Assembly: GCA_021383565.1 (NCBI GenBank)
Contig: CP079699.1
Span: 2,294,001 to 2,358,000, forward strand
Origin: Levilactobacillus brevis
Lineage (GTDB): Bacteria > Bacillota > Bacilli > Lactobacillales > Lactobacillaceae
Reading direction: 5' to 3'
DNA: 64,000 bases
Position 1 is the stretch's first letter; the number at the start of each line of letters is the position of its first letter. Below the pieces are notes generated by a model, which was not told where the DNA came from, did not search any database, and saw nothing but the letters and a program-made list of their open reading frames with translations. The position numbers and the translations under genes are program-made. This document shows, piece after piece, positions 1 through 64,000 of the stretch.

Positions 1-287
1 ACAGCGATCGGGCCGGTTCGTTTGCACCGCTGAAGAAGATTTGGAACGGCGATACCGGTAAGCGGCTGGTCCTTGGACTGGTGACGTCTAAGTTCCCTGA
101 ATTGGAAGATGAAGCCGACGTGAAGGCCCGGATTGCCGAGGCAGCTAAACAAGTTCCGCTGGCTAATCTGGCCTTGTCCACGCAGTGTGGCTTTGCGTCT
201 ACCGAAGAAGGCAATCAATTGACCGAGGACCAGCAGTGGGCCAAGCTCAAGCTGGTTAAACACATCGCCGACAGCGTTTGGGGTTAA
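1..287 (+). CDS. C-terminal part of a MetE-like cobalamin-independent methionine synthase family protein (partial)
   Basis: The reading frame is already open at base 3 and ends with TAA at 285-287, so only the last ~94 residues are in the window. They contain the features of the C-terminal barrel of the YxjG/YxjH-type methionine synthase II family: a DRAGSFAPL start, LVLGLVTSK, then LSTQCGFAST with the zinc-binding cysteine, and a QQWAKLKLV helix near the end. Family members transfer a methyl group to homocysteine or a related thiol in the cytoplasm. The N-terminal part lies upstream, so full-length integrity and the exact methyl donor cannot be judged. A fragment of the dispersed repeat follows the stop codon. 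Confidence 0.8.
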   Translation, partial: SDRAGSFAPLKKIWNGDTGKRLVLGLVTSKFPELEDEADVKARIAEAAKQVPLANLALSTQCGFASTEEGNQLTEDQQWAKLKLVKHIADSVWG

Positions 288-320
288 ACGGAACTGGTAG
301 TTGACGCGGTGCCGGTGTGC

Positions 321-343
321 GTGCTGGCCGCCTTACCGTTCGC
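321..343 (-). repeat. fragment of the dispersed intergenic repeat (copy A)
   Basis: Twenty-three bases, beginning gtgctggccgccttaccg, are identical to a segment near one end of the long repeat at 38694-39274 (opposite strand). Similarity stops soon on both sides, so this is a remnant only. It lies between the MetE-like stop codon and the terminator at 471, the same type of position as copies B and C. Confidence 0.5.
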
Positions 344-470
344 GAACTCTAGGCTACGAAGTCGACTGATAGGTCAAATAGCGTTCGTGTTTGACCCAAA
401 GGATGTTGCCTTACGCTACTTTTTCAGTTGGCCGCAAGCGGTAGGTTGTTTCAACCCCAATTGGTTAAAT

Positions 471-512
471 AAGGCGGTTCATTAGCGATAGTTTGCTGGT
501 GAACCGCCTTTT
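471..512 (+). terminator. rho-independent terminator of the MetE-like gene
   Basis: An 11-bp perfect inverted repeat (aaggcggttca, 471-481, with 500-510) is followed by a short T tract. It ends transcription from the left and isolates the glycerophosphodiesterase gene. The rest of 288-642 holds only the repeat fragment and no convincing ORF. Confidence 0.75.
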
Positions 513-642
513 GACGTGGGGCGACTGGGAAGTTTACACGAATTTTACCGAAAATCCAGCCGTTCTTTACAATCGTCGGGTAGACTGGAAAGTAACCTAG
601 GGATAGTGGGTGAAGGACGACAATAAGGAGTGAGCTGTAACG

Positions 643-1329
643 ATGACAACCACCGTATTTGGTCACCGGGGTTACCCGGCACGATTTCCGGAAAATTCGT
701 TAGCCGGATTCCGGTATGCATTGGATCATGGCATTGAAGGCTTGGAGTTTGACGTTCATCTGACGGCGGATCAGGTCCCCGTTATCATGCACGATGAACG
801 GATTGATCGTACCACCGATGGTAGCGGCTGCATCGACAGCTACACTTTCGACCAGCTACGTCATTTTCACTTAACCAACGGCGAGCCAGTTCCCTCGCTG
901 GCAGAATTTTTAAAATTGGTAACGGATCGGGATGTGCAATTAAATCTGGAATTGAAGACGGATAAGATTCAGTACCCGGGAATTGAGGCCATTGTCATGC
1001 GGATGGTGCACGCCACCTCGTTGCGCCGACCGGTTATCTTCTCGTCCTTTCACTTACCCACTCTTAAGACGTGTCAGCAGATTGCGCCTAATGAAAGTTA
1101 CTGCTGGCTGACTGATAAGCCGGTGGCGCAACCCGCAACCCTGGTGGCTAAAGAGCACTTGAGTGGCCTACATTTGAGTCACTTTCAGTCCGGCTTGCCG
1201 GTAGCGGAGCGTATCTGGACCGTGGATAATCCCACGGTGGCCGCTGATCTCATGCGCCAGCAGGTGGCCGGAATCTTTACCGATGATTTTGTGACGATGA
1301 TGCAGGTTAAACAGCGAATGGCGAATTGA
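643..1329 (+). CDS. glycerophosphodiester phosphodiesterase, cytoplasmic
   Basis: This 228-residue protein is a compact single-domain GDPD TIM barrel without signal peptide or membrane segment, so it should act in the cytosol on glycerophosphodiesters from lipid or teichoic acid turnover, giving glycerol 3-phosphate and an alcohol. The hallmark residues are visible: HRG at 8-10, E17, the E35-x-D37-x-H39 metal motif, catalytic H50 in IMHDE, and E103/K105 in LELKT. A good AAGGAG site lies 12 bases before ATG 643. It appears monocistronic, with terminators on both sides. The fold is secure; the preferred substrate is not visible. Confidence 0.9.
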   Translation: MTTTVFGHRGYPARFPENSLAGFRYALDHGIEGLEFDVHLTADQVPVIMHDERIDRTTDGSGCIDSYTFDQLRHFHLTNGEPVPSLAEFLKLVTDRDVQLNLELKTDKIQYPGIEAIVMRMVHATSLRRPVIFSSFHLPTLKTCQQIAPNESYCWLTDKPVAQPATLVAKEHLSGLHLSHFQSGLPVAERIWTVDNPTVAADLMRQQVAGIFTDDFVTMMQVKQRMAN

Positions 1330-1384
1330 GTTCTCCAATAGTGGTCTTCGTAGTTGAGGCCGCGGGAGATGCGGTGGATAGCTC

Positions 1385-1426
1385 AAAAAACGACCACCTT
1401 TCCCCAACTGAGGAAGGGTGGTCGTT
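1385..1426 (-). terminator. terminator of the flavin reductase gene
   Basis: A 15-bp inverted repeat (1389-1403 with 1412-1426, stem aacgaccacctttcc) has an A run on its left, which becomes a U tract on the minus strand. It lies between convergent genes and may also stop plus-strand transcripts weakly. Confidence 0.8.
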
Positions 1427-1436
1427 GTCAGAAAGG

Positions 1437-1991
1437 TTAGGCATTAAGTAAGTGACTGAATTCAGCCCCCATTTGTTGGGCATTGAACACGTAGGGTGCC
1501 AGTGCCTGATCGGTTTCAATGAAGTGGCCTTGGTCATTTAAGTCCGCACTACGCAAAGTAATCTGGAGATTATTGGTCAGCAACCGCATCTTTAAGCCGC
1601 GGACCACGAGATTCATGCCCTGCGCCGCTTGAAAGCCACCGTGCCCGCCGTAGGATACCAGACTGACTGGCTTGTGCGCCCATTCCTGATAGAGGTAGTC
1701 CAGCGCATTTTTAAGCGGTGCTGGGTAGCCCCAGTTGTACTGGGGGAAGAGCAAGACGAAACCGTCGTAACCCTGAATCAGCTGACTCCACTGTTGGGTA
1801 TGCGCTTCGTGATAGATGCCGGAAGAGGGTTGTGCCACCTCATCAAGTAACGGTAGATTAATGGCGGCGAGGTCGATAAGGTCGATACTGAGATCGGGTT
1901 GCGCTAAGTTTCGTTGTAGCCAAGCGGCAATCTCCGGGCTGATTCGGGAAGGCCGGGTGGAGCCGAGAATGAGACCAATTTTATGGGTCAT
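1437..1991 (-). CDS. NAD(P)H-dependent FMN reductase (flavodoxin-like oxidoreductase)
   Basis: The 184-residue product has the FMN_red fold: the phosphate-binding loop GSTRPSR at residues 10-16, PQYNWGYPAPLKNALD in the middle, and SYGGHGG before the last helices. Such enzymes reduce flavins, quinones, azo or nitro compounds with NAD(P)H in the cytoplasm. I start it at the ATG at 1991 rather than an upstream in-frame ATG because AAAGGAG lies 9 bases before it. It is divergent from a MarR gene across about 77 bp, an arrangement typical of a reductase controlled by the neighbouring repressor in response to electrophiles or phenolics. The substrate is unknown. Confidence 0.85.
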   Translation of the reverse strand: MTHKIGLILGSTRPSRISPEIAAWLQRNLAQPDLSIDLIDLAAINLPLLDEVAQPSSGIYHEAHTQQWSQLIQGYDGFVLLFPQYNWGYPAPLKNALDYLYQEWAHKPVSLVSYGGHGGFQAAQGMNLVVRGLKMRLLTNNLQITLRSADLNDQGHFIETDQALAPYVFNAQQMGAEFSHLLNA

Positions 1992-2022
1992 GTGTGAAAA
2001 CTCCTTTGAGTGAAATTTATCC

Positions 2023-2061
2023 GTGCATTGTGCACACATCTTAGCATGATTCTGCTATAAT
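2023..2061 (+). promoter_or_regulatory. candidate MarR operator and extended -10 promoter
   Basis: An inverted repeat gtgca-ttg-tgcac (2023-2035), itself containing tgtgcaca, lies between the divergent flavin reductase and marR genes. An extended -10, TG-C-TATAAT, ends at 2061, only 7 bases before the marR ATG at 2069. No ribosome-binding site fits between them. The marR transcript is therefore probably leaderless. Confidence 0.6.
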
Positions 2062-2068
2062 AACAAGT

Positions 2069-2515
2069 ATGGATAATGAAATCTTCGAAGCCCTATTTGA
2101 AATCGTGACCTTTTTCAATCAACCGCAACAGGACCGTCATTTACTTCAGCAAGCCGATGTGCCGTTGGAGCCGGCCGCACTTCCAATCGTCGTGCGTGTG
2201 GGGCGGCAGCCGGGTATCAGTATTGGTCAACTAGCCGATCAGATTGGTCGTAACCATTCTTCAATCAGTCGGCAGGTTGATAAGCTGATGACCGCCGGCT
2301 GGCTACAGGAGACGGAACGCGGCGATCAGCGTGTTCGGCAGGTAGAACTAACGCCGCAAGGACAGCGCGGTCTCATGCAGATTAAGGTTGCCCGCGAGAC
2401 GGCCTTTCGCGAAAAGTTAACGGATTATTCGAACAATGATCGTGCCGAACTTGCCCGAGTACTCCAACAGCTAGCCGACACACTGACGGGAGACAAGGAG
2501 ACGTATCACGAATAG
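2069..2515 (+). CDS. MarR-family transcriptional regulator
   Basis: This is a 148-residue winged-helix protein of typical MarR length. The recognition region reads IGQLADQIGRNHSSISRQVDKL (about residues 50-72) and the wing is TERGDQRVRQVELTPQG. It contains no cysteine, so thiol oxidation as in OhrR or YodB is not the sensing mechanism and a small ligand is more likely. Divergence from the FMN reductase and the palindrome between them suggest that it represses both genes. No Shine-Dalgarno sequence precedes ATG 2069 and a -10 box ends 7 bases upstream, so translation is probably from a leaderless mRNA. Confidence 0.88.
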   Translation: MDNEIFEALFEIVTFFNQPQQDRHLLQQADVPLEPAALPIVVRVGRQPGISIGQLADQIGRNHSSISRQVDKLMTAGWLQETERGDQRVRQVELTPQGQRGLMQIKVARETAFREKLTDYSNNDRAELARVLQQLADTLTGDKETYHE

Positions 2516-2525
2516 GCATTTAGTC

Positions 2526-2557
2526 AAAAAGTCCGTAGCCAACGCTACGGACTTTTT
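2526..2557 (+). terminator. strong terminator after marR
   Basis: A 14-bp perfect inverted repeat (aaaaagtccgtagc, 2526-2539, with 2544-2557) has a 4-base loop and flanking A and T runs, so it can work in both directions. Confidence 0.9.
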
Positions 2558-2673
2558 GGGGTCAACGACTGTGGTGCCGACTAGCTGGTGAGCTAAGTAG
2601 TGGTGGCAGTTGATTATTTTTGCTAAAGTTAAGTTGAGAAAACAAACCTAGCCAATTTTATGGAGGGCGTATA

Positions 2674-3267
2674 ATGAAAAAACTGGGTATCTTGTTAATC
2701 AGTCTGATAGCCTTGGCCGGTTGTAGTGCCGGTCAGGGGACCAAGGACAAGCAGGCACATTCGGAGCAGACGAGTTCTAGTCAAACCAGTCGCGCGGCAT
2801 CGCCTAAGACGATCAAGGTTTCGGTCAACACGGCGATTAAGCAACTTCATCAGCAGTTTGGACAAGACGTTGCGCTAAGTGAATTGACTCTGGAACGAGA
2901 AAATGGGCAGTATCGCTATGAGGTCTCGGGCTTGGACAACAATCGTGAATATGAGATCGCCATCGACGCCCGGTCTGGCAAGGTGTTACATCATGAGCAA
3001 GAAAAGCTGGATCAAGACGAAGCCAACGGTGTTGCTCGTAACCGTGATGCCATTACCGTAAATCGACTGAAGGCTTTGACTGATATTTCTCAGGCTGCGG
3101 AGAAGCGAGCAGGTGGCGGCACTGCCGTTGAATGGTCGCTGGAACACGAGAATGATCAGGTTCAGTGGGAAGTTAAGGTCCACCAGGGCCAGCAAACCAG
3201 TGAAGTGTACGTCAATGCCTACACCGCCAAAGTGGTGACGTCCCAACAAGATGACGATGATGATTAG
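2674..3267 (+). CDS. secreted lipoprotein with two PepSY-like domains
   Basis: The N-terminus is a lipoprotein signal: a basic MKK start, a hydrophobic stretch and the lipobox LAGC with Cys17. A Ser/Thr/Gln-rich linker follows (about residues 20-45). Two PepSY-type repeats follow (about 48-115 and 120-190); each has an alpha helix and a strand pair ending in a GKVL- or AKVV-like turn. PepSY modules are thought to inhibit extracytoplasmic peptidases or act as chaperones at the membrane surface. The protein ends in five aspartates, which could bind cations or contact the wall. GGAGG precedes ATG 2674. It appears to be a single-gene unit. Confidence 0.8.
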   Translation: MKKLGILLISLIALAGCSAGQGTKDKQAHSEQTSSSQTSRAASPKTIKVSVNTAIKQLHQQFGQDVALSELTLERENGQYRYEVSGLDNNREYEIAIDARSGKVLHHEQEKLDQDEANGVARNRDAITVNRLKALTDISQAAEKRAGGGTAVEWSLEHENDQVQWEVKVHQGQQTSEVYVNAYTAKVVTSQQDDDDD

Positions 3268-3333
3268 TCTAAAGTGGCTTGAGTAAGGGTGTTCCCGTAT
3301 TTAGCCAGTTTATTTGTGAAAAAACGAAAAAAA

Positions 3334-3384
3334 ATTAGCCGCATTGAATCGAACTGGGATTTAGTCTGATTCAATGGGGCTAAT
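3334..3384. terminator. imperfect hairpin in the 3268-3680 intergenic region
   Basis: A 17-bp imperfect inverted repeat (3334-3350 with 3368-3384) has a long A run on its left side and an AT-rich tail on its right. It probably terminates the lipoprotein gene and would be a better terminator on the minus strand. The remaining AT-rich DNA up to 3680 presumably carries the promoter of the next gene, but I see no clear -35/-10 pair and no ORF. Confidence 0.5.
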
Positions 3385-3680
3385 ATTTGATTTAGACAAT
3401 GAATTCTTAAGGCATTTTCCGGGTACCTTAACAATTATTACCAAAAAAGCTTTAGTTTGTCGTCTGGTTGTTAAGCAATTGTTTTACGACACCTTTATAA
3501 TAACAAAGAAATCAAGGGTTTTGGGCGATTCTTTTGATTTGTAATATTACAAATTCATGGAACCGCAATTTTACTGAAATCTGTTTGAAATCCCGAACGT
3601 TTGAGAAGGCAAATTCAGCCGCAAATTAGCGGAGAAAGCGTATACTTATCATAATTACTGAATAAATTGGAGGGTCATAT

Positions 3681-4529
3681 ATGTCAGTTTTAACGGATAC
3701 GTTTAGTTTGGCTAATGGCACGCAGATTCCACAAGTTGGGTTTGGCACATGGCAAATTCCTGGTGGCGATACGGCTTATCAGGCGGTCGCTGACGCGTTG
3801 AAGGCTGGTTACCGGCACATTGATACGGCAAAGGCTTATGCCAACGAATCCAGTGTAGGTAAGGCCATTCGCGATTCGGGGATTCCCCGTGAAGAGATTT
3901 TTGTGACCACGAAGCTGCCCGCAGAGATCAAGACTTATCAAGGGGCTCTGGATGCCTTTGACACGACGATGAAGAACTTAGACATTGGGTACGTCGACCT
4001 CTATCTGGTACACGCACCGTGGCCATGGTCCGAGATTGGTAAGGATTGTGACGCCGGTAACTTGGATGTTTGGCGGGCGATGGAAAAGATTTATGCCAGC
4101 GGTAAGGCGAAGGCAATCGGGGTTTCCAATTTTGACACGCATGACCTGCAGAACGTGTTGAACCACGCCAAGGTCGCGCCCATGGTTGATCAGATTCAGT
4201 ACTACGTGGGTTACACGGAACCTAAAATTACCAAGTTTGCGCAGGACCACGACATGCTGGTCGAAGCCTACTCGCCATTGGCAACCGGGGATATGTTGGA
4301 AAACGCTGACGTTAAAGAGATGGCCAATAAGTATCACGTTTCGCCAGCCCAGTTGGCATTGCGTTTCGTGTTAGAGAACGGCGTCTTGCCCCTGCCTAAG
4401 GCGACGAGTCCGGCTCACATTACGGCGAACACACAACTTGATTTCTCCATCTCAGGAGCAGATATGGTGAAATTAAATGCATTAAGCGATACGGCCAAGA
4501 ATCACGAACATAACGGGACGCAAGGCTAA
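3681..4529 (+). CDS. aldo/keto reductase, AKR5-like (2,5-diketogluconate reductase type)
   Basis: The 282-residue protein is a single TIM barrel. The catalytic tetrad is intact: D48 (HIDTAKAY), Y53, K78 and H111 (LVHAPWPW). GVSNF and the C-terminal NADP-binding region (LPKATSPAHI) are also present. Family members reduce aldehydes or keto sugars with NADPH in the cytosol. A close paralogue lies at 35465-36310 with the tetrad at the same positions. GGAGG precedes ATG 3681 and a terminator follows, so it is monocistronic. The physiological substrate cannot be read from the sequence; 2,5-diketogluconate reductase is a family label. Confidence 0.9.
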   Translation: MSVLTDTFSLANGTQIPQVGFGTWQIPGGDTAYQAVADALKAGYRHIDTAKAYANESSVGKAIRDSGIPREEIFVTTKLPAEIKTYQGALDAFDTTMKNLDIGYVDLYLVHAPWPWSEIGKDCDAGNLDVWRAMEKIYASGKAKAIGVSNFDTHDLQNVLNHAKVAPMVDQIQYYVGYTEPKITKFAQDHDMLVEAYSPLATGDMLENADVKEMANKYHVSPAQLALRFVLENGVLPLPKATSPAHITANTQLDFSISGADMVKLNALSDTAKNHEHNGTQG

Positions 4530-4574
4530 ATTAGTCAAGTAGTGTCTTTGTAAGTTAAAAAACCGATTTTAAGC

Positions 4575-4612
4575 GACGAGATTAGGACTTTTGTTCTGAT
4601 CTCGTCTTTTTT
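4575..4612 (+). terminator. terminator after the aldo/keto reductase gene
   Basis: The stem gacgagat (4575-4582) pairs with 4599-4606 and is followed by six T. The rest of the gap to 4783 is AT-rich. It contains two small inverted repeats, ttagtt/aactaa (4637-4656) and tgaac/gttca (4680-4701), that might be operators of the following operon. Confidence 0.75.
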
Positions 4613-4782
4613 GTGGGTCAATCGTACAGACGGCAATTAGTTGAGTACCTAACTAAATGTTGCGTCAGTCTAGTTTTATTGAACAATAAATATATCGTTC
4701 AGTTTTTACGGTTTACCTATTGAAAATAAGGCTGTTTATTATCATAAATATATTTATATCCGGCTTATTTTTCAGAAAAAGA

Positions 4783-4810
4783 TTGTAAAAGTTCGGTTCT
4801 CTGCTAGAAT
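4783..4810 (+). promoter_or_regulatory. promoter of the phnDCEE-nucleotidase operon
   Basis: TTGTAA at 4783-4788, a 16-bp spacer ending in TGC, and TAGAAT at 4805-4810 form an extended -10 promoter. The expected start, near 4817, lies about 40 bases before the phnD start codon. Confidence 0.65.
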
Positions 4811-4858
4811 TGGAGATGGTCAAAAGAGAGACTACTACATAACTGAGGAGTGAGCTAG

Positions 4859-5806
4859 ATGCACCTGAGCAAGAAGGTAAAATGGCTTTTAGTTTTCACG
4901 GCATTGTTGGTTCTACCGGCGACGTTGGCCGCCTGTGGGAAGACCACCGCGTCCACGTCGGGATCGAAGGGGTACGCCCCGAAGAAGTTGACGGTGGAGT
5001 TCGTGCCATCGTCTAATGCCGGAACCATTGAGGCGAAGGCTAAGCCGCTGGAAGGCTTGTTGAAGAAGCAACTGGGGATTCCAGTGACGGTCAGTGTATC
5101 GACCGATTACAACACAATCGTGGAGGCCATGGGGTCCAAGAAGGTTGATGTGGGCTTCCTGCCACCTGACGCCTACGTCTTAGCACACAAGCAGTATCAC
5201 GATAAGGTCTTGCTGCAAGCGCAACGCTTTGGCGTTAGTGAGCCTGGCGACAAGCCAACCGCTCAGTTAGTGGACTACTATCGTTCACAGATTTTGGTGC
5301 GCAAGGACAGCGGCATTAAGTCGATTAAGGACTTGAAAGGCAAGAAGATTGCCGTTCAGGATACCACGTCGACGGCTGGCTGGATTTATCCGGCAGTTGA
5401 AATGCTGGATAAGGGCGTCAACATCAACAAATCGGGGATTCAAACGGTCACGGTTAAGGGACATGATCAGGGGGTTCTGTCCGTCTACAACAAGAACACG
5501 GATGCGGCCTTTGTCTTCCAGGGCGCCCGGAACTTGGTGAAGAAGGACGAGAAGGACATCATGAGTAAGGTGGTGCCGATCTACACCACAGGAAAGATTC
5601 CTAACGATACCATTACGGTTCGTGGTGATATGACGGGTAAGTGGCAAAAGAAGATTGCGACGGCCTTTAAACAAATCGCCAAGACGAAGAAGGGGCACGC
5701 CATCATTTCCAGCGTTTACTCGCATGAAGGTTACACCGACTCTAAGGATAGTAATTTCAACATTATTCGGCAGTACGACAAGAAGGCTAAGGCCCTCGAT
5801 AAGTAA
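4859..5806 (+). CDS. phnD: phosphate/phosphite/phosphonate ABC transporter substrate-binding lipoprotein
   Basis: This 315-residue protein has a lipoprotein signal with lipobox LAAC at Cys26, so it is anchored on the outer face of the membrane. The mature part is a PhnD-type periplasmic-binding fold: LTVEFVPSSNAGTIEAKAKPLEGLL at its start, DVGFLPPDAYVLA, and the hinge segment DLKGKKIAVQDTTSTAGWIYP. It captures a small phosphorus compound for the permeases encoded downstream. A clean AGGAG site precedes ATG 4859. It is the first gene of the operon and is separated from phnC by a hairpin that should raise its expression over the membrane subunits. The true ligand is uncertain (see findings). 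Confidence 0.9.
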   Translation: MHLSKKVKWLLVFTALLVLPATLAACGKTTASTSGSKGYAPKKLTVEFVPSSNAGTIEAKAKPLEGLLKKQLGIPVTVSVSTDYNTIVEAMGSKKVDVGFLPPDAYVLAHKQYHDKVLLQAQRFGVSEPGDKPTAQLVDYYRSQILVRKDSGIKSIKDLKGKKIAVQDTTSTAGWIYPAVEMLDKGVNINKSGIQTVTVKGHDQGVLSVYNKNTDAAFVFQGARNLVKKDEKDIMSKVVPIYTTGKIPNDTITVRGDMTGKWQKKIATAFKQIAKTKKGHAIISSVYSHEGYTDSKDSNFNIIRQYDKKAKALDK

Positions 5807-5826
5807 AACTGAATGGACGTCACGAG

Positions 5827-5876
5827 AGGAGTAACAGAGGGATGCATTGAGAACAATGCCTTTGCTGCTCCTTTTT
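5827..5876 (+). terminator. intercistronic attenuating hairpin between phnD and phnC
   Basis: Imperfect arms beginning aggag (5827) and ending ctcct (5872), with internal pairing gcatt/aatgc, are followed by a run of five T. It looks like a leaky terminator giving more binding protein than ATPase and permease, a common layout in ABC operons. Confidence 0.6.
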
Positions 5877-5895
5877 CAATAGGGGGAACCAACTA

Positions 5896-6648
5896 ATGGA
5901 AGCAACACCGATGATTTCATTCAAGCATGTCAATAAAATTTATGATAATGGCACAGTGGGGTTAAAGGATATTAACTTCGATATTCCCCAAGGCGAATTC
6001 TTAGTGGTGGTAGGGCTCTCTGGTGCCGGGAAGAGTACGTTACTGCGGACGATTAACCGGATGCACGAGATTACCTCCGGCGAGATTCGGATCGAAGATG
6101 AACCGATTAATCAATATAAGGGACGTTCACTGCGCTTGCTTCGCCGTAAGATTGGGATGATCTTTCAAAATTTCAATCTGGTTAAGCGGTCGAGTGTCGC
6201 GAAGAATGTGCTTTCTGGCCGGGTGAGCTATTACCCAACCTGGAAGAGTATTTTGGGCCTCTTTAGTGCGGCCGATCAGCAGAAGGCCGTGCAGTCACTT
6301 CAACGGGTGAGTCTGGCTGAGAAGCTTTACGCGCGAGCCGATGAACTCTCTGGTGGCCAGCAACAACGTGTGGCGATTGCCCGGACGCTCATGCAGGACC
6401 CCAAGATTATCTTGGCTGATGAACCGATTGCCTCGCTCGATCCGCTGACGACCAAGACGGTCATGGATATCTTGAAACGGCTGAATCAAGAAGACGGTAT
6501 CACCGTTATCGTGAATCTCCATTCCGTGGCTCTTGCCCGCGAATACGCGGACCGTATCGTGGGACTACGGGCCGGTGAAGTTGTGTATGACCAGCCGATT
6601 GCTCGCGTCACGGAAGCAGACCTGAATCGGGTCTATCAGGCAGGTTAG
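5896..6648 (+). CDS. phnC: phosphonate-type ABC transporter ATP-binding protein
   Basis: The 250-residue ATPase has all ABC motifs: Walker [10 protein letters not shown] at 40-48, Q-loop Gln91, signature LSGGQ at 151-155, Walker B IILADEP at about 171-177, and the switch histidine H209 in VNLHS. Overall it matches PhnC, which energises phosphonate or phosphite uptake at the inner face of the membrane. A GGGG-rich ribosome site precedes ATG 5896. The gene lies between phnD and two phnE-type permeases, with 11 bases to the next start, so translation is probably coupled. Confidence 0.93.
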
Positions 6649-6659
6649 GGGGAGAGCAA

Positions 6660-7451
6660 ATGACTACGCAAGTTCCACGACGTCCTTGGGTACAGCGCTG
6701 GCACGTGAAGCCAATCGGCTGGACCGTGCTCCTCATCATTTCACTCATCGCCTCGTCGCAAATGACGGGGGTCGATGCGGCCATGTTCTTCAATAATTTA
6801 GGCCAGTTTACCGATTTATTAGTTCGGATGTCCCGACCGGCCTGGGATTACCTGCCGGTGATTTTACAACCGTTGTATGAGACCGTTCAGATGGCGATTC
6901 TAGGAACCACGATTGGGGCGGCCTTCGCCGTGCCGTTTGCAGTCCTGGCCGCCAGCAACTTGGTTCACAATCGTTGGCTTCGTGGTTTCATTCGGTTGGT
7001 TTTGGATTTGGTGCGAACGCTACCAGATTTATTGTTGGCCGCAATCTTCGTGGCTATCTTCGGAATCGGTTCGACCGCGGGGGTGGTGACGCTAGCTATC
7101 TTTTCGTTTGGAATGGTGTCCAAGCTCTTCTATGAAGTGATTGAGACGATTGACATGGGACCTCTGGAAGCTCTGATCTCGGTCGGCGCTAATCCACTAA
7201 CGATTATCTGGTATGCAGTCTTACCTCAAATTCTCAACCAATTTGTGAGCTATTTTTTATATACGTTAGAGATTAACGTACGGGCTTCCACAGTTTTGGG
7301 GTACTTGGGCGCCGGGGGAATCGGGGTCTTTCTCCAACGCTCGTTGAATGAATTCAATTATAGTCAAACGGCCGTCATCATCTTGGCTACCCTAATCGTG
7401 GTGCTGGTGATTGACGGTGTCAGCAATCATTTAAGGAGGGTCTTACTCTAG
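6660..7451 (+). CDS. phnE: phosphonate-type ABC transporter permease, first copy
   Basis: This 263-residue membrane protein has about six hydrophobic segments: an N-terminal anchor near residues 20-40 and then the BPD_transp_1 core. The EAA-type cytoplasmic loop that contacts the ATPase is visible as GPLEALISVGANPLTIIWYAVLPQ. Its length and pattern match PhnE. The next gene encodes a second permease of the same family, so the channel is probably a heterodimer. The start follows a GGGGAGA ribosome site. Confidence 0.92.
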   Translation: MTTQVPRRPWVQRWHVKPIGWTVLLIISLIASSQMTGVDAAMFFNNLGQFTDLLVRMSRPAWDYLPVILQPLYETVQMAILGTTIGAAFAVPFAVLAASNLVHNRWLRGFIRLVLDLVRTLPDLLLAAIFVAIFGIGSTAGVVTLAIFSFGMVSKLFYEVIETIDMGPLEALISVGANPLTIIWYAVLPQILNQFVSYFLYTLEINVRASTVLGYLGAGGIGVFLQRSLNEFNYSQTAVIILATLIVVLVIDGVSNHLRRVLL

Positions 7452-7452
7452 C

Positions 7453-8265
7453 ATGCAAACGACAATTTCAAAAAAGCCGCTAACGCTGACGTTATGGCAT
7501 CGGTGGCGGTGGTTACTGTGGCTAGTGGTTGTGGCGGTCGTTTATCTATGGGCGGTGACGGGCCTTCATTTTACGGGGTTACAGGAGTCGGCGGCGGCCG
7601 TGTCGCAGTCAATCGTCCACGGGTTAGTTCAGCCGGACTGGGCGTACGTGTACAATGGGAGCGGCGAAGACCTAGTTTCTTTAATTCTGCAAACGTTGGC
7701 CATCGCCTTTCTGGGAACGTTTATCTCGGCGTTAATCAGTGTGCCCTTTGCCTTTTGGGCGGCCCGTGGTAATCATGAATGGTTGCACGTTCGCTCTGGG
7801 AGTGGCAAGGTCGTCTTGACGCTGATCCGAACATTTCCCGAAATTGTGTTGGCAATTATGTTCATCAAAGCCGTGGGCCCGGGTTCCTACGCTGGCGTTC
7901 TGGCCGTCAGCATTCATTCGATTGGGATGCTTGGAAAGCTCTTCAGCGAGGCCATTGAGAATATGGACAGAGGAGCCGACGAGGCCATCACGAGTGCCGG
8001 TGGCAATGGCGCACAAGTCTTTATGTTGGCGACGTTGCCGACAATCATGCCGGAATTTATTTCCTATACACTCTACCGATTCGAGATCGCTGTGCGGTCG
8101 GCTTCAATCTTGGGGATGGTGGGTGCCGGTGGGATCGGGACACCCATGATCTTCGCGATTCAGACGCGCAATTGGCCCCGGGTGGGCATCATTCTCCTGG
8201 GGATCGTCCTGATGGTTCTGCTGATTGACTCACTCTCGGAACAGTTGCGAAAGAGGTTAATTTAA
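7453..8265 (+). CDS. phnE: phosphonate-type ABC transporter permease, second copy
   Basis: The 270-residue protein is a paralogue of the preceding permease, with about six membrane segments. The coupling loop reads GADEAITSAGGNGAQVFMLATLP, and the family motif ILGMVGAGGIGTP lies near the C-terminus (ASTVLGYLGAGGIG in the first copy). It starts two bases after the upstream gene and its stop codon overlaps the start of the downstream phosphoesterase (TAATG), so all three are likely co-translated. The AAGGAGGG site lies rather far (about 13 bases) from ATG 7453, consistent with coupling to the upstream gene. Confidence 0.92.
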   Translation: MQTTISKKPLTLTLWHRWRWLLWLVVVAVVYLWAVTGLHFTGLQESAAAVSQSIVHGLVQPDWAYVYNGSGEDLVSLILQTLAIAFLGTFISALISVPFAFWAARGNHEWLHVRSGSGKVVLTLIRTFPEIVLAIMFIKAVGPGSYAGVLAVSIHSIGMLGKLFSEAIENMDRGADEAITSAGGNGAQVFMLATLPTIMPEFISYTLYRFEIAVRSASILGMVGAGGIGTPMIFAIQTRNWPRVGIILLGIVLMVLLIDSLSEQLRKRLI

Positions 8266-9824
8266 TGGTAAAAATTCGGATTCTCTCAACCAGTGACGTT
8301 CACGGCTACGTCTATCCGACCAAGTACTTAAGCGTCACGGATCGGCAGCCACTGGGGCTGCTAAAGGTGGCGACCATCATCGACAGCTTTCGACAAAACG
8401 CCTTGCCGGATGAGATTGTTCTAGTCATTGAGAATGGTGACTGGATTCAGGGCTCGCCCTTTGCCACTTACTTGGCCAAGCACCCCGAGGTTCCGAGTGA
8501 ACAGTTGACGCAGCTGACCACGACCCTGCATTACGATGCCGGAGTCCTGGGCAATCACGAGTTTAATTACGGCTTGGACTATCTACGCACGGCCGAAAGC
8601 GACCGTGACTACCCGTTGTTGGGCGCGAACATCACTGGTGGTGAGACGCAACATATTGTGGATGCACCGTACACCATCGTAACGCGTCAGGGCGTGAAGA
8701 TTGCTATTCTGGGGCTGACCACCGCTTACGTCCCCACTTGGGAGACGGCGGATCACGTGGCTGGGCTTGAATTCGAATCCGTCGTTACGGCAGCTAAACG
8801 CTGGGTACCCCGCTTGCGGCAACAGGCCGATGTCGTGGTGGTGGCCTATCACGGTGGCTTCGAAGCCGATCCCACCACGGGAGAACCCACGGAACGCGCC
8901 ACCAGTGAGAACGAGGGCTACCGATTACTGGCGGAGGTGCCGGGGATTGACGCGTTGATTACGGGTCACCAACACCGCCAATTAGCCGATATTTATTGCG
9001 GTGTGCCCACGACGCAACCTGGTGAAAAGGGCGAGGCTGTGGGGCTGATCGACCTGACGCTGGATAAAGCCAAGCGGATTGTTGAACACGATGCCCGCCT
9101 ATTGACTACGGCGGCCGCCCCGCCGGCCGAATGGCTTGCCGCGTTGACCAAAGAAACGGAATCCCACGTCCAACGGTGGTTGGATCAGCCGATTGGTCAG
9201 TTGGCCGGAGCCAGTCTTACGGTCACGGACCCGCTGGCGGCACGGTTACACGGCCATCCGTACTTACAGCTGGTCAATGCCGTCGAAATGGCCGCCGGGC
9301 AAACGGACATTGCGGCCGCGAGTCTCTTCAACGATGACGTCCGGGGGCTGGGGTCCCAGCCGACGATTCGGCAATTGTTGAACAGTTATAGCTACCCGAA
9401 CACGTTAGTCGTTGAGACGCTCACCGGTCAAAATATCCGCTTGGCCCTGGAGCGGTGTGCCAGCTTTTTCGAGTTGGCGACCGATGGTACGGTGCACGTC
9501 AGCCCCGCGTTTACCACGCCCAAGCTACAGCTTTATAATTATGATATTTATAGTGGCCTCGACTATACCTTTGACCTCCGGCAACCGGTCGGTCAGCGGG
9601 TGGTCCGGTTAGATTACCATGGACAGGCGGTTCAACCGAACCAGGAGTTAGCTGTTGCGGTGAACCAGTACCGTGGCAATGGGGGCGGCGACTACCCAAT
9701 GTTTAGCCCGGCGAAGATTATTCGGGAAGTAAACGTCGATCTACCGGAACTGATTATGAATTATTTTGTGGAACATCCCGTCGTCACGGGCGTGCAACCC
9801 ACGAATTTTAAGGTGCAATTTTAG
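8265..9824 (+). CDS. 5'-nucleotidase / metallophosphoesterase family protein, cytoplasmic
   Basis: The protein has 519 residues in two domains. The N-terminal calcineurin-like metallophosphatase has D11-x-H13, NGDW (D59), GNHEF (N97, H98), a YHGG motif and GHQH. The C-terminal 5'-nucleotidase domain (about 310-510) carries a GNGGGDYPMF loop resembling the substrate-binding region. Most relatives are secreted, but this one has no signal peptide, so it should act in the cytosol, possibly on the compound imported by the transporter. Its ATG overlaps the phnE stop codon, tying it to the operon. The substrate may be a nucleotide, a cyclic nucleotide or another phosphoester; that cannot be decided here. 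Confidence 0.85.
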   Translation: MVKIRILSTSDVHGYVYPTKYLSVTDRQPLGLLKVATIIDSFRQNALPDEIVLVIENGDWIQGSPFATYLAKHPEVPSEQLTQLTTTLHYDAGVLGNHEFNYGLDYLRTAESDRDYPLLGANITGGETQHIVDAPYTIVTRQGVKIAILGLTTAYVPTWETADHVAGLEFESVVTAAKRWVPRLRQQADVVVVAYHGGFEADPTTGEPTERATSENEGYRLLAEVPGIDALITGHQHRQLADIYCGVPTTQPGEKGEAVGLIDLTLDKAKRIVEHDARLLTTAAAPPAEWLAALTKETESHVQRWLDQPIGQLAGASLTVTDPLAARLHGHPYLQLVNAVEMAAGQTDIAAASLFNDDVRGLGSQPTIRQLLNSYSYPNTLVVETLTGQNIRLALERCASFFELATDGTVHVSPAFTTPKLQLYNYDIYSGLDYTFDLRQPVGQRVVRLDYHGQAVQPNQELAVAVNQYRGNGGGDYPMFSPAKIIREVNVDLPELIMNYFVEHPVVTGVQPTNFKVQF

Positions 9825-9836
9825 ATTGAATAGAGT

Positions 9837-9877
9837 AGCCGGTGAAGTCGTCGCTTGGACGCCAGACTTCGCCGGTT
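9837..9877 (+). terminator. terminator of the phn operon
   Basis: A 13-bp stem with one mismatch and wobble pairs (9837-9849 with 9865-9877) is followed by a modest T-rich tail. Confidence 0.55.
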
Positions 9878-9995
9878 ATTTGGCGTGGGTGCTGAAGTGA
9901 CTAACACCTCGGGTGGTTGTGACCCCTAAAGTATAATCCTATATATTAAATTTACATTGCAATCAATTGAAAGAGATGCAATTTTCATGAAAACT

Positions 9996-10004
9996 TGTTA
10001 GAAT
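9996..10004 (+). promoter_or_regulatory. extended -10 promoter upstream of the cation ATPase
   Basis: TG-T-TAGAAT occupies 9996-10004, without a good -35. A transcript starting near 10011 would include the short leader ORF at 10041. Confidence 0.45.
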
Positions 10005-10040
10005 GAATTAACCAAAAATATAGACTTGGAGGTGGACGCC

Positions 10041-10082
10041 TTGCACGACCGGAAAGTAGCATTGCCAATTCCTGACCGTTAA
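10041..10082 (+). CDS. putative 13-residue leader peptide before the cation ATPase
   Basis: GGAGG at about 10028 is followed, 9 bases on, by a TTG start and 13 codons (MHDRKVALPIPDR) ending in TAA at 10080-10082. The ATPase start lies 36 bases further. The peptide has no recognisable domain and contains two prolines near its end, as in leader peptides whose translation speed controls a downstream gene. Its reality rests only on the ribosome site and position. Confidence 0.4.
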   Translation: MHDRKVALPIPDR

Positions 10083-10117
10083 AATTTTTCATGTTTAGAA
10101 AGGATGAATTTATTTAT

Positions 10118-12868
10118 ATGGCACAAGACCCAGAAGCAACGATAACCTCAACTGAAATCGCAGAGAATACCGACCCTGGACCCAGCCAGCAGCCGCCCAT
10201 ATGGCAGCGAACGACTGAGTCCTTACTTGTAGATTATGGCACGGATAAGGATGATGGCCTGAGTACCGGCGAGGCGCAACAACGCCTGCGGACCAATGGA
10301 CCTAACGAACTGACGGCGAAGAAGCAATCCAACTGGGTGCGCTTCTTGAAGCAGTTCAACAACAGTATCATCTATATCCTGGCGGGCGCCGCCTTGCTCA
10401 CGTTTTTTATGCACCATTACTCCGATTCAATCGTTATCGGATTGGTGATCATCGCGAACGCCTTTATCGGTTACTTTCAGGAAAAATCCGCGGATAACGC
10501 TTTAGATCGGATCAAGGCCCTCTTAGTTAACGAGGCCGTGGTCATTCGTGATGGGCAGAAGATTACCTTACCGGCTCGCGAGCTGGTGGCCGGTGACATT
10601 GTCCAGCTGGAGGCGGGGGATACCGTTCCCGCCGATCTGCGACTGATCGATGCGGATAACTTAAAGATTCAGGAGTCCGCCTTGACCGGTGAAACCGACT
10701 CCGTGTTGAAGGGGGAAGATCCCCTAATGGCCGCCAATTTACCGTTAGCCGAACGGGCCAATCTGGCCTTCGCTTCGACGGCGGTGACGAATGGTTCCGG
10801 TCGGGGGATTGTGACGGTTACCGGTGCGGATACTGAGATTGGGCATATTCAGCAAAACGTGGCCGAAGTCAAACAACAACGGACACCGCTGATGAAGAAC
10901 CTGAACAGCTTGGGATTAGGTCTATCCATTGCAATCTTGGTCGTGGCCGCGTTACTTTTCATTCTGGGAATGATTACCCACGTTTACAGTCTACCAACGC
11001 TGTTGATTGCCGTGATTACCATGGTCGTGGGGTCCATGCCGGAAGGGTTGCCCGCTAGTACCTCGGTCGTTTTGGCCATGGGAACCCAGGCGATGACCAA
11101 GCAAAACGTCATTGTGAAGACGTTACCGGCCGTGGAAACCTTAGGGGCCGTGGACATTGTCAATACCGACAAGACCGGGACGCTGACGAAAAATGAAATG
11201 ACCGTGACGGATATTCTGACAGCCGCGGATACCTACACCGTTTCTGGGGTAGGGTATGATGCGACCGGACAGATTGAAAATGATGAGGGGCAAACCGTTC
11301 CGTGGCAACATGACCACGACCTCGAATGGCTGGTTCAAATTGCCGGGCAAACTTCCGATGCCGAGTTCCATGAAGAAGACGGCCAGTGGGTCTTGACCGG
11401 TGAACCAACCGATGGGGCGCTAACGGCGTTGTACCATAAATTGGTGGGGGCCGATCCGGACCCACAAGAGATTGACTCCCTACCTTTCGATTCAGCCATC
11501 CGGTACTCCGCGCGACTCGTGGATCACGCCGACCAACGTCTCTTGTTGGTGAAGGGGGCTCCACAGACGCTGATGCGGTTAATGGCCGAACAAGGTCAGC
11601 CGGTGGACCAAGCGGCTTGGCAGGAACGGCTTTCCCAGTTGACCCAGCAAGGTAAGCGGGTCGTGGCCCTAGGGTATCAACCCGTGGCTGCGGATATTGA
11701 CGACGTGGCAGACGTGGTGATCGGCCAGGACTTCCATTTGGCCGGCATGGCCGGAATCATTGACCCACCACGTCCCGGCGTTGCCGACGCGGTGAAGCAG
11801 TTACGGTACGCCGGTATCAAGGTTAAGATGATTACGGGGGATGACCCCGAAACGGCGGCCGCAATTGCCCAGCAACTGAATCTCTCAGAGAAGGCCCGCG
11901 CCATTACCGGACCAGAGTTAGCTGAGCTGAGCGACGATGAACTGGCCGCCAAGATTGACCAGTACACGGTGTTTGCCCGGACAACTCCCGCGGATAAGCT
12001 GCGGATTGTGAAGGCCCAGCAACAACGTGGTCACGTGGTCTCGATGACCGGGGATGGCGTGAACGACGCGCCCGCTCTGAAACAGGCCGATATTGGGGTT
12101 GCCATGGGGATTCGGGGAACCGACGTTGCCAAGGACTCCGCCGATATGGTCTTGGCCGACGATGATTTCACGTCGATTCTGCGGGCCGTACGTGAAGGCC
12201 GGCACGTCTTCGATAACATCCGGAAGACCATTCGTTTCCTACTTCCTACGAGTTTTGCGGAAGGGTTAATCGTGGTCCTTAGTATCTTGATGGATCAACC
12301 GTTGCCGTTGTTTCCAACCCAATTGTTGTGGATCAATATGGTTTCCGCACTGACCATTCAGTTCGCGTTCATCTTTGAACCGGCCGAGAGTGGCATTATG
12401 AAACGGGGACCTCGGGATGTGACGCGTGGGATTCTGTCCAAGCTGGACGTCTTTGAAGTCACCTACGTGTCGCTTCTGATTTCCGGGTTGGGGATGTTTG
12501 CCTATGACGTTCTGACGAACCAGGGCCTGAACGCCGTTATCGGGAGTACCATGACCTTAAACGTGATTATCTTCGGGAAGGTCTTCTACCTCTTTAACCT
12601 GCAAAATGACCATCCGGTGCTGTCGAAATACTTCTTCAGAAACAAGATGAGTTTTGTAATTGTCGCGATTCTACTGGTCTTACAAGCCGGAATTATTTAC
12701 TGGCCAGCCATGCAGAGCGTGTTCCACACGACCTCGGTTAACTTCTACTACGGTTGGTGGATTCCAATCGTCGCTGGTTTTGTCGTCCTCGTGGTGACCG
12801 AGATTGCCAAGGCTATTCGCCATCGCATCGACCATCAGACCGTCTCACGAGAACAGCGAAACTTCTAA
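10118..12868 (+). CDS. P-type cation-transporting ATPase (P2-like, Ca2+/monovalent cation type)
   Basis: The 916-residue pump has an N-terminal cation ATPase domain, actuator (LTGE), the PEGLP motif in M4 (about 308-312), phosphorylation motif DKTGTLT (Asp351), KGAP in the nucleotide domain, MTGDGVNDAP, and a C-terminal membrane bundle of six segments. I prefer ATG 10118 over 10091 because AAGGA precedes it and nothing precedes the longer form. In M6 the segment is WINMVSALTIQFAF, where SERCA-type pumps have an aspartate (NLVTD); that acidic ligand is missing, so calcium is not assured and another cation is possible. Transcription probably includes the leader ORF. A strong terminator follows. 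Confidence 0.88.
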   Translation: MAQDPEATITSTEIAENTDPGPSQQPPIWQRTTESLLVDYGTDKDDGLSTGEAQQRLRTNGPNELTAKKQSNWVRFLKQFNNSIIYILAGAALLTFFMHHYSDSIVIGLVIIANAFIGYFQEKSADNALDRIKALLVNEAVVIRDGQKITLPARELVAGDIVQLEAGDTVPADLRLIDADNLKIQESALTGETDSVLKGEDPLMAANLPLAERANLAFASTAVTNGSGRGIVTVTGADTEIGHIQQNVAEVKQQRTPLMKNLNSLGLGLSIAILVVAALLFILGMITHVYSLPTLLIAVITMVVGSMPEGLPASTSVVLAMGTQAMTKQNVIVKTLPAVETLGAVDIVNTDKTGTLTKNEMTVTDILTAADTYTVSGVGYDATGQIENDEGQTVPWQHDHDLEWLVQIAGQTSDAEFHEEDGQWVLTGEPTDGALTALYHKLVGADPDPQEIDSLPFDSAIRYSARLVDHADQRLLLVKGAPQTLMRLMAEQGQPVDQAAWQERLSQLTQQGKRVVALGYQPVAADIDDVADVVIGQDFHLAGMAGIIDPPRPGVADAVKQLRYAGIKVKMITGDDPETAAAIAQQLNLSEKARAITGPELAELSDDELAAKIDQYTVFARTTPADKLRIVKAQQQRGHVVSMTGDGVNDAPALKQADIGVAMGIRGTDVAKDSADMVLADDDFTSILRAVREGRHVFDNIRKTIRFLLPTSFAEGLIVVLSILMDQPLPLFPTQLLWINMVSALTIQFAFIFEPAESGIMKRGPRDVTRGILSKLDVFEVTYVSLLISGLGMFAYDVLTNQGLNAVIGSTMTLNVIIFGKVFYLFNLQNDHPVLSKYFFRNKMSFVIVAILLVLQAGIIYWPAMQSVFHTTSVNFYYGWWIPIVAGFVVLVVTEIAKAIRHRIDHQTVSREQRNF

Positions 12869-12916
12869 AATTCAATTACTTGCGTGTGACTGCTGCTGAC
12901 AGAACGACGCAGAACA

Positions 12917-12960
12917 GAACCCTCGAAGACCAGGCAATACTGGTCTTTGAGGGTTCTTTT
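12917..12960 (+). terminator. strong terminator after the cation ATPase
   Basis: A 17-bp stem with one mismatch (12917-12933 with 12940-12956) has a 6-base loop and a T tail. Confidence 0.85.
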
Positions 12961-13025
12961 AGTGTGTTTTGGGAAACACTATCATTAATGTTCTTATTAC
13001 GAATTATTTACACTAAGCATTTCCG

Positions 13026-13055
13026 TTGACCCCGTGGATATAAAACCGCTATAAT
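13026..13055 (+). promoter_or_regulatory. promoter of the WxL surface protein gene
   Basis: TTGACC at 13026-13031, an 18-bp spacer and TATAAT at 13050-13055 lie 38 bases before the start codon. Confidence 0.7.
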
Positions 13056-13093
13056 CACAGCTAGGAGTCACAGAGAATTGGGGGAAATGGGGA

Positions 13094-15256
13094 ATGAGGC
13101 ACTGGTTCGTTGGGCTGATAATCGGTCTCGCCATACTGATGATGAGCGGATCTGCGCGGGCGGCAGAGACTCGGGGTAATGCAGATCTAGTGCATGCTCA
13201 GGCTACGGCACCCGCGGGCGTACCGCTGGATGGATTGTTTACCATGAGCGGGGTAGATAACTATACGAAAATAATCGATGCGCAATCAATTCCCAGGTCA
13301 ATTGCCCAGATTACGCGAAATAGCACCGCAAGCTGGGATATTCAGGCTGGTGCCGTTTGGTCGAAGATCGGGATGACCCGGATGGATAACCGCTTAGACC
13401 TCAGCCAGGATGGCGATCTGTCGTTGTGGTTGTATTTTGGTAACAGGCATGCGGCCGCTGCGGAGGGAATGGCCTTTGTCCTGCAGAATCAGGGCACTGG
13501 ATACGACGATGTGGCTGGTGCTGGCGAATCTTTGGGCGTCTGGGGGAATGACCGAAATGCTTCGTCAACTAGCCCGATTACCTTTCAAGCGTTAGCGAAG
13601 AGCTGGGCATTGGAATTCGATACGCGGACCAACGTGTCTAAAACAAATGGTGCGGGGCAGGCATTTGATCTTGATGCGCCAGTCAAGGACGGGATGCACA
13701 TTGCGAGTGGCTATCCCGCGCTATCGACGACCTATCGCCAGGAGGCGGGGTATCACACGTTGAAGCATACAATGCCCAAAATGGTTGAAGACTTTGCGGA
13801 TGGCCAGTGGCATCACCTGAGTCTTCACTGGGACGCCCAAGCGAAGGCGATGACGTACGCCTACAATGATCGTGACCCGCAAACGAATAAGTTACGGTCG
13901 GGGATGGACATTGTTCGTGATACGCTACCCGTGAACTTGGCCAATCTGGGTATTGATAAGAACAGTGCGGACGCGAAGGTCTACTGGGGATTTACCGGAT
14001 CGACAAGTAACGACAGATCCAACGCCAGTGAAAACGGCTTGGTAGTCGTGGATAGCGCCGACACCTTGGGGAAACTGGACGCGAGTGCGCAACTGTATAA
14101 ATCGGCGACAGGTCAGAAGATTGCCGCGAATAGTCAGCTTGCCGCTGGCGAAAAGGTTACGTATCGCTACGTGTTTGATTATGATGCCGCGCAGAGCCGG
14201 ATGGACATCCAGCCGCTCACCATGCAGTTGGCGCTACCCCAGCAATTGCAATGGCTGAGTGGGGGAGTCAGCTACAATGATGAAGAAATTAGCGAACCCT
14301 TTGACACCAAGGAATTAGCCGGTACGGTGATTGTTAAGCCGTGGAAAAGGACGCTGGATAAAACGATCAAGCGCGTGACGGTCACCCTCAATGGTGTCGT
14401 GCCACCGGTCACCCAACGGACTCAGGTGCCCGAGGTTCAGAGTCGGTTCTACGGTCCCAACGTTCAGAAGCAATTGACCCTTCCCAGCTACTTTATTCGT
14501 AGCGATCTCGCGCTAAAGTTGACGAATCTAGGAAAAGAAACGCAACAGCTCGGCCACAATGAAGCGGCAACGATTACCGGTCGGTTGACGAATGGCGAAA
14601 AGCCTTTCTCGGCCGCTGACTTACGGCAGTACTACCTAGTCGTTAAAGTGGGGCAACGCGTGCTACCCACTGTAGACTTGACCGCCAGTCAACGCCCCAA
14701 CGAGCCGGTGGGGACCTTTCGGCTGAAGGTGGCGGCGAAGGACTTGGCCGTTGGCGACAACTCACTAACGGTAGTCGCCGTGGCCAAAGCCGATACTCGA
14801 GTGACCTCGAATCCGCTGAAACTTGACGTGACACGCGCTCCTGGGACGTTACAGTTTACCGATTTGCCACACGATGCTTCATTTAAGGCGACGACCCTGA
14901 CCGGGCAAACGCTACGGGTTAGGCGCGATGAGGGATGGCAATTAGGTGTACTCGATGAACGAGGGACCGGAAGCCGTTGGCGGCTCAATGTGGCGCTCGC
15001 GACGCCCTTTGTCGAGGATGTCACCGGGACACCGCTACGAGGGAAGCTCCTCTTTTCGACGGGAAATACGCAACAAGAGATTGGAACCACTGAAGTTTCT
15101 GTGGTGGCCGATCATCAGACGCAAAATGACGCCGAGCGGACGAACGTGGCCGGTGATTGGACGTCCACCTCTGGCCCCACGTTGGAGGTCGCGGGGGACG
15201 CGCTACAGGGAAGTTATACTGGGAAATTAATATGGCGGTTGATCGATGCCCCATAA
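13094..15256 (+). CDS. secreted lectin-like WxL-domain cell-surface protein
   Basis: The 720-residue protein begins with a signal peptide (cleavage after ARA, about residue 23). An L-type lectin-like domain spans about residues 40-330, with SLWLYFGN, GMAFVLQN, ESLGVWG, ALEFDTRTN and a QWHHLSLHWD strand pair. Beta-rich linker domains follow, and the end is a WxL domain with SRWRLNV and the final KLIWRLIDAP. WxL domains bind the peptidoglycan surface non-covalently, so it is probably a carbohydrate-binding adhesin. WxL genes usually cluster with DUF916 partners, but no partner is present here. A clear promoter precedes it and no clear terminator was found. Confidence 0.85.
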   Translation: MRHWFVGLIIGLAILMMSGSARAAETRGNADLVHAQATAPAGVPLDGLFTMSGVDNYTKIIDAQSIPRSIAQITRNSTASWDIQAGAVWSKIGMTRMDNRLDLSQDGDLSLWLYFGNRHAAAAEGMAFVLQNQGTGYDDVAGAGESLGVWGNDRNASSTSPITFQALAKSWALEFDTRTNVSKTNGAGQAFDLDAPVKDGMHIASGYPALSTTYRQEAGYHTLKHTMPKMVEDFADGQWHHLSLHWDAQAKAMTYAYNDRDPQTNKLRSGMDIVRDTLPVNLANLGIDKNSADAKVYWGFTGSTSNDRSNASENGLVVVDSADTLGKLDASAQLYKSATGQKIAANSQLAAGEKVTYRYVFDYDAAQSRMDIQPLTMQLALPQQLQWLSGGVSYNDEEISEPFDTKELAGTVIVKPWKRTLDKTIKRVTVTLNGVVPPVTQRTQVPEVQSRFYGPNVQKQLTLPSYFIRSDLALKLTNLGKETQQLGHNEAATITGRLTNGEKPFSAADLRQYYLVVKVGQRVLPTVDLTASQRPNEPVGTFRLKVAAKDLAVGDNSLTVVAVAKADTRVTSNPLKLDVTRAPGTLQFTDLPHDASFKATTLTGQTLRVRRDEGWQLGVLDERGTGSRWRLNVALATPFVEDVTGTPLRGKLLFSTGNTQQEIGTTEVSVVADHQTQNDAERTNVAGDWTSTSGPTLEVAGDALQGSYTGKLIWRLIDAP

Positions 15257-15586
15257 CCCGTTGTTTGCCGGTCTTAAAGGGATGATGACTAGGGCTGAGG
15301 AGACATAATGGGAGGCTCGGAACGTGGATTTCAACGCGTTGGAACGCCGCCCTGTATGAGTTCCAACCGGAGTGGCGTGTCGGTCGCGGCCCCACTTCGG
15401 CTACATAGAAATTGCCGAGAGTCTTTAGTCGTCATTAGCAGGAAAAGTGCGTATAATAGCGAGTAATTTATCGGACGATAAAAATGGTGGTCTGGTAAAA
15501 TTGCTGGCGATGATAATTATTTTTATAAAAGCCTAGCCCTTAGCACCCGATAATCCTATACTGGTAAGCAAAGGAGGCGGAACACT
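15257..15586. other. intergenic region without a supported gene
   Basis: These 330 bp contain a 52-codon open stretch (15308-15466) preceded by GAGGAG, but its Arg/Ser/Cys-rich translation resembles no protein I know and its composition is not coding-like. No strong terminator is visible after the WxL gene. A TATACT -10 candidate lies at 15557-15562. Confidence 0.4.
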
Positions 15587-17005
15587 GTGAAGAAAAGTTC
15601 CGATTGTACCGAGATTTTAGTGGGTAAGGCCGCCAGTATGGACGGTTCCACGATTGTTGCGCGTAACGAGGATGGGTATGGGCCCATTAACCCCATTAAG
15701 TTCGTGGTGCATCCCGCCACGGATCAGAAGCAGGCAACCTTTACGTCGGCTGTGACTGGCGTTGAGGTCCCGTTACCCGACCACGCTTACCGCTACACGG
15801 GCACGCCGCAAGCCGATCAAAGCGACGGCCAATACGAAGAAGCTGGGATCAATGAATTCAACGTGGGAATGAGTGCCACCGAGACGACGGCGACCAACGC
15901 CCGTGTGTTGGGTTACGATCCCCTCGTGAACGATGGTATTAATGAAGAGGCCATGATTACGCTGGTCCTGCCGTACATCAAATCAGCCAAGGAAGGGGCC
16001 CAACGACTGGGTGCTCTGCTGGAAAAATACGGCACTGGCGAAAGCAACAGTATCGCCTTTAACGACCAGAATGAAATCTGGTACTTGGAAACGGCCGGTG
16101 GTCACCACTGGGCCGCCATGCGGTTACCAGAGGACAGCTACGCCATCGCACCCAACCAGACATTGATGCAAGAGGTCGATGTCAATGACGACGCCAACTT
16201 CCTCGTGGCGACCGACCTCGTGGATTTCGTGGATCAATACCACTTGAATCCAACGCCGGGACACTTTAACTTCCGGGACATCTTCGGTACGCACGGTGAA
16301 GACGATGCGTACTACAACACGCCGCGGACGTGGTACGGTCAGAAATTATTTAATCCAGAAATTACCGACCAACAGCCAACGGATCAGGACATGCCGTTCA
16401 CCCGGCAACCCAGCAAGAAGATTGCGATTGAAGACGTCGAATTCTTCTTGTCCTCCCACTACAATGGGACGCCGTACGATCCGTTCGGCACGTTTGCTTC
16501 CGGTTCTGCTGATGATCAGAAGAAGTACCGGCCAATCGCCATGGATCGGAACCAGTGTTCTTCCATCTTGCAGATTAGAAATGACGTTCCGGCCGATCAT
16601 GCGGCGATTCAATGGATTGCCATGGGCTTCTTCGCCTACGCACCGTATGTACCGTTCTTTACCAACATTGCGGATACGCCGGAAGACTACAAGAACACGA
16701 CGACCGAAGTTTCCGTGGATAACGTTTACTGGTTGAACAAGACCTTATCTGTACTGATTGAACCGCATTTCCACGAATTCGTCGACACGGTTAATGCCTT
16801 TCGCGAAGGGTGTCAATCTTATGGCCGCGCACGGGTAGCTGCGACGGATACCGCGATTACCGGTGATGCCGCGACCTTCCTGACCCAGAGTAATGCCGAG
16901 ACCGCCGGTGAAGTTTCCAAGCGGACGCACGCGTTGTTCAATGACCTGGTTAAGCAGGGATTGTTGTTATCCAAGACGGCTTGGGAAAAGGGTCAGAATC
17001 TGTAG
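15587..17005 (+). CDS. pepD: C69-family dipeptidase
   Basis: The 472-residue enzyme belongs to peptidase family C69 (Ntn-hydrolase fold). The nucleophile is Cys7 in SDCTEILVGKAASMDGS, followed by the family signature ARNEDG. NEIWYLETAGGHHWAAMRLP and MDRNQCSSILQIR are further family segments. In relatives the residues before the cysteine are removed to free its amino group; here six would be removed. It hydrolyses dipeptides in the cytoplasm as part of peptide-based amino acid nutrition. It starts at GTG 15587 behind a strong AAGGAGG, and it stands alone. Confidence 0.92.
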   Translation: MKKSSDCTEILVGKAASMDGSTIVARNEDGYGPINPIKFVVHPATDQKQATFTSAVTGVEVPLPDHAYRYTGTPQADQSDGQYEEAGINEFNVGMSATETTATNARVLGYDPLVNDGINEEAMITLVLPYIKSAKEGAQRLGALLEKYGTGESNSIAFNDQNEIWYLETAGGHHWAAMRLPEDSYAIAPNQTLMQEVDVNDDANFLVATDLVDFVDQYHLNPTPGHFNFRDIFGTHGEDDAYYNTPRTWYGQKLFNPEITDQQPTDQDMPFTRQPSKKIAIEDVEFFLSSHYNGTPYDPFGTFASGSADDQKKYRPIAMDRNQCSSILQIRNDVPADHAAIQWIAMGFFAYAPYVPFFTNIADTPEDYKNTTTEVSVDNVYWLNKTLSVLIEPHFHEFVDTVNAFREGCQSYGRARVAATDTAITGDAATFLTQSNAETAGEVSKRTHALFNDLVKQGLLLSKTAWEKGQNL

Positions 17006-17099
17006 TCTTGCTGTTGGCGTGATGGTTGCGCCAGCACATCAGTAACCCATTTAAATGAATATGAAAGAGTAAGTTGAGGACAGACCAGGAGGAGCGAAC

Positions 17100-18098
17100 A
17101 TGAAATGGATGAAGGTTACTTTAGTCGGGAGCTTGGGGCTCGCGCTATGGGGGACGACGACCACGGCCCACGCCGCTAAACGGGTGACGTTGCCACCGTA
17201 TCCTCAGCAACGCGTATTTACTTTTAAGGCCAAGGGGACGAAGGTGTACAGCTATCCCCGTGCGGCCTATGCGCATAGCAAGGTTCTGGGAACCGCGCAG
17301 AGTAAGCAGAAGTTGTGGACGGTGGATAAGGTGGTCACCGTTGGCGGGAAACGCTACGTGCGGTTGAATCAGGTGACGGTCACGCCCCTGAATCACAGTC
17401 AGGTAATTGACCCGCACAAGGGCACCACCAGTAAACTAGTGGGTGGCTACGTGGCCCTAAGTCACTTAAAATTTCACCAGCAGATTAAGCAACTCAAGTC
17501 GGTGAAGAAGACGGCTTACTGGACGCCAACCACGACGCATGATTTCTGGAATATGCCGAAGAAGACGTTGGGGACCACGGCGGCTAACCATTACGGCACG
17601 ACTTATGGCTACCGCACCATTTACGCGATTCAAGCGCTGACGACCACGACGAAGCAACGGTACTTATACTTTGAAACGGCTGCGGGCAAGACGATTGGTT
17701 GGCTACCGGTCAGTGCAGTCGTGAAGGGAAACTATCCGACTATCATGAAACGGGAGCTAACGCGCGACGGCTTATCGGCCACGAAGCAAGTTGCCACGTT
17801 GAATGCCAGCGCCCATATCAAGGTTGGAACTGCGATCAGGGGCGGCCAGATTCAGCGGTTGGTCCTGCTTAAGCAGAATAGTCAGACCATCATCTACGAC
17901 TATCAGGCAGGCAAGGCCGTGCGTAAGACCACCCGCAGTGCCACGGGTAAGGTGCTGAGCAGTCAGGCCATTGCGCCGGTTGCCACGGTGAAATTCAAAC
18001 TGGTGGCGACCTTTGATTTGAACGGTCAGACCTATCAGGGGACGGTGGATCCCACGGGCAAGATCGATATCCCGGTCTACTCAGGCTGGATCGCTTAG
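17100..18098 (+). CDS. secreted protein with SH3/GW-like surface repeats, function unknown
   Basis: The 332-residue protein has a signal peptide (cleavage after AHA, about residue 24) and no membrane or sortase anchor. The mature protein is rich in Lys, Thr and Tyr and has a high predicted pI. Two regions resemble the GW/SH3-like modules found in lactobacillus wall-associated proteins: KVYSYPRAAYAHSKVLG with ...KRYVRLNQ (about 45-90), and KTAYWTPTTTHDFW with ...TIGWLPVSAVVKG (about 138-210). The domains are not assignable by motif. An AGGAGGAG site precedes ATG 17100. It could bind teichoic acid or peptidoglycan, but no catalytic residues are recognisable. Confidence 0.65.
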   Translation: MKWMKVTLVGSLGLALWGTTTTAHAAKRVTLPPYPQQRVFTFKAKGTKVYSYPRAAYAHSKVLGTAQSKQKLWTVDKVVTVGGKRYVRLNQVTVTPLNHSQVIDPHKGTTSKLVGGYVALSHLKFHQQIKQLKSVKKTAYWTPTTTHDFWNMPKKTLGTTAANHYGTTYGYRTIYAIQALTTTTKQRYLYFETAAGKTIGWLPVSAVVKGNYPTIMKRELTRDGLSATKQVATLNASAHIKVGTAIRGGQIQRLVLLKQNSQTIIYDYQAGKAVRKTTRSATGKVLSSQAIAPVATVKFKLVATFDLNGQTYQGTVDPTGKIDIPVYSGWIA

Positions 18099-18145
18099 TC
18101 ACCCGAAATAGTAACGCATAGCTTCAATTATCTGAAGTGAACACA

Positions 18146-18178
18146 AAAGGAGTCCAGACAAGTTGTCTGGACTCCTTT
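18146..18178. terminator. strong terminator after the secreted protein gene
   Basis: A 15-bp perfect inverted repeat (aaaggagtccagaca, 18146-18160, with 18164-18178) has a 3-base loop and symmetric A and T runs. Confidence 0.88.
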
Positions 18179-18226
18179 GACTTAAAGCCGGGTTGAAGTG
18201 GTAAGCTAAGGTTGAGGTGAACGTTG

Positions 18227-18838
18227 ATGGCAAAATCAGAACTAGAAAAATTGGACGCTGGCGAACCCTATTACTTCTTGGATCAGGACGTTGCTGCACG
18301 GAAAGCACGCGCTGCCAAGCTTTGTCAGGAGTTCAACCAGATTCCGGCGACCAATCCCGCTGCACAAACGGCGAAAATTAAAGAAATTCTGGGGAGTCAC
18401 GGTGAGCGGGTCTCAGTTCAGGCCACGTTTAACTGTGATAATGGCCAAAATATTCACGTTGGCGAGGACTTTTTGAGTAATTACAACCTGACCATTTTAG
18501 ATATTGCCCCCGTAACGATGGGCGATCACGTCATGATTGGCCCCAACGTGGACATCTACACGGTGAACCACCCGTTGCGGGCCGCCGATCGCCGGGGATA
18601 TTTGGCCCAAGCGCAACCGGTGACTATTGGCAATGACGTCTGGATTGGAGGTAAGGTAGCCATTATGCCCGGCGTGACGGTCGGCGACAACGTGGTCATT
18701 GCTGCCGGAGCGATTGTGACGAAGGACGTGCCAGCCAATGTCTTGGTCGGGGGCGTGCCGGCCAGAGTGATTAAGCAATTGCCCTTGGATGGACCACAGC
18801 CTAAGGGAAACAGTGATATTGCGCAGATGCTTCGGTAA
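18227..18838 (+). CDS. maltose/galactoside-type O-acetyltransferase, copy 1
   Basis: The 203-residue protein is a trimeric left-handed beta-helix acetyltransferase. It has an N-terminal Mac domain ([23 protein letters not shown]) and hexapeptide repeats such as [36 protein letters not shown]. The catalytic histidine is in YTVNHPL. It transfers acetyl from acetyl-CoA to a sugar hydroxyl. I start it at ATG 18227 with AGGTG 7 bases upstream. It is convergent with a paralogue at 18915-19484, and a third, truncated relative lies at 36472-36720. The sugar acceptor is unknown. Confidence 0.9.
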
Positions 18839-18849
18839 GGATAAATGAA

Positions 18850-18882
18850 AAGCGGATCGGGATAGCGTATCCCGGTCCGCTT
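18850..18882. terminator. bidirectional terminator between the convergent acetyltransferase genes
   Basis: A 15-bp inverted repeat (18850-18864 with 18868-18882) with a 3-base loop serves both genes. Confidence 0.8.
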
Positions 18883-18914
18883 GTGTTTTAGTAGTGGAAG
18901 TCTCAACTTTTTTC

Positions 18915-19484
18915 TTAATCCGTCGCGGGCACATTTTCCCGAATAACTCGGGCAGGGCTTCCGGCGATGACGACATTGTCGCCAAAGGACTTGGTTACGG
19001 TAGAGTTGGCGCCAACGACCACGTTATTTCCTAGGGTGACTCCTGGTAAGATCACGGAACCACCGCCGATCCAGACGTGATCGCCAATGGTGACGGGCTT
19101 GCCTAAACCGGTAAATGCATCCCGAGCGGCCGGATCAAGGGGATGATAGGCCGAGTAGATCTGGACGTGCGGCGCCATCATGCAGTGATCGCCGATGGTG
19201 ACGGGGGCGACGTCCAAGATGACATTATCATAGTTGCAGATGAAGTAGTCCCCCACGTGAATGTTATAGCCAAAGTCACAGCGGAAATTGGGTTGCACCC
19301 ACGGACTCTTACCAACTGAGCCGAAAAGCTGACGAACTACGTGTTCCTTCTGTTCGGTCGCCGTGTCATCTAGTTCGTTCATGATTTTACATAGCCGCCG
19401 GGCCTTGGTCTCCTCGGCTGCCAGTTCGGGATCCATGATATTGTAGGGTTCGCCCGCTAAAAATTTTTCTTTTTCCGTCTTCAT
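18915..19484 (-). CDS. maltose/galactoside-type O-acetyltransferase, copy 2
   Basis: The 189-residue protein has the same architecture as its convergent neighbour: Mac domain (KEKFLAGEPYNIMDPEL), catalytic His in YSAYHPLDP and hexapeptide coils ending in VVVGANSTVTKSFGDNVVIAGSPARVIR. GGAGG precedes its ATG. The two differ enough at the N-terminus and acceptor loop to suggest an old duplication or independent acquisition and possibly different sugar substrates. A minus-strand extended -10 (TG-C-TACAAT, plus coordinates 19514-19522) lies about 30 bases upstream. Confidence 0.9.
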   Translation of the reverse strand: MKTEKEKFLAGEPYNIMDPELAAEETKARRLCKIMNELDDTATEQKEHVVRQLFGSVGKSPWVQPNFRCDFGYNIHVGDYFICNYDNVILDVAPVTIGDHCMMAPHVQIYSAYHPLDPAARDAFTGLGKPVTIGDHVWIGGGSVILPGVTLGNNVVVGANSTVTKSFGDNVVIAGSPARVIRENVPATD

Positions 19485-19513
19485 TGTGCGTGTGCCTCCA
19501 GGTCTTTTCGATT

Positions 19514-19522
19514 ATTGTAGCA
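19514..19522 (-). promoter_or_regulatory. extended -10 promoter of acetyltransferase copy 2
   Basis: On the minus strand TG-C-TACAAT lies about 30 bases before the start codon. The -35 is poor, as is usual for extended -10 promoters. Confidence 0.5.
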
Positions 19523-19710
19523 TAGAAAATTTGATTTGTACGGACTAATTGTAACCGCTAACATTTATCTGGTTACAAACTGATTAACGGTTAGGATGTA
19601 TCTCAGCTAAAACTTGTGCCCACTAGTCATGTGGACCTTTAATTTACTCGCTAAGCAAACTAGACGGCCTAGTAGCGAATCTGATTGGGGATGGCCTAGA
19701 ATAAATGCCA

Positions 19711-19742
19711 AAGCTATGGGGGTGGCTTGTCACCCGTAGCTT
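19711..19742. other. hairpin in the otherwise empty 19525-19868 intergenic region
   Basis: The arms aagctatggg and cccgtagctt (19711-19720, 19733-19742) form a stem with one wobble. Another stem, tcgcta/tagcga, lies just upstream. No ORF, T-box or known riboswitch signature was recognised, and the promoter at 19922 lies downstream of it. Confidence 0.35.
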
Positions 19743-19868
19743 GCGCTCAGCTAATAAACAACGGATTATGTCAGGCGACTACCATCAATTCGGCTGATTA
19801 GCGTCCATGGCTGAGGCAGTTAGGCTCTCGTGAAGACGGGGGCCTATTTGTATCACCCAAATTAAAAC

Positions 19869-19927
19869 GTTTTCAAAAATTAATCCTGCTCATAATCACG
19901 ATTTTTGAAAACTAACTTTGCTATAAT
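19869..19927 (+). promoter_or_regulatory. 12-bp inverted repeat and extended -10 before the EamA gene
   Basis: Perfect arms gttttcaaaaat (19869-19880) and atttttgaaaac (19901-19912) flank a 20-bp spacer. An extended -10, TG-C-TATAAT, follows at 19919-19927. The right arm falls just upstream of the -10, so a protein bound there would affect the promoter. Confidence 0.55.
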
Positions 19928-19968
19928 AAATGGTGCTTGCTAATTTTAATCGATAAGAGGGATTGGAA

Positions 19969-20013
19969 ATGAAGGAATTAAGGGCAGCTGCTGATGGGAA
20001 GTGGCTACGATGA
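19969..20013 (+). CDS. 14-residue upstream ORF coupled to the EamA transporter
   Basis: AGAGGG lies before ATG 19969. The ORF MKELRAAADGKWLR ends in TGA at 20011-20013, overlapping the transporter ATG at 20010 (ATGA). The transporter itself has no good ribosome site, so this short ORF probably delivers ribosomes to it by termination-reinitiation. Confidence 0.5.
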   Translation: MKELRAAADGKWLR

Positions 20014-20945
20014 ATCGTCAACATCATTTACGTGGAATTTTACTCGCGAGTTTTGCCGCCATGTTATGGGGCGTCTCGGGGGTGGCGGCCAGCTCGCTGT
20101 TTACCTTCAATTCGCAGGTGACGGCACTCTGGTTGACGCAGGTCAGAATGATTAGTGCCGGCCTAATTCTCCTGGTGATTGCCCGCGTGGTCGGTGCCCA
20201 ACCGCTCAAAATTTGGCGTCAAAAGTCGACGGCGCTTCGGGTGGTCAGTTACGGCCTATTGGGAATGATCCCGGTACAACTGTGTTATTTTGAGGCCGTT
20301 AAATACGGTAATGCACCGATTGCGACCATCATTCAATTCTTAGGGCCCTTTATTATCAGTCTTTACTTTTTAATTTTTAAACACATTACGCCCACGCGAC
20401 CGGAAGCGGTGGGGATGATTATGGCCTTCTTCGGGACGTTATTAATTGTGACGCATGGGCACCTCAATAGTTTGGCCATTTCGCCAGTCGTTCTCTTCTG
20501 GGGCGGCTTATCGGCGATTGGTGTGGCGACGAACACGCTGTTACCGCGCCCCTTACTGCCGAAGTTTGGTGCCTTATCGGTAACTGGCTGGGGCCTGCTG
20601 GTAGCGGGACTGTCATTGAATGTCTTCGGACCTTTGTGGCAAGCCAACGTCTACGTAAATGGGGTGGAGATTGGCCTGATTGTCTTTATCATTATCTTTG
20701 GGACGGTCTTTCCGTTCCTGATGTTTGCTCATGCGCTGGCGGATATCTTACCTACGACGGCGAGTCTGTTGGACGCTTTCGAACCGCTGGCAGCGACGGT
20801 CTTCTCCGTGACCTTTTTAAACGTCCGATTGACCAGCTACGATTTATTCGGCGGGGCGATGATTATTCTCGCCGTGATGGCGTTGTCGCTCAATGGCCGC
20901 AAGATGATTAATTTTATCCGCCATTTGGGGACAAATGCTGGCTGA
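20010..20945 (+). CDS. EamA/DMT-family transporter
   Basis: The 311-residue protein has ten hydrophobic segments in two EamA repeats (about 10-140 and 155-300). The first begins RGILLASFAAMLWGVSGVAAS and ends near FLGPFIISLYF; the second ends DAFEPLAATVFSVTFLNVRLTSYDLFGGAMI. Such drug/metabolite transporters move amino acids, metabolites or toxic compounds across the membrane; the substrate cannot be told. The start at ATG 20010 overlaps the upstream ORF stop codon. A repeat element separates the stop codon from a hairpin at 21426 that may be its original terminator. Confidence 0.88.
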   Translation: MNRQHHLRGILLASFAAMLWGVSGVAASSLFTFNSQVTALWLTQVRMISAGLILLVIARVVGAQPLKIWRQKSTALRVVSYGLLGMIPVQLCYFEAVKYGNAPIATIIQFLGPFIISLYFLIFKHITPTRPEAVGMIMAFFGTLLIVTHGHLNSLAISPVVLFWGGLSAIGVATNTLLPRPLLPKFGALSVTGWGLLVAGLSLNVFGPLWQANVYVNGVEIGLIVFIIIFGTVFPFLMFAHALADILPTTASLLDAFEPLAATVFSVTFLNVRLTSYDLFGGAMIILAVMALSLNGRKMINFIRHLGTNAG

Positions 20946-20963
20946 GGGCTTAGACCGACTCAA

Positions 20964-21409
20964 GGGTGAAAGCTAGAAAATAGCTAGGATCCGTAGTGTG
21001 ATAAGGATTCTAGCTGTGATAATATGATAGTCGCGTAATGGCCGCCTTACCGTTCGCCAAATTTGGTCTGGATCGCTGTGGGAAGGACGGGCCAAGCCAA
21101 AGTGCGATCTTGTCCCTCGCTTTGAGCCGATAATTCACGTCTCAAAGACGCCATTTTCCAAGTAGGACACTTGGAGAATCCTACGGCTGAGACCAAATTT
21201 GACTCACTCACGGCTACCTGAAGTGTGCTCAATTAAACTGGCTGAACGTTGTCACCCCAGCGATTCATCGCGTGTTCAGTGACTTTCAACCACCGTAACC
21301 GGAGGATCGCTTCTCAGGCCGCAGGTGGCGTTGATGACTAGTTTAATGGCGATAAGCCCTGTCGGCCGAGGATTGGGGCGTGTTCGTAAACTTTCAATCT
21401 TCAGTTTAG
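20964..21409 (-). repeat. dispersed intergenic repeat, copy B
   Basis: About 446 bp match the longer copy at 38694-39274 in inverted orientation, for example ccaaatttggtctggatcgc followed by similar blocks over several hundred bases. Both ends carry the imperfect terminal motif (gtgaaagctagaaaa on one side, actgaagattgaaag read from the other). The internal 12-bp inverted repeat caaatttggtct/agaccaaatttg (21058-21069 and 21190-21201) is conserved with copy D. No conserved ORF was seen. Confidence 0.75.
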
Positions 21410-21425
21410 GGCTAAAAAAATCAAC

Positions 21426-21458
21426 GGGTACGCAGTCAGTCGCTGTGTACCCCTTTTT
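21426..21458 (+). terminator. terminator, probably that of the EamA gene displaced by the repeat
   Basis: Stem gggtacgcag (21426-21435) pairs with ctgtgtaccc (21443-21452) and a five-T run follows. Only the repeat separates it from the EamA stop codon. Confidence 0.7.
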
Positions 21459-21480
21459 GGTGGCAGAAAACGGCCGGATC

Positions 21481-21509
21481 TTGCTTTCCAGGAGGGGATT
21501 CGGTATACT
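21481..21509 (+). promoter_or_regulatory. promoter of the FusB-like gene
   Basis: TTGCTT at 21481-21486, a 17-bp spacer and TATACT at 21504-21509. The predicted leader RNA of about 147 nt contains a peptide ORF and competing hairpins. Confidence 0.6.
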
Positions 21510-21555
21510 AATGAACAATTCAGTCAATTGGCTGAACCCAAGGAGATGATCGACG

Positions 21556-21597
21556 ATGATGGCATCGTTATTTGTACGGAAGAGTGCTGGCTGTTAG
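21556..21597 (+). CDS. putative leader peptide of the FusB-like gene
   Basis: AAGGAG (21539-21544) precedes two ATG codons and the 13-codon ORF MMASLFVRKSAGC, which stops at 21595-21597. The stop codon is one base before the first hairpin arm at 21599, the arrangement expected when ribosome position on a leader controls folding. It has no homologue I can name. Confidence 0.5.
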   Translation: MMASLFVRKSAGC

Positions 21598-21598
21598 C

Positions 21599-21651
21599 GA
21601 CACTTTTCTGCAAAACCCTTTCAGAGAAGTGTCTGGTTTAAATCTGAAAGG
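21599..21651 (+). promoter_or_regulatory. candidate translational attenuator with alternative hairpins
   Basis: Arm 1 gacacttttctg (21599-21610) pairs with cagagaagtgtc (21622-21633). The overlapping segment cctttcag (21617-21624) can instead pair with ctgaaagg (21644-21651), which contains the Shine-Dalgarno of the FusB-like gene. The two folds share bases 21622-21624 and exclude each other in part. Confidence 0.55.
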
Positions 21652-21662
21652 AAGCAACATTT

Positions 21663-22310
21663 ATGGAACCAACAATCACCGCTTACGAATATAGTTATAT
21701 CACCCAGCAAGTCAACAGTCTCGTCAGTGCCTATCTGGCCGTCAACGACCGGCGGATGCGCCGCGTGGTCCGTGACACGACAATTGGCAATATTGCCGCG
21801 CATTTACCCGCAGACGAACCGCTGGCTCAGGCCTTCTTGGAACGCCTTCAGCCCGATCGGTTGACCCGAGAGGCCGCGGCTAAGCTGTTACCCACGATTG
21901 CGCCGCTGGTGATCCCTTTTCCCAGCTTGAGTCAAAAGCAACTGGGCAAGCTATTTCGCAAAGTGAAGAAGTTAAAGCAACCAGAGTGGGGCGATATTGA
22001 TTTACATGAATTGACCTACCTCGGTTGGAACGACGGTGGCAATCAGAAGAAATATCTGGTCGCGCCGTATCAGGATCGCTTGATTGGGATTCAAGGGGAT
22101 ATGGGGCCCAAGACGGTTAAGGGTGTTTGCGCCATTTGCCAAACAATTGGCAATGTTTCCCTGTTTGTCTCGACCACCAAAAAGTCCGGACTGGGCACCT
22201 TTAAACGCAATGGCAATTATATTTGCCGGGATAGCGCTAAGTGCAACCGACAACTGACCGATCCCCAGCCGCTCGCTGACTTCTTAGAAATTGTTCGACC
22301 AAAACGTTAA
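21663..22310 (+). CDS. FusB/FusC-family EF-G-binding protein
   Basis: The 215-residue protein has the two-domain layout of FusB-type proteins: an N-terminal helical bundle (about 1-105) and a C-terminal domain with a four-cysteine zinc finger (C156-x2-C159 and C188-x5-C194). The segment WNDGGNQKKYLVAPYQDRLIGIQG is typical. These proteins bind elongation factor G and help release it from the ribosome, protecting against fusidic acid; chromosomal relatives in lactobacilli are of unproven resistance value. AAAGGA lies 8 bases before ATG 21663 and can be sequestered by a hairpin, suggesting inducible translation. Confidence 0.88.
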   Translation: MEPTITAYEYSYITQQVNSLVSAYLAVNDRRMRRVVRDTTIGNIAAHLPADEPLAQAFLERLQPDRLTREAAAKLLPTIAPLVIPFPSLSQKQLGKLFRKVKKLKQPEWGDIDLHELTYLGWNDGGNQKKYLVAPYQDRLIGIQGDMGPKTVKGVCAICQTIGNVSLFVSTTKKSGLGTFKRNGNYICRDSAKCNRQLTDPQPLADFLEIVRPKR

Positions 22311-22312
22311 TG

Positions 22313-22362
22313 TAAAAAACGCACCGCAACTTCCCGAGTGAGGGAGAGTCGTGGTGCGTTTC
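22313..22362. terminator. bidirectional terminator between fusB-like and copB
   Basis: Arms aaacgcacc and ggtgcgttt (22317-22325, 22353-22361) enclose further pairing tccc/ggga, with an A run on the left serving copB on the minus strand. Confidence 0.75.
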
Positions 22363-22388
22363 CTGTTTTCTAGAGGAGAATCTTAGGG

Positions 22389-24536
22389 TTAAGCGACGTC
22401 TTTAATCTTCAGCGTCATCGCGTTAATCGCGACGATAATGGTACTCAGTGACATCACAATCGCCCCGACCATTGGATCAAGCATGAAGCCGATTGGCGCC
22501 AGCACACCGGCGGCCAAAGGAATGGCAATCAGGTTGTAACCAGCTCCCCACCAGAGGTTTTCGGTCATCTTGCGGTGCGTTGCCCGGGCCAAATCCAAGA
22601 ACTGGATCACGTCGGCAGGGTCGCTGGATACCAGAATGATGTCGGCGGATTCAATCGCCACGTCCGTTCCGGAACCAATCGCCATGCCGATGTCGGCGCG
22701 GGCCAGACTAGGCGCATCGTTGACCCCATCACCGATGAAGAGAACCTTGCCCTGGGCCTGATATTGTTGAACCAACCGTTCCTTATCTTCGGGGAGTAGC
22801 CGAGCCTGCACATCGTCAATGCCCACGGCTGCGGCAACCTTGGCTGCCGTTTCCTGATTATCTCCCGTCAACATGACTGGCGTGATGCCTTGGTTCTTCA
22901 GGGAAGCCACGAGCTTGGCTGCGGCGGGCTTGATTTGATCGCCTTGAGCGACCAACCCGAGAACTTGGTCACCAGCGACTAAGTAGCTGATGGAGTTACC
23001 TTCGCCAGCCAACGCCGTGAACTGATCGTGATCGTAGGCCAGTTGCTTTTGTTCCAAATAGTTGACCGAGACCACGCCGTACGTGATGCCGGCAATCGTA
23101 CCAAATTGACCCAGGCCGGTCTCTTGATGCGTGTCGGTCGCAGCGTCAGGCGTTAACTGCTTAGCCTTCGCTGCGGTTAAGATTCCAGTGGCTAGCGGGT
23201 GACTGGACCCAGCTTCCAGGCTGGCCATGAGGGTGAGAATGTCATCGTCGGTGTGGGCATCATCTAAGCTAATCAGATGGTTAACCTTGAATTCGCCACG
23301 GGTTAACGTCCCGGTCTTGTCCATCAGGGCGTATTTCAACTGATTAACCTGTTCCATTGCGGTCCGGTTACGAATCAGTAGGCCGTTCTGAGCGGCCAAT
23401 GCCGTGCTCCGGGAGACGACCAGTGGAACAGCCAATCCCAGTGCGTGGGGGCAGGCGATGACGAAGACGGCGACGGCGACGGGCAGGGCCACGGCTAAGT
23501 TCGCCACGGTTAACCAGATGATGAAGGCTAAGATGCCGGCAAATAAAGCGGCGTAGAATAGCCAACCAGCGACCCGATCGGCTAGATTTTCTGATTTGGA
23601 CTTGGCATTTTTAGCGTCCTTAATCAGGGCCATGACCTGAGCCAAATACCCAGAGTCTCCGGTTCCTGTGACCTTCGCGGTAATGGTGCCATCCCCGTTA
23701 ACGGCCCCACCGATGACAGCATCACCGATAGTCTTGTGAACGGCTTTGGATTCACCCGTCACGAGAGATTCGTTAACTTCAGAATGACCGGTGAGAATCG
23801 TGGCGTCGGCGGGAATCTGTTCGCCGGCACGAATGGAAACGGTTTGGCCAACCTGCAAGTCGCTTAATTTCACATCGGTAAGGTTGCCTTGTTCATCGAC
23901 CACGTGGGCTTCTTGGGGTAACAACTTTCCCAGAGCGTCCACTGCGGAGCCGGCGTTCATGACCGTATTCATTTCAATCCAGTGGCCCAGCAACATGATC
24001 ACAATCAATGTCGATAACTCCCAGAAGAAGTTGTTGACCATCGGGGTGACGTGAAAGAGGTTGTTGGCAATCACGGCGTAGATGCTGTAGACGTAAGCCA
24101 CGCCGATCCCCATGGCAATCAGGGTCATCATCGCCGGTTGCTTCATCTGTAGTTCGGCCTTGGCGCCACTGAAGAAGGGGGCGCCTCCGTAGAAGAACAG
24201 GATCGTACCGAGGATGGCAACGATCCAGTCGCTCCCAGGAAAGACCAATTGGAAGGGCAGCGTCATGCCCATCATGGGCGACATCAAAATCACGGGGATG
24301 GTGAGAATCAAGGAAACCCAGAACTTACGCTTAAGGTTGCCCATGTGCATCATGTGCCCGTCGCCCATGTCCATATCCATATCGCTCATGTCCATGTGAC
24401 TCATATCCATATGGTCCATGTTCATATGGTCCATGTCATTGTGTTCATCCATGTTCATTTGATGGTGGTCCATCCCCTTCATATCGTGCTGCATGTTCAT
24501 GTGGGTCATGCCCAGATGACGTTCAGATGTTTTCAT
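22389..24536 (-). CDS. copB: copper-translocating P-type ATPase, CopB type
   Basis: The 715-residue P1B ATPase has an N-terminal Met/His/Asp-rich tail (about residues 1-65, repeated HMDM/DMDM units) in place of a heavy-metal-associated domain, as in CopB exporters. Eight membrane segments follow. The intramembrane motif is CPH (362-364) instead of CPC, the phosphorylation motif DKTGTLT has Asp406, and SSHPLA and GDGVNDAPSLA are present. It exports copper, or silver, across the cytoplasmic membrane. The start at 24536 follows GGGAG and sits 2 bases after the copY stop codon, so the two form a copper-inducible operon. No CopZ chaperone or CopA partner lies adjacent. Confidence 0.93.
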   Translation of the reverse strand: MKTSERHLGMTHMNMQHDMKGMDHHQMNMDEHNDMDHMNMDHMDMSHMDMSDMDMDMGDGHMMHMGNLKRKFWVSLILTIPVILMSPMMGMTLPFQLVFPGSDWIVAILGTILFFYGGAPFFSGAKAELQMKQPAMMTLIAMGIGVAYVYSIYAVIANNLFHVTPMVNNFFWELSTLIVIMLLGHWIEMNTVMNAGSAVDALGKLLPQEAHVVDEQGNLTDVKLSDLQVGQTVSIRAGEQIPADATILTGHSEVNESLVTGESKAVHKTIGDAVIGGAVNGDGTITAKVTGTGDSGYLAQVMALIKDAKNAKSKSENLADRVAGWLFYAALFAGILAFIIWLTVANLAVALPVAVAVFVIACPHALGLAVPLVVSRSTALAAQNGLLIRNRTAMEQVNQLKYALMDKTGTLTRGEFKVNHLISLDDAHTDDDILTLMASLEAGSSHPLATGILTAAKAKQLTPDAATDTHQETGLGQFGTIAGITYGVVSVNYLEQKQLAYDHDQFTALAGEGNSISYLVAGDQVLGLVAQGDQIKPAAAKLVASLKNQGITPVMLTGDNQETAAKVAAAVGIDDVQARLLPEDKERLVQQYQAQGKVLFIGDGVNDAPSLARADIGMAIGSGTDVAIESADIILVSSDPADVIQFLDLARATHRKMTENLWWGAGYNLIAIPLAAGVLAPIGFMLDPMVGAIVMSLSTIIVAINAMTLKIKDVA

Positions 24537-24538
24537 AC

Positions 24539-24979
24539 CTAGCAACTCCCTTCATAGCCGTCCGGTAGGCAGTCGCACGCGATGGTGGCTGGTGCCGTAG
24601 CTAACTTCGTTTGTAAATGTGTAATCAATTCTTGAATATCGGCTTGACTCAGTTCGGTTTGGTCGATGGCGTGGACAAAGGCTTTGCCTCGGCACATCGC
24701 ACACATCTGCTCGAGCTGACCAGAGAGTGCAGTGTCCATCGCGGTTTGCTCAGGAATGAGCGGTGTGTAAATAAACTGACGGCCGTTTTTCGTCGTCTCT
24801 AGCGCGCCCTTCTTGACCAATCGCCCGATCAAGGTTTTAATGGTAGCAGCCTTCCAATCATGTTGCTGGCTGACCAAGTCGATGATCGTGTGGCTATCGG
24901 CTTGTCCAAGGGTCCAGACAATCCGCATCACACACCACTCGGCGTCGGTAATGGTTTCAGTAATTTCAGTCGTTGGCAC
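24539..24979 (-). CDS. copY: CopY-type copper-responsive repressor
   Basis: The 146-residue BlaI/CopY-family protein has an N-terminal winged helix (TDAEWCVMRIVWTLGQADSHTII...WKAATIKTLIGRLVKKG). Its C-terminal tail carries cysteine pairs, CAMC near residues 92-95 and CDC with a final cysteine near the end, suited to Zn/Cu(I) exchange. Zinc-bound CopY represses; copper displaces zinc and releases DNA. It starts at GTG 24979 with AAGGAG 9 bases upstream. Two cop boxes lie just upstream, so it should autoregulate and control copB. Confidence 0.92.
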   Translation of the reverse strand: MPTTEITETITDAEWCVMRIVWTLGQADSHTIIDLVSQQHDWKAATIKTLIGRLVKKGALETTKNGRQFIYTPLIPEQTAMDTALSGQLEQMCAMCRGKAFVHAIDQTELSQADIQELITHLQTKLATAPATIACDCLPDGYEGSC

Positions 24980-24998
24980 AGTGAGTCACTCCTTTGTT

Positions 24999-25039
24999 TA
25001 CAGTTGTAATTCAATTGATATTTAGAGTTTACATCTGTA
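24999..25039 (-). promoter_or_regulatory. two cop boxes upstream of copY-copB
   Basis: TACAGTTGTA (24999-25008) and TACATCTGTA (25030-25039) both match the CopY operator TACANNTGTA, spaced 31 bp centre to centre across the promoter. This is established for CopY systems and directly visible here. Confidence 0.9.
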
Positions 25040-25170
25040 AACGTATGCTGTCAAGAGGAAAGTTTGATCCCTCCTGTTACAGAGAATACGGCCCAATTAC
25101 AAATAGAATAATAAGAAATTAAAATTTAAGCAAGATTCCCCGGAACCGTGGTTTTACCTGCTACACTTTG

Positions 25171-25176
25171 TATAAT
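25171..25176 (+). promoter_or_regulatory. -10 box of the dacA promoter
   Basis: TATAAT preceded by TTTG lies 33 bases before the dacA start codon; the -35 is weak. Confidence 0.5.
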
Positions 25177-25209
25177 TGAGAGATAAGTTAGATTACGAAG
25201 GGAGCTTAC

Positions 25210-26475
25210 GTGCTCGTGGTTCTTTTAAAACATTGGTTACGCACCCTTGTTGTGGCCGGACTCGCGCTGTTCATGCTCGCACCGGGAACGGCCCAGGCGG
25301 CGACAAAGACCGTCAGTAAGGTGCCGGCTCGGGCGGCGTACGTCATGGATGCCAACAGTGGTCAGGTCCTTTACCAACAAAACGCGGATAAACGATACCC
25401 AATTGCCTCATTATCCAAACTATTAACGGTTTACCTCACCGTCAAAGCGATTAACGACGGGAAACTTAGTTGGGATGACGAGGTGACCATGCCACAAAAC
25501 CTTATTAAATTAAGCCATAGCTATGCGTATTCGTCGCTACGTATGAAGTCCGGCGAGACGTTTACTGTCCGCCAATTGGTTGCGGCAGCGATGATTGCGT
25601 CGTCTAATAGTGCCGCAACGGAACTGGGAGAAGTGGTCGCCGGTAGTAATGCCAAGTTTATCGCGCTGATGAATCAACAGAGCGAGGACTGGGGGTTGGA
25701 GGCGCATTTCATTAGTTCGTCGGGTCTGGACAACTCTGACCTGAAGGACTATGACCTCGTGTTACCCGATACGGGCAAGAATGAACAAAATCTAGTCTCG
25801 GCTAAGGCCATCACCAAGGTGGCCCAGCAACTGCTCAAGGCCGATCCACAGATTACGGACATCGCCAGCAAGACGGAAGATAAGATTAACGGGACGGCTA
25901 TTTATAATGAAAATAGTTGTCTGCCGGGTAAGTCCCAATATAAGAAGGAAAGTGGCATCGATGGGCTCAAGACTGGCTACACCGAGAATGCCAAGCTGTG
26001 CTTCACGGCAACTTATACGGTTAATGGGCAACGCATGGTGGCCACTATCCTAGGTGGGGATACCACGTTTTCCGCCATGAACAAGTTGATTAAGCAATTG
26101 AAGCAAGTGTATAGTTTGGAGACGACGCCCTTAACGACTCAACGGATCTCGCTATCGAATGGGCTGGCTACCAAGGTCATGGCAACGCCGACAACTTCTC
26201 AGGCAGGGGTCTGGTATCAGGATAAGACGGCTAATTTAACCACGAAGGTGGAGACTAAATTAACGCCGACACAGTTAAGCACGGGGACGGTCGATGCGGG
26301 TGATCCGGTAGCCCAAGCAACGGTCACCGATACGCAGACGGGCGCTAAGCAACAGGTAACGTACCGTGCTCAGCAGACGACTACCTTATTTGCGGAACGG
26401 GCCGTCTTTGCGGCGAAAAATAACGTTGACCAGTTAATGGCCGTGTTGCGGCAGCCACTGAATAGTTTGTTTTAG
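25210..26475 (+). CDS. dacA: D-alanyl-D-alanine carboxypeptidase (PBP5/DacA family)
   Basis: The 421-residue protein has a signal peptide (cleavage after AQA, about residue 30) and all three penicillin-binding motifs: SLSK (S67-K70), SSN (131-133) and KTG (254-256). The C-terminal part (about 300-395) is the PBP5 beta domain, and the last ~25 residues form an amphipathic membrane-binding helix. It trims the terminal D-alanine of peptidoglycan pentapeptides outside the cell. The start is GTG 25210 behind AAGGGAG. The repeat element begins 5 bases after its stop codon, ahead of a probable terminator at 26657. Confidence 0.93.
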   Translation: MLVVLLKHWLRTLVVAGLALFMLAPGTAQAATKTVSKVPARAAYVMDANSGQVLYQQNADKRYPIASLSKLLTVYLTVKAINDGKLSWDDEVTMPQNLIKLSHSYAYSSLRMKSGETFTVRQLVAAAMIASSNSAATELGEVVAGSNAKFIALMNQQSEDWGLEAHFISSSGLDNSDLKDYDLVLPDTGKNEQNLVSAKAITKVAQQLLKADPQITDIASKTEDKINGTAIYNENSCLPGKSQYKKESGIDGLKTGYTENAKLCFTATYTVNGQRMVATILGGDTTFSAMNKLIKQLKQVYSLETTPLTTQRISLSNGLATKVMATPTTSQAGVWYQDKTANLTTKVETKLTPTQLSTGTVDAGDPVAQATVTDTQTGAKQQVTYRAQQTTTLFAERAVFAAKNNVDQLMAVLRQPLNSLF

Positions 26476-26479
26476 GGTT

Positions 26480-26637
26480 TTTAAAAGTTGAAAGATTGCG
26501 AACACGCTCCAGTTTCCAGCTGACAAGGCCTATCGCTATTAAACCGACCTGCGGCTGCCAGCCTACGACTATCATATTATGATGGATGGTATCCTTGTTA
26601 CACTACGGATTCTAGCTATTTGCTAACTTTCAGTTAA
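26480..26637 (+). repeat. dispersed intergenic repeat, copy C (internally deleted)
   Basis: About 158 bp. The left ~85 bp (aaaagttgaaagattgcgaa, then tttccagctgacaaggc and acctgcggctgccag) match the left end of copy D. The right ~60 bp (tatccttgttacac, then ggattctagct) match the right end of copy D. The ~420 bp middle is absent. This end-joined structure is typical of deletion derivatives of small mobile elements. Confidence 0.75.
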
Positions 26638-26656
26638 ATTAATGAATATCGTATCG

Positions 26657-26687
26657 GAGTTGCGGCTGAAGTCGTGACTCTTTTTTT
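26657..26687 (+). terminator. terminator, probably of dacA, beyond repeat copy C
   Basis: An 8-bp stem with two wobble pairs (gagttgcg 26657-26664, cgtgactc 26673-26680) is followed by seven T. Only the repeat separates it from dacA. Confidence 0.6.
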
Positions 26688-26689
26688 AT

Positions 26690-27005
26690 AGTTCGATTAT
26701 CGACTAACATAGGTAGGAAGCCGATGCGTGAATATAGCCAGGAGGTGATTTAGAGTCGGAAACGGGCCATCCAATAAGTTGTTTGCCAAATGAATGGCCT
26801 GGAGCTGTGTAAATCAGCTAATAAATGTAGTAAAATTGTGCAATTTTGATAAGACCAAAATGAGCACAAACGGCGTTGCGATAAGTTTAGTAAATATGTG
26901 ATCGCTATCAGTAAAAATGTTACTTAAATTTGTTTAGGTGGTATATCAGAACGAAAAAACCGCAATTTCTTGGTTTTTAGTGAAAACGCCAACATTTTTA
27001 TTTTG
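26690..27005. other. AT-rich intergenic DNA left of the IS30 element, no gene found
   Basis: It contains ribosome-site-like sequences (AGGAGG at about 26741) but the frames after them close within ten codons. It may be remnants of a gene or promoter region broken before the insertion. Confidence 0.35.
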
Positions 27006-28299
27006 AAATTTACCGCGAATTTTATAATCAAGTTAGCCACCCATGTTGATTGATCAAAAAATGGTCAAAAAAAGACACCAAGACGAAAAATCAGGTATCA
27101 TTGAAGTTCCAACACTAAACAATGAGAGAGGTTTTCGTCTTGACGCAACAACAGCTTACCACAAATCGTCAAAAGGGTCACCACTTAACTCAAATTGAAC
27201 GTGGAATGATTGCTTCTCTACACTCCGAAGGCCATTCTGCACGCCAGATTGCATCTATTATCGGTGTTAGTCATCAAACCATTAATAATGAGCTTTCTCG
27301 TGGCACTATTAAGCAGGTTAAGAAGATTAACGGAGAGAAGCACTACCTTAAGGTTTATTGTCCTGAAGCAGCTCAGGCTCGCTATGAGGAGAACCGGTCC
27401 AATAGTAGACGTCCATTAAAGTTTAAGCAAGTCACCGACTTCCTAGCCTACTTTGATGACAAGTTTCACACGGAGCACTGGTCACCCGACGCAACGGTAG
27501 GATATGCTAAAAAGCACCGTTTATTTTCACCTCATAAGATGATTTGTGCGAAGACACTGTACAACTATATTGATGCACAATTATTGGAGATCCGCAATAT
27601 CGATCTTGTGGAGAAAGTAAGACGCCGAATGGCTCATCATAAAACAACGAAAGTTAAACGGCTGGCCGGTTCTAAAAGTATTGATGAACGCCCCAAGAAG
27701 GTCAATAACCGTCATGAGTTTGGACATTTTGAAATTGATACCGTTGTTGGTGAGCGTAATGGTAGCCAGAGCGTCTTGTTGACTTTCACAGAGCGTAAAA
27801 CACGCTTTGAAATAGTCTGCTTGATTGAGGGTAAAGACGCAGATTCAGTATCGTATGCATTGCGAAATATTGTTAATCAATATGGTGATATTATCAAGAC
27901 CGTGACGGCAGATAATGGTACTGAGTTTACGACCTTAGAGACTGCACTGAATGGCATAGCTGACACTTATTTTGCCCACCCGTACACATCTTCAGAACGA
28001 GGCACTAATGAAGTTCATAATCGGATGCTTCGTCGCTATTTTCCCAAGGGGCAATCACTCGACATTGCCACTCCAAGCCAAGTTCAGATTGCTCAATCGC
28101 ATCTGAACAACCTGCCTCGGCGAATTTTAAAGTTCAAAACACCAGCCGAAGCTTTTGAAAGAGAAGTCAAGCGTGCTCGCAAGGCTCATACTGCTTAGCT
28201 TTCTTCAATTGAAACTCACTGAAACCTTTCCGCCAGCTGTCTTCGCCTGCGCTGGCTAACTTGCACTTGCAATTTGCGTTTTGAAATTTACGGGAAATC
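27006..28299 (+). mobile_element. IS30-family insertion sequence
   Basis: One transposase gene is flanked by imperfect terminal inverted repeats of about 22 bp. The left end (27006-27028, core atttaccgcgaattt) matches the reverse complement of the right end (28279-28300, core atttcccgtaaattt) at about 15 of 22 positions. The boundaries are approximate. Base composition is lower in GC than the flanking genes, as expected for a recent arrival. Confidence 0.7.
27122..28198 (+). CDS. IS30-family transposase
   Basis: The protein has 358 residues from ATG 27122, or 352 from an in-frame TTG at 27140 that has GAGAGG at better spacing. The N-terminal helix-turn-helix (TQIERGMIASLHSEGHSARQIASIIGVSHQTINNELSRG) binds the ends. 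The DDE catalytic core shows D in FEIDTVVG, D in TADNGTEF, and E in SSERGTNEVHNRMLRRYFPKG, the diagnostic IS30 spacing. Length is normal and no frame damage is seen, so it may be active. A short inverted repeat (aagacgaaaa/ttttcgtctt) around its start may restrain translation. Confidence 0.93.
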   Translation: MREVFVLTQQQLTTNRQKGHHLTQIERGMIASLHSEGHSARQIASIIGVSHQTINNELSRGTIKQVKKINGEKHYLKVYCPEAAQARYEENRSNSRRPLKFKQVTDFLAYFDDKFHTEHWSPDATVGYAKKHRLFSPHKMICAKTLYNYIDAQLLEIRNIDLVEKVRRRMAHHKTTKVKRLAGSKSIDERPKKVNNRHEFGHFEIDTVVGERNGSQSVLLTFTERKTRFEIVCLIEGKDADSVSYALRNIVNQYGDIIKTVTADNGTEFTTLETALNGIADTYFAHPYTSSERGTNEVHNRMLRRYFPKGQSLDIATPSQVQIAQSHLNNLPRRILKFKTPAEAFEREVKRARKAHTA

Positions 28300-28395
28300 A
28301 CAAGGTCACTCTGAATGCTGTTATAGCAATGCTTTTGACTTGATTAATTGGTAGCGAATTGGCTACCAGATCTCATAAATCTTTTAATTTGAGGT

Positions 28396-28409
28396 TGAAA
28401 GCGATTTCT
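28396..28409 (+). promoter_or_regulatory. cre-like site upstream of the GPH symporter gene
   Basis: TGAAAGCGATTTCT matches the catabolite-responsive element TGWNANCGNTNWCA at 13 of 14 positions. It lies about 130 bp before the start codon, suggesting CcpA control. Confidence 0.6.
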
Positions 28410-28540
28410 ACACGTGGTACGCTGAACCTAACTTGTATATTAGTTGCAAGGGAGCGTTACCGGAAATACCCTAGCTAGGATGACCCAACAGCGTTCAGTT
28501 TTGCTCTTATTTTGCTCGTTTAGACTATATATTTTAGGAA

Positions 28541-29977
28541 GTGTCAGGAAAATTGGATAAAACACAAAAAACCATTACCATCGACGCGCAGCCTTTTAAT
28601 ATAAAAGACCGTATCGGTTATATGTTTGGTGATATTGGGAATAACTTCTCATTCAACGTTATCAACTCGTTCTTAATGATTTTCTACACCAACGTCCTGG
28701 GGTTAACCGGGGCTCAAGTTGGGATTTTGTTCTTAACCGCTCGGTTCGTTGATGCTTTTGCGGATATTATGGTTGGTCGGTTTGTCGATAATAGTAAGTT
28801 ACATAAGAGTGGGCGATTCCAACCTTGGATGAACCGGATGAAGTACCCACTGATGATCGCCTTTATTTTGACATTCGTGCCAATTGTTAAAGACTGGGCA
28901 ATGCCAGCTCGGTTGGCTTACGTCTTCATCACGTACTTATCATGGGGGATCTTCTACTCCTCCGTTAACATCCCTTATGGGTCTATGGCTTCTGCCATTA
29001 GTGGTGACCCTAACGACAAAACTTCATTGTCCACTTTCCGGGCAATTGGTTCTGCCGTCGGGAGTGCATTGACGAGTTACGTTTTGCCATTAATCATTTA
29101 TGTAGGCGCTTCCCAAAAGATTTCTGGGAGCCGTTTCTTCTGGGTTGTTGTTGGCTGTGCCATCATCGCCTGGGCTTGCTACACGTTAACGACAGCCTTG
29201 ACTACTGAACGTGTGCGGACTGAAAAGTCTGAAAAGGTGCCATTATCACGCTTGGTCAAAGGTTTGTTTGAAAACAAGGCCTTAGTTGTCTTGGTTCTGG
29301 TTGATATCTTAATCGTTATCAACCAAAACTTATCCGGGACGTTATTAACGTACCTGTTCAACGATTACTTCAAGGATACTAAAGCCTTAAGTATTGCGTT
29401 GGTCTTCAACTTTGCGACGGTTATTCTGTTGGCCCCATTCAGTAACTGGATGACGCGGACGTTTGGTCGTAAGGAATGTTCTATCGTGGCCTTATTCATT
29501 GGTGCCGCTATCTACGGAATCTTAATGGTTACGCGGACACAAAGCGCCGGCTTCTACCTGGTTATGTTGTTCTTCGGTTCCTTAGGTGCCGGGGTCTTCA
29601 ACCTGATGGTCTGGGCCTTCATCACCGATGTTATTGATAATCACGAAGTCTTAACGGGTGTTCGTGAAGATGGGGTTGTTTACGGAGTTAACTCATTTGC
29701 TCGTAAGGTAGCCCAAGCGATCGCCGGTGGTTTCGGTGGATTTATGTTGACCTTTATTGGTTACAAGTCTTCAACTGGTGGTGGTGCTGAACAGACCACG
29801 ACCGTTGTTAATCACATTTACACCTTGGCAACTGGTGTGCCAACCTTCTGCCTGTTATTAGCTGGTTTGGTCTTACTGTTCTTCTACCCATTGAGTAAGA
29901 AGCGCGTTAACGCCAACGCTGCTAAGTTAGCTGAAATTCACTCTGAAAACGCTGAAGAGGAAGAAGAAGCTAAGTAA
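28541..29977 (+). CDS. GPH-family (glycoside-pentoside-hexuronide) cation symporter
   Basis: The 478-residue protein has 12 membrane segments and GPH features: DRIGYMFGDIGNNFSFNVIN at the first helix, ARFVDAFADIMVGRFVDNS, SGRFQPWM and GVREDGVVYGVNSFARKVAQAIAG. These carriers import beta-glycosides, pentosides or uronides with H+ or Na+. The charged tail ends in a run of glutamates. GTG 28541 is the apparent start but its AGGAA is too close, and a TTG at 28553 is an alternative. IS30 lies 240 bp upstream and may have separated it from former partners; no glycosidase gene is adjacent. The substrate is unknown. Confidence 0.85.
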   Translation: MSGKLDKTQKTITIDAQPFNIKDRIGYMFGDIGNNFSFNVINSFLMIFYTNVLGLTGAQVGILFLTARFVDAFADIMVGRFVDNSKLHKSGRFQPWMNRMKYPLMIAFILTFVPIVKDWAMPARLAYVFITYLSWGIFYSSVNIPYGSMASAISGDPNDKTSLSTFRAIGSAVGSALTSYVLPLIIYVGASQKISGSRFFWVVVGCAIIAWACYTLTTALTTERVRTEKSEKVPLSRLVKGLFENKALVVLVLVDILIVINQNLSGTLLTYLFNDYFKDTKALSIALVFNFATVILLAPFSNWMTRTFGRKECSIVALFIGAAIYGILMVTRTQSAGFYLVMLFFGSLGAGVFNLMVWAFITDVIDNHEVLTGVREDGVVYGVNSFARKVAQAIAGGFGGFMLTFIGYKSSTGGGAEQTTTVVNHIYTLATGVPTFCLLLAGLVLLFFYPLSKKRVNANAAKLAEIHSENAEEEEEAK

Positions 29978-30006
29978 AAGACACGATCTAAAATGTAGGT
30001 AAATCT

Positions 30007-30056
30007 AAAAGGAGTTGCTCTTATCATCAACATGAATGATAAGAGCAACTCCTTTT
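30007..30056. terminator. strong bidirectional terminator between convergent genes
   Basis: A 21-bp perfect inverted repeat (30007-30027 with 30036-30056) has an 8-base loop and A/T ends. Confidence 0.92.
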
Positions 30057-30074
30057 GTGTGGAATAGTAAAGGT

Positions 30075-32651
30075 TTAATCCACCGATTTCAACGCATCCA
30101 GCATATTAATTCGCTTCAGCTTGCGGTGCATCAGCCACATCACTAGTAGGCTGAAAGCCAGCGTTAGCGCGGCCGAGTAGACATAGCTGAGCGGGTGAAT
30201 GCCTGGCGAGAACATCAGGCTATCCGTTTCCGCCGTATTGAGAATATAGCTGTGAAGCCAATCGCCCATGAAGCAGCCGAGCAGAATGCCCATGACGGTC
30301 AGAATCAGGTTTTCCCTAAAGATGTACATCGTCACTTCGCGATCATAGAAGCCCAGCACCTTGATGGTGGATAGCTCCCGAATTCGTTCGGAAACGTTGA
30401 TGTTGGTAAGGTTGTACAGAACCACCAGCGCCAGCGCTCCGGCCGCGACCACGAAGATGATGACGACCAGGTCCATGGTATCCAGCATCTGGAAGTTGTT
30501 CTGTTTCTCCGTACTGAGCAGTGTGACGTTCAGCATGCCTTTGGTCTTGAGCAAGTCACTGGCAAATTGGTTTTGAGCCCGCTTACCGTGATGGGTGAAC
30601 TGCACCAAGTTGCCGTTGTAGACGGCCTTGTGGTCAAAGACTTGGTGGTAGTCATGTGGTGACATGTAGATGAAGTGATTGACGTAGTTCTCCGCAATCG
30701 CAGTCACGCGAACGTTTTTGGCCCGGTGATTGCCGAGTTTCACGGGTAACTGATCCCCCACCTTAACGTGGTACAACTTGGCTAATTTTTCATCGATAAT
30801 CGCGCCGTGATTGTTGAGGGAATAGGCTCGGTGGCTCTGGCGCTGTCGGAGAACGACGAACTTCTTGAGCTGGCGCGGATGTTGCGGCACGCTCAACGTG
30901 GCCGTTTGGTTGGCGACACCGGTTCGTTCAACAGTGACCTGAGACTGCTTGAGCACCAAGTCATCCTGATACAGCGGCTGCCGGTGAAGGGCGCGTCGTT
31001 GCGCCGAAGTCTGGGTGCCATTACGCACGACAATTGCGTCGTAATGCCAGAGTTGATTGAACTGTTTGACGCTGATATCACCGATGGAATCCTTGAGGCC
31101 AAAGCCGGTGATCATCATGGCCATACAACCGGCAATTCCGAGGACGGTCATCAACAGGCGTTGCTTATAACGAAAGAGATTTCGCAACGTCACCTTGTGG
31201 TTGAAGCTTAACCGCCGCCAGAGACCGTGCCAGTGTTCGAGCCACAGTGTTTTGCCGGCCTTGGGGGCCTTGGGCTGCATTAAGATAGTGGGACTACTGT
31301 GCAGGTCAACTCGCAAGACGATGGCCGCGCTTCCCATGGTGCAGGCTAACGCGATGATGAGGGCAATGATAATATCGCCCCAGAGATACTGAACGTTGAT
31401 GGCGGGGAGGTTGTACATACTCCCATAGGCTTGGGCGATGAATCGAGGGAAAAAGTTGACACCAAAGCCGACGCCTAGTAAGGTTCCCAGCAAACTCGCA
31501 AGACCACCGTAAATCATAAACTCACTGCCGATGGCGAGATTGCTGTAGCCGAGAGCTTTGAGTGTCCCCATTTGAATGCGTAGCTCGGCGACCATGCGCG
31601 TCATGGTCGTCAGACAGATCAGTGCGGCGATGGCGATGAAGAAGAGGGGAAAGACCGTGGACAATGCGACCACCCGCTGTGTATTCTCGTGGTATTCGCT
31701 GTAGCCGGGATTGGCCGCCCGTCCGGTGTACAGATAGGTTGGTTGGCCGATGGCAGCAATCTTAGCTTGGGCCTGGCGCATTTGCTTCTGTGCACCGATC
31801 AGAATCGGTGACTCAGCCGGGAGCTGTTGCGCCAATTGCTTAACTTGGGCGCGCTTGGGCGCCAGTTGCGCGGTCGCCTGGCGCTTGAGCTGGGCCTGTC
31901 GTTGGGCTGCGCGCGGCTTGAACCAGGTCTTGAGCTTGGTGGTATTGGTTTTATTTAGGCGCTTGTATGTCGCCGAGTAGGGGGTGACTTGCGCGAGGTT
32001 CTTGAATTGAATATCTAGGCGACTGGCCACCCGTTGCGTCAAGGTACCGGGTTTAACCAATGCGAAATAATCCAACGTCCCCTTGCCGACGGTCGTCACA
32101 CCACGGGTCGTCTTTTCAATGTAGCGCGGCGAGTTGACGAAGCCCACGACCTTGAATGTTCGTCGATTGAAGGTGCGGTTGAGTTTCTGGGTCGTGGCAA
32201 TCCGGTAGGTCGATCCCAACTTCAAGTGCGGCTGAACGGTTCGTGCTTGTTGGTCGAGCACCATTTCATTGGCCTTGTGGGGTAAGCGACCACTGACCAT
32301 GGTCAGCCGATTGACCCGCTGTTTATCTGGTATCTCGGCCACCCGGACAGTCTGATTGTTGTTGAGTTGATTGATGTCCACGTATTTAACGGCTTGATAG
32401 GCTACCTGATTGCGATGGCGATGAAGGACGGCTAGATCTTGCTTTGTCAGCCCCGCCGTGGACTGCACACTATTGGTGGCTAGCTTTTGTTGGGCGTAGT
32501 AGTCATCGGCGGCCTGTAACATGTCTGGTCCGGTGGCCCGAATCCCGGTGTAGAAGGCCACGCCGAGAAAAATAATCAGCATGATTGAGAGAAACCGGGC
32601 TTTGGAACGCCGAATTTCACGAAAAATGGCTTTAAAATAACTCGCTGTCAT
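30075..32651 (-). CDS. FtsX-like ABC transporter permease (MacB/LolE-type)
   Basis: The 858-residue membrane protein has one N-terminal membrane segment (FLSIMLIIFLGVAFYTGIRA), a large extracellular domain with a basic helical region (about 255-300), three further segments (AALICLTTMTRMVAELRIQMGTLKALG...), a second membrane anchor and extracellular domain, and a C-terminal FtsX unit (ELSTIKVLGFYDREVTMYI). It does not pump small molecules across a channel but works as a mechanotransmission or lipid/peptide exporter with the adjacent ATPase. I start it at the ATG at 32651, with AGGTGA just upstream. The ATPase stop codon is 9 bases before. Confidence 0.87.
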   Translation of the reverse strand: MTASYFKAIFREIRRSKARFLSIMLIIFLGVAFYTGIRATGPDMLQAADDYYAQQKLATNSVQSTAGLTKQDLAVLHRHRNQVAYQAVKYVDINQLNNNQTVRVAEIPDKQRVNRLTMVSGRLPHKANEMVLDQQARTVQPHLKLGSTYRIATTQKLNRTFNRRTFKVVGFVNSPRYIEKTTRGVTTVGKGTLDYFALVKPGTLTQRVASRLDIQFKNLAQVTPYSATYKRLNKTNTTKLKTWFKPRAAQRQAQLKRQATAQLAPKRAQVKQLAQQLPAESPILIGAQKQMRQAQAKIAAIGQPTYLYTGRAANPGYSEYHENTQRVVALSTVFPLFFIAIAALICLTTMTRMVAELRIQMGTLKALGYSNLAIGSEFMIYGGLASLLGTLLGVGFGVNFFPRFIAQAYGSMYNLPAINVQYLWGDIIIALIIALACTMGSAAIVLRVDLHSSPTILMQPKAPKAGKTLWLEHWHGLWRRLSFNHKVTLRNLFRYKQRLLMTVLGIAGCMAMMITGFGLKDSIGDISVKQFNQLWHYDAIVVRNGTQTSAQRRALHRQPLYQDDLVLKQSQVTVERTGVANQTATLSVPQHPRQLKKFVVLRQRQSHRAYSLNNHGAIIDEKLAKLYHVKVGDQLPVKLGNHRAKNVRVTAIAENYVNHFIYMSPHDYHQVFDHKAVYNGNLVQFTHHGKRAQNQFASDLLKTKGMLNVTLLSTEKQNNFQMLDTMDLVVIIFVVAAGALALVVLYNLTNINVSERIRELSTIKVLGFYDREVTMYIFRENLILTVMGILLGCFMGDWLHSYILNTAETDSLMFSPGIHPLSYVYSAALTLAFSLLVMWLMHRKLKRINMLDALKSVD

Positions 32652-32660
32652 TCGCGTCAC

Positions 32661-33362
32661 CTACCATTCAATCTCGGCAACCGGCGTGGGATGCGGATTG
32701 TGTCGTGCCGATTGAACCTGAGCATCGCTGATGTGAATGACTTGGTCGCCCATTTTGGCAATGGCGCTGTTGTGGGTAACAATAATCACGGTCATATTGG
32801 TTCGCTGGGCCCCGTCTTGGATGACCTGCAGAACCTGTTTTCCGGTTTGATAATCCAGAGCACCCGTGGGTTCATCGCACAACAGGAGCTTAGGGTTCTT
32901 GGCGATGGCCCGGGCAATGGCGACCCGCTGTTGTTCGCCACCGGAGAGTTGGGCGGGAAAGTTAGCCGCGCGATCGGTCAAGCCAACTAACCCCAAGGTT
33001 TCATTGACATCGTGCGCGTCTGCGGTAATTTGCGAGGCCAGTTCGACGTTTTCTCTGGCGGTAAGGTTGGGGACGAGGTTGTAAAATTGAAAGACGAAGC
33101 CGACATCCTGACGGCGGTAGGTGGTTAACTGCTTGGTATTCAATTGGGCAATATCTTGGCCGTCGATCAGAACCTGTCCGCTAGTGGGGCTGTCCATGCC
33201 TCCGAGAATGTTGAGTAGTGTGGATTTGCCGGCGCCACTGGGACCAAGGATGGTGACAATCTCGCCTTGTTCCACGCTAAAAGAAATGTCTCGATTGGCA
33301 ACGGTAATTTGGTCACCCTGGGTAAATTGGCGGGTTTCCTTGATAACTTCTATGTAAGCCAT
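32661..33362 (-). CDS. ABC transporter ATP-binding protein (MacB/LolD-type)
   Basis: The 233-residue ATPase has Walker [29 protein letters not shown], Walker [13 protein letters not shown] and switch His in IIVTHN. The [10 protein letters not shown] region is typical of the LolD/MacB group that partners with FtsX-fold permeases. AAGGAG precedes its ATG. It is the first gene of a two-gene operon, with the permease start 9 bases after its stop codon. An inverted repeat gacaa-ttgg-ttgtc (33407-33420) upstream might be an operator. No two-component system or peptide-resistance gene is adjacent. Confidence 0.92.
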
Positions 33363-33614
33363 ACAGTTGAGACTCCTTATTTTAAATTTTGTTCCTGGTC
33401 GATAACTGACAATTGGTTGTCTCGCCGTTAAAATGCGGTGGGTAGTTGGAAAAAGGTGGTTTTTCTAGCGGCGATCCCTATCCGCTTAAGTTAATTGTAG
33501 GCGGAAACGCGAATCGACGCAACGGAAACCGATTTCAATTCGCTTGTAAATCCCCTGCAGTTGGGTATACTGGGCGCATGAAGTGCTTAACTAGCAGGAA
33601 AGGATGTTTTGCAG

Positions 33615-35267
33615 ATGAAAGTCGTCATTATTGGTGGTGTAGCCGGCGGGATGTCGGCCGCGACCCGGCTGCGACGGTTAGATGAGAACGCTGAAATTGT
33701 GATTTTCGAGAAGGGACCGTACGTCTCGTTTGCCAACTGCGGGTTGCCGTTTTACCTATCCGGAGAAATTAGTGAACGGTCTGACCTTGTCGTGCAGACT
33801 GCGGCGGCCTTGCAGCAGCGGTTCAACCTAGACGTGCGGCCCAATCATGAGGTGACACGGATTTTACCGGCCGAGCACGTGGTGGTTGTTCGCCACGCTG
33901 GTCAGGAGAAACGGGAATCTTACGATAAGCTGATTTTATCACCGGGTGCGCAGCCAATTATGCCTAATTTACCGGGAGTGACGCCGGCCAATCGGGTCTA
34001 TGCTTTGCGCAATATTCCCGATCTCGACCGGATTATGGCCGAATTACAAAACGACCGGGTCCGCCGCGTACTGGTGGTAGGTGGCGGCTTCATCGGGCTG
34101 GAAGTGGCCGAGAATCTGCGCCTAAGCGGTTTGGCCGTCACGGTGGTGGAACAATCTGATCACGTCTTACCACCGCTAGATCCCGAGATGGCGGCCTTTG
34201 TCCAGGCGGAACTCAGCCAAAATGGCGTTGACGTCATCACCAATCAAGGGCTAACGGCACTAGAAGACGACGGTCAAACGGCGGTATTGGCGGATGGCAC
34301 GCGTTTGGCAACGGATCTGACCATTATGGCTGTGGGCGTTCGGCCAGCCAGTCAATTGGCCCAGGCGGCCGGATTAACCTTGGGCTTGAAGGGGGGAATC
34401 GTCGTTAACGACCATTACCAAACCAGTGATCCTGATATTTATGCGGTGGGGGATGCCATCGTCGTCAAGCAACAGCTCAATGGTCAAGATACCTTGATTG
34501 CACTGGCATCGCCGGCTAACCGGCAGGGTCGTCAGGTGGCGGATAATCTCTGTGGTCTGAAGCACCCGAACCGTGGGAGCATTGGAACGGCCATCGTCCG
34601 CGTCTTTAAGCTCGTTGCCGCGGCCACGGGGCTCAACGAACGCCAGGTCAAACAGCTAAAGCTTAAGTATCGGGTCGTTCACGTTCGTGGGAACAGCCAC
34701 GCCGGCTATTTTCCTGGTGGTACGCCAATGACGTTGAAATTAATTTTCAACCCGGACTCCGGTAAAATTTACGGTGCTCAGGGAATTGGCGCGCAGGGCG
34801 TGGATAAACGCCTCGATGTTCTGGCCACGGCCATTAAGGGTGGCTTGACGATTACGGACTTACCAGAATTGGAACTGACCTATGCGCCACCGTTTGGCTC
34901 AGCAAAGGACCCCGTCAATATGTTGGGCTATGCAGCCATGAACGTCGCGGAGGGGTTGAGCCGAACCATTCAGTGGTCGGAACTCCCGGAACGGTTGGCG
35001 GCAGGATGGCGGCTATTGGATGTGCGGGATCCCGACGAATTAAGCGATGGACAATTTAAGCAGAGTCTGAATATTCCGTTGAACCAATTGCGTGATCGAT
35101 TGGGTGAGCTGGATAAACAACAACCCTATGTGGTCAGTTGTTTCAGCGGGCAACGGAGCTATATTGCGGAGCGCCTTCTTCGGCAGCACGGCTTCACCGT
35201 GGTTAATCTGGACGGCGCCTTCGCCTTGTACCACGCCGTCCGGCCGCAGGACTTGGTGTATGACTAA
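33615..35267 (+). CDS. cdr: CoA-disulfide reductase fused to a rhodanese domain
   Basis: The 550-residue flavoenzyme has an N-terminal FAD dinucleotide-binding motif (VVIIGGVAGGMSAATRLRR), the redox Cys42 in SFANCGLP, an NAD(P) motif (VLVVGGGFIGLEVAENLRL), a C-terminal dimerisation domain, and a rhodanese domain (about 460-548) with the sulfur-accepting Cys in VVSCFSGQRS. This matches the CoADR-RHD or NADH-dependent persulfide reductase class, which reduces CoA disulfide, CoA persulfide or polysulfide in the cytosol. I start it at ATG 33615 (AAAGGA upstream). It is not in an operon and supports thiol and sulfur redox homeostasis. Confidence 0.9.
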   Translation: MKVVIIGGVAGGMSAATRLRRLDENAEIVIFEKGPYVSFANCGLPFYLSGEISERSDLVVQTAAALQQRFNLDVRPNHEVTRILPAEHVVVVRHAGQEKRESYDKLILSPGAQPIMPNLPGVTPANRVYALRNIPDLDRIMAELQNDRVRRVLVVGGGFIGLEVAENLRLSGLAVTVVEQSDHVLPPLDPEMAAFVQAELSQNGVDVITNQGLTALEDDGQTAVLADGTRLATDLTIMAVGVRPASQLAQAAGLTLGLKGGIVVNDHYQTSDPDIYAVGDAIVVKQQLNGQDTLIALASPANRQGRQVADNLCGLKHPNRGSIGTAIVRVFKLVAAATGLNERQVKQLKLKYRVVHVRGNSHAGYFPGGTPMTLKLIFNPDSGKIYGAQGIGAQGVDKRLDVLATAIKGGLTITDLPELELTYAPPFGSAKDPVNMLGYAAMNVAEGLSRTIQWSELPERLAAGWRLLDVRDPDELSDGQFKQSLNIPLNQLRDRLGELDKQQPYVVSCFSGQRSYIAERLLRQHGFTVVNLDGAFALYHAVRPQDLVYD

Positions 35268-35268
35268 A

Positions 35269-35310
35269 GATTGAAAATAATTTCCAGCTAACAGGGCTAT
35301 GACCATTCAC
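35269..35310 (+). repeat. possible degenerate remnant of the dispersed repeat
   Basis: agattgaaaata followed by tttccagctaacagggctat resembles the left end of copies C and D at roughly 70 percent over about 40 bases. It lies immediately after the reductase stop codon, the usual position of the family, but the similarity is weak. Confidence 0.3.
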
Positions 35311-35464
35311 GGAGTCACGTATTGTCACCTGTGGTGAGGAGCGGTCAGCGTGACTTGTGATGACGTTAAAGGTGTTTTTGTTCAAAATCCCAATAAGTTG
35401 CTTGCCTTCGAGTAGGTCTAAGGGACTATGATGAATCCATCACTTAAAAGATGGAGGAATGACG

Positions 35465-36310
35465 ATGCCAACAATTACGGATACATTTACGCTGAATAAC
35501 GGGTTGAAGATGCCCAAGGTCGGTTTCGGCACCTGGCAGACGCGGCCAGGTAAGGAAACTTACGATGCCGTCAGCAATGCCCTCAAGGCCGGTTACCGCT
35601 TCATTGATACGGCCAAGGCCTACAACAATGAACAGAGTGTAGGTGAGGCCCTGCGTGATAGCGATGTGGCGCGCGAGGAGGTCTTTGTCCAGACCAAATT
35701 ACCGGCCGAATCCAAGTCCTACGATGCCGCCATGGCGGACTTTGAGAGTAGCTTAACCGCTCTGAATCTGGATTATGTCGATTCTTACATCATCCATGCG
35801 CCGTGGCCGTGGATGCAAATGGGCTCTAACCATGACGCCGAGAACCGCGACGTTTGGCGGGCCATGCAGGACATTTATGACAGCGGTCGGGCTAAGTCAG
35901 TGGGCGTTTCCAACTTCAACTCCCACGACCTGGAAAACTTGTTAACTTGGGATGGCCTGACGGTGACGCCCGCCGTTGATCAGATTCAATACTACGTTGG
36001 TCACACCCAAGAGTCGATTGTGAAGACGGCTGAAGCCCACCAGATTACGGTGCAAGCTTACTCGCCGCTGGCTACCGGTGGTTTGGTGGATAGCCCTGAG
36101 TTGGAACGTGTGGCCGGTAACTACGGGGTCTCCATTCCCCAGTTGGCTCTGCGCTATATCGTACAAAAGGGCGTGGCACCGCTACCTAAGGGCCGTTCCA
36201 TGGCCCACGTTCAAGCGAACACGGCACTTGATTTTGAGATTAACCCTAAGGACATGGCCTTTCTAGATCGATTATCCGATCCGAATGGTTGGCATCCAGT
36301 GGGGGACTAG
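35465..36310 (+). CDS. aldo/keto reductase, AKR5-like, paralogue of the gene at 3681
   Basis: The 281-residue protein has the complete tetrad D48, Y53, K78 and H111 at the same positions as the paralogue near 3.7 kb. Shared stretches include GYRFIDTAKAY, TKLPAE, HAPWPW, SVGVSNF and VDQIQYYVGHTQ. I start it at ATG 35465 because GGAGG then has a 7-base spacing, whereas the ATG at 35459 is too close. It should reduce aldehydes or ketones with NADPH. A terminator follows, so it is monocistronic. The duplication suggests broad carbonyl-detoxifying capacity. Confidence 0.9.
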   Translation: MPTITDTFTLNNGLKMPKVGFGTWQTRPGKETYDAVSNALKAGYRFIDTAKAYNNEQSVGEALRDSDVAREEVFVQTKLPAESKSYDAAMADFESSLTALNLDYVDSYIIHAPWPWMQMGSNHDAENRDVWRAMQDIYDSGRAKSVGVSNFNSHDLENLLTWDGLTVTPAVDQIQYYVGHTQESIVKTAEAHQITVQAYSPLATGGLVDSPELERVAGNYGVSIPQLALRYIVQKGVAPLPKGRSMAHVQANTALDFEINPKDMAFLDRLSDPNGWHPVGD

Positions 36311-36333
36311 AGAATCCAACAGAATAGCGAGGA

Positions 36334-36373
36334 GACGGTGATCGTGCTTTGGCGGCGGTCACCGTCTTTTTTT
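36334..36373 (+). terminator. terminator after the second AKR5-like gene
   Basis: Stem gacggtga (36334-36341) pairs with tcaccgtc (36359-36366), followed by seven T. Confidence 0.85.
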
Positions 36374-36471
36374 GAAAAATTTGGGCGAAACGTGCAACAA
36401 AATCACATTTTTTTACATTAGTAGTAAGTAGAGGCCGGTTGCCTGAGTCAGAGTGAGTTGATCTGTTTTAA

Positions 36472-36720
36472 GAGTATATCAGGTTATTTGAAACAAGTAT
36501 TTATTATGCCTACGCACCGCGCCGAGACGTGCAAGCTCAGACTGTGCACATTGAGAAGAATGCGTGGGTTGGCGCCGGTGCGCTCATCTTACCGGGCGTG
36601 ACGGTTGGCGAGAACGCCATCGTGGGGGCCGGTGCCGTGGTCACGAAGGACGTTCCTGCCAATATGGTAGTCGTGGGAACGCCGGCCAAGATACTGCGGC
36701 GCGTGAAGGAAACTGTGTAA
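36472..36720 (+). pseudogene. truncated hexapeptide-repeat acetyltransferase (C-terminal remnant)
   Basis: From a stop codon at 36469-36471 the frame is open to 36720 and encodes only the last coils of a left-handed beta-helix acetyltransferase: [35 protein letters not shown] and GTPAKILRRV. The Mac domain, catalytic histidine and first repeats of the intact relatives at 18227 and 18915 are missing. No ribosome site precedes the possible GTG start at 36529. It is best read as a decayed fragment of a third paralogue. The sequence from about 36374 to 36471 shows no gene. Confidence 0.75.
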
Positions 36721-36738
36721 GAAAATTAGCGGGAGAGC

Positions 36739-36771
36739 AAAAAGACCACGAATCCGACGGGGCACGCGGTC
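36739..36771 (-). terminator. terminator of the LysR gene
   Basis: Arms gaccacg (36744-36750) and cgcggtc (36765-36771) have one mismatch; an A run at 36739-36743 becomes a U tract on the minus strand. Confidence 0.6.
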
Positions 36772-36778
36772 TAAGGGG

Positions 36779-37660
36779 TTAATTTTCAGCAAGCGTCAGT
36801 TCATCCTGAAGCTGGGCCAACAACGCCTGAGCCGCGGCGGATAACCGTTGGCCCTTGAGCCAAACGAAGCTAGACCCCGATGAAATTCGCGGACTTAGTG
36901 GAACAAAAGTTAGATCGGATTGGTTGGTGTTGATGATTCCGTCCAATCCCAAGGCGTTGCCGACGCCCGCCGACACTAGCAGGGAAGCGTTATAGAGCAG
37001 ATTGTAAGTGGCCACGACGTTGAGATCAGCCTGCTCGAAACCAAAGAGGTCGTGGATCCGGGCAGTGCCACCTTGTTGCGGTACAATGAGTCGAGTTTGC
37101 GCGACATCTGCCAGACTAACCGTGGTTTGACGGGCTAGGGGATCGGTATTTTTAACCAATAGCCCCCAACGACTCTCGCCGGGAAGCCGGATAAAGTCGT
37201 AGTCGTGCTTGTCGATGGGTTCCATGACCACGCCGAAGTCAAAGACGCCGGAGGTCAGGTGCTGATGAATGTCAGCGGCGTCCATGCTGACGAGGTTGAT
37301 CTGAACGTGGGGATGGCGTTGATTGAGGTGGCCGATCGCCTGAGCAACGGTGAGCATACTGCGGGCTTCGGCACTTCCCACGTAGACGGACCCACTGATG
37401 TCTTTCTCCTGGTGAATGTTGGCCAGGGTTTTATCGGTGAGGGAAAGAATCTGCCGAGCCTGGTTGGCAAAATACTCGCCGTCAGTGGTGAGCTGAATCG
37501 TCCGGTTTCCTCGTTCAAAGAGCGTCGTGCCGAGTTCTTCCTCCAGCTCCTTTAGCTGGCGTGATACGGTAGGCTGTGACACGTGCAGGCGAGCGGACGC
37601 CTTACTGATGTTTTTTTCCTGAACGATCATCAAGAAGTAACGCAGGACCCGTAATTCCAT
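36779..37660 (-). CDS. LysR-family transcriptional regulator
   Basis: The 293-residue protein has the LysR layout: an N-terminal winged helix (LRYFLMIVQEKNISKASARLHVSQPTVSRQLKELEEELG, about 5-45), a linker helix and a two-lobed effector domain (about 90-290). The start at 37660 is chosen because AGGAG lies 9 bases upstream; the ATG at 37669 touches that site. A 33-bp palindrome covers its -10 region, so it is probably autoregulated. It is divergent from the DUF2255/MerR/reductase block and may activate it. The effector is unknown. Confidence 0.9.
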   Translation of the reverse strand: MELRVLRYFLMIVQEKNISKASARLHVSQPTVSRQLKELEEELGTTLFERGNRTIQLTTDGEYFANQARQILSLTDKTLANIHQEKDISGSVYVGSAEARSMLTVAQAIGHLNQRHPHVQINLVSMDAADIHQHLTSGVFDFGVVMEPIDKHDYDFIRLPGESRWGLLVKNTDPLARQTTVSLADVAQTRLIVPQQGGTARIHDLFGFEQADLNVVATYNLLYNASLLVSAGVGNALGLDGIINTNQSDLTFVPLSPRISSGSSFVWLKGQRLSAAAQALLAQLQDELTLAEN

Positions 37661-37681
37661 GGTAGCCATCTCCTATAACTA

Positions 37682-37731
37682 GAATGCATAGATTTTAATT
37701 TAATCTAAGCATTCGACATAACGAAAGTCAA
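37682..37731 (-). promoter_or_regulatory. 33-bp palindromic operator over the lysR promoter
   Basis: The arms gaatgc-a-tagatt (37682-37694) and aatcta-a-gcattc (37702-37714) mirror each other around ttaattt with one mismatch per arm, and contain LysR T-N11-A motifs. On the minus strand TTGACT (37731-37726) and TAGATT (37707-37702), 18 bp apart, form the lysR promoter under it. Confidence 0.6.
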
Positions 37732-37838
37732 GCCATAAGATAGGGAGTGAAGATAGACGGAAAGGAAGTCAGGCAATTGCGAAGTTATCAGTGGAGTATC
37801 TTAACGAAGAACACTTGGCGGGCGGCAGGACGTTGGCA

Positions 37839-38222
37839 ATGATGACGTGGACAGCCCAACGTTTACGAGCGTTTGCGACGGCTGACGATCTGCGCATCTC
37901 GCCATTTTATAGCGACGGTCGGACTTACGGTACGCCAACGTGGATCTGGTCCGTGGTGGTTGATGGCCGCTTGTACGTACGTGCCTGGCACGGTCAGCGT
38001 TCATCATGGTACCAGTCCGCGGTGCGTCAACGTGGCGGCCGGATGTATCTAGACGGGCAGAACTTTAAAATTAAGTTTGTACCGGTAGCCGTCGATTCAC
38101 CGCTGACGACTCAGATCGATCGCGCCTATCGTCAGAAATACGCGGACAGCATTTATGTTCTATTGATGGTACAGGCGGGGCCGCAAGCGGCGACACTCGA
38201 GATCCAGCCCAGTGAGGGTTAA
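37839..38222 (+). CDS. DUF2255 family protein, copy 1
   Basis: The ~127-residue product has the features of DUF2255 proteins: FATADDLRISPFYSDGRTYGTPTWIWSVVVDGRLYVRAW near the N-terminus and an AYRQKYADS segment near the C-terminus. It resembles small beta-barrel proteins of the pyridoxamine-phosphate-oxidase/nitroreductase-like split-barrel type, but no cofactor site can be asserted. I place the start at ATG 37839, where CAGGA gives acceptable spacing. A paralogue (39327-39704) lies beyond the MerR gene and a repeat. Function unknown; the neighbourhood suggests redox or detoxification chemistry. Confidence 0.8.
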   Translation: MMTWTAQRLRAFATADDLRISPFYSDGRTYGTPTWIWSVVVDGRLYVRAWHGQRSSWYQSAVRQRGGRMYLDGQNFKIKFVPVAVDSPLTTQIDRAYRQKYADSIYVLLMVQAGPQAATLEIQPSEG

Positions 38223-38273
38223 GCGAAACAGTCAGTTAATCAGCAGGCAGTGACCATGAAAGGCGGGGGCAGG

Positions 38274-38645
38274 ATGAAAATTAACGAGGCGGCACGGCAA
38301 CTACAGACCAGTGCCTGGACGTTGCGGTATTACGAACAGATCGGGGTGATTGCGCCGGTCACGCGGGTGAGTGGTATTCGGGACTACACACCGGGAGACA
38401 TTGCCCAGTTGCGAGAGGTCCTGACGCTACGCGATTGCGGGGTCAAATTGGCAGAGATTAAACAGTTGTTGGCACTAGAAGGAGCGGCGAATACGGAACG
38501 CGTGCGGCAACAACTTCTCCAAACGCGCGCCACCGAATTACGCCACGAGATTGACCGTCTCCAAACGTCTCTGGGTCACCTCGATGATAAGATCGCGACT
38601 CTGGCCACGCCCAAGCAAGCGCTCGTTGGCAATGGTACGCGCTAA
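38274..38645 (+). CDS. MerR-family transcriptional regulator
   Basis: The 123-residue protein has an N-terminal MerR winged helix (MKINEAARQLQTSAWTLRYYEQIGVI, then RDYTPGDIAQLREVLTLRDCG) and a C-terminal coiled coil (about 85-112). It has a single cysteine, C55, and no metal-binding cysteine cluster, so it is not a metal sensor. It resembles the aldehyde/stress-type MerR regulators that control nearby reductases. The start at 38274 follows a G-rich site. It lies between the DUF2255 paralogues, 51 bases after the first, and repeat copy D follows. Confidence 0.87.
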   Translation: MKINEAARQLQTSAWTLRYYEQIGVIAPVTRVSGIRDYTPGDIAQLREVLTLRDCGVKLAEIKQLLALEGAANTERVRQQLLQTRATELRHEIDRLQTSLGHLDDKIATLATPKQALVGNGTR

Positions 38646-38693
38646 AGGGTAGCGTTATTAGCAATTGGAAATGCGCGCACAACCTACAATTTT

Positions 38694-39274
38694 TAAGTGA
38701 AAGTTGAAAGTTCGCGAACACGCGCCAGTCTCCAGCTGGCAAGGCTTATCGCCATTAAACTAGTCATCGATACCACCTGCGGCTGCCAGAGATTCCGGCG
38801 CTGTGGGGACCGCCTGCGGCCTAAAAAGCGGTCCTCCGGCTCGGTTTGAAGCCTGACCAAGATCGCGTCAGTCTCCAAACACGTCCCGCGCTGTAAGCTG
38901 ACCCAGAACGTCAGCTAACACCGCTGTCACGGCTGCCTCCATCTCTGGCTGCCTCCGGTTACGATGGTTGAAGACCACTGAACGTGCGGTGACATCGCTT
39001 GAGTGACCATGTTGGGCTATTGGATACTCCTCACGTAGCCGTGAGTGAGTCAAATTTGGTCTCAGCCGTGGAAACTGGCGTCTTTGAGACGCGGGCTGAC
39101 GGCTCAAAGCGAGGGACAAGACCGTCCTTTGGCTTGGCCCGTCCTGCCCACAGCGATCCAGACCAAATTTGGCGAACGGTAAGGCGGCCAGCACGTGATT
39201 ACCCTATTGTAGTGGGTGTTATCCTTGTTACACCGCGGATTCTAGCTGTTTTCTAGCTTTAAACCTTCAGTAAA
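38694..39274 (+). repeat. dispersed intergenic repeat, copy D (longest copy)
   Basis: About 580 bp with imperfect terminal inverted repeats: the left end tgaaagttgaaag matches the reverse of the right end, tgaaggtttaaag, at 11 of 13 bases. It contains a conserved 12-bp inverted repeat (39051-39062 with 39160-39171) enclosing gcgtct-ttg-agacgc and other small foldbacks. Reading frames exist on both strands but are not shared by other copies, so no protein is supported. It separates merR from the downstream operon. Confidence 0.75.
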
Positions 39275-39326
39275 AGATTAAAATGGTGTTTGACTATCTC
39301 AGAAATAAATCAAGGGAGTGTATCAT

Positions 39327-39704
39327 ATGAAAGCATGGACGACAGCACAACTCAAAGCCTTTACTACCGCAGATGACATGCGGGTCTCGCCCTTTTACGA
39401 AGACGGGAAAACGTACGGGACACCGACCTGGATCTGGTCGGTTGTCGTGGGTCAACATCTCTATGTTCGGGCATGGAACGGGCCACACTCGCGGTGGTAT
39501 CAAGCCGCCAAGTCGCAGGGAGCCGGGCGCATTCACCTAGCCGATCAGGACTTCGATGTCGCTTACGTCCCCGTGACAACCGACGATGCGTTGACGACGG
39601 CGATTAATCAGGCTTATGCGGCCAAATACGCTGGCAGTCCCTACTTACCACCAATGTTAACCGCTGGTCCAATTAGCGCGACGGTGCGGTTGGATTTGAA
39701 GTAA
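39327..39704 (+). CDS. DUF2255 family protein, copy 2
   Basis: The 125-residue paralogue of the protein at 37839 shares FTTADDMRVSPFYEDGKTYGTPTWIWSVVV, LYVRAW, SRWYQAA and AYAAKYAGS. The start ATG 39327 has GGGAG 8 bases upstream. Its gene is 26 bases from the next and heads the reductase-amidohydrolase-CMD-AKR operon. Function unknown; the duplication within one locus suggests either heteromer formation or two related substrates. Confidence 0.82.
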   Translation: MKAWTTAQLKAFTTADDMRVSPFYEDGKTYGTPTWIWSVVVGQHLYVRAWNGPHSRWYQAAKSQGAGRIHLADQDFDVAYVPVTTDDALTTAINQAYAAKYAGSPYLPPMLTAGPISATVRLDLK

Positions 39705-39730
39705 TCACTAAATTTGGAGGAAATCAACGA

Positions 39731-40372
39731 ATGACTAAAATTATGATTGTTGGCGCGCATGGCGCCATGGCCCAGCTCTTGACGGACCGTTTATTAAATG
39801 AAACACAGGTAGAACTGACGTTATTTCTACGGGATGCCGCGCGGTTGAACCGGTATGCGGATAATCCCCGGGTCACGCTGGTCGATGGGGACGTTAAGGA
39901 TACGGCCCTAGTCGCCAAGCAGATGACCGGAACCGATCTGGTCTACTCTAACTTGGGTGGCCCGGACTTAGCCGATCAAACGCAGAGCGTCCTGACGGCC
40001 ATGAAGCAGACCAACACACAACGCTTCGTGTACATCAGTGCGCTGGGTGCCCATCACGAGGTTCCGGGTAAGTTCGGCGAATGGAACGAACAAGCCATTG
40101 CGGCCTTTCTACCGGGCTTCCGCAAGACGGCGCAGTTGGTAGCCGATTCCGGGCTCACCTACACCGAGATTCGACCGGCTTGGCTGACCGATAACGATGA
40201 GGTGGACTACGAAGAAACGCAACTGGGCGAGGACTTCCAAGGCACCGAGGTCTCACGTAAGAGCGTGGCTGACTTCACCTTGAAGGTCATCACTCATCAG
40301 GACACCTATCAGAATGCCAGCATCGGGTTGGACAAGGCCGGTACCGCCGGCGATCAGCCCAGCTGGATCTAA
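39731..40372 (+). CDS. NAD(P)-binding atypical short-chain reductase (NmrA/YhfK-like)
   Basis: The 213-residue Rossmann protein has a GAHGAMAQ dinucleotide loop at residues 8-15, DGDVKD after the third strand, LVYSNLGGPD and FVYISALGAHHE in the region of the catalytic Ser/Tyr of classical SDRs, and EIRPAWLTD before the substrate lobe. It belongs to the extended/atypical SDR class that includes NAD(P)H-binding flavin or quinone reductases. TTGGAGG precedes ATG 39731. The stop codon overlaps the ribosome site of the amidohydrolase, implying co-expression. Confidence 0.85.
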   Translation: MTKIMIVGAHGAMAQLLTDRLLNETQVELTLFLRDAARLNRYADNPRVTLVDGDVKDTALVAKQMTGTDLVYSNLGGPDLADQTQSVLTAMKQTNTQRFVYISALGAHHEVPGKFGEWNEQAIAAFLPGFRKTAQLVADSGLTYTEIRPAWLTDNDEVDYEETQLGEDFQGTEVSRKSVADFTLKVITHQDTYQNASIGLDKAGTAGDQPSWI

Positions 40373-40384
40373 GGAGTGTGGACA

Positions 40385-41305
40385 ATGACCGTTATTGATG
40401 TATTTGCGCACGTCTTACCACCGAAGTTTTTAGCGAAAATGAACGCCGTTCACCCTCAGATTTTGGATCAATTTCCGTACATGAAGAATGCCTTACTGAC
40501 GGATCTGGCCCAGCACCGCGCGTCATTATCCGCGGATCACCAACAGATTCTCTCGCTGGTGAACCTCAATCCGGAAGATTTCGTGGACGCTGATCAAGCG
40601 GCGGCACTGTGCCGTTTTGGCAATGCTGAACTCGCCGAACTGGTTCGCGCCAATCGGGATGTTTTTCCGGTCGGTGTGGCCATGTTACCGTTGAACAATG
40701 TGCCCGCCGCGTTGGAAATTATCGACGAACAGGTGGCCCATAGCGATGCGCTGGTCGGCGTGCAACTGTTTACGCAGGCGTTGGGGCGGCCGATTACGGA
40801 CCCGACGTACGAACCAATCTTCGCCAAGCTGGCGGAAATTGGCGCGCCAATTTGGCTCCACCCGGTCTTCGATACCCATAAGACGGATAATAATCTGACG
40901 TTTAGCTGGGAGTACGAGTTGACCCAAGCTATGTATGGCATTGTTGCGGCGAAATATTTCCGCAAGTATCCGCGACTCAAGGTGATCGTCCACCATGCCG
41001 GTGCGATGGTGCCGTACTTCAGCCAACGCATCAAGTACATTCAGTCGGCCGAGGACTACGCTGACTTTCAGAAATTTTACGTGGATACGGCGATTCTGGG
41101 CAATCCCCAAGCGTTGGATCTGGCGGCCAGCTTCTTCGGTGTCGACCATGTGTTGTTCGGAACGGATTCGCCCTTCGGTATTCCACCAGTGGGACCGACC
41201 GCAGTAATTGAACAAGCCGTCCAAGACATGGCCCTGACACCGGTTCAGAAACAAGCCATCTTACACGATAATTGGCACCGATTGATGGGAGCGATGAACA
41301 AATGA
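40385..41305 (+). CDS. amidohydrolase family protein (ACMSD/resorcylate-decarboxylase-like)
   Basis: The 306-residue TIM-barrel protein matches Amidohydrolase_2: DVFAHVLPPKFL at the start, PIWLHPVFD, VIVHHAGAMVPYF and DHVLFGTDSPFG with the conserved Asp. Relatives decarboxylate or hydrolyse ring-derived acids. The usual D-x-H-x-H metal motif is D5-V-F7-A-H9, so the first metal-ligand histidine is phenylalanine, which may change metal use or activity. The start ATG 40385 has AAGGAG upstream, and the stop codon overlaps the next gene (ATGA). Whether it decarboxylates an aromatic acid is inference. Confidence 0.85.
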   Translation: MTVIDVFAHVLPPKFLAKMNAVHPQILDQFPYMKNALLTDLAQHRASLSADHQQILSLVNLNPEDFVDADQAAALCRFGNAELAELVRANRDVFPVGVAMLPLNNVPAALEIIDEQVAHSDALVGVQLFTQALGRPITDPTYEPIFAKLAEIGAPIWLHPVFDTHKTDNNLTFSWEYELTQAMYGIVAAKYFRKYPRLKVIVHHAGAMVPYFSQRIKYIQSAEDYADFQKFYVDTAILGNPQALDLAASFFGVDHVLFGTDSPFGIPPVGPTAVIEQAVQDMALTPVQKQAILHDNWHRLMGAMNK

Positions 41306-42015
41306 CGATAGAAAATGAACAGCGATTGCAGGCGTGGTTACCCGATGATCCGGATCTGGCACACATCGTTGGTCGTCTCATGACGGCCGTGACAACGGCG
41401 CCGGAGGCCATCGAACCGGGTGAGGCCAGCGTCATTGCCATCGTTACGTTAACGGTGCAACATACACCACAATTGATTCCCCAACAGGTCAAGCTGGCCT
41501 TGCAACAGGGCATTTCTGCGCAACAGATGTTGGAAGCCGTGTATCAATTGGTGCCGGTCGTGGGTTTACCCAAGGTGCAGGACGCATTAAGGGCCATGCA
41601 CACGGTCTTACCGGCCGCACAGCCAACACCATCTACGGCCGATGAGGTCGGTGCGACGGTCCAGCAACGCTTGTACGGGACGGAAATTAAAACGTTACTG
41701 CATGGTTTACCGGCCAATGCGGGTAACGATCTGCCGGCTTGGCTGACGCAACATTTTTTTGAGGATTACTACGGTCGCGCTGGTTTAACGGTCGCTCAGC
41801 GGGAACGTTACGAGCTCATGGCATTAATCACGCTCAACGTGGACTTTCAGATTAAAGCCCACGCACGCGGAAGCCTGAAGGCGGGAAACAGTGAGGAACG
41901 GTTGATTTGGTCGGCGCTCCAACTCTTGCCATATGTCGGGTTTCCGCTGGTGATTAACAGTGTGCAGCGGATTCACGCGGCGGCCGTCGAGTTAAACAAT
42001 CAGAAGGAAGCGTAA
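41302..42015 (+). CDS. carboxymuconolactone decarboxylase family protein (two CMD modules)
   Basis: The 237-residue helical protein contains two CMD-like modules: about 30-100 (EASVIAIVTLTVQHTPQLI...LEAVYQLVPVVGLPKVQDAL) and about 150-230 (RYELMALITLNVDFQIKAHARGSL...LLPYVGFPLVINSV). Neither has the redox CxxC pair of AhpD peroxidases, so a lactone or other carbon-acid reaction is more likely than peroxide reduction. ATG 41302 overlaps the amidohydrolase stop codon, and the aldo/keto reductase begins 3 bases after its own stop. Translation of the three genes is therefore coupled. Confidence 0.83.
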   Translation: MTIENEQRLQAWLPDDPDLAHIVGRLMTAVTTAPEAIEPGEASVIAIVTLTVQHTPQLIPQQVKLALQQGISAQQMLEAVYQLVPVVGLPKVQDALRAMHTVLPAAQPTPSTADEVGATVQQRLYGTEIKTLLHGLPANAGNDLPAWLTQHFFEDYYGRAGLTVAQRERYELMALITLNVDFQIKAHARGSLKAGNSEERLIWSALQLLPYVGFPLVINSVQRIHAAAVELNNQKEA

Positions 42016-42017
42016 GT

Positions 42018-43025
42018 ATGGATTATGTAAAATTTGGCAACACGGGGCTGGATGTCTCTCGGTTGTGCCTAGGCACGATGGGCTTCGGTAATGCGTCGAC
42101 GGGGATGTTTCCCTGGGCGGTTGGCGAAGAACAGAGCGAGCAGGTGATTAAGCAAGCGTTGGATCTCGGTATCAACTTCTTCGATACGGCGAACATTTAC
42201 TCGCACGGCGATAGCGAACGGTTTGTAGGACAGGCATTGAAAAAGTTAGCCAACCGCGATGAGATCGTGCTGGCCACGAAGGTCTTCTTCACGCCGGAAA
42301 AGGCCCCCAACGTGGCGGGCCTGTCGCGTAAGGCCATCTTCTCGCAAATTGACCAAAGCTTAAAACGCCTGCAAACGGACTACGTCGATCTGTACGTCAT
42401 TCACCGCTGGGACTACAACACACCGATTGAAGAGACCATGTCGGCGCTAAACGATGTGGTGAAGTCGGGGAAGGTCCGTTACATCGGTGCCTCGGCGATG
42501 TTTGCCTGGCAATTCGAAAAGGCCCAGGCCGTGGCCGAACAGCACGGGTGGACCAAGTTCGTATCGATGCAGAATCACCTGAACCTGTTGTACCGCGAGG
42601 AAGAACGGGAGATGTTGCCGCTATGTGCCGATCAGGGCATTGCGGTGACCCCGTACAGTCCGCTAGCTTCTGGTCGGTTGACCCGGGATTGGGCCGGCAA
42701 CACCAAGCGCTATGCGACCGATGACGTGGCGCGGTCGAAGTACGATGAGAGTCAGTCGTTGGATATGCCGATTATTCACCGTGTGGGCGAACTGGCCGAG
42801 AAATACGGCGTGGATCGCGTGCAGATTGCGTTGGCCTGGTTGTTGCAGGAACCCACGGTCACGGCACCGATTATCGGCGCGACAAAACCCGAGCATCTGC
42901 AGGGGGCGGTCAAAGCGTTGGACGTTCACTTGACGGCGGCTGATGTGCAGTATCTGGAGACGCCTTACCGGCCGCATGAAGTCGTGGGTCCGTTCACAGT
43001 GAGTCAGACGGATTATCAACGTTAA
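42018..43025 (+). CDS. aldo/keto reductase, YajO/AKR9-11-like
   Basis: The 335-residue TIM-barrel reductase belongs to a different AKR branch from the two AKR5-like proteins. The tetrad is D56 (FFDTANIYSHGDSE), Y61, K88 and H129 (LYVIHRWD). The sequences YIGASAMFAWQF and QNHLNLLYREEEREM and the C-terminal PIIGATKPEHLQGAV are typical of YajO/PdxI-like enzymes. It is the last gene of the operon, with GAAGGAAG before ATG 42018 and a good terminator after it. It probably reduces an aldehyde or ketone made or handled by the preceding enzymes. Confidence 0.9.
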   Translation: MDYVKFGNTGLDVSRLCLGTMGFGNASTGMFPWAVGEEQSEQVIKQALDLGINFFDTANIYSHGDSERFVGQALKKLANRDEIVLATKVFFTPEKAPNVAGLSRKAIFSQIDQSLKRLQTDYVDLYVIHRWDYNTPIEETMSALNDVVKSGKVRYIGASAMFAWQFEKAQAVAEQHGWTKFVSMQNHLNLLYREEEREMLPLCADQGIAVTPYSPLASGRLTRDWAGNTKRYATDDVARSKYDESQSLDMPIIHRVGELAEKYGVDRVQIALAWLLQEPTVTAPIIGATKPEHLQGAVKALDVHLTAADVQYLETPYRPHEVVGPFTVSQTDYQR

Positions 43026-43039
43026 GTTAAAGAGATTAG

Positions 43040-43079
43040 AAAACCGGTGTCACCCCGCGAACGGAGCGCCACCGGTTTT
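43040..43079 (+). terminator. terminator of the reductase-amidohydrolase-CMD-AKR operon
   Basis: Perfect 10-bp arms aaaaccggtg (43040-43049) and caccggtttt (43070-43079) enclose a 20-base GC-rich loop with its own pairing. Confidence 0.8.
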
Positions 43080-43201
43080 GTTGGCGGATGTTTAACTAAG
43101 ACTGGGAGTAGGACATCGTCATGGAATTCGCGGCTATCATACATGATCTGTTTATTGATTAGCGCCGAACAAAGAAGTGATAAAGGAATACGGTAAGACG
43201 T

Positions 43202-43236
43202 AAAAACGGTGCCCCCATATTGGAGACACCGTTTTT
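43202..43236 (-). terminator. terminator of the unknown membrane protein gene
   Basis: Perfect 10-bp arms aaaaacggtg (43202-43211) and caccgttttt (43227-43236); the left A run serves the minus-strand gene, and the right T run could also stop plus-strand readthrough. Confidence 0.8.
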
Positions 43237-43285
43237 GAAAGTCATCGTGATAAGTTCCTTATCGTGCCAGTTATTCAGCGTGAAC

Positions 43286-45004
43286 TTATTTAAACGTCTG
43301 GTTCACATACGACTCAACCGTCCCGGTCTTAGCCGATTCGTTGACCCGACCAGTCAGTTTGACTTGGTCACCGGTCTTCATCAGCACGGCCTTCGGGTAG
43401 TCGGCGGTTCCGACCGTCCAGAGAGTGTCGTTGCCTTTGACCGCAAATAACACGTTTTGGTTGTCGCCGTTTGGAATTACCACAACCCGTTCCACGGTGC
43501 CCTTGAGCTTAACCGTCTTGGAGTTGGTGGTGGAACTAGCCGTTGAGCCGACCGTGGCAAGCTGAACCCGGTATTGGTCGAGCGCCTGAGTGGCCGTAGT
43601 GGCGTAAGCCTTCACACTCTGATCGGCGGCCTTGATGTAGGCGTAACTCCGGAAGGCCCCGGTGGAGTCTAACAGCGAAACGACCCAAGTTGGCGTGCCG
43701 TCGATGTTGTACATGATCGGCATGGTAGCCGACCATTTCTGGGCGACATATTCCTTTTCGGCAATCTTCTTGGCACCGTCACTGTCCATGACCCCGATGT
43801 TCTTCCCGGTGTAGTAGGTCAGCGTCCCCGTCCGGGCGTTAATCATGGAGTAACCCATGGTTGAGTCAGCGCTGGTCTTCGGCGAGGTGAAGTCATTGAA
43901 GTAGGAAATGTTGCCGTGCTTATCGACGACGGGCGTTACACCATCTTCAGTCCCGTTACTGTTAGGGTCCTTGACGCCTGTCTTGTTGAAGTGGGCGTTG
44001 AAGTAACCGTTGCCGTACCAACCGAAGATTTCGTTCATCTCGGCGGCAGTCGAGGAAGCAATTGATTCGTTAATAAACTTTGGTGCGCCGGCGGCCGTGT
44101 AGAGCTGGGTATCCCCCGTCTTAGCGTTGAGGACGACGACATGTAGACTCTTGTAGTTAATCCGACTGGAGACCCCCCGCGCCTTGTAGACGGTTTGGAT
44201 GAAGTAAGGTTCGCCGGAGTCCTTGATTTCGAGCTGCGGTTGGCCTTCCTGAACCCAGCCAGGGAAGCGGTTGTAGATTACCCGTTGTGCGTCTTCAAAG
44301 AGGTAGGCACTGGGTGTGTATTTCATGGATTGTTTGATAAAATGCGGTTCGGCATTGACGTTGGTGGCGTCAATCATGAAGTAACCGGGAGACTGTCTGG
44401 CCCGTTGCCAGCGCCAGAAACCGTCGAACTCCACCGGTGCGATGTAAACGGTCTTGCCCTTGACGACCTGTGTCTGCAAGGCTCCTAGCTTGTAGTAGGA
44501 GGTGTTCGGCACGGCACTCATGGCCTTGTTCATTTTGTTACGGACGGTCTTGGGTGCGATGGCGATGGGCGTGGCGTCCTTGTCTAAGAGGGGCGCGGTC
44601 TTCATCGTCTTGATTTTCAAGGAATTGTAGACCGGTTTGACGCCAAACTTGGTCTGTGCGGCCCCAAATAAACTGACCACGAAGAGTAAGGCGAGTAGCC
44701 CCGCGGCCACGTTTAAGCCTTTATTACGGCTGCGCACGCGGGGATGCTTATCGCCATTTTCCACCTCAACGTTGGGACTGCTGAGAGCCAGAAACGGCAG
44801 GTACAGCACCCCGCTGATGACGTTCATGATGATTAAGCTAAAGAGCGCCTTGCTGGGAAGAATGACGAAAACCACTCCGATGGCGATGAGGTAGTAGACA
44901 ATGTAGATGCCCGCCAGTAAGCGAAGGTTTTGGGGGCGTTGCACGATGCCCATAATCGCCATGATGAAGGCGGATAGCGTACAGAAGAAAGCAACTAGTA
45001 ACAT
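43286..45004 (-). CDS. polytopic membrane protein with large extracellular domain, function unknown
   Basis: The 572-residue protein has about four hydrophobic segments in the first 120 residues (approx. 1-20, 28-48, 52-74 and 98-117). A long extracytoplasmic part of about 450 residues follows. That part contains repeated PepSY-like turns (NAKTGDTQLYTAAG, INARTGTLTYYTGKN), a Ser/Thr linker near 490, and a C-terminal OB-like barrel (KLKGTVERVVV...LWTVGTADYPKAVLMKTGDQVKLTGRV). I start it at ATG 45004 with AAAGGG upstream rather than a TTG at 45022. I do not recognise a characterised homologue. It is monocistronic and likely acts at the cell surface. Confidence 0.65.
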   Translation of the reverse strand: MLLVAFFCTLSAFIMAIMGIVQRPQNLRLLAGIYIVYYLIAIGVVFVILPSKALFSLIIMNVISGVLYLPFLALSSPNVEVENGDKHPRVRSRNKGLNVAAGLLALLFVVSLFGAAQTKFGVKPVYNSLKIKTMKTAPLLDKDATPIAIAPKTVRNKMNKAMSAVPNTSYYKLGALQTQVVKGKTVYIAPVEFDGFWRWQRARQSPGYFMIDATNVNAEPHFIKQSMKYTPSAYLFEDAQRVIYNRFPGWVQEGQPQLEIKDSGEPYFIQTVYKARGVSSRINYKSLHVVVLNAKTGDTQLYTAAGAPKFINESIASSTAAEMNEIFGWYGNGYFNAHFNKTGVKDPNSNGTEDGVTPVVDKHGNISYFNDFTSPKTSADSTMGYSMINARTGTLTYYTGKNIGVMDSDGAKKIAEKEYVAQKWSATMPIMYNIDGTPTWVVSLLDSTGAFRSYAYIKAADQSVKAYATTATQALDQYRVQLATVGSTASSTTNSKTVKLKGTVERVVVIPNGDNQNVLFAVKGNDTLWTVGTADYPKAVLMKTGDQVKLTGRVNESAKTGTVESYVNQTFK

Positions 45005-45174
45005 GAGATAAACCCTTTCCAATTATGTCTAGAGAAATAGCGACTGGTTACGCTGAACGGTTAACATAAGCCGTTAACCTGGCGCACCAATGTATGTAAA
45101 AAATAATAACCTCCTCTAGTTTACCCTATTTATCCAGGCGACTAAAGGGGAACGAAGAAATCCGGGACGGAAAG

Positions 45175-45188
45175 TGACAGCGCTTTTA
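45175..45188. promoter_or_regulatory. cre-like site upstream of the membrane protein gene
   Basis: TGACAGCGCTTTTA matches the CcpA consensus at 13 of 14 positions, about 170 bp upstream of the minus-strand start codon. It could also be chance. Confidence 0.35.
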
Positions 45189-45209
45189 AAAAATAGCTGG
45201 TTCAGTGAC

Positions 45210-45310
45210 TGTGTAGAGAAGATGCGCCGGCAACCAGCCGGCAGAGATTATCGCCATTAAACTGGTCATCATCACCTGCGGCTACTAGGCATTCCGGCGC
45301 TGTGGGGGTG
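45210..45310 (+). repeat. dispersed intergenic repeat, copy E (left-end fragment)
   Basis: About 100 bp match the left part of copy D, including ttatcgccattaaact, cacctgcggct and attccggcgctgtggggg. The terminal repeat motif itself is not preserved and the right end is missing. Confidence 0.6.
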
Positions 45311-45377
45311 CCCGAACAAGAAAAAAGACCAGCGCCAACGGCTGGTCCCCAAACTTTTCAATTATCGAGGTGCGGTA

Positions 45378-45470
45378 CTAACGCTTAAACATGAAAATGC
45401 CCCGCACAATCTCTGCTCCGATTAAAACAATCATGAATGACCAGGTGACTAATGTTGCGACGCTCCCCAT
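45378..45470 (-). CDS. 30-residue single-span membrane peptide
   Basis: A short ORF read on the minus strand starts at ATG 45470 with a perfect GAGGAGGT site 7 bases upstream. It encodes MGSVATLVTWSFMIVLIGAE followed by IVRGIFMFKR. The product is one hydrophobic helix with a basic C-terminal end, like type I toxin peptides or small membrane regulators of Firmicutes. A promoter (TTGTGC, 17 bp, TACAAT) lies at 45541-45513. It is not homologous to a toxin I can name. A perfect 19-bp palindrome stands just beyond its promoter. Confidence 0.65.
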   Translation of the reverse strand: MGSVATLVTWSFMIVLIGAEIVRGIFMFKR

Positions 45471-45512
45471 TTGAAAGACCTCCTCGAATCCACGCGACTT
45501 CTAATTACCTTC

Positions 45513-45541
45513 ATTGTACGCTGGATGCCGAGATGGCACAA
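45513..45541 (-). promoter_or_regulatory. promoter of the 30-residue peptide gene
   Basis: On the minus strand, TTGTGC (45541-45536), a 17-bp spacer and TACAAT (45518-45513), about 43 bases before the start codon. Confidence 0.6.
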
Positions 45542-45556
45542 TAGGAAACGCTTACA

Positions 45557-45599
45557 TTTCTATAATTAATCGCTACATTTTAGCGATTAATTATAGAAA
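45557..45599. repeat. perfect 19-bp inverted repeat, AT-rich
   Basis: tttctataattaatcgcta (45557-45575) pairs perfectly with 45581-45599 across a 5-base loop. It lies 10 bp beyond the stop codon of the deacetylase gene and 16 bp from the -35 box of the small peptide gene. There is no T tract of normal terminator type, although it may still terminate the deacetylase transcript. Confidence 0.75.
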
Positions 45600-45608
45600 A
45601 AGTAACTG

Positions 45609-46463
45609 TCAGTGGTTTGTCACGACAATCAGATCGGCGAAGGTGGCCGTGGTCATGCCGGGTGTAATCCGCAGACGCGAGAGGTTATAGCGCCCCTGCT
45701 GCATCGTGGCGAAGCCCTCTTGGGTGGTCAATGCAATCTGGTAGCCACTTTGCTTAGCCAAGCGATGGGTGGTGGCGTTGGCCCGCCCCGCCGGATAGCA
45801 GAGCATTGCCGTATGTTGGTCGATCTGGGTGTCGAGCCACTGCTTGGATTTGACCAGCTCCTGTTTCTGTTGGGCGGTCGTCAGCGCGTTGAGGTTCAGG
45901 TGTTGTACCGTATGGCTGGCAAAGTCCACGTGACCGGACGCCTTCATCTGCTTCATTTGGGCGAGAGAAAGGTGATTACTTTTGTGCGTAAATCCCGTGA
46001 TGACGTTAATGGTTGCGTGGAGGTTGTACTTCTTCAGAACGGGTAACCCATTCGTCAAGTTGTCCTTGTAGGCATCATCGAGCGTGATCCAGACGATTTT
46101 TTTCTGCGGGACGGTGTTGGTGGTTAACGCACGGATGGCCTCGGCCGTGGTCAGCGTCCGGTAATGATGTTGCTTCAGATAGGCCATCTCCGCCGCGAAT
46201 TGTTGCTTGGGCACCCGCAGTTGATTGCCGCTAGAAATGCTGTGGTACATCAAAATCGGCAACTTCAATGGTTGCTTCAACTTGATCCACGGGGTTGCCT
46301 TGACCTCTTTAATGGCCGTGGATGACGCGTCCTGTCGTTGAATCCGGTTGTGGCGTGCCGGCCGACTGGTCGTATTCGGTCGTGATTGGCTCCACACAAA
46401 GCCGCCCGCTAGTAGCGCAATTAAGGCCAGACAGCCCCCCAAGAGCCACCATTTTCTCTTCAT
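45609..46463 (-). CDS. membrane-anchored polysaccharide deacetylase (NodB/CE4 family)
   Basis: The 284-residue protein has an N-terminal membrane anchor (about residues 6-25), a Thr/Ser/Arg-rich linker and a NodB homology domain. MYHSISSG marks its start, TLDDAY contains the catalytic and metal Asp residues, and SHTVQHLNL gives the metal histidines. It would remove acetyl groups from a cell-wall or exopolysaccharide N-acetylhexosamine outside the cell. I start it at ATG 46463, 7 bases after GGGGGA. No glycosyltransferase genes are adjacent, so peptidoglycan or an unlinked polysaccharide is the likely substrate. Confidence 0.88.
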   Translation of the reverse strand: MKRKWWLLGGCLALIALLAGGFVWSQSRPNTTSRPARHNRIQRQDASSTAIKEVKATPWIKLKQPLKLPILMYHSISSGNQLRVPKQQFAAEMAYLKQHHYRTLTTAEAIRALTTNTVPQKKIVWITLDDAYKDNLTNGLPVLKKYNLHATINVITGFTHKSNHLSLAQMKQMKASGHVDFASHTVQHLNLNALTTAQQKQELVKSKQWLDTQIDQHTAMLCYPAGRANATTHRLAKQSGYQIALTTQEGFATMQQGRYNLSRLRITPGMTTATFADLIVVTNH

Positions 46464-46529
46464 CACTAATTCCCCCAGTTTGTTCGTTTACTGTTTAGTA
46501 TAGGGGGTTCAGTGCTTGACGGCACGTAT

Positions 46530-47354
46530 TTAGTCCGCGCGTTGGGCCAAACGCCGGTAATAATCGATGGAATCGGGTTCGAGGTGGAGCGCCGCAATCG
46601 CTTCGCGGTCGGACATCTGGGGGTGTCGCCGGAGATAGTTAACTAAATAACCTTGGTACAGCACGGTCGGGCTCAGAGCGAACCCAACGACCGCCTCGTC
46701 GGGTTTCAAGTACTTGTGTAGGCCGGGCAATGTTAAGTGGGGATCGGCCGCCGCCCGTTGCTTCAAGAACCAGTCATTGGACTGGAAGCGTTGTTGGAGC
46801 GGTGCCAAAAAGGCGCGGAGTTCCGTCAAAAAGCGCTGCGCGGCGGGAGACCAGTCGTGCGGGTCCAGCTTGGCCGTGAAATGAGGTTGCAGGAAGGCCT
46901 GAACCGGATAGCCCTGTGCCACCAATAAGAGGGTCAGCCGGGTGTAAACGTGGAGCCGGCCGTCAGCCAGCAGTTGGTCGAGGTCATCGACCCAGCGGTA
47001 ATTCAGCGGCTGAGGGGCCTGCTTGGGCTTACTCTTCAGATCGAGGGTGGGGAGGTAAGGTGTCCAGTGGTGGGAGAAGAGAAATTTAAAATACACGTTG
47101 AGGTGAGATAACACCTTATTATAGGTTTGATTTTGAATTTGCCGCGCGTCCACCAGCATGGCCAGGTACTGCTCGACATCGGGTGTTTGGAGCTGATTCA
47201 CGCGGTGGTCGCGTTGATAGGTGGGGTTGAAGTTCTCCAGGTATTTAAAAAAGTCTGTCAGCGTGGCGTTGTATTCATCCTGGGTCGCCTGGGCCATAGA
47301 TCGCTGGCGGAGCGTTCGGTTGAAGGCGTCTTGATAGGGATAGGATTGAGTCAT
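46530..47354 (-). CDS. tyrosine-recombinase-like protein without a catalytic domain
   Basis: The 274-residue protein begins with a phage-integrase SAM-like core-binding domain (about residues 8-100; QDEYNATLTDFFKYLENFN and NKVLSHLNVYFKFLF). The remaining sequence (about 110-274) does not contain the RHRY catalytic arrangement of tyrosine recombinases. It may be a DNA-binding protein derived from a recombinase, or have a divergent second domain ending SDREAIAALHLEPDSIDYY that resembles a helical DNA-binding tail. ATG 47354 has AAGGAAG 8 bases upstream. It is not flanked by phage genes or obvious att sites. Confidence 0.65.
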   Translation of the reverse strand: MTQSYPYQDAFNRTLRQRSMAQATQDEYNATLTDFFKYLENFNPTYQRDHRVNQLQTPDVEQYLAMLVDARQIQNQTYNKVLSHLNVYFKFLFSHHWTPYLPTLDLKSKPKQAPQPLNYRWVDDLDQLLADGRLHVYTRLTLLLVAQGYPVQAFLQPHFTAKLDPHDWSPAAQRFLTELRAFLAPLQQRFQSNDWFLKQRAAADPHLTLPGLHKYLKPDEAVVGFALSPTVLYQGYLVNYLRRHPQMSDREAIAALHLEPDSIDYYRRLAQRAD

Positions 47355-47431
47355 GGGCAACACTTCCTTTGCTAAAAATTACGTTAACTTAGACAATCAA
47401 CCACAACCGTTAAGTCGTGGCATTCGAGCGG

Positions 47432-48469
47432 TTAAGCCGAGGTCGTTTGCGCGGCCCGGACTTTTTGACGTAGTTGTTCTTTTTGGTCTTCGTTGATAAA
47501 GGCGGCATCGATGGCGTTGAGCGTCAGGCGCTCCAGTAGTGACCAGTTCAGGCCGAATTGCTTACGTAGTGTGACGAATTCATCGGTCAACGTGACGTTG
47601 GACACGGTCCGATCATCGGTGTTTACGGTGACTTTCAGGCCGGCACTGAGAAATTCCGAGAGGGGAAAGTCCGCCCAGCTCTGAACGGCCTTAGTCTGGA
47701 TGTTACTGGTCGGACAAATCTCAATGGTGGCGCCGGCTTCCTTCGTTTGCGCGATGGCAGCTGGAAAGCCACTCATGTGGACACCGTGACCAATGCGTTT
47801 GGCGCCCATGGTCAGGGCTACGACCACGTTGTCGACGGGCCCTGCCTCGCCCGCGTGAAGGGTAAAGGGCAGACCCGTCGCTTGTCCGGCACGGATGGCG
47901 TCGACCAGGTCGATCGTCGGATGATTGTATTCATCGCCGGCGAAGTCCAAGCCGACCACCCCCTGATCCTTGAACTCAGCGGCGGTTCGGAAGACCTCGA
48001 TACACTCGTCCAGCGGCCGATCACGCATCGCACAGATGATGGCGTTGACCGGCACACCGAATGCCTGAGTCCCCGCGTGCAGGCCGTCTAGCGTTGCCGC
48101 AATGGCATCGCGGATGGATAAGCCCTTGGCAGTGAAGATGGCAGGGGCAAACCGTGTTTCTAAGTAAATCAAACCGTCCTGAGCGGCGGTCTGAACCATG
48201 TCGTAGCCAGCGATCCGGAGTTGTTCCGGGGTCTGCATGAGATCGGTAACGACTTGGAATCGTTTTAAGTAGTCAATCAGACTGACGGTGTCGATGGGTG
48301 CCGATACCAAGGTCCGGAGCGCCGTGTCGCTGGCTGGCAGCTCGGCACCGGTCACGGCTGCCATTTTACGGAGCGCGGGGAGCGAAATCGACCCGTCGAG
48401 GTGGCAGTGCAATTCAACTTTGGGGTACTGACGAACAGCGTCTGCGGTAAAAGGGTTAACTTGAGACAT
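47432..48469 (-). CDS. add: adenosine deaminase
   Basis: The 345-residue TIM-barrel metalloenzyme has the zinc ligands H21-C-H23 in ELHCHLDGS, the catalytic stretch HAGEAG, IGHGVHM and the terminal NTDDRTVS aspartates. It converts adenosine to inosine in the cytoplasm for purine salvage. A perfect AGGAGG lies 8 bases before its ATG. An extended -10 (TG-G-TATAAT) precedes it. It appears monocistronic. Residues match true ADA and not adenine deaminase (AHxGE variations), although the substrate cannot be tested here. Confidence 0.92.
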   Translation of the reverse strand: MSQVNPFTADAVRQYPKVELHCHLDGSISLPALRKMAAVTGAELPASDTALRTLVSAPIDTVSLIDYLKRFQVVTDLMQTPEQLRIAGYDMVQTAAQDGLIYLETRFAPAIFTAKGLSIRDAIAATLDGLHAGTQAFGVPVNAIICAMRDRPLDECIEVFRTAAEFKDQGVVGLDFAGDEYNHPTIDLVDAIRAGQATGLPFTLHAGEAGPVDNVVVALTMGAKRIGHGVHMSGFPAAIAQTKEAGATIEICPTSNIQTKAVQSWADFPLSEFLSAGLKVTVNTDDRTVSNVTLTDEFVTLRKQFGLNWSLLERLTLNAIDAAFINEDQKEQLRQKVRAAQTTSA

Positions 48470-48507
48470 GGTGAGGTCCTCCTTTGGAATAATGGTGCTT
48501 CCGTTAA

Positions 48508-48516
48508 TTATACCAT
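48508..48516 (-). promoter_or_regulatory. extended -10 promoter of add
   Basis: On the minus strand TG-G-TATAAT lies about 40 bases before the add start codon, and the -35 is weak. Confidence 0.5.
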
Positions 48517-48519
48517 GAT

Positions 48520-48947
48520 AGCGCTTAACTAATCGACTGCGCCGGGGATAATTTTGACGCGTAATCGGTGCTAGTAGCGGCCGGAGGTGATGCTTAGTCT
48601 TGAGGTGTGCGGTCGGGGTGGGGGGTTCCCACGGTTTGCGATTGTAAAAGGTAAGTCACTGAACAAACCGGTGCATAAATTAGGCGTAAACATAATGGTT
48701 GATGGCGCTTTTTCATGACGAATGGATTGCAAATTTTACAATTTCAAAATTTAGGTAAAAGTCATTGTTTCTGGTGAATAAACATTATAGAATTGATTTA
48801 ATTCAATTGGCGAGTCACGCCTCACAAGTTATCCATGGGTGGCGAGCCCATAATTTTTAAAACAAAAGTTAATACATTAAATAGCGAAAGCGCTCAAATG
48901 TTTAGTTTGGGGGACAAAGGTAACGTAGAAGAGAAGGAGTAATGGCA
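48520..48947. other. AT-rich intergenic region before oatA, no gene found
   Basis: It contains an inverted repeat aattga/tcaatt (48791-48808), a hairpin atggg/cccat (48836-48852) and TATAGA-like -10 candidates near 48786. These may form the oatA promoter and leader; no ORF with a ribosome site was seen. Confidence 0.4.
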
Positions 48948-50885
48948 ATGAATCATTTCAATACGGAGCTGACGCGCATGGGGTTGCGGCAGCAACGGGC
49001 GGGGAAACGGCGTTACATTACCGGTTTTGACGGTATTCGGACGCTGGCCGTTCTGGGCGTCATCATTTACCATTTGGCGCCGTCGACCTTGCAAGGGGGA
49101 TATTTGGGTGTGCCCATCTTCTTTGTGGTGTCGGGGTATTTAATTACATATTTATTAATTCAGGAGTTTGATGTTTCGGGTAAGATTGATGTTCTGGGGT
49201 TCTACAGCCGCCGGGTCAAGCGGCTGTATCCGGCGCTGGTCGCGATGATTTTAGGCACGACGGCGTACATTACCCTCTTTCAGCGGAGCCTGTTGGCCAA
49301 TATTCGGGGGACTGTGCTGACCAATCTAATCTACGGCTACAACTGGTTTGAGATCAACCACGGGCAATCGTACTTTGACCGGTTCAGCGGGGAGTCGCCG
49401 TTTACTCACCTCTGGTCCCTGTCGATCGAAGGGCAATTTTACTTGGTCTGGCCGTTGGTAGTGCTGGGACTCTTGTTGTTCGTGCGGCATAAGTCGCGGC
49501 GGTTGGCGATTCTGCTGACCGTGGCGGTGGCCTCGGCCTTGGCCATGGCGTTGCTGTACAGTCCGAATAATCCCAACCGGGTTTACTACGGGACGGACAC
49601 GCGGATGTTTGCGATTCTGATTGGTGCGGGGATGGCCTTCGTTTGGCCGGCGCATAAATTAAAGGCGGACATTCAGCGTAATCAACGGTTGACTCTCGAT
49701 GTGCTGGGGGGATTGTCGTTGCTGGCCTTGATTTACCTCTTCTTTACAATGAGTGGTCAGGCCACGAGCACGTATCGTGGCGGGATGTTCTGGTTCACGG
49801 TTCTCTCCGGCATTCTGGTGGGGACGGTTGCCCATCCGGGAAGCGATATGAATCGAATTCTGACGAATCCCGTTTTCAGTTACGTCGGGAAACGCAGCTA
49901 TGGAATTTACCTCTACCAATTTCCGGTAATGATTTTCTACGAGGCTAAGGTGAACATTGGCAATCACCCGTTGCTCAATGCGCTGGTGGAAGTGGCCCTT
50001 ATCATGGTGATTACGGAAATGAGTTACCGCTGGATCGAAAATCCAATGCGGCATTACCATTACGGGCAATTGACCGGCGATGTCGTGCGTTACCTGCAAC
50101 AGCCACGGGCACACCGGTTTGTTAATACGTTTGGCGTCGTAGCGGCCGTGCTCTTTGGCCTGACGGCAGTCGGCTTTGTCCAACAACCGGCAGCGGCGAA
50201 ACCCACGGCTCTGCAGAAGACGATCACGGCGCGACAGGCGGCCACGAAGAAGCAGAATGCGGCGGCGGTCAAGAAACAAAAGGCCTTAGCAGCGGCGGCT
50301 TCGAAGAAGAAACACGATAAAGCCGTGGCCTTCTCCAAGCTGTCAGCGGCGGATAAGAAGTTGTCCAAGCACTATTTCTTAACGCCAGAAGAGGTGTTGA
50401 GCAGTAAGCAGACGCCATTGACGGCGATCGGTGACTCTGTGTTGCTGGATGATTCTGGTGACCTTCAGGACGTCTTTCCGGGCGCAATCGTGAACGGTAA
50501 GGTGGGTCGACAAGCGGCCGACATGAAGGACGTCATCACGGCGATGGCACAGCAGGGCCAGCTGGCGAAGAACGTTCTGATTAATATCGGGACGAACGGT
50601 TATGTCACGCCGGAACAGGCCGATGACATCGTGCACGCGATTGGCCCGGATCACCAAATCTTCTGGGTGACGGCCCACGTGCCCACGCGTGAATGGCAGA
50701 ACTCCGTCAACAATCGGATTCATAAGACGGCGGACAAGTACCACAACGTCCACGTGATTGACTGGTACACCGCGGCGAAGAACCAGCCCAAGTGGTTTGT
50801 CAGTGATCATGTCCATCCAAATGACTACGGAAACCGCTACTACACGTCGTTGATTGCCAAGGCAGTCGCTAAGGAAAATAAGTAA
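48948..50885 (+). CDS. oatA: peptidoglycan O-acetyltransferase (acyltransferase-3 plus SGNH domain)
   Basis: The 645-residue protein has two parts. Residues ~18-400 form an Acyltransferase_3 membrane domain with ten or more helices, starting YITGFDGIRTLAVLGVIIYH (catalytic His) and SGYLITYLL. A basic Ala/Lys linker (about 405-470) leads to an extracellular SGNH esterase-type domain with GDSV (S497), INIGTNG and DHVHP (D620, H623). This is the OatA architecture, which acetylates MurNAc in peptidoglycan and confers lysozyme resistance. I start it at ATG 48948, 8 bases after AAGGAG. A strong terminator follows. Confidence 0.9.
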   Translation: MNHFNTELTRMGLRQQRAGKRRYITGFDGIRTLAVLGVIIYHLAPSTLQGGYLGVPIFFVVSGYLITYLLIQEFDVSGKIDVLGFYSRRVKRLYPALVAMILGTTAYITLFQRSLLANIRGTVLTNLIYGYNWFEINHGQSYFDRFSGESPFTHLWSLSIEGQFYLVWPLVVLGLLLFVRHKSRRLAILLTVAVASALAMALLYSPNNPNRVYYGTDTRMFAILIGAGMAFVWPAHKLKADIQRNQRLTLDVLGGLSLLALIYLFFTMSGQATSTYRGGMFWFTVLSGILVGTVAHPGSDMNRILTNPVFSYVGKRSYGIYLYQFPVMIFYEAKVNIGNHPLLNALVEVALIMVITEMSYRWIENPMRHYHYGQLTGDVVRYLQQPRAHRFVNTFGVVAAVLFGLTAVGFVQQPAAAKPTALQKTITARQAATKKQNAAAVKKQKALAAAASKKKHDKAVAFSKLSAADKKLSKHYFLTPEEVLSSKQTPLTAIGDSVLLDDSGDLQDVFPGAIVNGKVGRQAADMKDVITAMAQQGQLAKNVLINIGTNGYVTPEQADDIVHAIGPDHQIFWVTAHVPTREWQNSVNNRIHKTADKYHNVHVIDWYTAAKNQPKWFVSDHVHPNDYGNRYYTSLIAKAVAKENK

Positions 50886-50900
50886 ACTGATTAGACGTTG

Positions 50901-50950
50901 ACCACCCGCTATTTCTAGCACGTTTGTGTGAGAAATAGCGGGTGGTTTTG
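50901..50950. terminator. strong terminator after oatA
   Basis: A 16-bp perfect inverted repeat (50901-50916 with 50931-50946) is followed by TTTT. Confidence 0.9.
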
Positions 50951-51136
50951 TCATTCATGAAATCTGGTGTGAGCGGTATGACGGTGCGCCAATGCATCGC
51001 CGATTAGCCCTTTAAAGGGTCATCAACCTGATTCATTTGTCACCACCGAATATTCTCAGATGACATCAATGACCACTCAAAATGTTAGTTCCCTGACTTT
51101 ACCGTTAGGCCGCGTTTTTTTACACTTTTTAGGCCA

Positions 51137-51152
51137 AAATGAGCGCTCATTT
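51137..51152. promoter_or_regulatory. 16-bp perfect palindrome upstream of the secreted repeat protein gene
   Basis: aaatgagcgctcattt is fully symmetric and lies immediately upstream of a plausible weak promoter (TCGGCA at 51155, 17 bp, GATACT). It looks like the operator of a dimeric regulator. A second palindrome, ccctttaaaggg, lies at 51008-51019. The 50951-51230 region otherwise has no supported gene. Confidence 0.5.
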
Positions 51153-51230
51153 CGGTCGGCAAAAAAAGACCGTGGTAAGATACTATTTGAGTTCAGGGAT
51201 GAATTCAAAAATTTACTGGGGGTAATTGTT

Positions 51231-51989
51231 ATGATGAAAAAAGTTGCAATGATCGCGGCCGCCGCTGCGATGGTATTACCATTGGGGATGGGTGCCATTG
51301 CTCCCGCAAATGACAGCGTCACAGCTTTTGCGGCAACAAAGACAGCAGCTAAAAAGGTCACCCACACTTTAATTAGTGCTAAAACCATCAAAAAAGCGGC
51401 TTACCACGTTAAGAGTGGCAAACCAGCACTCTATAGTGCAAAGTTTGCGGCAGACCAGGCAAAGGTTACGATGACCAAGAAGGGCACCTTAGCAGGGAGC
51501 AAGACTTACTACGCAACCAAGAAGATTGTGGTTAAAGTCAAGGCAACGAAGACCACTAAGGCTAAAAAGGTCACCTACGCTTACATCAAGACAGCTAACG
51601 GCAAGACAGCGGGTTGGGTAGCACTTTCCAAACTGACTGCCGGCAAGTTCATGGCTGCTGATGGTAAGGCCGATGCCAAGAAGGCCGCAGATAAAGTTGC
51701 AGCCAAGACCTACACGCTGGTTAGTGCTAAGAACCTGAAGAAGACCGCGTTCCACTTCAAGGGCAACACACCAGCATTCTACTCCGGCAAATTCGCCGCT
51801 GACAAGTCCAAGGTTACGTTGACGAAGAAGGGCTTATTGCCACAAAGCAAGACCTTCTACGCAACCAAGACAATCACGATTAAGAAAGCTAAGAAGAACG
51901 TGAAGTACAACTACGTAACTAATGGCAAGACGAAGGGCTGGGTTCTGGCTTCCCAACTGACTGCTGGCAAGTTCATGGCAGCTGATTAG
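51231..51989 (+). CDS. secreted protein with two SLAP/GW-like repeats
   Basis: The 252-residue protein has a signal peptide (MMKKVAMIAAAAAMVLPLG..., cleavage probably after AFA near residue 36). Two homologous units of about 90 residues follow (about 43-140 and 160-250). Each has ISAK/VSAK, AAYH/AFHF, PALYSAKFAAD/PAFYSGKFAAD, TKKGTL/TKKGLL, KTYYATK/KTFYATK and a closing TAGKFMAAD. The protein is very lysine-rich, which favours electrostatic binding to teichoic acids. It resembles lactobacillus SLAP or GW modules but has no enzymatic domain. I start it at ATG 51231 behind GGGGG; upstream in-frame codons lack a ribosome site. Confidence 0.8.
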   Translation: MMKKVAMIAAAAAMVLPLGMGAIAPANDSVTAFAATKTAAKKVTHTLISAKTIKKAAYHVKSGKPALYSAKFAADQAKVTMTKKGTLAGSKTYYATKKIVVKVKATKTTKAKKVTYAYIKTANGKTAGWVALSKLTAGKFMAADGKADAKKAADKVAAKTYTLVSAKNLKKTAFHFKGNTPAFYSGKFAADKSKVTLTKKGLLPQSKTFYATKTITIKKAKKNVKYNYVTNGKTKGWVLASQLTAGKFMAAD

Positions 51990-52008
51990 TCGCACTCCAG
52001 TATAATTT

Positions 52009-52042
52009 AAAAAACGGATGGCTGAGGCCGTCCGTTTTTTTT
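52009..52042 (+). terminator. strong terminator after the secreted repeat protein gene
   Basis: A 14-bp inverted repeat (52009-52022 with 52027-52040) has a 4-base loop and a long T run. Confidence 0.9.
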
Positions 52043-52172
52043 GAGCATTATTAGGTAAATACCAAACAAATAGGGTAAAGACATTAAGTTGCAGTCTTTA
52101 CCCTGTTTGTTTTGGGGCCAATAGAACTTTAGTAGCTACTTCGACTTGTCCTCTTTAAAATAGATAATTGTC

Positions 52173-53978
52173 TTATTTCTTATACCCAAAGTTAGGAATC
52201 CCATTCCACCGGTGACTCAGCCAAATTGCGGCTGCTTTAGGTTCCCGGGAACGGGTGAAAATCCCTTTCTTATTTCCTTGAACGCGGTTGATACCGAACT
52301 TGGTTTGGAAGTCGGCGAAGTTCCAGAGCTGTTCCCCCACGAAATTGTCGATCTTGTCGAAGATCTTAGCGTTCATGTCGTAGTAGTTCACCTGATATTC
52401 CTCGGAGAACGGCTCGTTGTAGGCGCTGTGAACGCCGGCAACCGTATCGGCCCCGAATTCGGTGAACATGATCGGCTTATCCGGCCACTTTTCCTGCCAC
52501 GTGCGGAGCTCGGCTTCTTCGGCCTGCGCGGCGGCTTTCAAGTCACCCGTTTGTAGGTACCAACCGTAGTAACGGTTCAGCGTCAAGAGGTCGGCGAGGT
52601 CCGAGCAGTTGTCGCGGTCCGGTGTGGACATCATGATGTTGATGTAGGTGCACGGCCGATCCTGAGGGTCGAGGCGCCGCGCCAGGTTAAATAACGGCTC
52701 GAAGTAATCGTGGGCGCCGGGAAGGAAGGTGGCCGGTTCGTTAGCAATCGACCAGATGACCACGGACGCGTGGTTCTTGTCGCGACCAATCATTTCTTCC
52801 AGCGCCTGTTTATGAGCGGCTTGGGTCTGGATGGTTGACCAGAAGGGGTTATCGGTATTCTTGAAGGCGCTGGACACGTCGAAGTTAAAGTCGGGCATCA
52901 ACCCAACTGCGGGAACCTCGTCAATGACGACAATTCCCTCGCGGTCACACAGCCGCATCATTTCTTCGGAATATGGGTAGTGCGATGTCCGGAACGAGTT
53001 GGCCCCAATCTTCTTTAAGAGGTTCAGGTCCAAGACGTTAACGGCTTCATTCATGCCGCGACCGTTGACGTAGGAGTCCTCGTGCTTGCCGAAGCCCTTG
53101 AAGTAGAAGGGGTGACCGTTGATTAAGAATTTACCGGCTTCAATGGCGACGGTCCGAATACCGAACGGCTCCGTATAACTATCGATGACGGTACTGCCGT
53201 CCACAATCTCAACGCGGGCCTGGTAGAGGTAGGCGTGAAGGGGTTGCCACAGGTGGACGTTATCCAAATGAATGGTGGTTGATGCGCCCGCGGCCGTGGC
53301 GACAACGGTATCGGTCTCGTCCAAGAGCGTGACCTTGACCGTTGCGGCTGTCGTGGTTTTTACGTTAACCGCGATGTCGGCACTCTTGGTGGCTAGGTCG
53401 ACATCCGGGGTGATGGTGACATCCTCCACGCGGTTCCACGGTGTCGCCAAAAGATTGACGTTGCGGTGGAGACCGGCGTAGTTGAAGAAGTCAAAGTTTT
53501 CATCGACGTGGGCGACGGTGTGGCCGTCCGCGTCTTTAGTTTCCGAGTAATTGCCGACGGGTAACGTGGTATGGTCTAAGAGGTTGCTGAGTTTGACGGT
53601 CAACCGGTTGGTTCCAGCGTGCACCTGATCGTTGATCGGCAGCTCGAACGGGGTGAAGCCACCCTTGTGGTGACCGACCGCGATGCCATTGACGAAGACC
53701 CAGGCTTCATGGGTGGCCGAGCCGAAGCGCAGACTGAGACGTTGGTCCATCAGTGCGGTTGGAACGGTAAAGTCGCGTTCGTACCAGAAGTAGCCACTGT
53801 GGTTGCGTAGCTCGGGATTCGCCGTTTGGTCGTTAAAGGACGCGGGAACGGCCATAACATCGCTGGTCTTCAGTGGGGTTTCGGGGCTAATGGTTTCGCC
53901 AGCCGCCTGCATCTTGAAGGACCAGATGCCATTGAGGCTCAAAACGGAACGGGTAGCGGTCATCAAAGGGTATAACAT
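52173..53978 (-). CDS. gusA: beta-glucuronidase (glycoside hydrolase family 2)
   Basis: The 601-residue enzyme has the three GH2 domains: sugar-binding jelly roll (about 15-185), immunoglobulin-like (about 186-280) and catalytic TIM barrel (about 281-600). The acid/base is E414 in IWSIANEPA and the nucleophile E507 in FTEFGAD. The sequence GFGKHEDSYVNGRGMNE and its length favour beta-glucuronidase over beta-galactosidase. There is no signal peptide, so glucuronides must be imported. I start it at 53978, 8 bases after GAGGAG. A cre site and a divergent AraC regulator lie upstream; no uronide transporter is adjacent, though two GPH symporters are in the window. Confidence 0.9.
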   Translation of the reverse strand: MLYPLMTATRSVLSLNGIWSFKMQAAGETISPETPLKTSDVMAVPASFNDQTANPELRNHSGYFWYERDFTVPTALMDQRLSLRFGSATHEAWVFVNGIAVGHHKGGFTPFELPINDQVHAGTNRLTVKLSNLLDHTTLPVGNYSETKDADGHTVAHVDENFDFFNYAGLHRNVNLLATPWNRVEDVTITPDVDLATKSADIAVNVKTTTAATVKVTLLDETDTVVATAAGASTTIHLDNVHLWQPLHAYLYQARVEIVDGSTVIDSYTEPFGIRTVAIEAGKFLINGHPFYFKGFGKHEDSYVNGRGMNEAVNVLDLNLLKKIGANSFRTSHYPYSEEMMRLCDREGIVVIDEVPAVGLMPDFNFDVSSAFKNTDNPFWSTIQTQAAHKQALEEMIGRDKNHASVVIWSIANEPATFLPGAHDYFEPLFNLARRLDPQDRPCTYINIMMSTPDRDNCSDLADLLTLNRYYGWYLQTGDLKAAAQAEEAELRTWQEKWPDKPIMFTEFGADTVAGVHSAYNEPFSEEYQVNYYDMNAKIFDKIDNFVGEQLWNFADFQTKFGINRVQGNKKGIFTRSREPKAAAIWLSHRWNGIPNFGYKK

Positions 53979-54011
53979 GCAAATCACTCCTCAAAATATT
54001 TCGATTGTCAT

Positions 54012-54025
54012 TGCAATCGCTTACA
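54012..54025. promoter_or_regulatory. cre site between gusA and its AraC regulator
   Basis: TGCAATCGCTTACA, and equally its reverse complement, matches TGWNANCGNTNWCA at 13 of 14 positions. It lies 34 bp before gusA, a position fit for CcpA repression. Confidence 0.7.
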
Positions 54026-54131
54026 AAAAGAATAAACTAAACTTAGTTGATTGGCTTTAACAATATTATGGTTTTCAATACAATCTTAACTTTGCTTGAA
54101 ATTATTTTTCAAAAATGAGGAGGATGACGCG

Positions 54132-55211
54132 ATGCAGTGGGCAGAAATGAAAATGATCGCCGCCGATTTAGCTCAAATCAGTGGGGTGTCCATGCGGTTG
54201 TGTGATACGCAGTTGACCACCCTGCAGCTGAGCGGAGACGATGCCCCATTCCCCGTCTTCCGGACACTGCCCACGACTTGCCAGCGCGTGGAGCGGGCGA
54301 TTACTGCTCAGGGAGACTTCCTGGCGCTGGGGATTTTTGTGGATCAGCGGCTGATGGGCTATCTGATTGCGGGGCCGTGTGTAACCGAGAGTCATCGGCT
54401 AGCCCGGATTATGGGCCGGTGTGTGCTGGGGGCCGGGTCCGAAGTGACGCTTCACGACGACCACATCAAGGTGCCGCCGTTGGCCGTGGACCTAGCGGCG
54501 ACGGATAGCGATAACGATGCCATGGTGGCCCGGCGCTATGCGAGTCAGAACCGGCTCATGGCGACGATCACCCAGGGAGATACGGCGCGGTTACCGGAGA
54601 TGTTGGCCAACACGCGTAGTTTAGATATTGAGACGTTCTTCTCGCGGGTCCCCAATCGGCGGTTGCGATCGGCCAAGAACATTCTCTACGTCTTTAATAC
54701 CATGTGCCGGATCGCGGCCGAGCGTGGCAATATCAGCCCGGTGATTTTGGACCGCGTTTCCAGCCACTATGCCGTTGAGATTGAACAGCTCCGGTCGCTG
54801 GCACACCACCAGCGCCTGACGGATGAGATGGCGATGCAATACTGCGAAATTGTGGCCGCTCGTCGTGAGAATCACTACAGCCGTAAGGTGAATCAGGCCC
54901 TACAATTCATCTATCGCCACTATCAAGCGGATCTGAGTCTAGCGGAAATCGCCAGCGCCGCGCAGGCCGCGCCAACCTATCTGTCACGACGCTTCAAGCA
55001 GGAGACTGACGAGACCATCTTTGAATTTATCAACCGGTACCGCGTGCAGATGGCCCAGCAGTTCCTGCGTCACCGCCCCGAATCCGTGACGGACGTGGCG
55101 TTTCGCGTGGGTTTCAACAACGTGACCTACTTCAACCGTACGTTCAAACGGTATACGGGGATGACACCGCTGGCCTATCTGCGCGGTAGTACACCGACTG
55201 TGCAGAAGTAA
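54132..55211 (+). CDS. AraC-family transcriptional regulator
   Basis: The 359-residue protein has an N-terminal PocR-like ligand-binding region (about 1-115; MRLCDTQLTTLQLSGD..., FLALGIFVDQRLMGYLIAGP), a helical middle part, and a C-terminal pair of helix-turn-helix motifs (about 255-355; LSLAEIASAAQAAPTYLSRRFKQ and SVTDVAFRVGFNNVTYFNRTFKRYTGMTPLAYL). ATG 54132 has a strong AGGAGG 8 bases upstream. Divergence from gusA suggests that it activates glucuronide use in response to the sugar, with CcpA repressing through the cre site. The ligand is inferred, not shown. Confidence 0.88.
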   Translation: MQWAEMKMIAADLAQISGVSMRLCDTQLTTLQLSGDDAPFPVFRTLPTTCQRVERAITAQGDFLALGIFVDQRLMGYLIAGPCVTESHRLARIMGRCVLGAGSEVTLHDDHIKVPPLAVDLAATDSDNDAMVARRYASQNRLMATITQGDTARLPEMLANTRSLDIETFFSRVPNRRLRSAKNILYVFNTMCRIAAERGNISPVILDRVSSHYAVEIEQLRSLAHHQRLTDEMAMQYCEIVAARRENHYSRKVNQALQFIYRHYQADLSLAEIASAAQAAPTYLSRRFKQETDETIFEFINRYRVQMAQQFLRHRPESVTDVAFRVGFNNVTYFNRTFKRYTGMTPLAYLRGSTPTVQK

Positions 55212-55271
55212 GGGTGGTCCTGAACCATTTGGCGGTTAAAACGAAAGTTCTAGGCGGTAGCGACCAGTCAT

Positions 55272-55292
55272 GTTATGCTGAAACAGCATAAC
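55272..55292. promoter_or_regulatory. 9-bp perfect inverted repeat after the araC-type gene
   Basis: gttatgctg-aaa-cagcataac occupies 55272-55292. No T tract follows, so it is either a weak terminator or an operator. The region to 55557 also holds tgtc-aattg-gaca (55384-55396). Confidence 0.45.
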
Positions 55293-55477
55293 CGGCAGAA
55301 AACGAGATTATTGAAAAACAAATAAACGACGTAGCGGTTCGATTGGCCACCATCAGCCGTGAGAATTTACCGTCAATTTAGACTGTCAATTGGACAATTA
55401 CAATTACAACACGCCCTGTCACAATGGCCGGTAGATTAAGGTTTCCTTGCGTTTCTTAGAAGTTGCTAATTAGTTCA

Positions 55478-55492
55478 TGTAAACGCTTTACA
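55478..55492. promoter_or_regulatory. cre/LacI-type palindrome upstream of oleate hydratase
   Basis: TGTAAACGCTTTACA is a perfect 15-bp palindrome around CGC, a form typical of LacI/CcpA-family operators. It lies about 66 bp before the oleate hydratase start. It departs from strict cre by a one-base longer right half. Confidence 0.6.
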
Positions 55493-55557
55493 ACGATTGA
55501 CTAAGCAAGCATAATGGGAGGTGTAAAGGGCTCAAAGAATCTACGGAGGTGTTTTTG

Positions 55558-57252
55558 ATGGTTAAAACAAAAGCAGTAATGATCGGTGCCGGTTTATCTA
55601 ACATGGCCGCAGCGGTTTACCTGATTCAAGAAGGCCATTGGCGCGGTGAAAATATTACGTTTTACGGCGCTGATATGCACGGGGCCAACGATGGTGGCGA
55701 GACCAGTGACTTCAGTGATGAGTACTGGAACAAAGAACACCCGTTGGATAACCGCACGGGGTACGTTGCCCGTGGTGGCCGGATGCTGAATTACCGAACG
55801 TACGTTGATTTAATGGACTTACTCGACCGGATTCCTTCGGCGACCGAGGAGGGCATGACCGCGGCCGAAGATACCCGCGATTTCGACGCGCATCACCGGA
55901 CCTATGATATTGCCCGGTTGATGGAAGGCGGCAAGGGAATCATCGACGGCGGCAAGCTGGGTCTGAACAATAAGGACCGGGTCTTGCTCTCCAAGTTGGT
56001 CTTAATGCCGGACGAAGAAGAAACCAAGTTGGACAACGTGACGATTGCCGAGTTCTTCAAGGACGATCCGCACATGTTCCAGACCAACTTCTGGTACATG
56101 TGGGAAACCACGTTCGCCTTCCGGATTCAAAGCTCGGTTCAAGAGCTACGCCGTTACATGCACCAGATGATTTATGAATTTACGCAAATTGAACACTTGG
56201 TTGGGGTTGACCGGACCCGGTACAACCAGTTTGAAAGTATGATGCTCCCGCTGATTAATTACTTAAAGGATGAGGGTGTGACCTTCATTTCCAACCGGAT
56301 CGTGACGGACTGGGAGTTCGCCGACAGCGCCATGCAAGACGAAATCACGGTAACCGGCCTGCACGTGAAGAACGTGGAAGATGATACCGAAGAGGTCGTC
56401 AAGATTGACGACGATACGGCGGTGATCTTCACCAACGGCTCCATCACCGACTCCGCGACGATGGGGGACTACAATACCCCAGCACCGGAAAACATGGAAT
56501 ACGGCATCAGTGCCGCACTGTGGAAGAAAGCCACGGAACGGTTCTACAACTTAGGGACGCCGGATAAGTTCTTCGACGACCGGAAGAATTCCGAATGGGT
56601 CAGCTTCACTCTGACCACGAAGAACCATCTGTTGTTGAACGAAATTACGCGGATTACCACGCAGGTTCCGGGGAATGCGCTGAACTCCTTTATTTCAACC
56701 ACGCCAATCACCCCATTAGGGCAAAAAGACGTGAACATGTCGATTGTGGTGCACCATCAACCCCACTTTACGACTCAGAAGCCGAATGAATCAGTTATTT
56801 GGGGCTACTTCCTGTACCCACGGCGTCAGGGTGAATTTGTCCACAAGCAATACATCAAGATGACTGGGAAAGAAATGGCTCAGGAATTGATCGGGCAACT
56901 CTCCAAGGTTGATCCGGGACCAAATAACATCAAGAATCATGAAGCCGAGATTCTCGACAGTATTATCAACAACATTCCGGTCTACATGCCATACGCTTCG
57001 GCCCTGTTTAATAACCGGGCGAAGAGTGATCGGCCAGAAGTCATCCCAGCACACTCCACGAACTTGGCCTTCACCGGTGAATTCGTTGAGCAGCCATATC
57101 AGATGATCTTCACGGAACAGAGTGCTACTCGTTCTGGTGAAATTGCAGCCTTCCACTTTGCGGGCGTGCCAATGGATAACTTGGTTGACACACCACGCTA
57201 CGATAAGGACCCGAAGACCTTGATGCGGGCTACCAAGAAGATGTTTAGTTAA
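55558..57252 (+). CDS. ohyA: oleate hydratase (myosin-cross-reactive antigen family)
   Basis: The 564-residue flavoprotein starts with the FAD-binding motif GAGLSNMAAAVYLIQ and has the family landmarks GANDGGETSDFSDEYWN, the R-G-G-R-M loop (ARGGRMLNYRTY), WYMWETTFAFR, FTNGSITDSATMGD and the C-terminal GEFVEQP near the end. It adds water to the cis-9 double bond of oleic or linoleic acid to form 10-hydroxy acids, detoxifying free fatty acids at the membrane face. ATG 55558 has GGAGG 8 bases upstream. It is monocistronic, with a LacI-type palindrome upstream. Confidence 0.94.
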   Translation: MVKTKAVMIGAGLSNMAAAVYLIQEGHWRGENITFYGADMHGANDGGETSDFSDEYWNKEHPLDNRTGYVARGGRMLNYRTYVDLMDLLDRIPSATEEGMTAAEDTRDFDAHHRTYDIARLMEGGKGIIDGGKLGLNNKDRVLLSKLVLMPDEEETKLDNVTIAEFFKDDPHMFQTNFWYMWETTFAFRIQSSVQELRRYMHQMIYEFTQIEHLVGVDRTRYNQFESMMLPLINYLKDEGVTFISNRIVTDWEFADSAMQDEITVTGLHVKNVEDDTEEVVKIDDDTAVIFTNGSITDSATMGDYNTPAPENMEYGISAALWKKATERFYNLGTPDKFFDDRKNSEWVSFTLTTKNHLLLNEITRITTQVPGNALNSFISTTPITPLGQKDVNMSIVVHHQPHFTTQKPNESVIWGYFLYPRRQGEFVHKQYIKMTGKEMAQELIGQLSKVDPGPNNIKNHEAEILDSIINNIPVYMPYASALFNNRAKSDRPEVIPAHSTNLAFTGEFVEQPYQMIFTEQSATRSGEIAAFHFAGVPMDNLVDTPRYDKDPKTLMRATKKMFS

Positions 57253-57273
57253 CACACAGGTTGTGTGGGCAAG

Positions 57274-57302
57274 AGAAGCGGGCGGAAACCCGCTTTTCTT
57301 TT
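57274..57302 (+). terminator. terminator after oleate hydratase
   Basis: Stem aagcggg (57276-57282) with cccgctt (57289-57295) is followed by a T-rich tail. Confidence 0.75.
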
Positions 57303-57334
57303 GGCAAAATTGCTAAATTACCCCAATTAGGCGT

Positions 57335-57371
57335 AAAAAAGTGGGCCCGGAACATGTTGTCCCGAACCCAC
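57335..57371 (-). terminator. terminator of the signal peptidase gene
   Basis: Imperfect arms gtgggcccgg... and ...cccgaacccac (57341-57371) have an A run at 57335-57340 that forms the U tract on the minus strand. Confidence 0.7.
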
Positions 57372-57394
57372 AAGCTAGTTTGGATTTGTGGCTA

Positions 57395-57979
57395 TCAGCT
57401 CGCCATATCGTTCACGTTGACCCGATGCTGCTTGGTTCCTTGCCAGAACGGTACCTTCACGACGCCCATGATTTTATCGGCGTCGACATAGCCCCAGGCG
57501 CGGCCATCTTCGGAAATACTGCGGTGGTCACCGAGCACGAAGTAGTGGCCCTTAGGCACGGCATTGCCCTTGTAAGACCAGTTGTGAGCCTTGGCCAGAC
57601 TGCTGAGCGTCCAGTTACCCGTGCCCGCAGTTCGTTCGGATTGGCTGATAAACGACTGATTAATCTTCCGGTTGTTGACGTAGATGTAGCCGTTCTTGCT
57701 GACGACCTTGTCGCCCGGCATCCCAATCACGCGTTTCACGTAGTTGGTGTTCTTCGCGGCGTTCGGGTCCTCGCCGTACGCGTCAAAGACGATGACACTT
57801 AGGGGCTTCACCTTGAGTGGCTTGACCACGATCATCCGCTCGGTGTCGGCCAGATTGGGTTCCATGGAGCCACCGGAAACCTTGACGACTTCGAAGCCGT
57901 ACGTCCGCACCAAAAAGACCAGAACGATAGCAACCAGAATGGGTACGATCCAGCTTAAAATATTGCGTATTACTTTCAT
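57395..57979 (-). CDS. lepB: signal peptidase I
   Basis: The 194-residue membrane protease has one N-terminal membrane anchor (about residues 8-25). The catalytic serine S38 is in SGGSMEP and the general base K82 in YVKRVIGMPGD, followed by the box E motif GDHRSISEDGR. It removes signal peptides from secreted proteins on the outer membrane face and would process the several secreted proteins in this window. The length is normal for Gram-positive Sip proteins. GGGGAG lies 12 bases upstream of the ATG. Monocistronic. Confidence 0.94.
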   Translation of the reverse strand: MKVIRNILSWIVPILVAIVLVFLVRTYGFEVVKVSGGSMEPNLADTERMIVVKPLKVKPLSVIVFDAYGEDPNAAKNTNYVKRVIGMPGDKVVSKNGYIYVNNRKINQSFISQSERTAGTGNWTLSSLAKAHNWSYKGNAVPKGHYFVLGDHRSISEDGRAWGYVDADKIMGVVKVPFWQGTKQHRVNVNDMAS

Positions 57980-58163
57980 GTTTACAAAGCGCTCCCCTAG
58001 ATCAGTTTAATAGGGCTAAGTGTACCACGCGCCGGCCACGAGGTTGGAAGTTTAGCGAAAAGTTAAAGAAAACCCTAGAAATTTTGGATAAATGGTAGCG
58101 CTTTCTTTAGAACTATGCCACAATTAAGGGGCACTACTAGAGACAGGCTAAGGAGGAAACACC

Positions 58164-58556
58164 ATGGCAGAGCTAGAAGAATTATTGCAAGTTGCGACCG
58201 ATATGTTGGACCGGGCCTACACGCCCTATTCCCACTTCCACGTGGGGGCAGCGGTCGTGGGTGCCAGCGGTAAAATATACGGGGGCTGTAACATTGAAAA
58301 CGCATCGTACGGCCTAACCAACTGCGCCGAACGCACGGCCATTTTCTCAGGCATCGCTGCGGGTGAGAAGAAGTTCACGGCGCTACTCGTGACCGGGGAC
58401 ACGGAACAAGCGATTGCCCCCTGTGGCGCGTGCCGGCAGGTGATTACCGAGTTCTTCGACCAAGACGCAGTTATTTACCTGACCAACCAGAAGGGCGCAT
58501 TGGCCGAGACCACGGTTGCGGGGATTTTACCCGGGGCCTTTCTGGAATTAAAATAA
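58164..58556 (+). CDS. cdd: cytidine deaminase
   Basis: The 130-residue enzyme has the zinc site residues C54-A-E56 in NCAERTA and C87/C90 in PCGACRQ, and YSHFHVGAA near the N-terminus. It converts cytidine and deoxycytidine to uridine forms in pyrimidine salvage as a tetramer. AAGGAGG precedes ATG 58164. A degenerate cre-like element (12 of 14) lies near 58092. A small terminator follows. Confidence 0.95.
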   Translation: MAELEELLQVATDMLDRAYTPYSHFHVGAAVVGASGKIYGGCNIENASYGLTNCAERTAIFSGIAAGEKKFTALLVTGDTEQAIAPCGACRQVITEFFDQDAVIYLTNQKGALAETTVAGILPGAFLELK

Positions 58557-58616
58557 TCAAAGTGAAGTTACATACGGAAGCGACTGTCTTCCGGTTAGCT
58601 AGATTTAGGTCACCAG

Positions 58617-58647
58617 AGCTTGAGAATTTTATCTCAAGTTCTTTTTT
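58617..58647 (+). terminator. terminator after cdd
   Basis: Stem agcttgaga (58617-58625) pairs with tctcaagtt (58632-58640) and six T follow. Confidence 0.7.
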
Positions 58648-58691
58648 GTTGTGCTCAAACGAGCGTAAAATACTATTTCAAATAAATTACT

Positions 58692-58720
58692 TTGACACAC
58701 ACAGTAGTATGTGATACATT
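58692..58720 (+). promoter_or_regulatory. consensus promoter with PadR-type operator
   Basis: TTGACA (58692-58697), a 17-bp spacer and TACATT (58715-58720) form a near-perfect promoter. ATGT-gat-ACAT (58709-58719) overlaps the -10 and CACA...TGTG lies in the spacer; ATGT/ACAT pairs are usual PadR operator halves, so autoregulation is likely. Confidence 0.7.
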
Positions 58721-58755
58721 AGTTCCATCGAAGACCAACGAAAGGGAGTGGCATC

Positions 58756-59106
58756 ATGGCTGAGGTGATCTCAAAGGATTTAATCCGGGGCCATACGGAT
58801 ACAATTGTGTTAAACATTTTGCAGCAGGGTGATAGCTACGGGTATCAGGTGGCCAAGCGGGTGCGCGAGCTCAGCCAGGGCCATTATGAGCTAAACGAAG
58901 CGACATTGTACACGGTGTTTCGGCGTCTAGAAAAGAACGGCGCGTTGACGGACTACTGGGGTGATGAGACCCAGGGATCGCGGCGAAAATACTACCACGT
59001 CACGGCAGTGGGGCAAAAGATGTTGACCGAGAAGACGGCGGCCTGGCGATTTGCCAAGCCAATTATTGATGAACTGATTACCGGGCAGATTAGCGAGGAG
59101 GAGTAA
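58756..59106 (+). CDS. PadR-family transcriptional regulator
   Basis: The 116-residue protein is the short PadR-s2 type, a winged helix followed by one dimerisation helix: GHTDTIVLNILQQGDSYGYQVAKRV, ELNEATLYTVFRRLEKNGAL, and a wing QGSRRKYYHVTAVG. It is the first gene of a two-gene operon, with the DUF4097 gene starting 3 bases after its stop codon. The promoter carries candidate ATGT/ACAT operator halves, so it probably represses itself and its partner until a cell-envelope ligand appears. Confidence 0.92.
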   Translation: MAEVISKDLIRGHTDTIVLNILQQGDSYGYQVAKRVRELSQGHYELNEATLYTVFRRLEKNGALTDYWGDETQGSRRKYYHVTAVGQKMLTEKTAAWRFAKPIIDELITGQISEEE

Positions 59107-59108
59107 CA

Positions 59109-60527
59109 ATGGACGATATGACGATGGATATTCGAACGCGATTAGATGAACGGTTCCGCCAGTACCAACCTTCACGGGCGTTGACGGAATTAAAAGAAGA
59201 GTTAGTCTGCGATCTCACCGAGGCCGTGACGGACAAGATCAACCAGGGGATGGACGCGTCCCAGGCCATTGATGAGGCCATGCAGCAGCTGGGCGACATC
59301 GACACGCTCCTCAAGGAGGTGGCCGATGAAGACGCCGCGAAACAACAGGCTAAGGCCGACGACGCTGGTTCGCAGTCGGCGTCTCATTCCCACGTTCAGA
59401 TTGGCAAGCTCCACATCACGGACGATCAGGTTACCTGGGGCGATCACGTCGTCGTTGATGGGGACAGCGATAAGGTAGATTTGGGTAAGTTGGTGCAGGT
59501 CGACGGCGACCACGTTTCGGTGGGCAACGGTTTCATCGACGTGAATGGCGACGACGTCAAGATTAACGGTGAGCGACCGCAGCGGGCGTACGTTGGCTCA
59601 CTGAAGTTGGTCAACACCCAGTCTTTCGCGGTGACCGACCTTACCGAACTAGAGATTAACTATCCGGATGCGGCCGTTAAATTGGGTCAGGCCAGCACTG
59701 ACGAAATTGTGGTCAACGAGTATATGAGCCGGGACAGTGACCGCTTTTATCTGCGTAGCCGGCAGTATGGCTCCCGGTTGGAATTGAACCAGGGTGATCG
59801 GCCCCGGCTCTGGCCACTCCACGTTCGAACCGAAATCTTTGTTCCCAGCAACTTAAAGGGGCGAGTACATGTGCACGCCGGCAACGGCAGCCTGGAGATC
59901 AGCGATTTACGGTCCAATGCCGACTTTGACATTCACGCGACGAACGGCGCCATTCGCGCATTTAACAACCAGCTTATGAACTTTGAGATTCGAGCAACGA
60001 ATGGGTCCGTCCGGGTGGACCAGTTGACCGCCCTAAATTACCGGCTGACGAGTACCAATGGCGCCGTCACGTTGGCCAACGTCAAGGGTACCGGGAAGGT
60101 TGAGTCGACCAACGGCGCGATTCGACTGACCGATCACGCGGGCGATGTGGCCCTGAATTCACGCAACGGGGCCATCAAGATTGACGGTCAACGCGGACAG
60201 GTTGACGCGACATCCCGTAATGGTGCGGTGCGGGTTCAGGGCTTGTCCGGCGGCGGTCAATTTCATTCGGGCAACGGTAAGGTTAACGTGGGCCTGACCG
60301 ATCTGACCAGTGATGTGACCATCACCGGGAACGCCAGTGTTCACGTGGAAGTGGGGCCCGGGACGGCTTACCGCTTGGACGTGCGCAACGACGACGGGTC
60401 CGTTCGGGTACCGCGGTTGGCGCAATTAACCCTGGATGATAGCCACCACAAGATTGGCACCATCGGGGACGCCCCTACCCAAACCATTAAAGTTGATACG
60501 GTTCACGGCAGTATTCGCTTGGACTAA
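59109..60527 (+). CDS. DUF4097 (LiaX-like) envelope-stress protein
   Basis: The 472-residue protein has an N-terminal helical region (about 1-95; TELKEELVCDLTEAVTDKINQGMDASQAIDEAMQQLGDI) like the DUF1700/permease-prefix segment. A linker and a DUF4097 right-handed beta structure (about 170-470) follow, with many repeated GNG/TNGAI/RNGAV turns (NATNGAIRAF, STNGAVTLANV, SRNGAIKI, SGNGKVNV). This is the architecture of LiaX of enterococci, which senses antimicrobial peptides. No signal peptide is evident. The PadR partner and GGAGGAG ribosome site show co-expression. The role in envelope stress is inferred from family and context. Confidence 0.82.
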   Translation: MDDMTMDIRTRLDERFRQYQPSRALTELKEELVCDLTEAVTDKINQGMDASQAIDEAMQQLGDIDTLLKEVADEDAAKQQAKADDAGSQSASHSHVQIGKLHITDDQVTWGDHVVVDGDSDKVDLGKLVQVDGDHVSVGNGFIDVNGDDVKINGERPQRAYVGSLKLVNTQSFAVTDLTELEINYPDAAVKLGQASTDEIVVNEYMSRDSDRFYLRSRQYGSRLELNQGDRPRLWPLHVRTEIFVPSNLKGRVHVHAGNGSLEISDLRSNADFDIHATNGAIRAFNNQLMNFEIRATNGSVRVDQLTALNYRLTSTNGAVTLANVKGTGKVESTNGAIRLTDHAGDVALNSRNGAIKIDGQRGQVDATSRNGAVRVQGLSGGGQFHSGNGKVNVGLTDLTSDVTITGNASVHVEVGPGTAYRLDVRNDDGSVRVPRLAQLTLDDSHHKIGTIGDAPTQTIKVDTVHGSIRLD

Positions 60528-60531
60528 GATA

Positions 60532-60575
60532 AAAATCCTCCTAAATCATAATGATTTAGGGGGATTTTATTTTTT
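60532..60575 (+). terminator. strong terminator of the padR-DUF4097 operon
   Basis: An 18-bp inverted repeat (60532-60549 with 60551-60568), with one wobble, is followed by a T tract. Confidence 0.85.
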
Positions 60576-60864
60576 AGGGTAATAATTTCGTGGAAAAGCG
60601 ATTGAACCCCTTCAATGAATTAAACTATGCAAAATTCCAATTGTTACCAGCCCTTCCAAAATGGGGGACAATTTTTAAGGCATGAAGCGGTATAATCAGG
60701 GGGAGTTCACGGGAGCTTTTCCGTTTTTTTAGCGGCTAAATAAGGGGCGTGAAAGGGGAGACAACGCAGAAAAGACGGTGGTTATTGCCAATTGTAAATA
60801 AAATCCCAACAATTTACTAAAAAAAGGTTTATTTTTTCGGCAATAGAGGCGATACTAGAGGGAG
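60576..60864. other. intergenic region, promoter-like element only
   Basis: TATAAT near 60691 and a small hairpin acgg...ccgt followed by seven T near 60713-60731 could produce a very short RNA, but no -35 supports it. A 23-codon frame near 60749 has a poorly placed ribosome site and is not supported as a gene. Confidence 0.35.
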
Positions 60865-61110
60865 TTACCGAACGGGAGAGTCATAGAGATACCACCAAGA
60901 TTGAAATTGGTGTAGTTGGACTCGGCTGATTTGTGTGAGGGGAATTTCACGCGAATGGCCGGCCGCTAGACCAAGATACACGGTGGTCGGGGAAACGTAG
61001 TCAACGGTTCCCGTATAGGTGATGTTGTGAATATTTATTGTTGTAATCTGATTTTTTTGATAAGCAGTTTGGAGTAGTGTCTTAATTTGTTGGTGAGCCT
61101 GGGTGAACAT
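60865..61110 (-). CDS. YolD-like small protein, probably LexA-regulated
   Basis: The ~81-residue protein has a short helix followed by a five-strand SH3/Sm-like barrel pattern: INIHNITYTGTVDYVSPTTVYL, then REIPLTQISRVQL. This matches YolD-like proteins, which in Bacillus relatives are encoded next to Y-family DNA polymerases and controlled by LexA. The start is ATG 61110 with AAGGA 10 bases upstream. No polymerase gene is adjacent. The LexA box in its promoter is the best support for an SOS link. Confidence 0.7.
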   Translation of the reverse strand: MFTQAHQQIKTLLQTAYQKNQITTINIHNITYTGTVDYVSPTTVYLGLAAGHSREIPLTQISRVQLHQFQSWWYLYDSPVR

Positions 61111-61143
61111 TTTTATCACGTCCTTGATGTGAAGATTAATTCC

Positions 61144-61172
61144 ATTATAGAACGTATGTTCGAAATTGGAAA
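61144..61172 (-). promoter_or_regulatory. promoter with LexA (SOS) box
   Basis: Minus strand: TTTCCA (61172-61167), 17-bp spacer, TATAAT (61149-61144). Inside the spacer, CGAACATACGTTCT (61162-61149) matches the Gram-positive LexA box CGAACRNRYGTTCG at 13 of 14 positions. Binding there would block the promoter. Confidence 0.8.
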
Positions 61173-61362
61173 CCTGTAAAAATAATTTCATTGGATAAGA
61201 TGGTTTGATAGTGAAATGTAAGCAGGGTTATCCACTTACATAATATTGACCGGTGACGGGACTGGTTTTTTCGGCTAAAATTAAGACCCGTGGGGTGTAC
61301 CCAAATTAGGACGGTAATAGGCAGCGCCCGGCGCTGAAACTAGAAGGAGTAATGGATTTATA

Positions 61363-61905
61363 ATGACAGAGACGACGAATGACAACGTAACGGAAGCAGA
61401 ATTGAAGAAAGAGTTTGACGACTTATACATGCATATTTTTAAGTACATCGGTGATTTCGTTTCGATTCCGACGCAAAAGTACAATTTGACCTTTGAAGCC
61501 TTCATGGTGATGGAGAACGTTGCCCGGAGTAAGAATGGACAGACGTTGGTTGAACTTGCCAAACTAGAGGGCGTCTCCAAGAGCGCTATCGCTCGTCAGG
61601 TCAATGTATTACTTAAGGAAAACTACGTCATGCAAAAGGTAGATCCTAACGACCGTCGGGTTAAATACATTACCTTAACGGCGGCTGGAAGCCGGGTTCA
61701 ACGAAACTTGGCACAAGCCACCGACGAACGGTTCCACCGCTGGTTAGGCTTCTTCGGTAAGGATGAAGCCGAACACTTTATCAAGGTGCTCCACCGCGCA
61801 AACGACCGGGCTGTAGCGGCCGGCTTCGTTGGCTTTGATAGCTTACACGATAAGCGCCGCAACTCTAACCGTGGCCGGACACATGGCGGCCGGACTAGTG
61901 ACTAA
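61363..61905 (+). CDS. MarR-family transcriptional regulator
   Basis: The 180-residue protein has a MarR winged helix (LVELAKLEGVSKSAIARQVNVLLKENYVMQKVDPNDRRVKYITLTAAG, about 65-112). The Arg/Gly/His-rich C-terminal tail (RRNSNRGRTHGGRTSD) is unusual for the family and may bind nucleic acid. It is monocistronic. The AAGGAG site is 13 bases before ATG 61363 and precedes a three-codon ORF (ATG GAT TTA TAA, 61352-61363) whose stop codon overlaps the start, so reinitiation is possible. A promoter-like TAAAAT lies near 61276. Confidence 0.88.
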   Translation: MTETTNDNVTEAELKKEFDDLYMHIFKYIGDFVSIPTQKYNLTFEAFMVMENVARSKNGQTLVELAKLEGVSKSAIARQVNVLLKENYVMQKVDPNDRRVKYITLTAAGSRVQRNLAQATDERFHRWLGFFGKDEAEHFIKVLHRANDRAVAAGFVGFDSLHDKRRNSNRGRTHGGRTSD

Positions 61906-61922
61906 TTTTATCGCAAATGAAT

Positions 61923-61963
61923 AGGCAGTACGACACCGAGTAACGGGTCGTACTGCCTTTTTT
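61923..61963 (+). terminator. terminator after the MarR gene
   Basis: A 12-bp perfect inverted repeat (61923-61934 with 61947-61958) is followed by six T. Confidence 0.9.
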
Positions 61964-61974
61964 CATGGTTTCGT

Positions 61975-62340
61975 TTTGGCTAGCAACTAGAGATGAGACT
62001 GGCCGCCTCGCCATTCGCGCAATATCAACCTCTCCTGCAAGCCAGTCGCCTGCGGCTGCCAGCAATTCCGCCTGCTGTGGGGACCGCCTGCAGCCAAAGA
62101 ACTGGCTTCCGGCTCGCTTGGAAGCCTTGCACAAACCCGCAAGTCTCCCAAGTCGTCCCACGCTGTAACCTGGCTAAGAACGCCAGCTAACACCGTTGTC
62201 ACGGCTGGCTCCATTACTGGCCTCCTCCGGCACAGTGGTTGCCATAAGTGATGGTGTTTGTCCGTGGCAGCAAGCATGACTAGTAGTCACCCACCGGCAA
62301 TGCAAATCATCTTAATTGGCCGCTCATCCTACGCGACTGG
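61975..62340 (+). repeat. dispersed intergenic repeat, copy F (rearranged, diverged)
   Basis: About 365 bp. The left ~40 bp (actggccgcctcgccattcg) match the right part of copy D on the opposite strand. The remainder (cctgcggctgccag, ctgtggggaccgcctgc, aacaccg...gtcacggctg) matches the middle of copy D on the same strand. It is therefore a mosaic with an inverted piece and has no clear terminal repeats. Confidence 0.6.
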
Positions 62341-62364
62341 CAGGGCGGCAGTAATGATCAAGCC

Positions 62365-63693
62365 TTAAGCGTCGCGATCGGCTGGAGTGATCTTGGCTTG
62401 AAGCGTGCGTTCGTCGTAGAAGAGGAGAATCCCGAACATCACGACGTATAATAGTAAGGGCAACCACGCGTAATTCAGTGTAATCATGTGCTGGGTTGCC
62501 ACGTTTTGACTGTGATTGGCCGCGTAACCCGACAGGTGGAAGAGCCCCGCCGTGATGAGGCCGCCGAGTCCTAATCCCACGTTGACCCCAAAGTCATCGG
62601 TCGAGGCGAGAATCCCCTCGGCCTGAATCCCCAGCGCCATGCCATAACGAATGGTGTCGGCAATCATGATGGAGACTAGACCGATGATGAGGCCATTTCC
62701 CACGGAGTTGAGCAGAATTCCGCCAAAGATGACGGGTAGGGCATCACTCACCACGCCAACACTCAGGATTAATTGCCCGAGCGCCGCTAAGGCAATGCCG
62801 CTCAGCATGGTCCGCTTCTTTCCCCATTGGCTAGCGGAGTGGACAATCAGCAGCACCCCGATCAGCGCGGCAAACGTGAAGCCATTGGCGTAGGGAACCA
62901 GTGCTTCGCTGTGTTGGATGTATTTAAAATAATAAATCGTCGTCTGGTTCTTAATCGCCGTAGTCAGCCAATACAAAAGAATGACGACGGAGATGATCAG
63001 CCACGGCTTGTTTTGCCGCAGCATGTGACCTACTGCCCGCCAAGATTGATGGGATTGTTCGGGATTGGTGAAGCGCTCGTGGACGTGGAAGAATGTGTTC
63101 CAGATCAGTGCCAACGAAATGGCCCCGAATAAAATAATTGTCAGTAGGAACCCCTGCTGCTGGTTGCCGTGGCCAAAGAGGGCGACCAGGGGCAGGGTGA
63201 CGACGGCCACGATGATTTGAACGGAACTGCCACAGAACTGGCGGATGACACCGAGGACGGTTTGTTCCCGGTCATTTTGCGTCAGCGTGGGCAGAATCGA
63301 CGTGATCGGCAGGTTGACCGCCGTGTAGAAGAAGCCCAGCCCCAGGTAGGTGACGTAGGCCCAGATTAACTTTCCGGTGCTGCCGAAGGGCGGTGTGACA
63401 AACGTCAAAATAGCGAAGATCACGTAAGGCAATGCGTACCACAGAAAGAACGGCCGACTCTTGCCCCATTTCGAATGGGTTCTGTCAATCATCAGGCCAA
63501 TCAGCAGACTTTCCACGACATCGGCGAGCCGGGCCACCACGAAGAGGATAGCGGCGGCACTGGCGGAGAGGCCGTAGACGTCGGTATAAAAGAACAATAG
63601 GTAGGTGGTCATCATTTGGAAGACCAGGTTATCGGCGGCATCGCTGAGCCCATAGCTCAAACGTTCCGGCCATCTCGTTTGCCAAGCATTCAT
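62365..63693 (-). CDS. GPH-family sugar/cation symporter
   Basis: The 442-residue protein has about 12 membrane segments and GPH landmarks: RLSYGLSDAADNLVFQMMTTYLLFFYTDVYG, ARLADVVESLLIGLMIDRTHSKWGKSRPFFLW and the late IADTIRYGMALGIQAEGILASTDDFGVN. It differs clearly from the symporter at 28541, so the cell has at least two such carriers. The start at 63693 follows a GGAGATGG site; an ATG at 63705 overlaps that site. It could import glycosides or hexuronides. No glycosidase gene is adjacent in the window. Confidence 0.87.
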   Translation of the reverse strand: MNAWQTRWPERLSYGLSDAADNLVFQMMTTYLLFFYTDVYGLSASAAAILFVVARLADVVESLLIGLMIDRTHSKWGKSRPFFLWYALPYVIFAILTFVTPPFGSTGKLIWAYVTYLGLGFFYTAVNLPITSILPTLTQNDREQTVLGVIRQFCGSSVQIIVAVVTLPLVALFGHGNQQQGFLLTIILFGAISLALIWNTFFHVHERFTNPEQSHQSWRAVGHMLRQNKPWLIISVVILLYWLTTAIKNQTTIYYFKYIQHSEALVPYANGFTFAALIGVLLIVHSASQWGKKRTMLSGIALAALGQLILSVGVVSDALPVIFGGILLNSVGNGLIIGLVSIMIADTIRYGMALGIQAEGILASTDDFGVNVGLGLGGLITAGLFHLSGYAANHSQNVATQHMITLNYAWLPLLLYVVMFGILLFYDERTLQAKITPADRDA

Positions 63694-63734
63694 GCGAGAC
63701 ACCATCTCCAATCGGCATTTAGTGGCGAAATAAC

Positions 63735-64000
63735 CTACTTATTCTTCTCGGCGACCAGCCGACGGTAGACTTCCGCGCCGACGAGGTCGTTGGTAACCAT
63801 CCAGGCAATGTGACCTAGCGCCTCAGAGACGTGTTCTTCGGTCGGTTGGTCCTTAGCAGTGGGAACGGTCCCCATGGCTGGCATCAATCCGAGATGAAAG
63901 GCCATCCAGATGGCGAGGCCAAACCAAGTACCGGCATCCTTCTTGATGGCTGGAATCTTCTCACCGATAATCTGATAGAGGACGGCAAAGGTGGTCGAGA
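63735..64000 (-). CDS. YagU-family (DUF1440) membrane protein, C-terminal part
   Basis: The minus-strand frame is open to the right edge and stops with TAG at 63737-63735, giving 88 residues. Visible features are TTFAVLYQIIGEKIPAIK, a membrane segment GTWFGLAIWMAFHLGLMPAMG, and DQPTEEHVSEALGHIAWMVT near the end, all typical of YagU-like inner-membrane proteins of unknown mechanism linked to acid resistance in enterobacteria. The N-terminal part is outside the window. It lies upstream of the GPH symporter gene on the same strand and may share its transcript. Confidence 0.75.
   Translation of the reverse strand, partial: STTFAVLYQIIGEKIPAIKKDAGTWFGLAIWMAFHLGLMPAMGTVPTAKDQPTEEHVSEALGHIAWMVTNDLVGAEVYRRLVAEKNK

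Follow-up and report, generated by a model that had tools for sequence, protein, structure and literature searches.

What kind of unit is formed by the regulator and enzyme genes between positions 36779 and 43025 of the 64,000-nt stretch of the Levilactobacillus brevis genome analyzed here (the window)? An earlier note had placed a divergent LysR gene and seven genes on the opposite strand in this interval, and its gene positions and family calls hold. The LysR-type regulator (36779 to 37669, minus strand; PF00126 and PF03466) is followed on the plus strand by a first DUF2255 gene, DUF2255a (37839 to 38222; PF10012, E = 6.6e-34), a MerR-family regulator gene (38274 to 38645; PF13411), a second DUF2255 gene, DUF2255b (39327 to 39704; PF10012, E = 2.8e-35), and genes for an NmrA-like NAD(P)H-binding reductase (39731 to 40372; PF13460, E = 1.5e-52), an amidohydrolase-2/ACMSD-like protein (40385 to 41305; PF04909, E = 4.4e-25), a two-domain CMD protein (41302 to 42015; PF02627 in two stretches, E = 2.2e-20), and an aldo/keto reductase (AKR; 42018 to 43025; PF00248, E = 1e-80). 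The two DUF2255 paralogues flank the MerR gene, as had been stated, and the close packing described for the last genes was borne out by gaps of 26, 12, and 2 bp and an ATGA overlap between amidohydrolase and CMD. Gene order and strand of the seven-gene run likewise stand, but the earlier note had overlooked the 681 bp that separate MerR from DUF2255b, within which positions 38689 to 39279 are a dispersed noncoding repeat. With this repeat-bearing gap after MerR, the seven plus-strand genes need not form one operon. The gap is mostly repeat, and a decayed second LysR gene within it was rejected, as no LysR-b match was better than E = 0.5. Beside LysR, tblastn uncovered what remains of a sugar O-acetyltransferase gene (36514 to 36714, plus strand), its C-terminal third, corresponding to residues 124 to 190 of 191 with 94% identity to the gene at a related locus, L031. 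Base composition gave no support to a recent foreign origin of the locus (GC, 0.50 to 0.56 across 30 to 50 kb of the window), and an Rfam match to Termite-leu at 36327 to 36428 was weak (21.1 bits against a gathering score of 51).

Comparison of gene order and content across 81 loci, for which the best 80 of 173 confirmed loci, grouped by record title, served as comparison set, revealed how the cluster is put together. Unit 1 consists of LysR/DUF2255a-MerR, whereas unit 2 in relatives reads LysR-b/DUF2255b-AKR-reductase-amidohydrolase-acetyltransferase-ABM-AKR; relatives carry the two LysR-DUF2255 units either adjacent, as in the two-unit architecture of L047, or singly. The corresponding place in the window lacks the second LysR and the first AKR as well as the acetyltransferase and the ABM monooxygenase, CMD lies 3′ of the amidohydrolase, and the repeat, a member of a mobile, structured family (see below), sits at the junction of units 1 and 2. 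Judged from the gene order of relatives, the window cluster is best read as a fusion of two LysR-DUF2255 units, an anatomy that fits the idea of two regulators with separate signals. Within Levilactobacillus, the LysR-DUF2255-reductase-amidohydrolase part of the expected conserved order was retained: DUF2255 was present and the reductase adjoined the amidohydrolase at all 20 loci, and a LysR orthologue (>60% identity) occurred at 19. The module idea thereby withstands the gene-order condition that the earlier note had set for its refutation. AKR, MerR, and ABM were found at 14, 15, and 13 of these loci, respectively, and acetyltransferase matches with a query coverage of 60% or more lay within the cluster at the remaining 19 of the 20. 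CMD, in contrast, was present at only 2 of the 20, and the set DUF2255-SDR-amidohydrolase-CMD-AKR proposed in the earlier note is not a conserved one. Together with the architecture of L047, this count rules out the seven-gene operon as a conserved unit.

A conserved predicted operator/promoter region, TTTAATCTAAGCATTCGACAT, with the elements TCGACA-17-TAAGAT, occupies positions 37694 to 37741 (plus strand) between LysR and DUF2255a. The pattern was recognizable in most of the 17 LysR-DUF2255 intergenic regions that were aligned after exclusion of 2 of 19 with gaps longer than 400 bp, and L032, L036, and L041 deviated most from it. The region carries a promoter-like match (3 found against 1.1 expected from shuffles), a signal that is weak alone. 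The MerR protein scored 70 bits with the NmlR model NF041849, below the curated cutoff of 175.

Clues to function came from the folds and motifs of the encoded proteins. The predicted model of DUF2255b (pLDDT, 89.6) adopts an FMN/F420 split-barrel fold, and Foldseek/VIA matched it to split-barrel structures; DUF2255 is therefore predicted to be a split barrel of the flavin/F420/heme type. Its identity to the split-barrel proteins Rv2991 (1rfe), MSMEG_3358 (3h96), Ddn (3r5l), and HutZ (3tgv) is 11 to 18%; phmmer retrieved no convincing match among PDB sequences, and our literature search found no mention of DUF2255 by that name. The amidohydrolase shares its Pfam family with the ACMSD/Amidohydro_2 decarboxylases and hydrolases and retains the later His and Asp residues. 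It departs from ACMSD in the HxH motif, which we take to be the metal motif of that enzyme: in DVFAH, Phe7 occupies the place of the first histidine and the second is His9. Phenylalanine fills this position in at least 90% of the sequences of alignment A1, with tyrosine in L014 and in 3ij6, the closest solved relative (full-length, uncharacterized; E = 5e-131). His9, His159, His203, His204, and Asp261 are invariant in the 19 aligned relatives, and His159 and Asp261 are presumably the later metal ligands. Since Phe7 replaces one metal ligand of the superfamily, the activity may differ or be lost. No module protein reached the cutoff of curated models for ACMSD, PcaC, or named AKRs; CMD scored 28.5 bits with the PcaC model TIGR02425 (cutoff, 155.7) and AKR scored 167.8 bits with the YdjG model (cutoff, 550).

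The partner of the amidohydrolase changes among lineages. ABM lies directly 3′ of it at 14 of 15 Streptococcus loci and at all 13 loci of Coriobacteriia/Atopobiaceae; at three Streptococcus loci, ABM is itself adjoined by a different, short CMD. Among 301 genomes of the family, 46 encode the amidohydrolase (matches at E ≤ 1e-70, which dropped the weaker matches of 41 of 87 genomes) and 28 encode ABM (E ≤ 1e-19, dropping 3 of 31), and both occur in 21 against 4.3 expected (P = 4e-14). The 46 amidohydrolase-bearing genomes include 21 with ABM and 8 with CMD (E ≤ 1e-50, dropping 38 of 52) and none with both (overlaps that involve CMD were counted by hand); the resulting P value of 0.004 is too small, because the counted genomes are related. 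CMD is directly downstream of the amidohydrolase in four of these eight genomes (G000, G025, G009, and G106), next to it but in opposite orientation in one (G287), and elsewhere in three (G128, G195, and G245), so that a slot shared by ABM and CMD holds true for half of them. The mutual exclusion suggests that both enzymes may do the same job.

Our main reading, to which we give a probability of roughly 0.45, is that two LysR-DUF2255 units make up an inducible accessory cluster that would reduce or decarboxylate a xenobiotic, its repeat being MITE-like. The chemical steps are deduced from family membership. LysR, together with MerR, would respond to a small compound, reactive or aromatic, by turning on the enzymes. 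Reduction of this compound would fall to the DUF2255 split-barrel protein together with the NAD(P)H-binding reductase, and the amidohydrolase would take off a carboxyl group or hydrolyze it. ABM or CMD might then carry out a cofactor-free oxidation, isomerization, or decarboxylation of the same intermediate, and AKR would reduce the carbonyl that is left. Overall, the cell would detoxify an environmental quinone, aromatic acid, or lactone of plant origin, not grow on it. Such genes could serve to convert an aromatic acid, lactone, or aldehyde, and the statement that no lactobacillus pathway with this gene set is known agrees with our literature search, conducted partly by title, which found none.

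The variable gene content bears on a different explanation, which we consider unlikely: that accessory oxidoreductases travel and cluster here for small, separate stress benefits, with no single substrate or pathway, and that ABM, CMD, acetyltransferase, and AKRs are exchangeable passengers around a LysR-DUF2255 unit. The uneven occurrence of ABM, AKR, MerR, and CMD in Levilactobacillus would be expected on these grounds, as would the several different AKRs at different positions and the presence of the repeat's structured module at several cluster positions in other species. Random assembly, however, would not be expected to keep the amidohydrolase next to ABM in streptococci and Coriobacteriia/Atopobiaceae or next to the reductase throughout Levilactobacillus. 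Genuine catabolism of an aromatic acid or lactone, close to the reading of the earlier note, with ACMSD-like decarboxylation and with CMD in the role it has in the beta-ketoadipate pathway, is decidedly improbable. By the names of families and molecules, decarboxylases that act on aromatic acids and muconolactones belong to the Amidohydro_2 and CMD families; against this, no ring-cleaving enzyme and no CoA ligase or transferase was present among the Pfam-scanned proteins of the module and its neighborhood, no score reached the level of PcaC or ACMSD, and 18 of 20 Levilactobacillus loci have no CMD.

The accessory-cluster reading includes the repeat at the junction of the units (38689 to 39279, plus strand), which has terminal inverted repeats (TIRs). 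Its own genome contains at least 44 matches and no fewer than about 40 copies, with 40 of 167 first-look candidates scored; in other genomes, at most 17 candidates for the repeat and 9 for its module were scored per genome. Both ends were recognized with up to four mismatches in 19 of the 40 copies, including that in the window, at lengths between recognized ends of 252 to 601 bp, and the TIR pattern CTRAAGGTTGAAAG (up to one mismatch) gave 74 matches compared with 2 for a reversed control. Exact target site duplications of 7 to 8 bp flank 9 of the 19 two-ended copies (13 with up to one mismatch), and target duplications were also seen by eye at L158 and L206 (genome G218). The window copy has TIRs and no target duplication, so that it counts as a putative insertion; a copy between DUF2255b and the reductase at L031 (8897 to 9311) likewise had no clean target duplication by eye. 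A nucleotide search recovered the repeat in 22 of 251 genomes of the family and in 5 of 40 genera, outside the genus as short pieces only, and single matches in relatives often spanned only its first or only its second part.

The repeat has no coding capacity of its own. The longest stop-free stretches in 15 copies measured 55 to 153 codons, did not keep one frame throughout, and fell within the range of shuffles (for one copy, means of 83 and 88 and maxima of 149 and 152) except for one of 153; a hidden gene was ruled out, no open reading frame being conserved. No mobilizing transposase with the ends of the repeat was found among the open reading frames listed for L169, one of 20 stretches with TIR sites, and L169 itself was rejected as autonomous partner, its two transposase-like genes sitting inside a split repeat copy. 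Copy L119 had no match in 72,556 plasmids, a search from which near records were possibly omitted, and promoter-like matches in copies L119 and L120 were no commoner than in shuffles. Rfam searches returned no match for ten copies on both strands up to E = 0.1, or, with the limit raised to E = 1, over the window copy, which rules out a known Rfam RNA as its identity.

About half of the repeat is made up of a structured module, module B (39037 to 39178, plus strand; 154.7 bits with model R1), which lacks one hairpin in the window copy. It was matched in at least 43 of the 301 family genomes sampled, from at least seven genera, and 50 of its 59 pairs covary strongly across species. Scanning of 70 chosen sources with R1 gave 66 matches, 28 of them own-genome rows; the set has two entries for one place (L185 is part of the window) and includes a few low-scoring matches on the reverse strand. 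Own-genome copies carry a thin signal, with an unfavorable RNAalifold covariation term (+2.15) and two-sided changes in 11 of 142 pairs against 4.3 in shuffles; the strong covariation signal stems from other species.

Such covariation might reflect correction of imperfect palindromes at the DNA level or cruciform DNA required for transposition rather than RNA function, an explanation that we hold to be rather doubtful. Double changes that kept pairing (320 in the 38 matches outside the own genome) outnumbered single changes that kept (107) or broke it (128), which is not what stepwise evolution of an RNA usually produces. DNA palindromes, however, do not predict the asymmetry between G-T (186) and A-C (107) mismatches, and the more stable RNA fold is that of the plus strand in 51 of 60 sequences (6 of the 66 matches were dropped as shorter than 130 bases or duplicate), although derivation of the structure from plus-strand sequences biases this strand asymmetry somewhat. 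The strand-biased covariation makes RNA function directly testable.

The repeat seems an undescribed element, which our literature search did not find; in the way it works it resembles the BOX elements of pneumococci or a MITE. By their description (PMC3049150), BOX, RUP, and SPRITE are small, dispersed, multicopy pneumococcal repeats that are extensively folded; BOX has a modular build (67 to 637 bp), and BOX and RUP have terminal inverted repeats and target duplications. Compared by description only, our repeat is similarly dispersed, multicopy, and structured, but it differs in host family, in having no Rfam match, in its target duplication of 7 to 8 bp, and in its part-only matches in relatives. 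With prokaryotic MITEs, as covered in the available part of a review (PMC10969869), it shares TIRs, target duplication, and absence of coding capacity, whereas its internal structure covaries across at least seven genera; words beginning with Lactobacill, lactic, Leuconostoc, or Oenococcus are absent from that part. The family would have spread as a MITE-like element whose plus strand takes on a fold as RNA; between units 1 and 2, the copy in the window could act as an attenuator of transcription.

For the genes, the cluster links DUF2255 to LysR as a recurrent partner and to a fold predicted to bind a cofactor, and the unit for biochemical testing is the amidohydrolase-ABM pair, which streptococci, Coriobacteriia, and some lactobacilli retain. 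We rank the repeat as the more interesting result. Tentatively, it may be the first described member of a Lactobacillaceae-wide mobile, modular family, whose structured half would act as RNA and whose insertions would equip neighboring transcripts with an attenuator or with a 3′ end that is folded, rewiring accessory operons species by species. A structured, mobile noncoding family of this kind would affect annotation, the interpretation of RNA-seq data, and the understanding of strain evolution in food lactobacilli.

The window is a chromosome segment (G000:C1:2294001-2358000, G000 being its own genome) with relatives in Levilactobacillus; by amidohydrolase, the nearest named record is Lactobacillus sp. 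HBUAS51381 (89% identity). ORF calling and Pfam searches found every gene that the earlier note had named, in the order LysR (36779-37669, minus strand) and then, on the plus strand (37839-43025), DUF2255, MerR, DUF2255, an NmrA-like NAD(P)H-binding reductase, an Amidohydro_2 protein, a two-domain CMD protein, and an aldo/keto reductase (AKR), the final five being tightly packed. None of the eight proteins reached the cut-off of any listed NCBIfam model, and the amidohydrolase and both DUF2255 proteins had no NCBIfam match at all. A C-terminal remnant of a sugar O-acetyltransferase adjoins LysR (36514-36714); acetyltransferase matches lie inside the cluster in the other 19 Levilactobacillus loci. 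Beyond the cluster, 43286-45022 (minus strand) encodes a protein of 578 aa that matched nothing in Pfam at E<=0.001 and has relatives in 18 of 81 loci, window counted (cluster 10).

We fetched amidohydrolase relatives with their surroundings (the best 80 of 173 confirmed) and counted partners by tblastn. Among the 20 Levilactobacillus loci, window included, all have the reductase immediately upstream of the amidohydrolase and a DUF2255 gene upstream, 19 have the LysR orthologue, 15 MerR, 14 the downstream AKR, and 13 an ABM-family protein (PF03992, two stretches by Pfam) at most 1.8 kb downstream. The cluster is real and its core conserved, a modest find. CMD, placed in the module by the earlier note, turned out to be an exception, lying directly 3' of the amidohydrolase in 2/20 of these loci. 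ABM directly follows the amidohydrolase in 14/15 Streptococcus and 13/13 Coriobacteriia/Atopobiaceae loci and adjoins it in only 2/16 Companilactobacillus loci; four further MAG loci held none of the counted partners. Given the Levilactobacillus, Streptococcus, and Coriobacteriia/Atopobiaceae counts, amidohydrolase-ABM is a widespread old pairing. Downstream of amidohydrolase-ABM, Streptococcus loci L094, L095, and L103 carry genes for a cupin and a single-domain CMD protein (Pfam on L094 only); in these loci ABM is therefore compatible with a CMD of another, shorter type.

Searches with each protein across 301 family genomes, at thresholds of our choosing (E<=1e-70, 1e-19, and 1e-50), found the amidohydrolase in 46, ABM in 28, and window-type CMD in 14. 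The amidohydrolase co-occurs with ABM in 21 genomes (4.3 expected, P 4e-14) and with CMD in 8 (2.1 expected, P 2e-4). By coordinates, CMD is directly downstream in 4 of these 8; in another it adjoins the amidohydrolase on the opposite strand, and in the remaining 3 it lies elsewhere. ABM and CMD occur together in 0/46 amidohydrolase genomes (P 0.004, related genomes counted separately), and the window's genome had no ABM match, though 31 other genomes matched in the family search. Our interpretation is that CMD has replaced ABM, in some lineages in the very same position. In the beta-ketoadipate pathway, muconolactone isomerase, which has a ferredoxin-like fold like ABM, and CMD perform parallel steps; we infer that ABM and CMD share the same intermediate.

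The two DUF2255 genes bracketing MerR, also pointed out earlier, are accounted for by the joining of two LysR-DUF2255 units, as in L. humaensis (locus L047). There, a first unit, LysR/DUF2255-MerR, is followed by LtrA and by another LysR that shares ∼33% identity with the first and lies divergently to DUF2255-AKR-reductase-amidohydrolase-acetyltransferase-ABM-AKR. Loci L039, L050, and L053 carry the second unit without the first within the fetched stretch, L053 also lacking the reductase and last AKR. The window lacks the second LysR, LtrA, first AKR, acetyltransferase, and ABM at this place and has a repeat at the unit junction. The intergenic region between LysR and the first DUF2255 gene is alike across 17 aligned loci, with L032, L036, and L041 diverging most; alignment and scanning of the window version revealed TTTAATCTAAGCATTCGACAT and a promoter-like pair, TCGACA-17-TAAGAT.

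The 681 bp between MerR and the second DUF2255 gene gave 44 own-genome matches, or 40 places after merging of split matches; as scoring covered 40 of 167 candidates, more copies may exist. The repeat is non-coding and spans ∼38689-39279 in the window. Of 40 copies, 19 have both ends recognisable (CTRAAGGTTGAAAG and its reverse complement). In 9 of these 19 a target duplication of 7-8 bp is exact, and 13 have one if up to one mismatch is allowed; no duplication flanks the window copy. We counted 74 hits for the end pattern versus 2 for its reversed control. Copies lie between convergent (17), tandem (16), or divergent (3) genes, 4 being unplaceable (convergent versus divergent, P 0.003). Flanks match by eye in a copy from another Levilactobacillus (L158) and in L206 of genome G218, which has similar ends spanning ∼430 bp; the same scan saw no comparable outer ends in L160, L161, L162, L164, L204, L205, L207, or L208. 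Other longer or partial copies in the window lie at 20957-21397 (minus strand; also matched by the structure model at 21051-21215, minus strand), 62049-62230, 45236-45307, and 26487-26632. At L169:524-2649 (G000:C1 ∼812023-814148), a copy whose halves overlap by 4 bases is split by a pair of adjoining transposase-like genes of 225 and 297 codons; their likeness to IS3 was judged by eye only.

A covariance model of the structured second part, module B (39037-39178), built from 13 own-genome copies, gave 66 matches in 70 chosen sources. Module B also occurs inside or beside the cluster at species-dependent places (L045:6440-6606, 11980-12144, and 12407-12583; L047:8069-8244 and 10955-11130; L031:8988-9152), as if the cluster tolerated or attracted it. 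At E<=1e-4 per genome, the model matched 43/301 family genomes in 7/40 genera; in an order-wide sample of 295 genomes, all 7 with matches belong to the window's family. Nucleotide searches with a sister copy (L119) matched 26/35 genus genomes, many matches being limited to the first or second part of the element. G300, of the same family but another genus (g38), has at least nine strong module B matches (best E 1e-28), which takes the element beyond a single genus.

Structural covariation across species is strong. Aligned model matches show two-sided compensatory changes in 50/59 pairs and 380 compensatory cells; shuffles gave 87.8 ± 7.2 cells and slid partners 53-80. Because the model alignment is fitted to structure, we repeated the test with a sequence-only alignment, where 220/355 double changes give a Watson-Crick pair versus 68-91 of 224-242 with slid partners; the signal is weak when copies from the own genome are taken by themselves. 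The G-T excess (186 versus 107 A-C) and better folding of the plus strand in 51/60 sequences favour RNA over DNA. Counting against an RNA reading, pair-keeping double changes (320) in the 38 matches outside the own genome exceed both pair-keeping (107) and pair-breaking (128) single changes, as expected if palindrome correction contributes. The repeat may act as an RNA.

No Rfam family matched the repeat, and the papers listed in literature searches included, judged by title, no lactobacillus repeat of this kind. The closest described elements known to us are the pneumococcal BOX, RUP, and SPRITE repeats (PMC3049150) and prokaryotic MITEs in general (PMC10969869). The repeat, the less expected result of the two, is to our knowledge an undescribed MITE-like, BOX-like family. 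For the cluster, our leading, tentative reading (probability about 0.45) is that it would serve the inducible reduction/decarboxylation of a xenobiotic.
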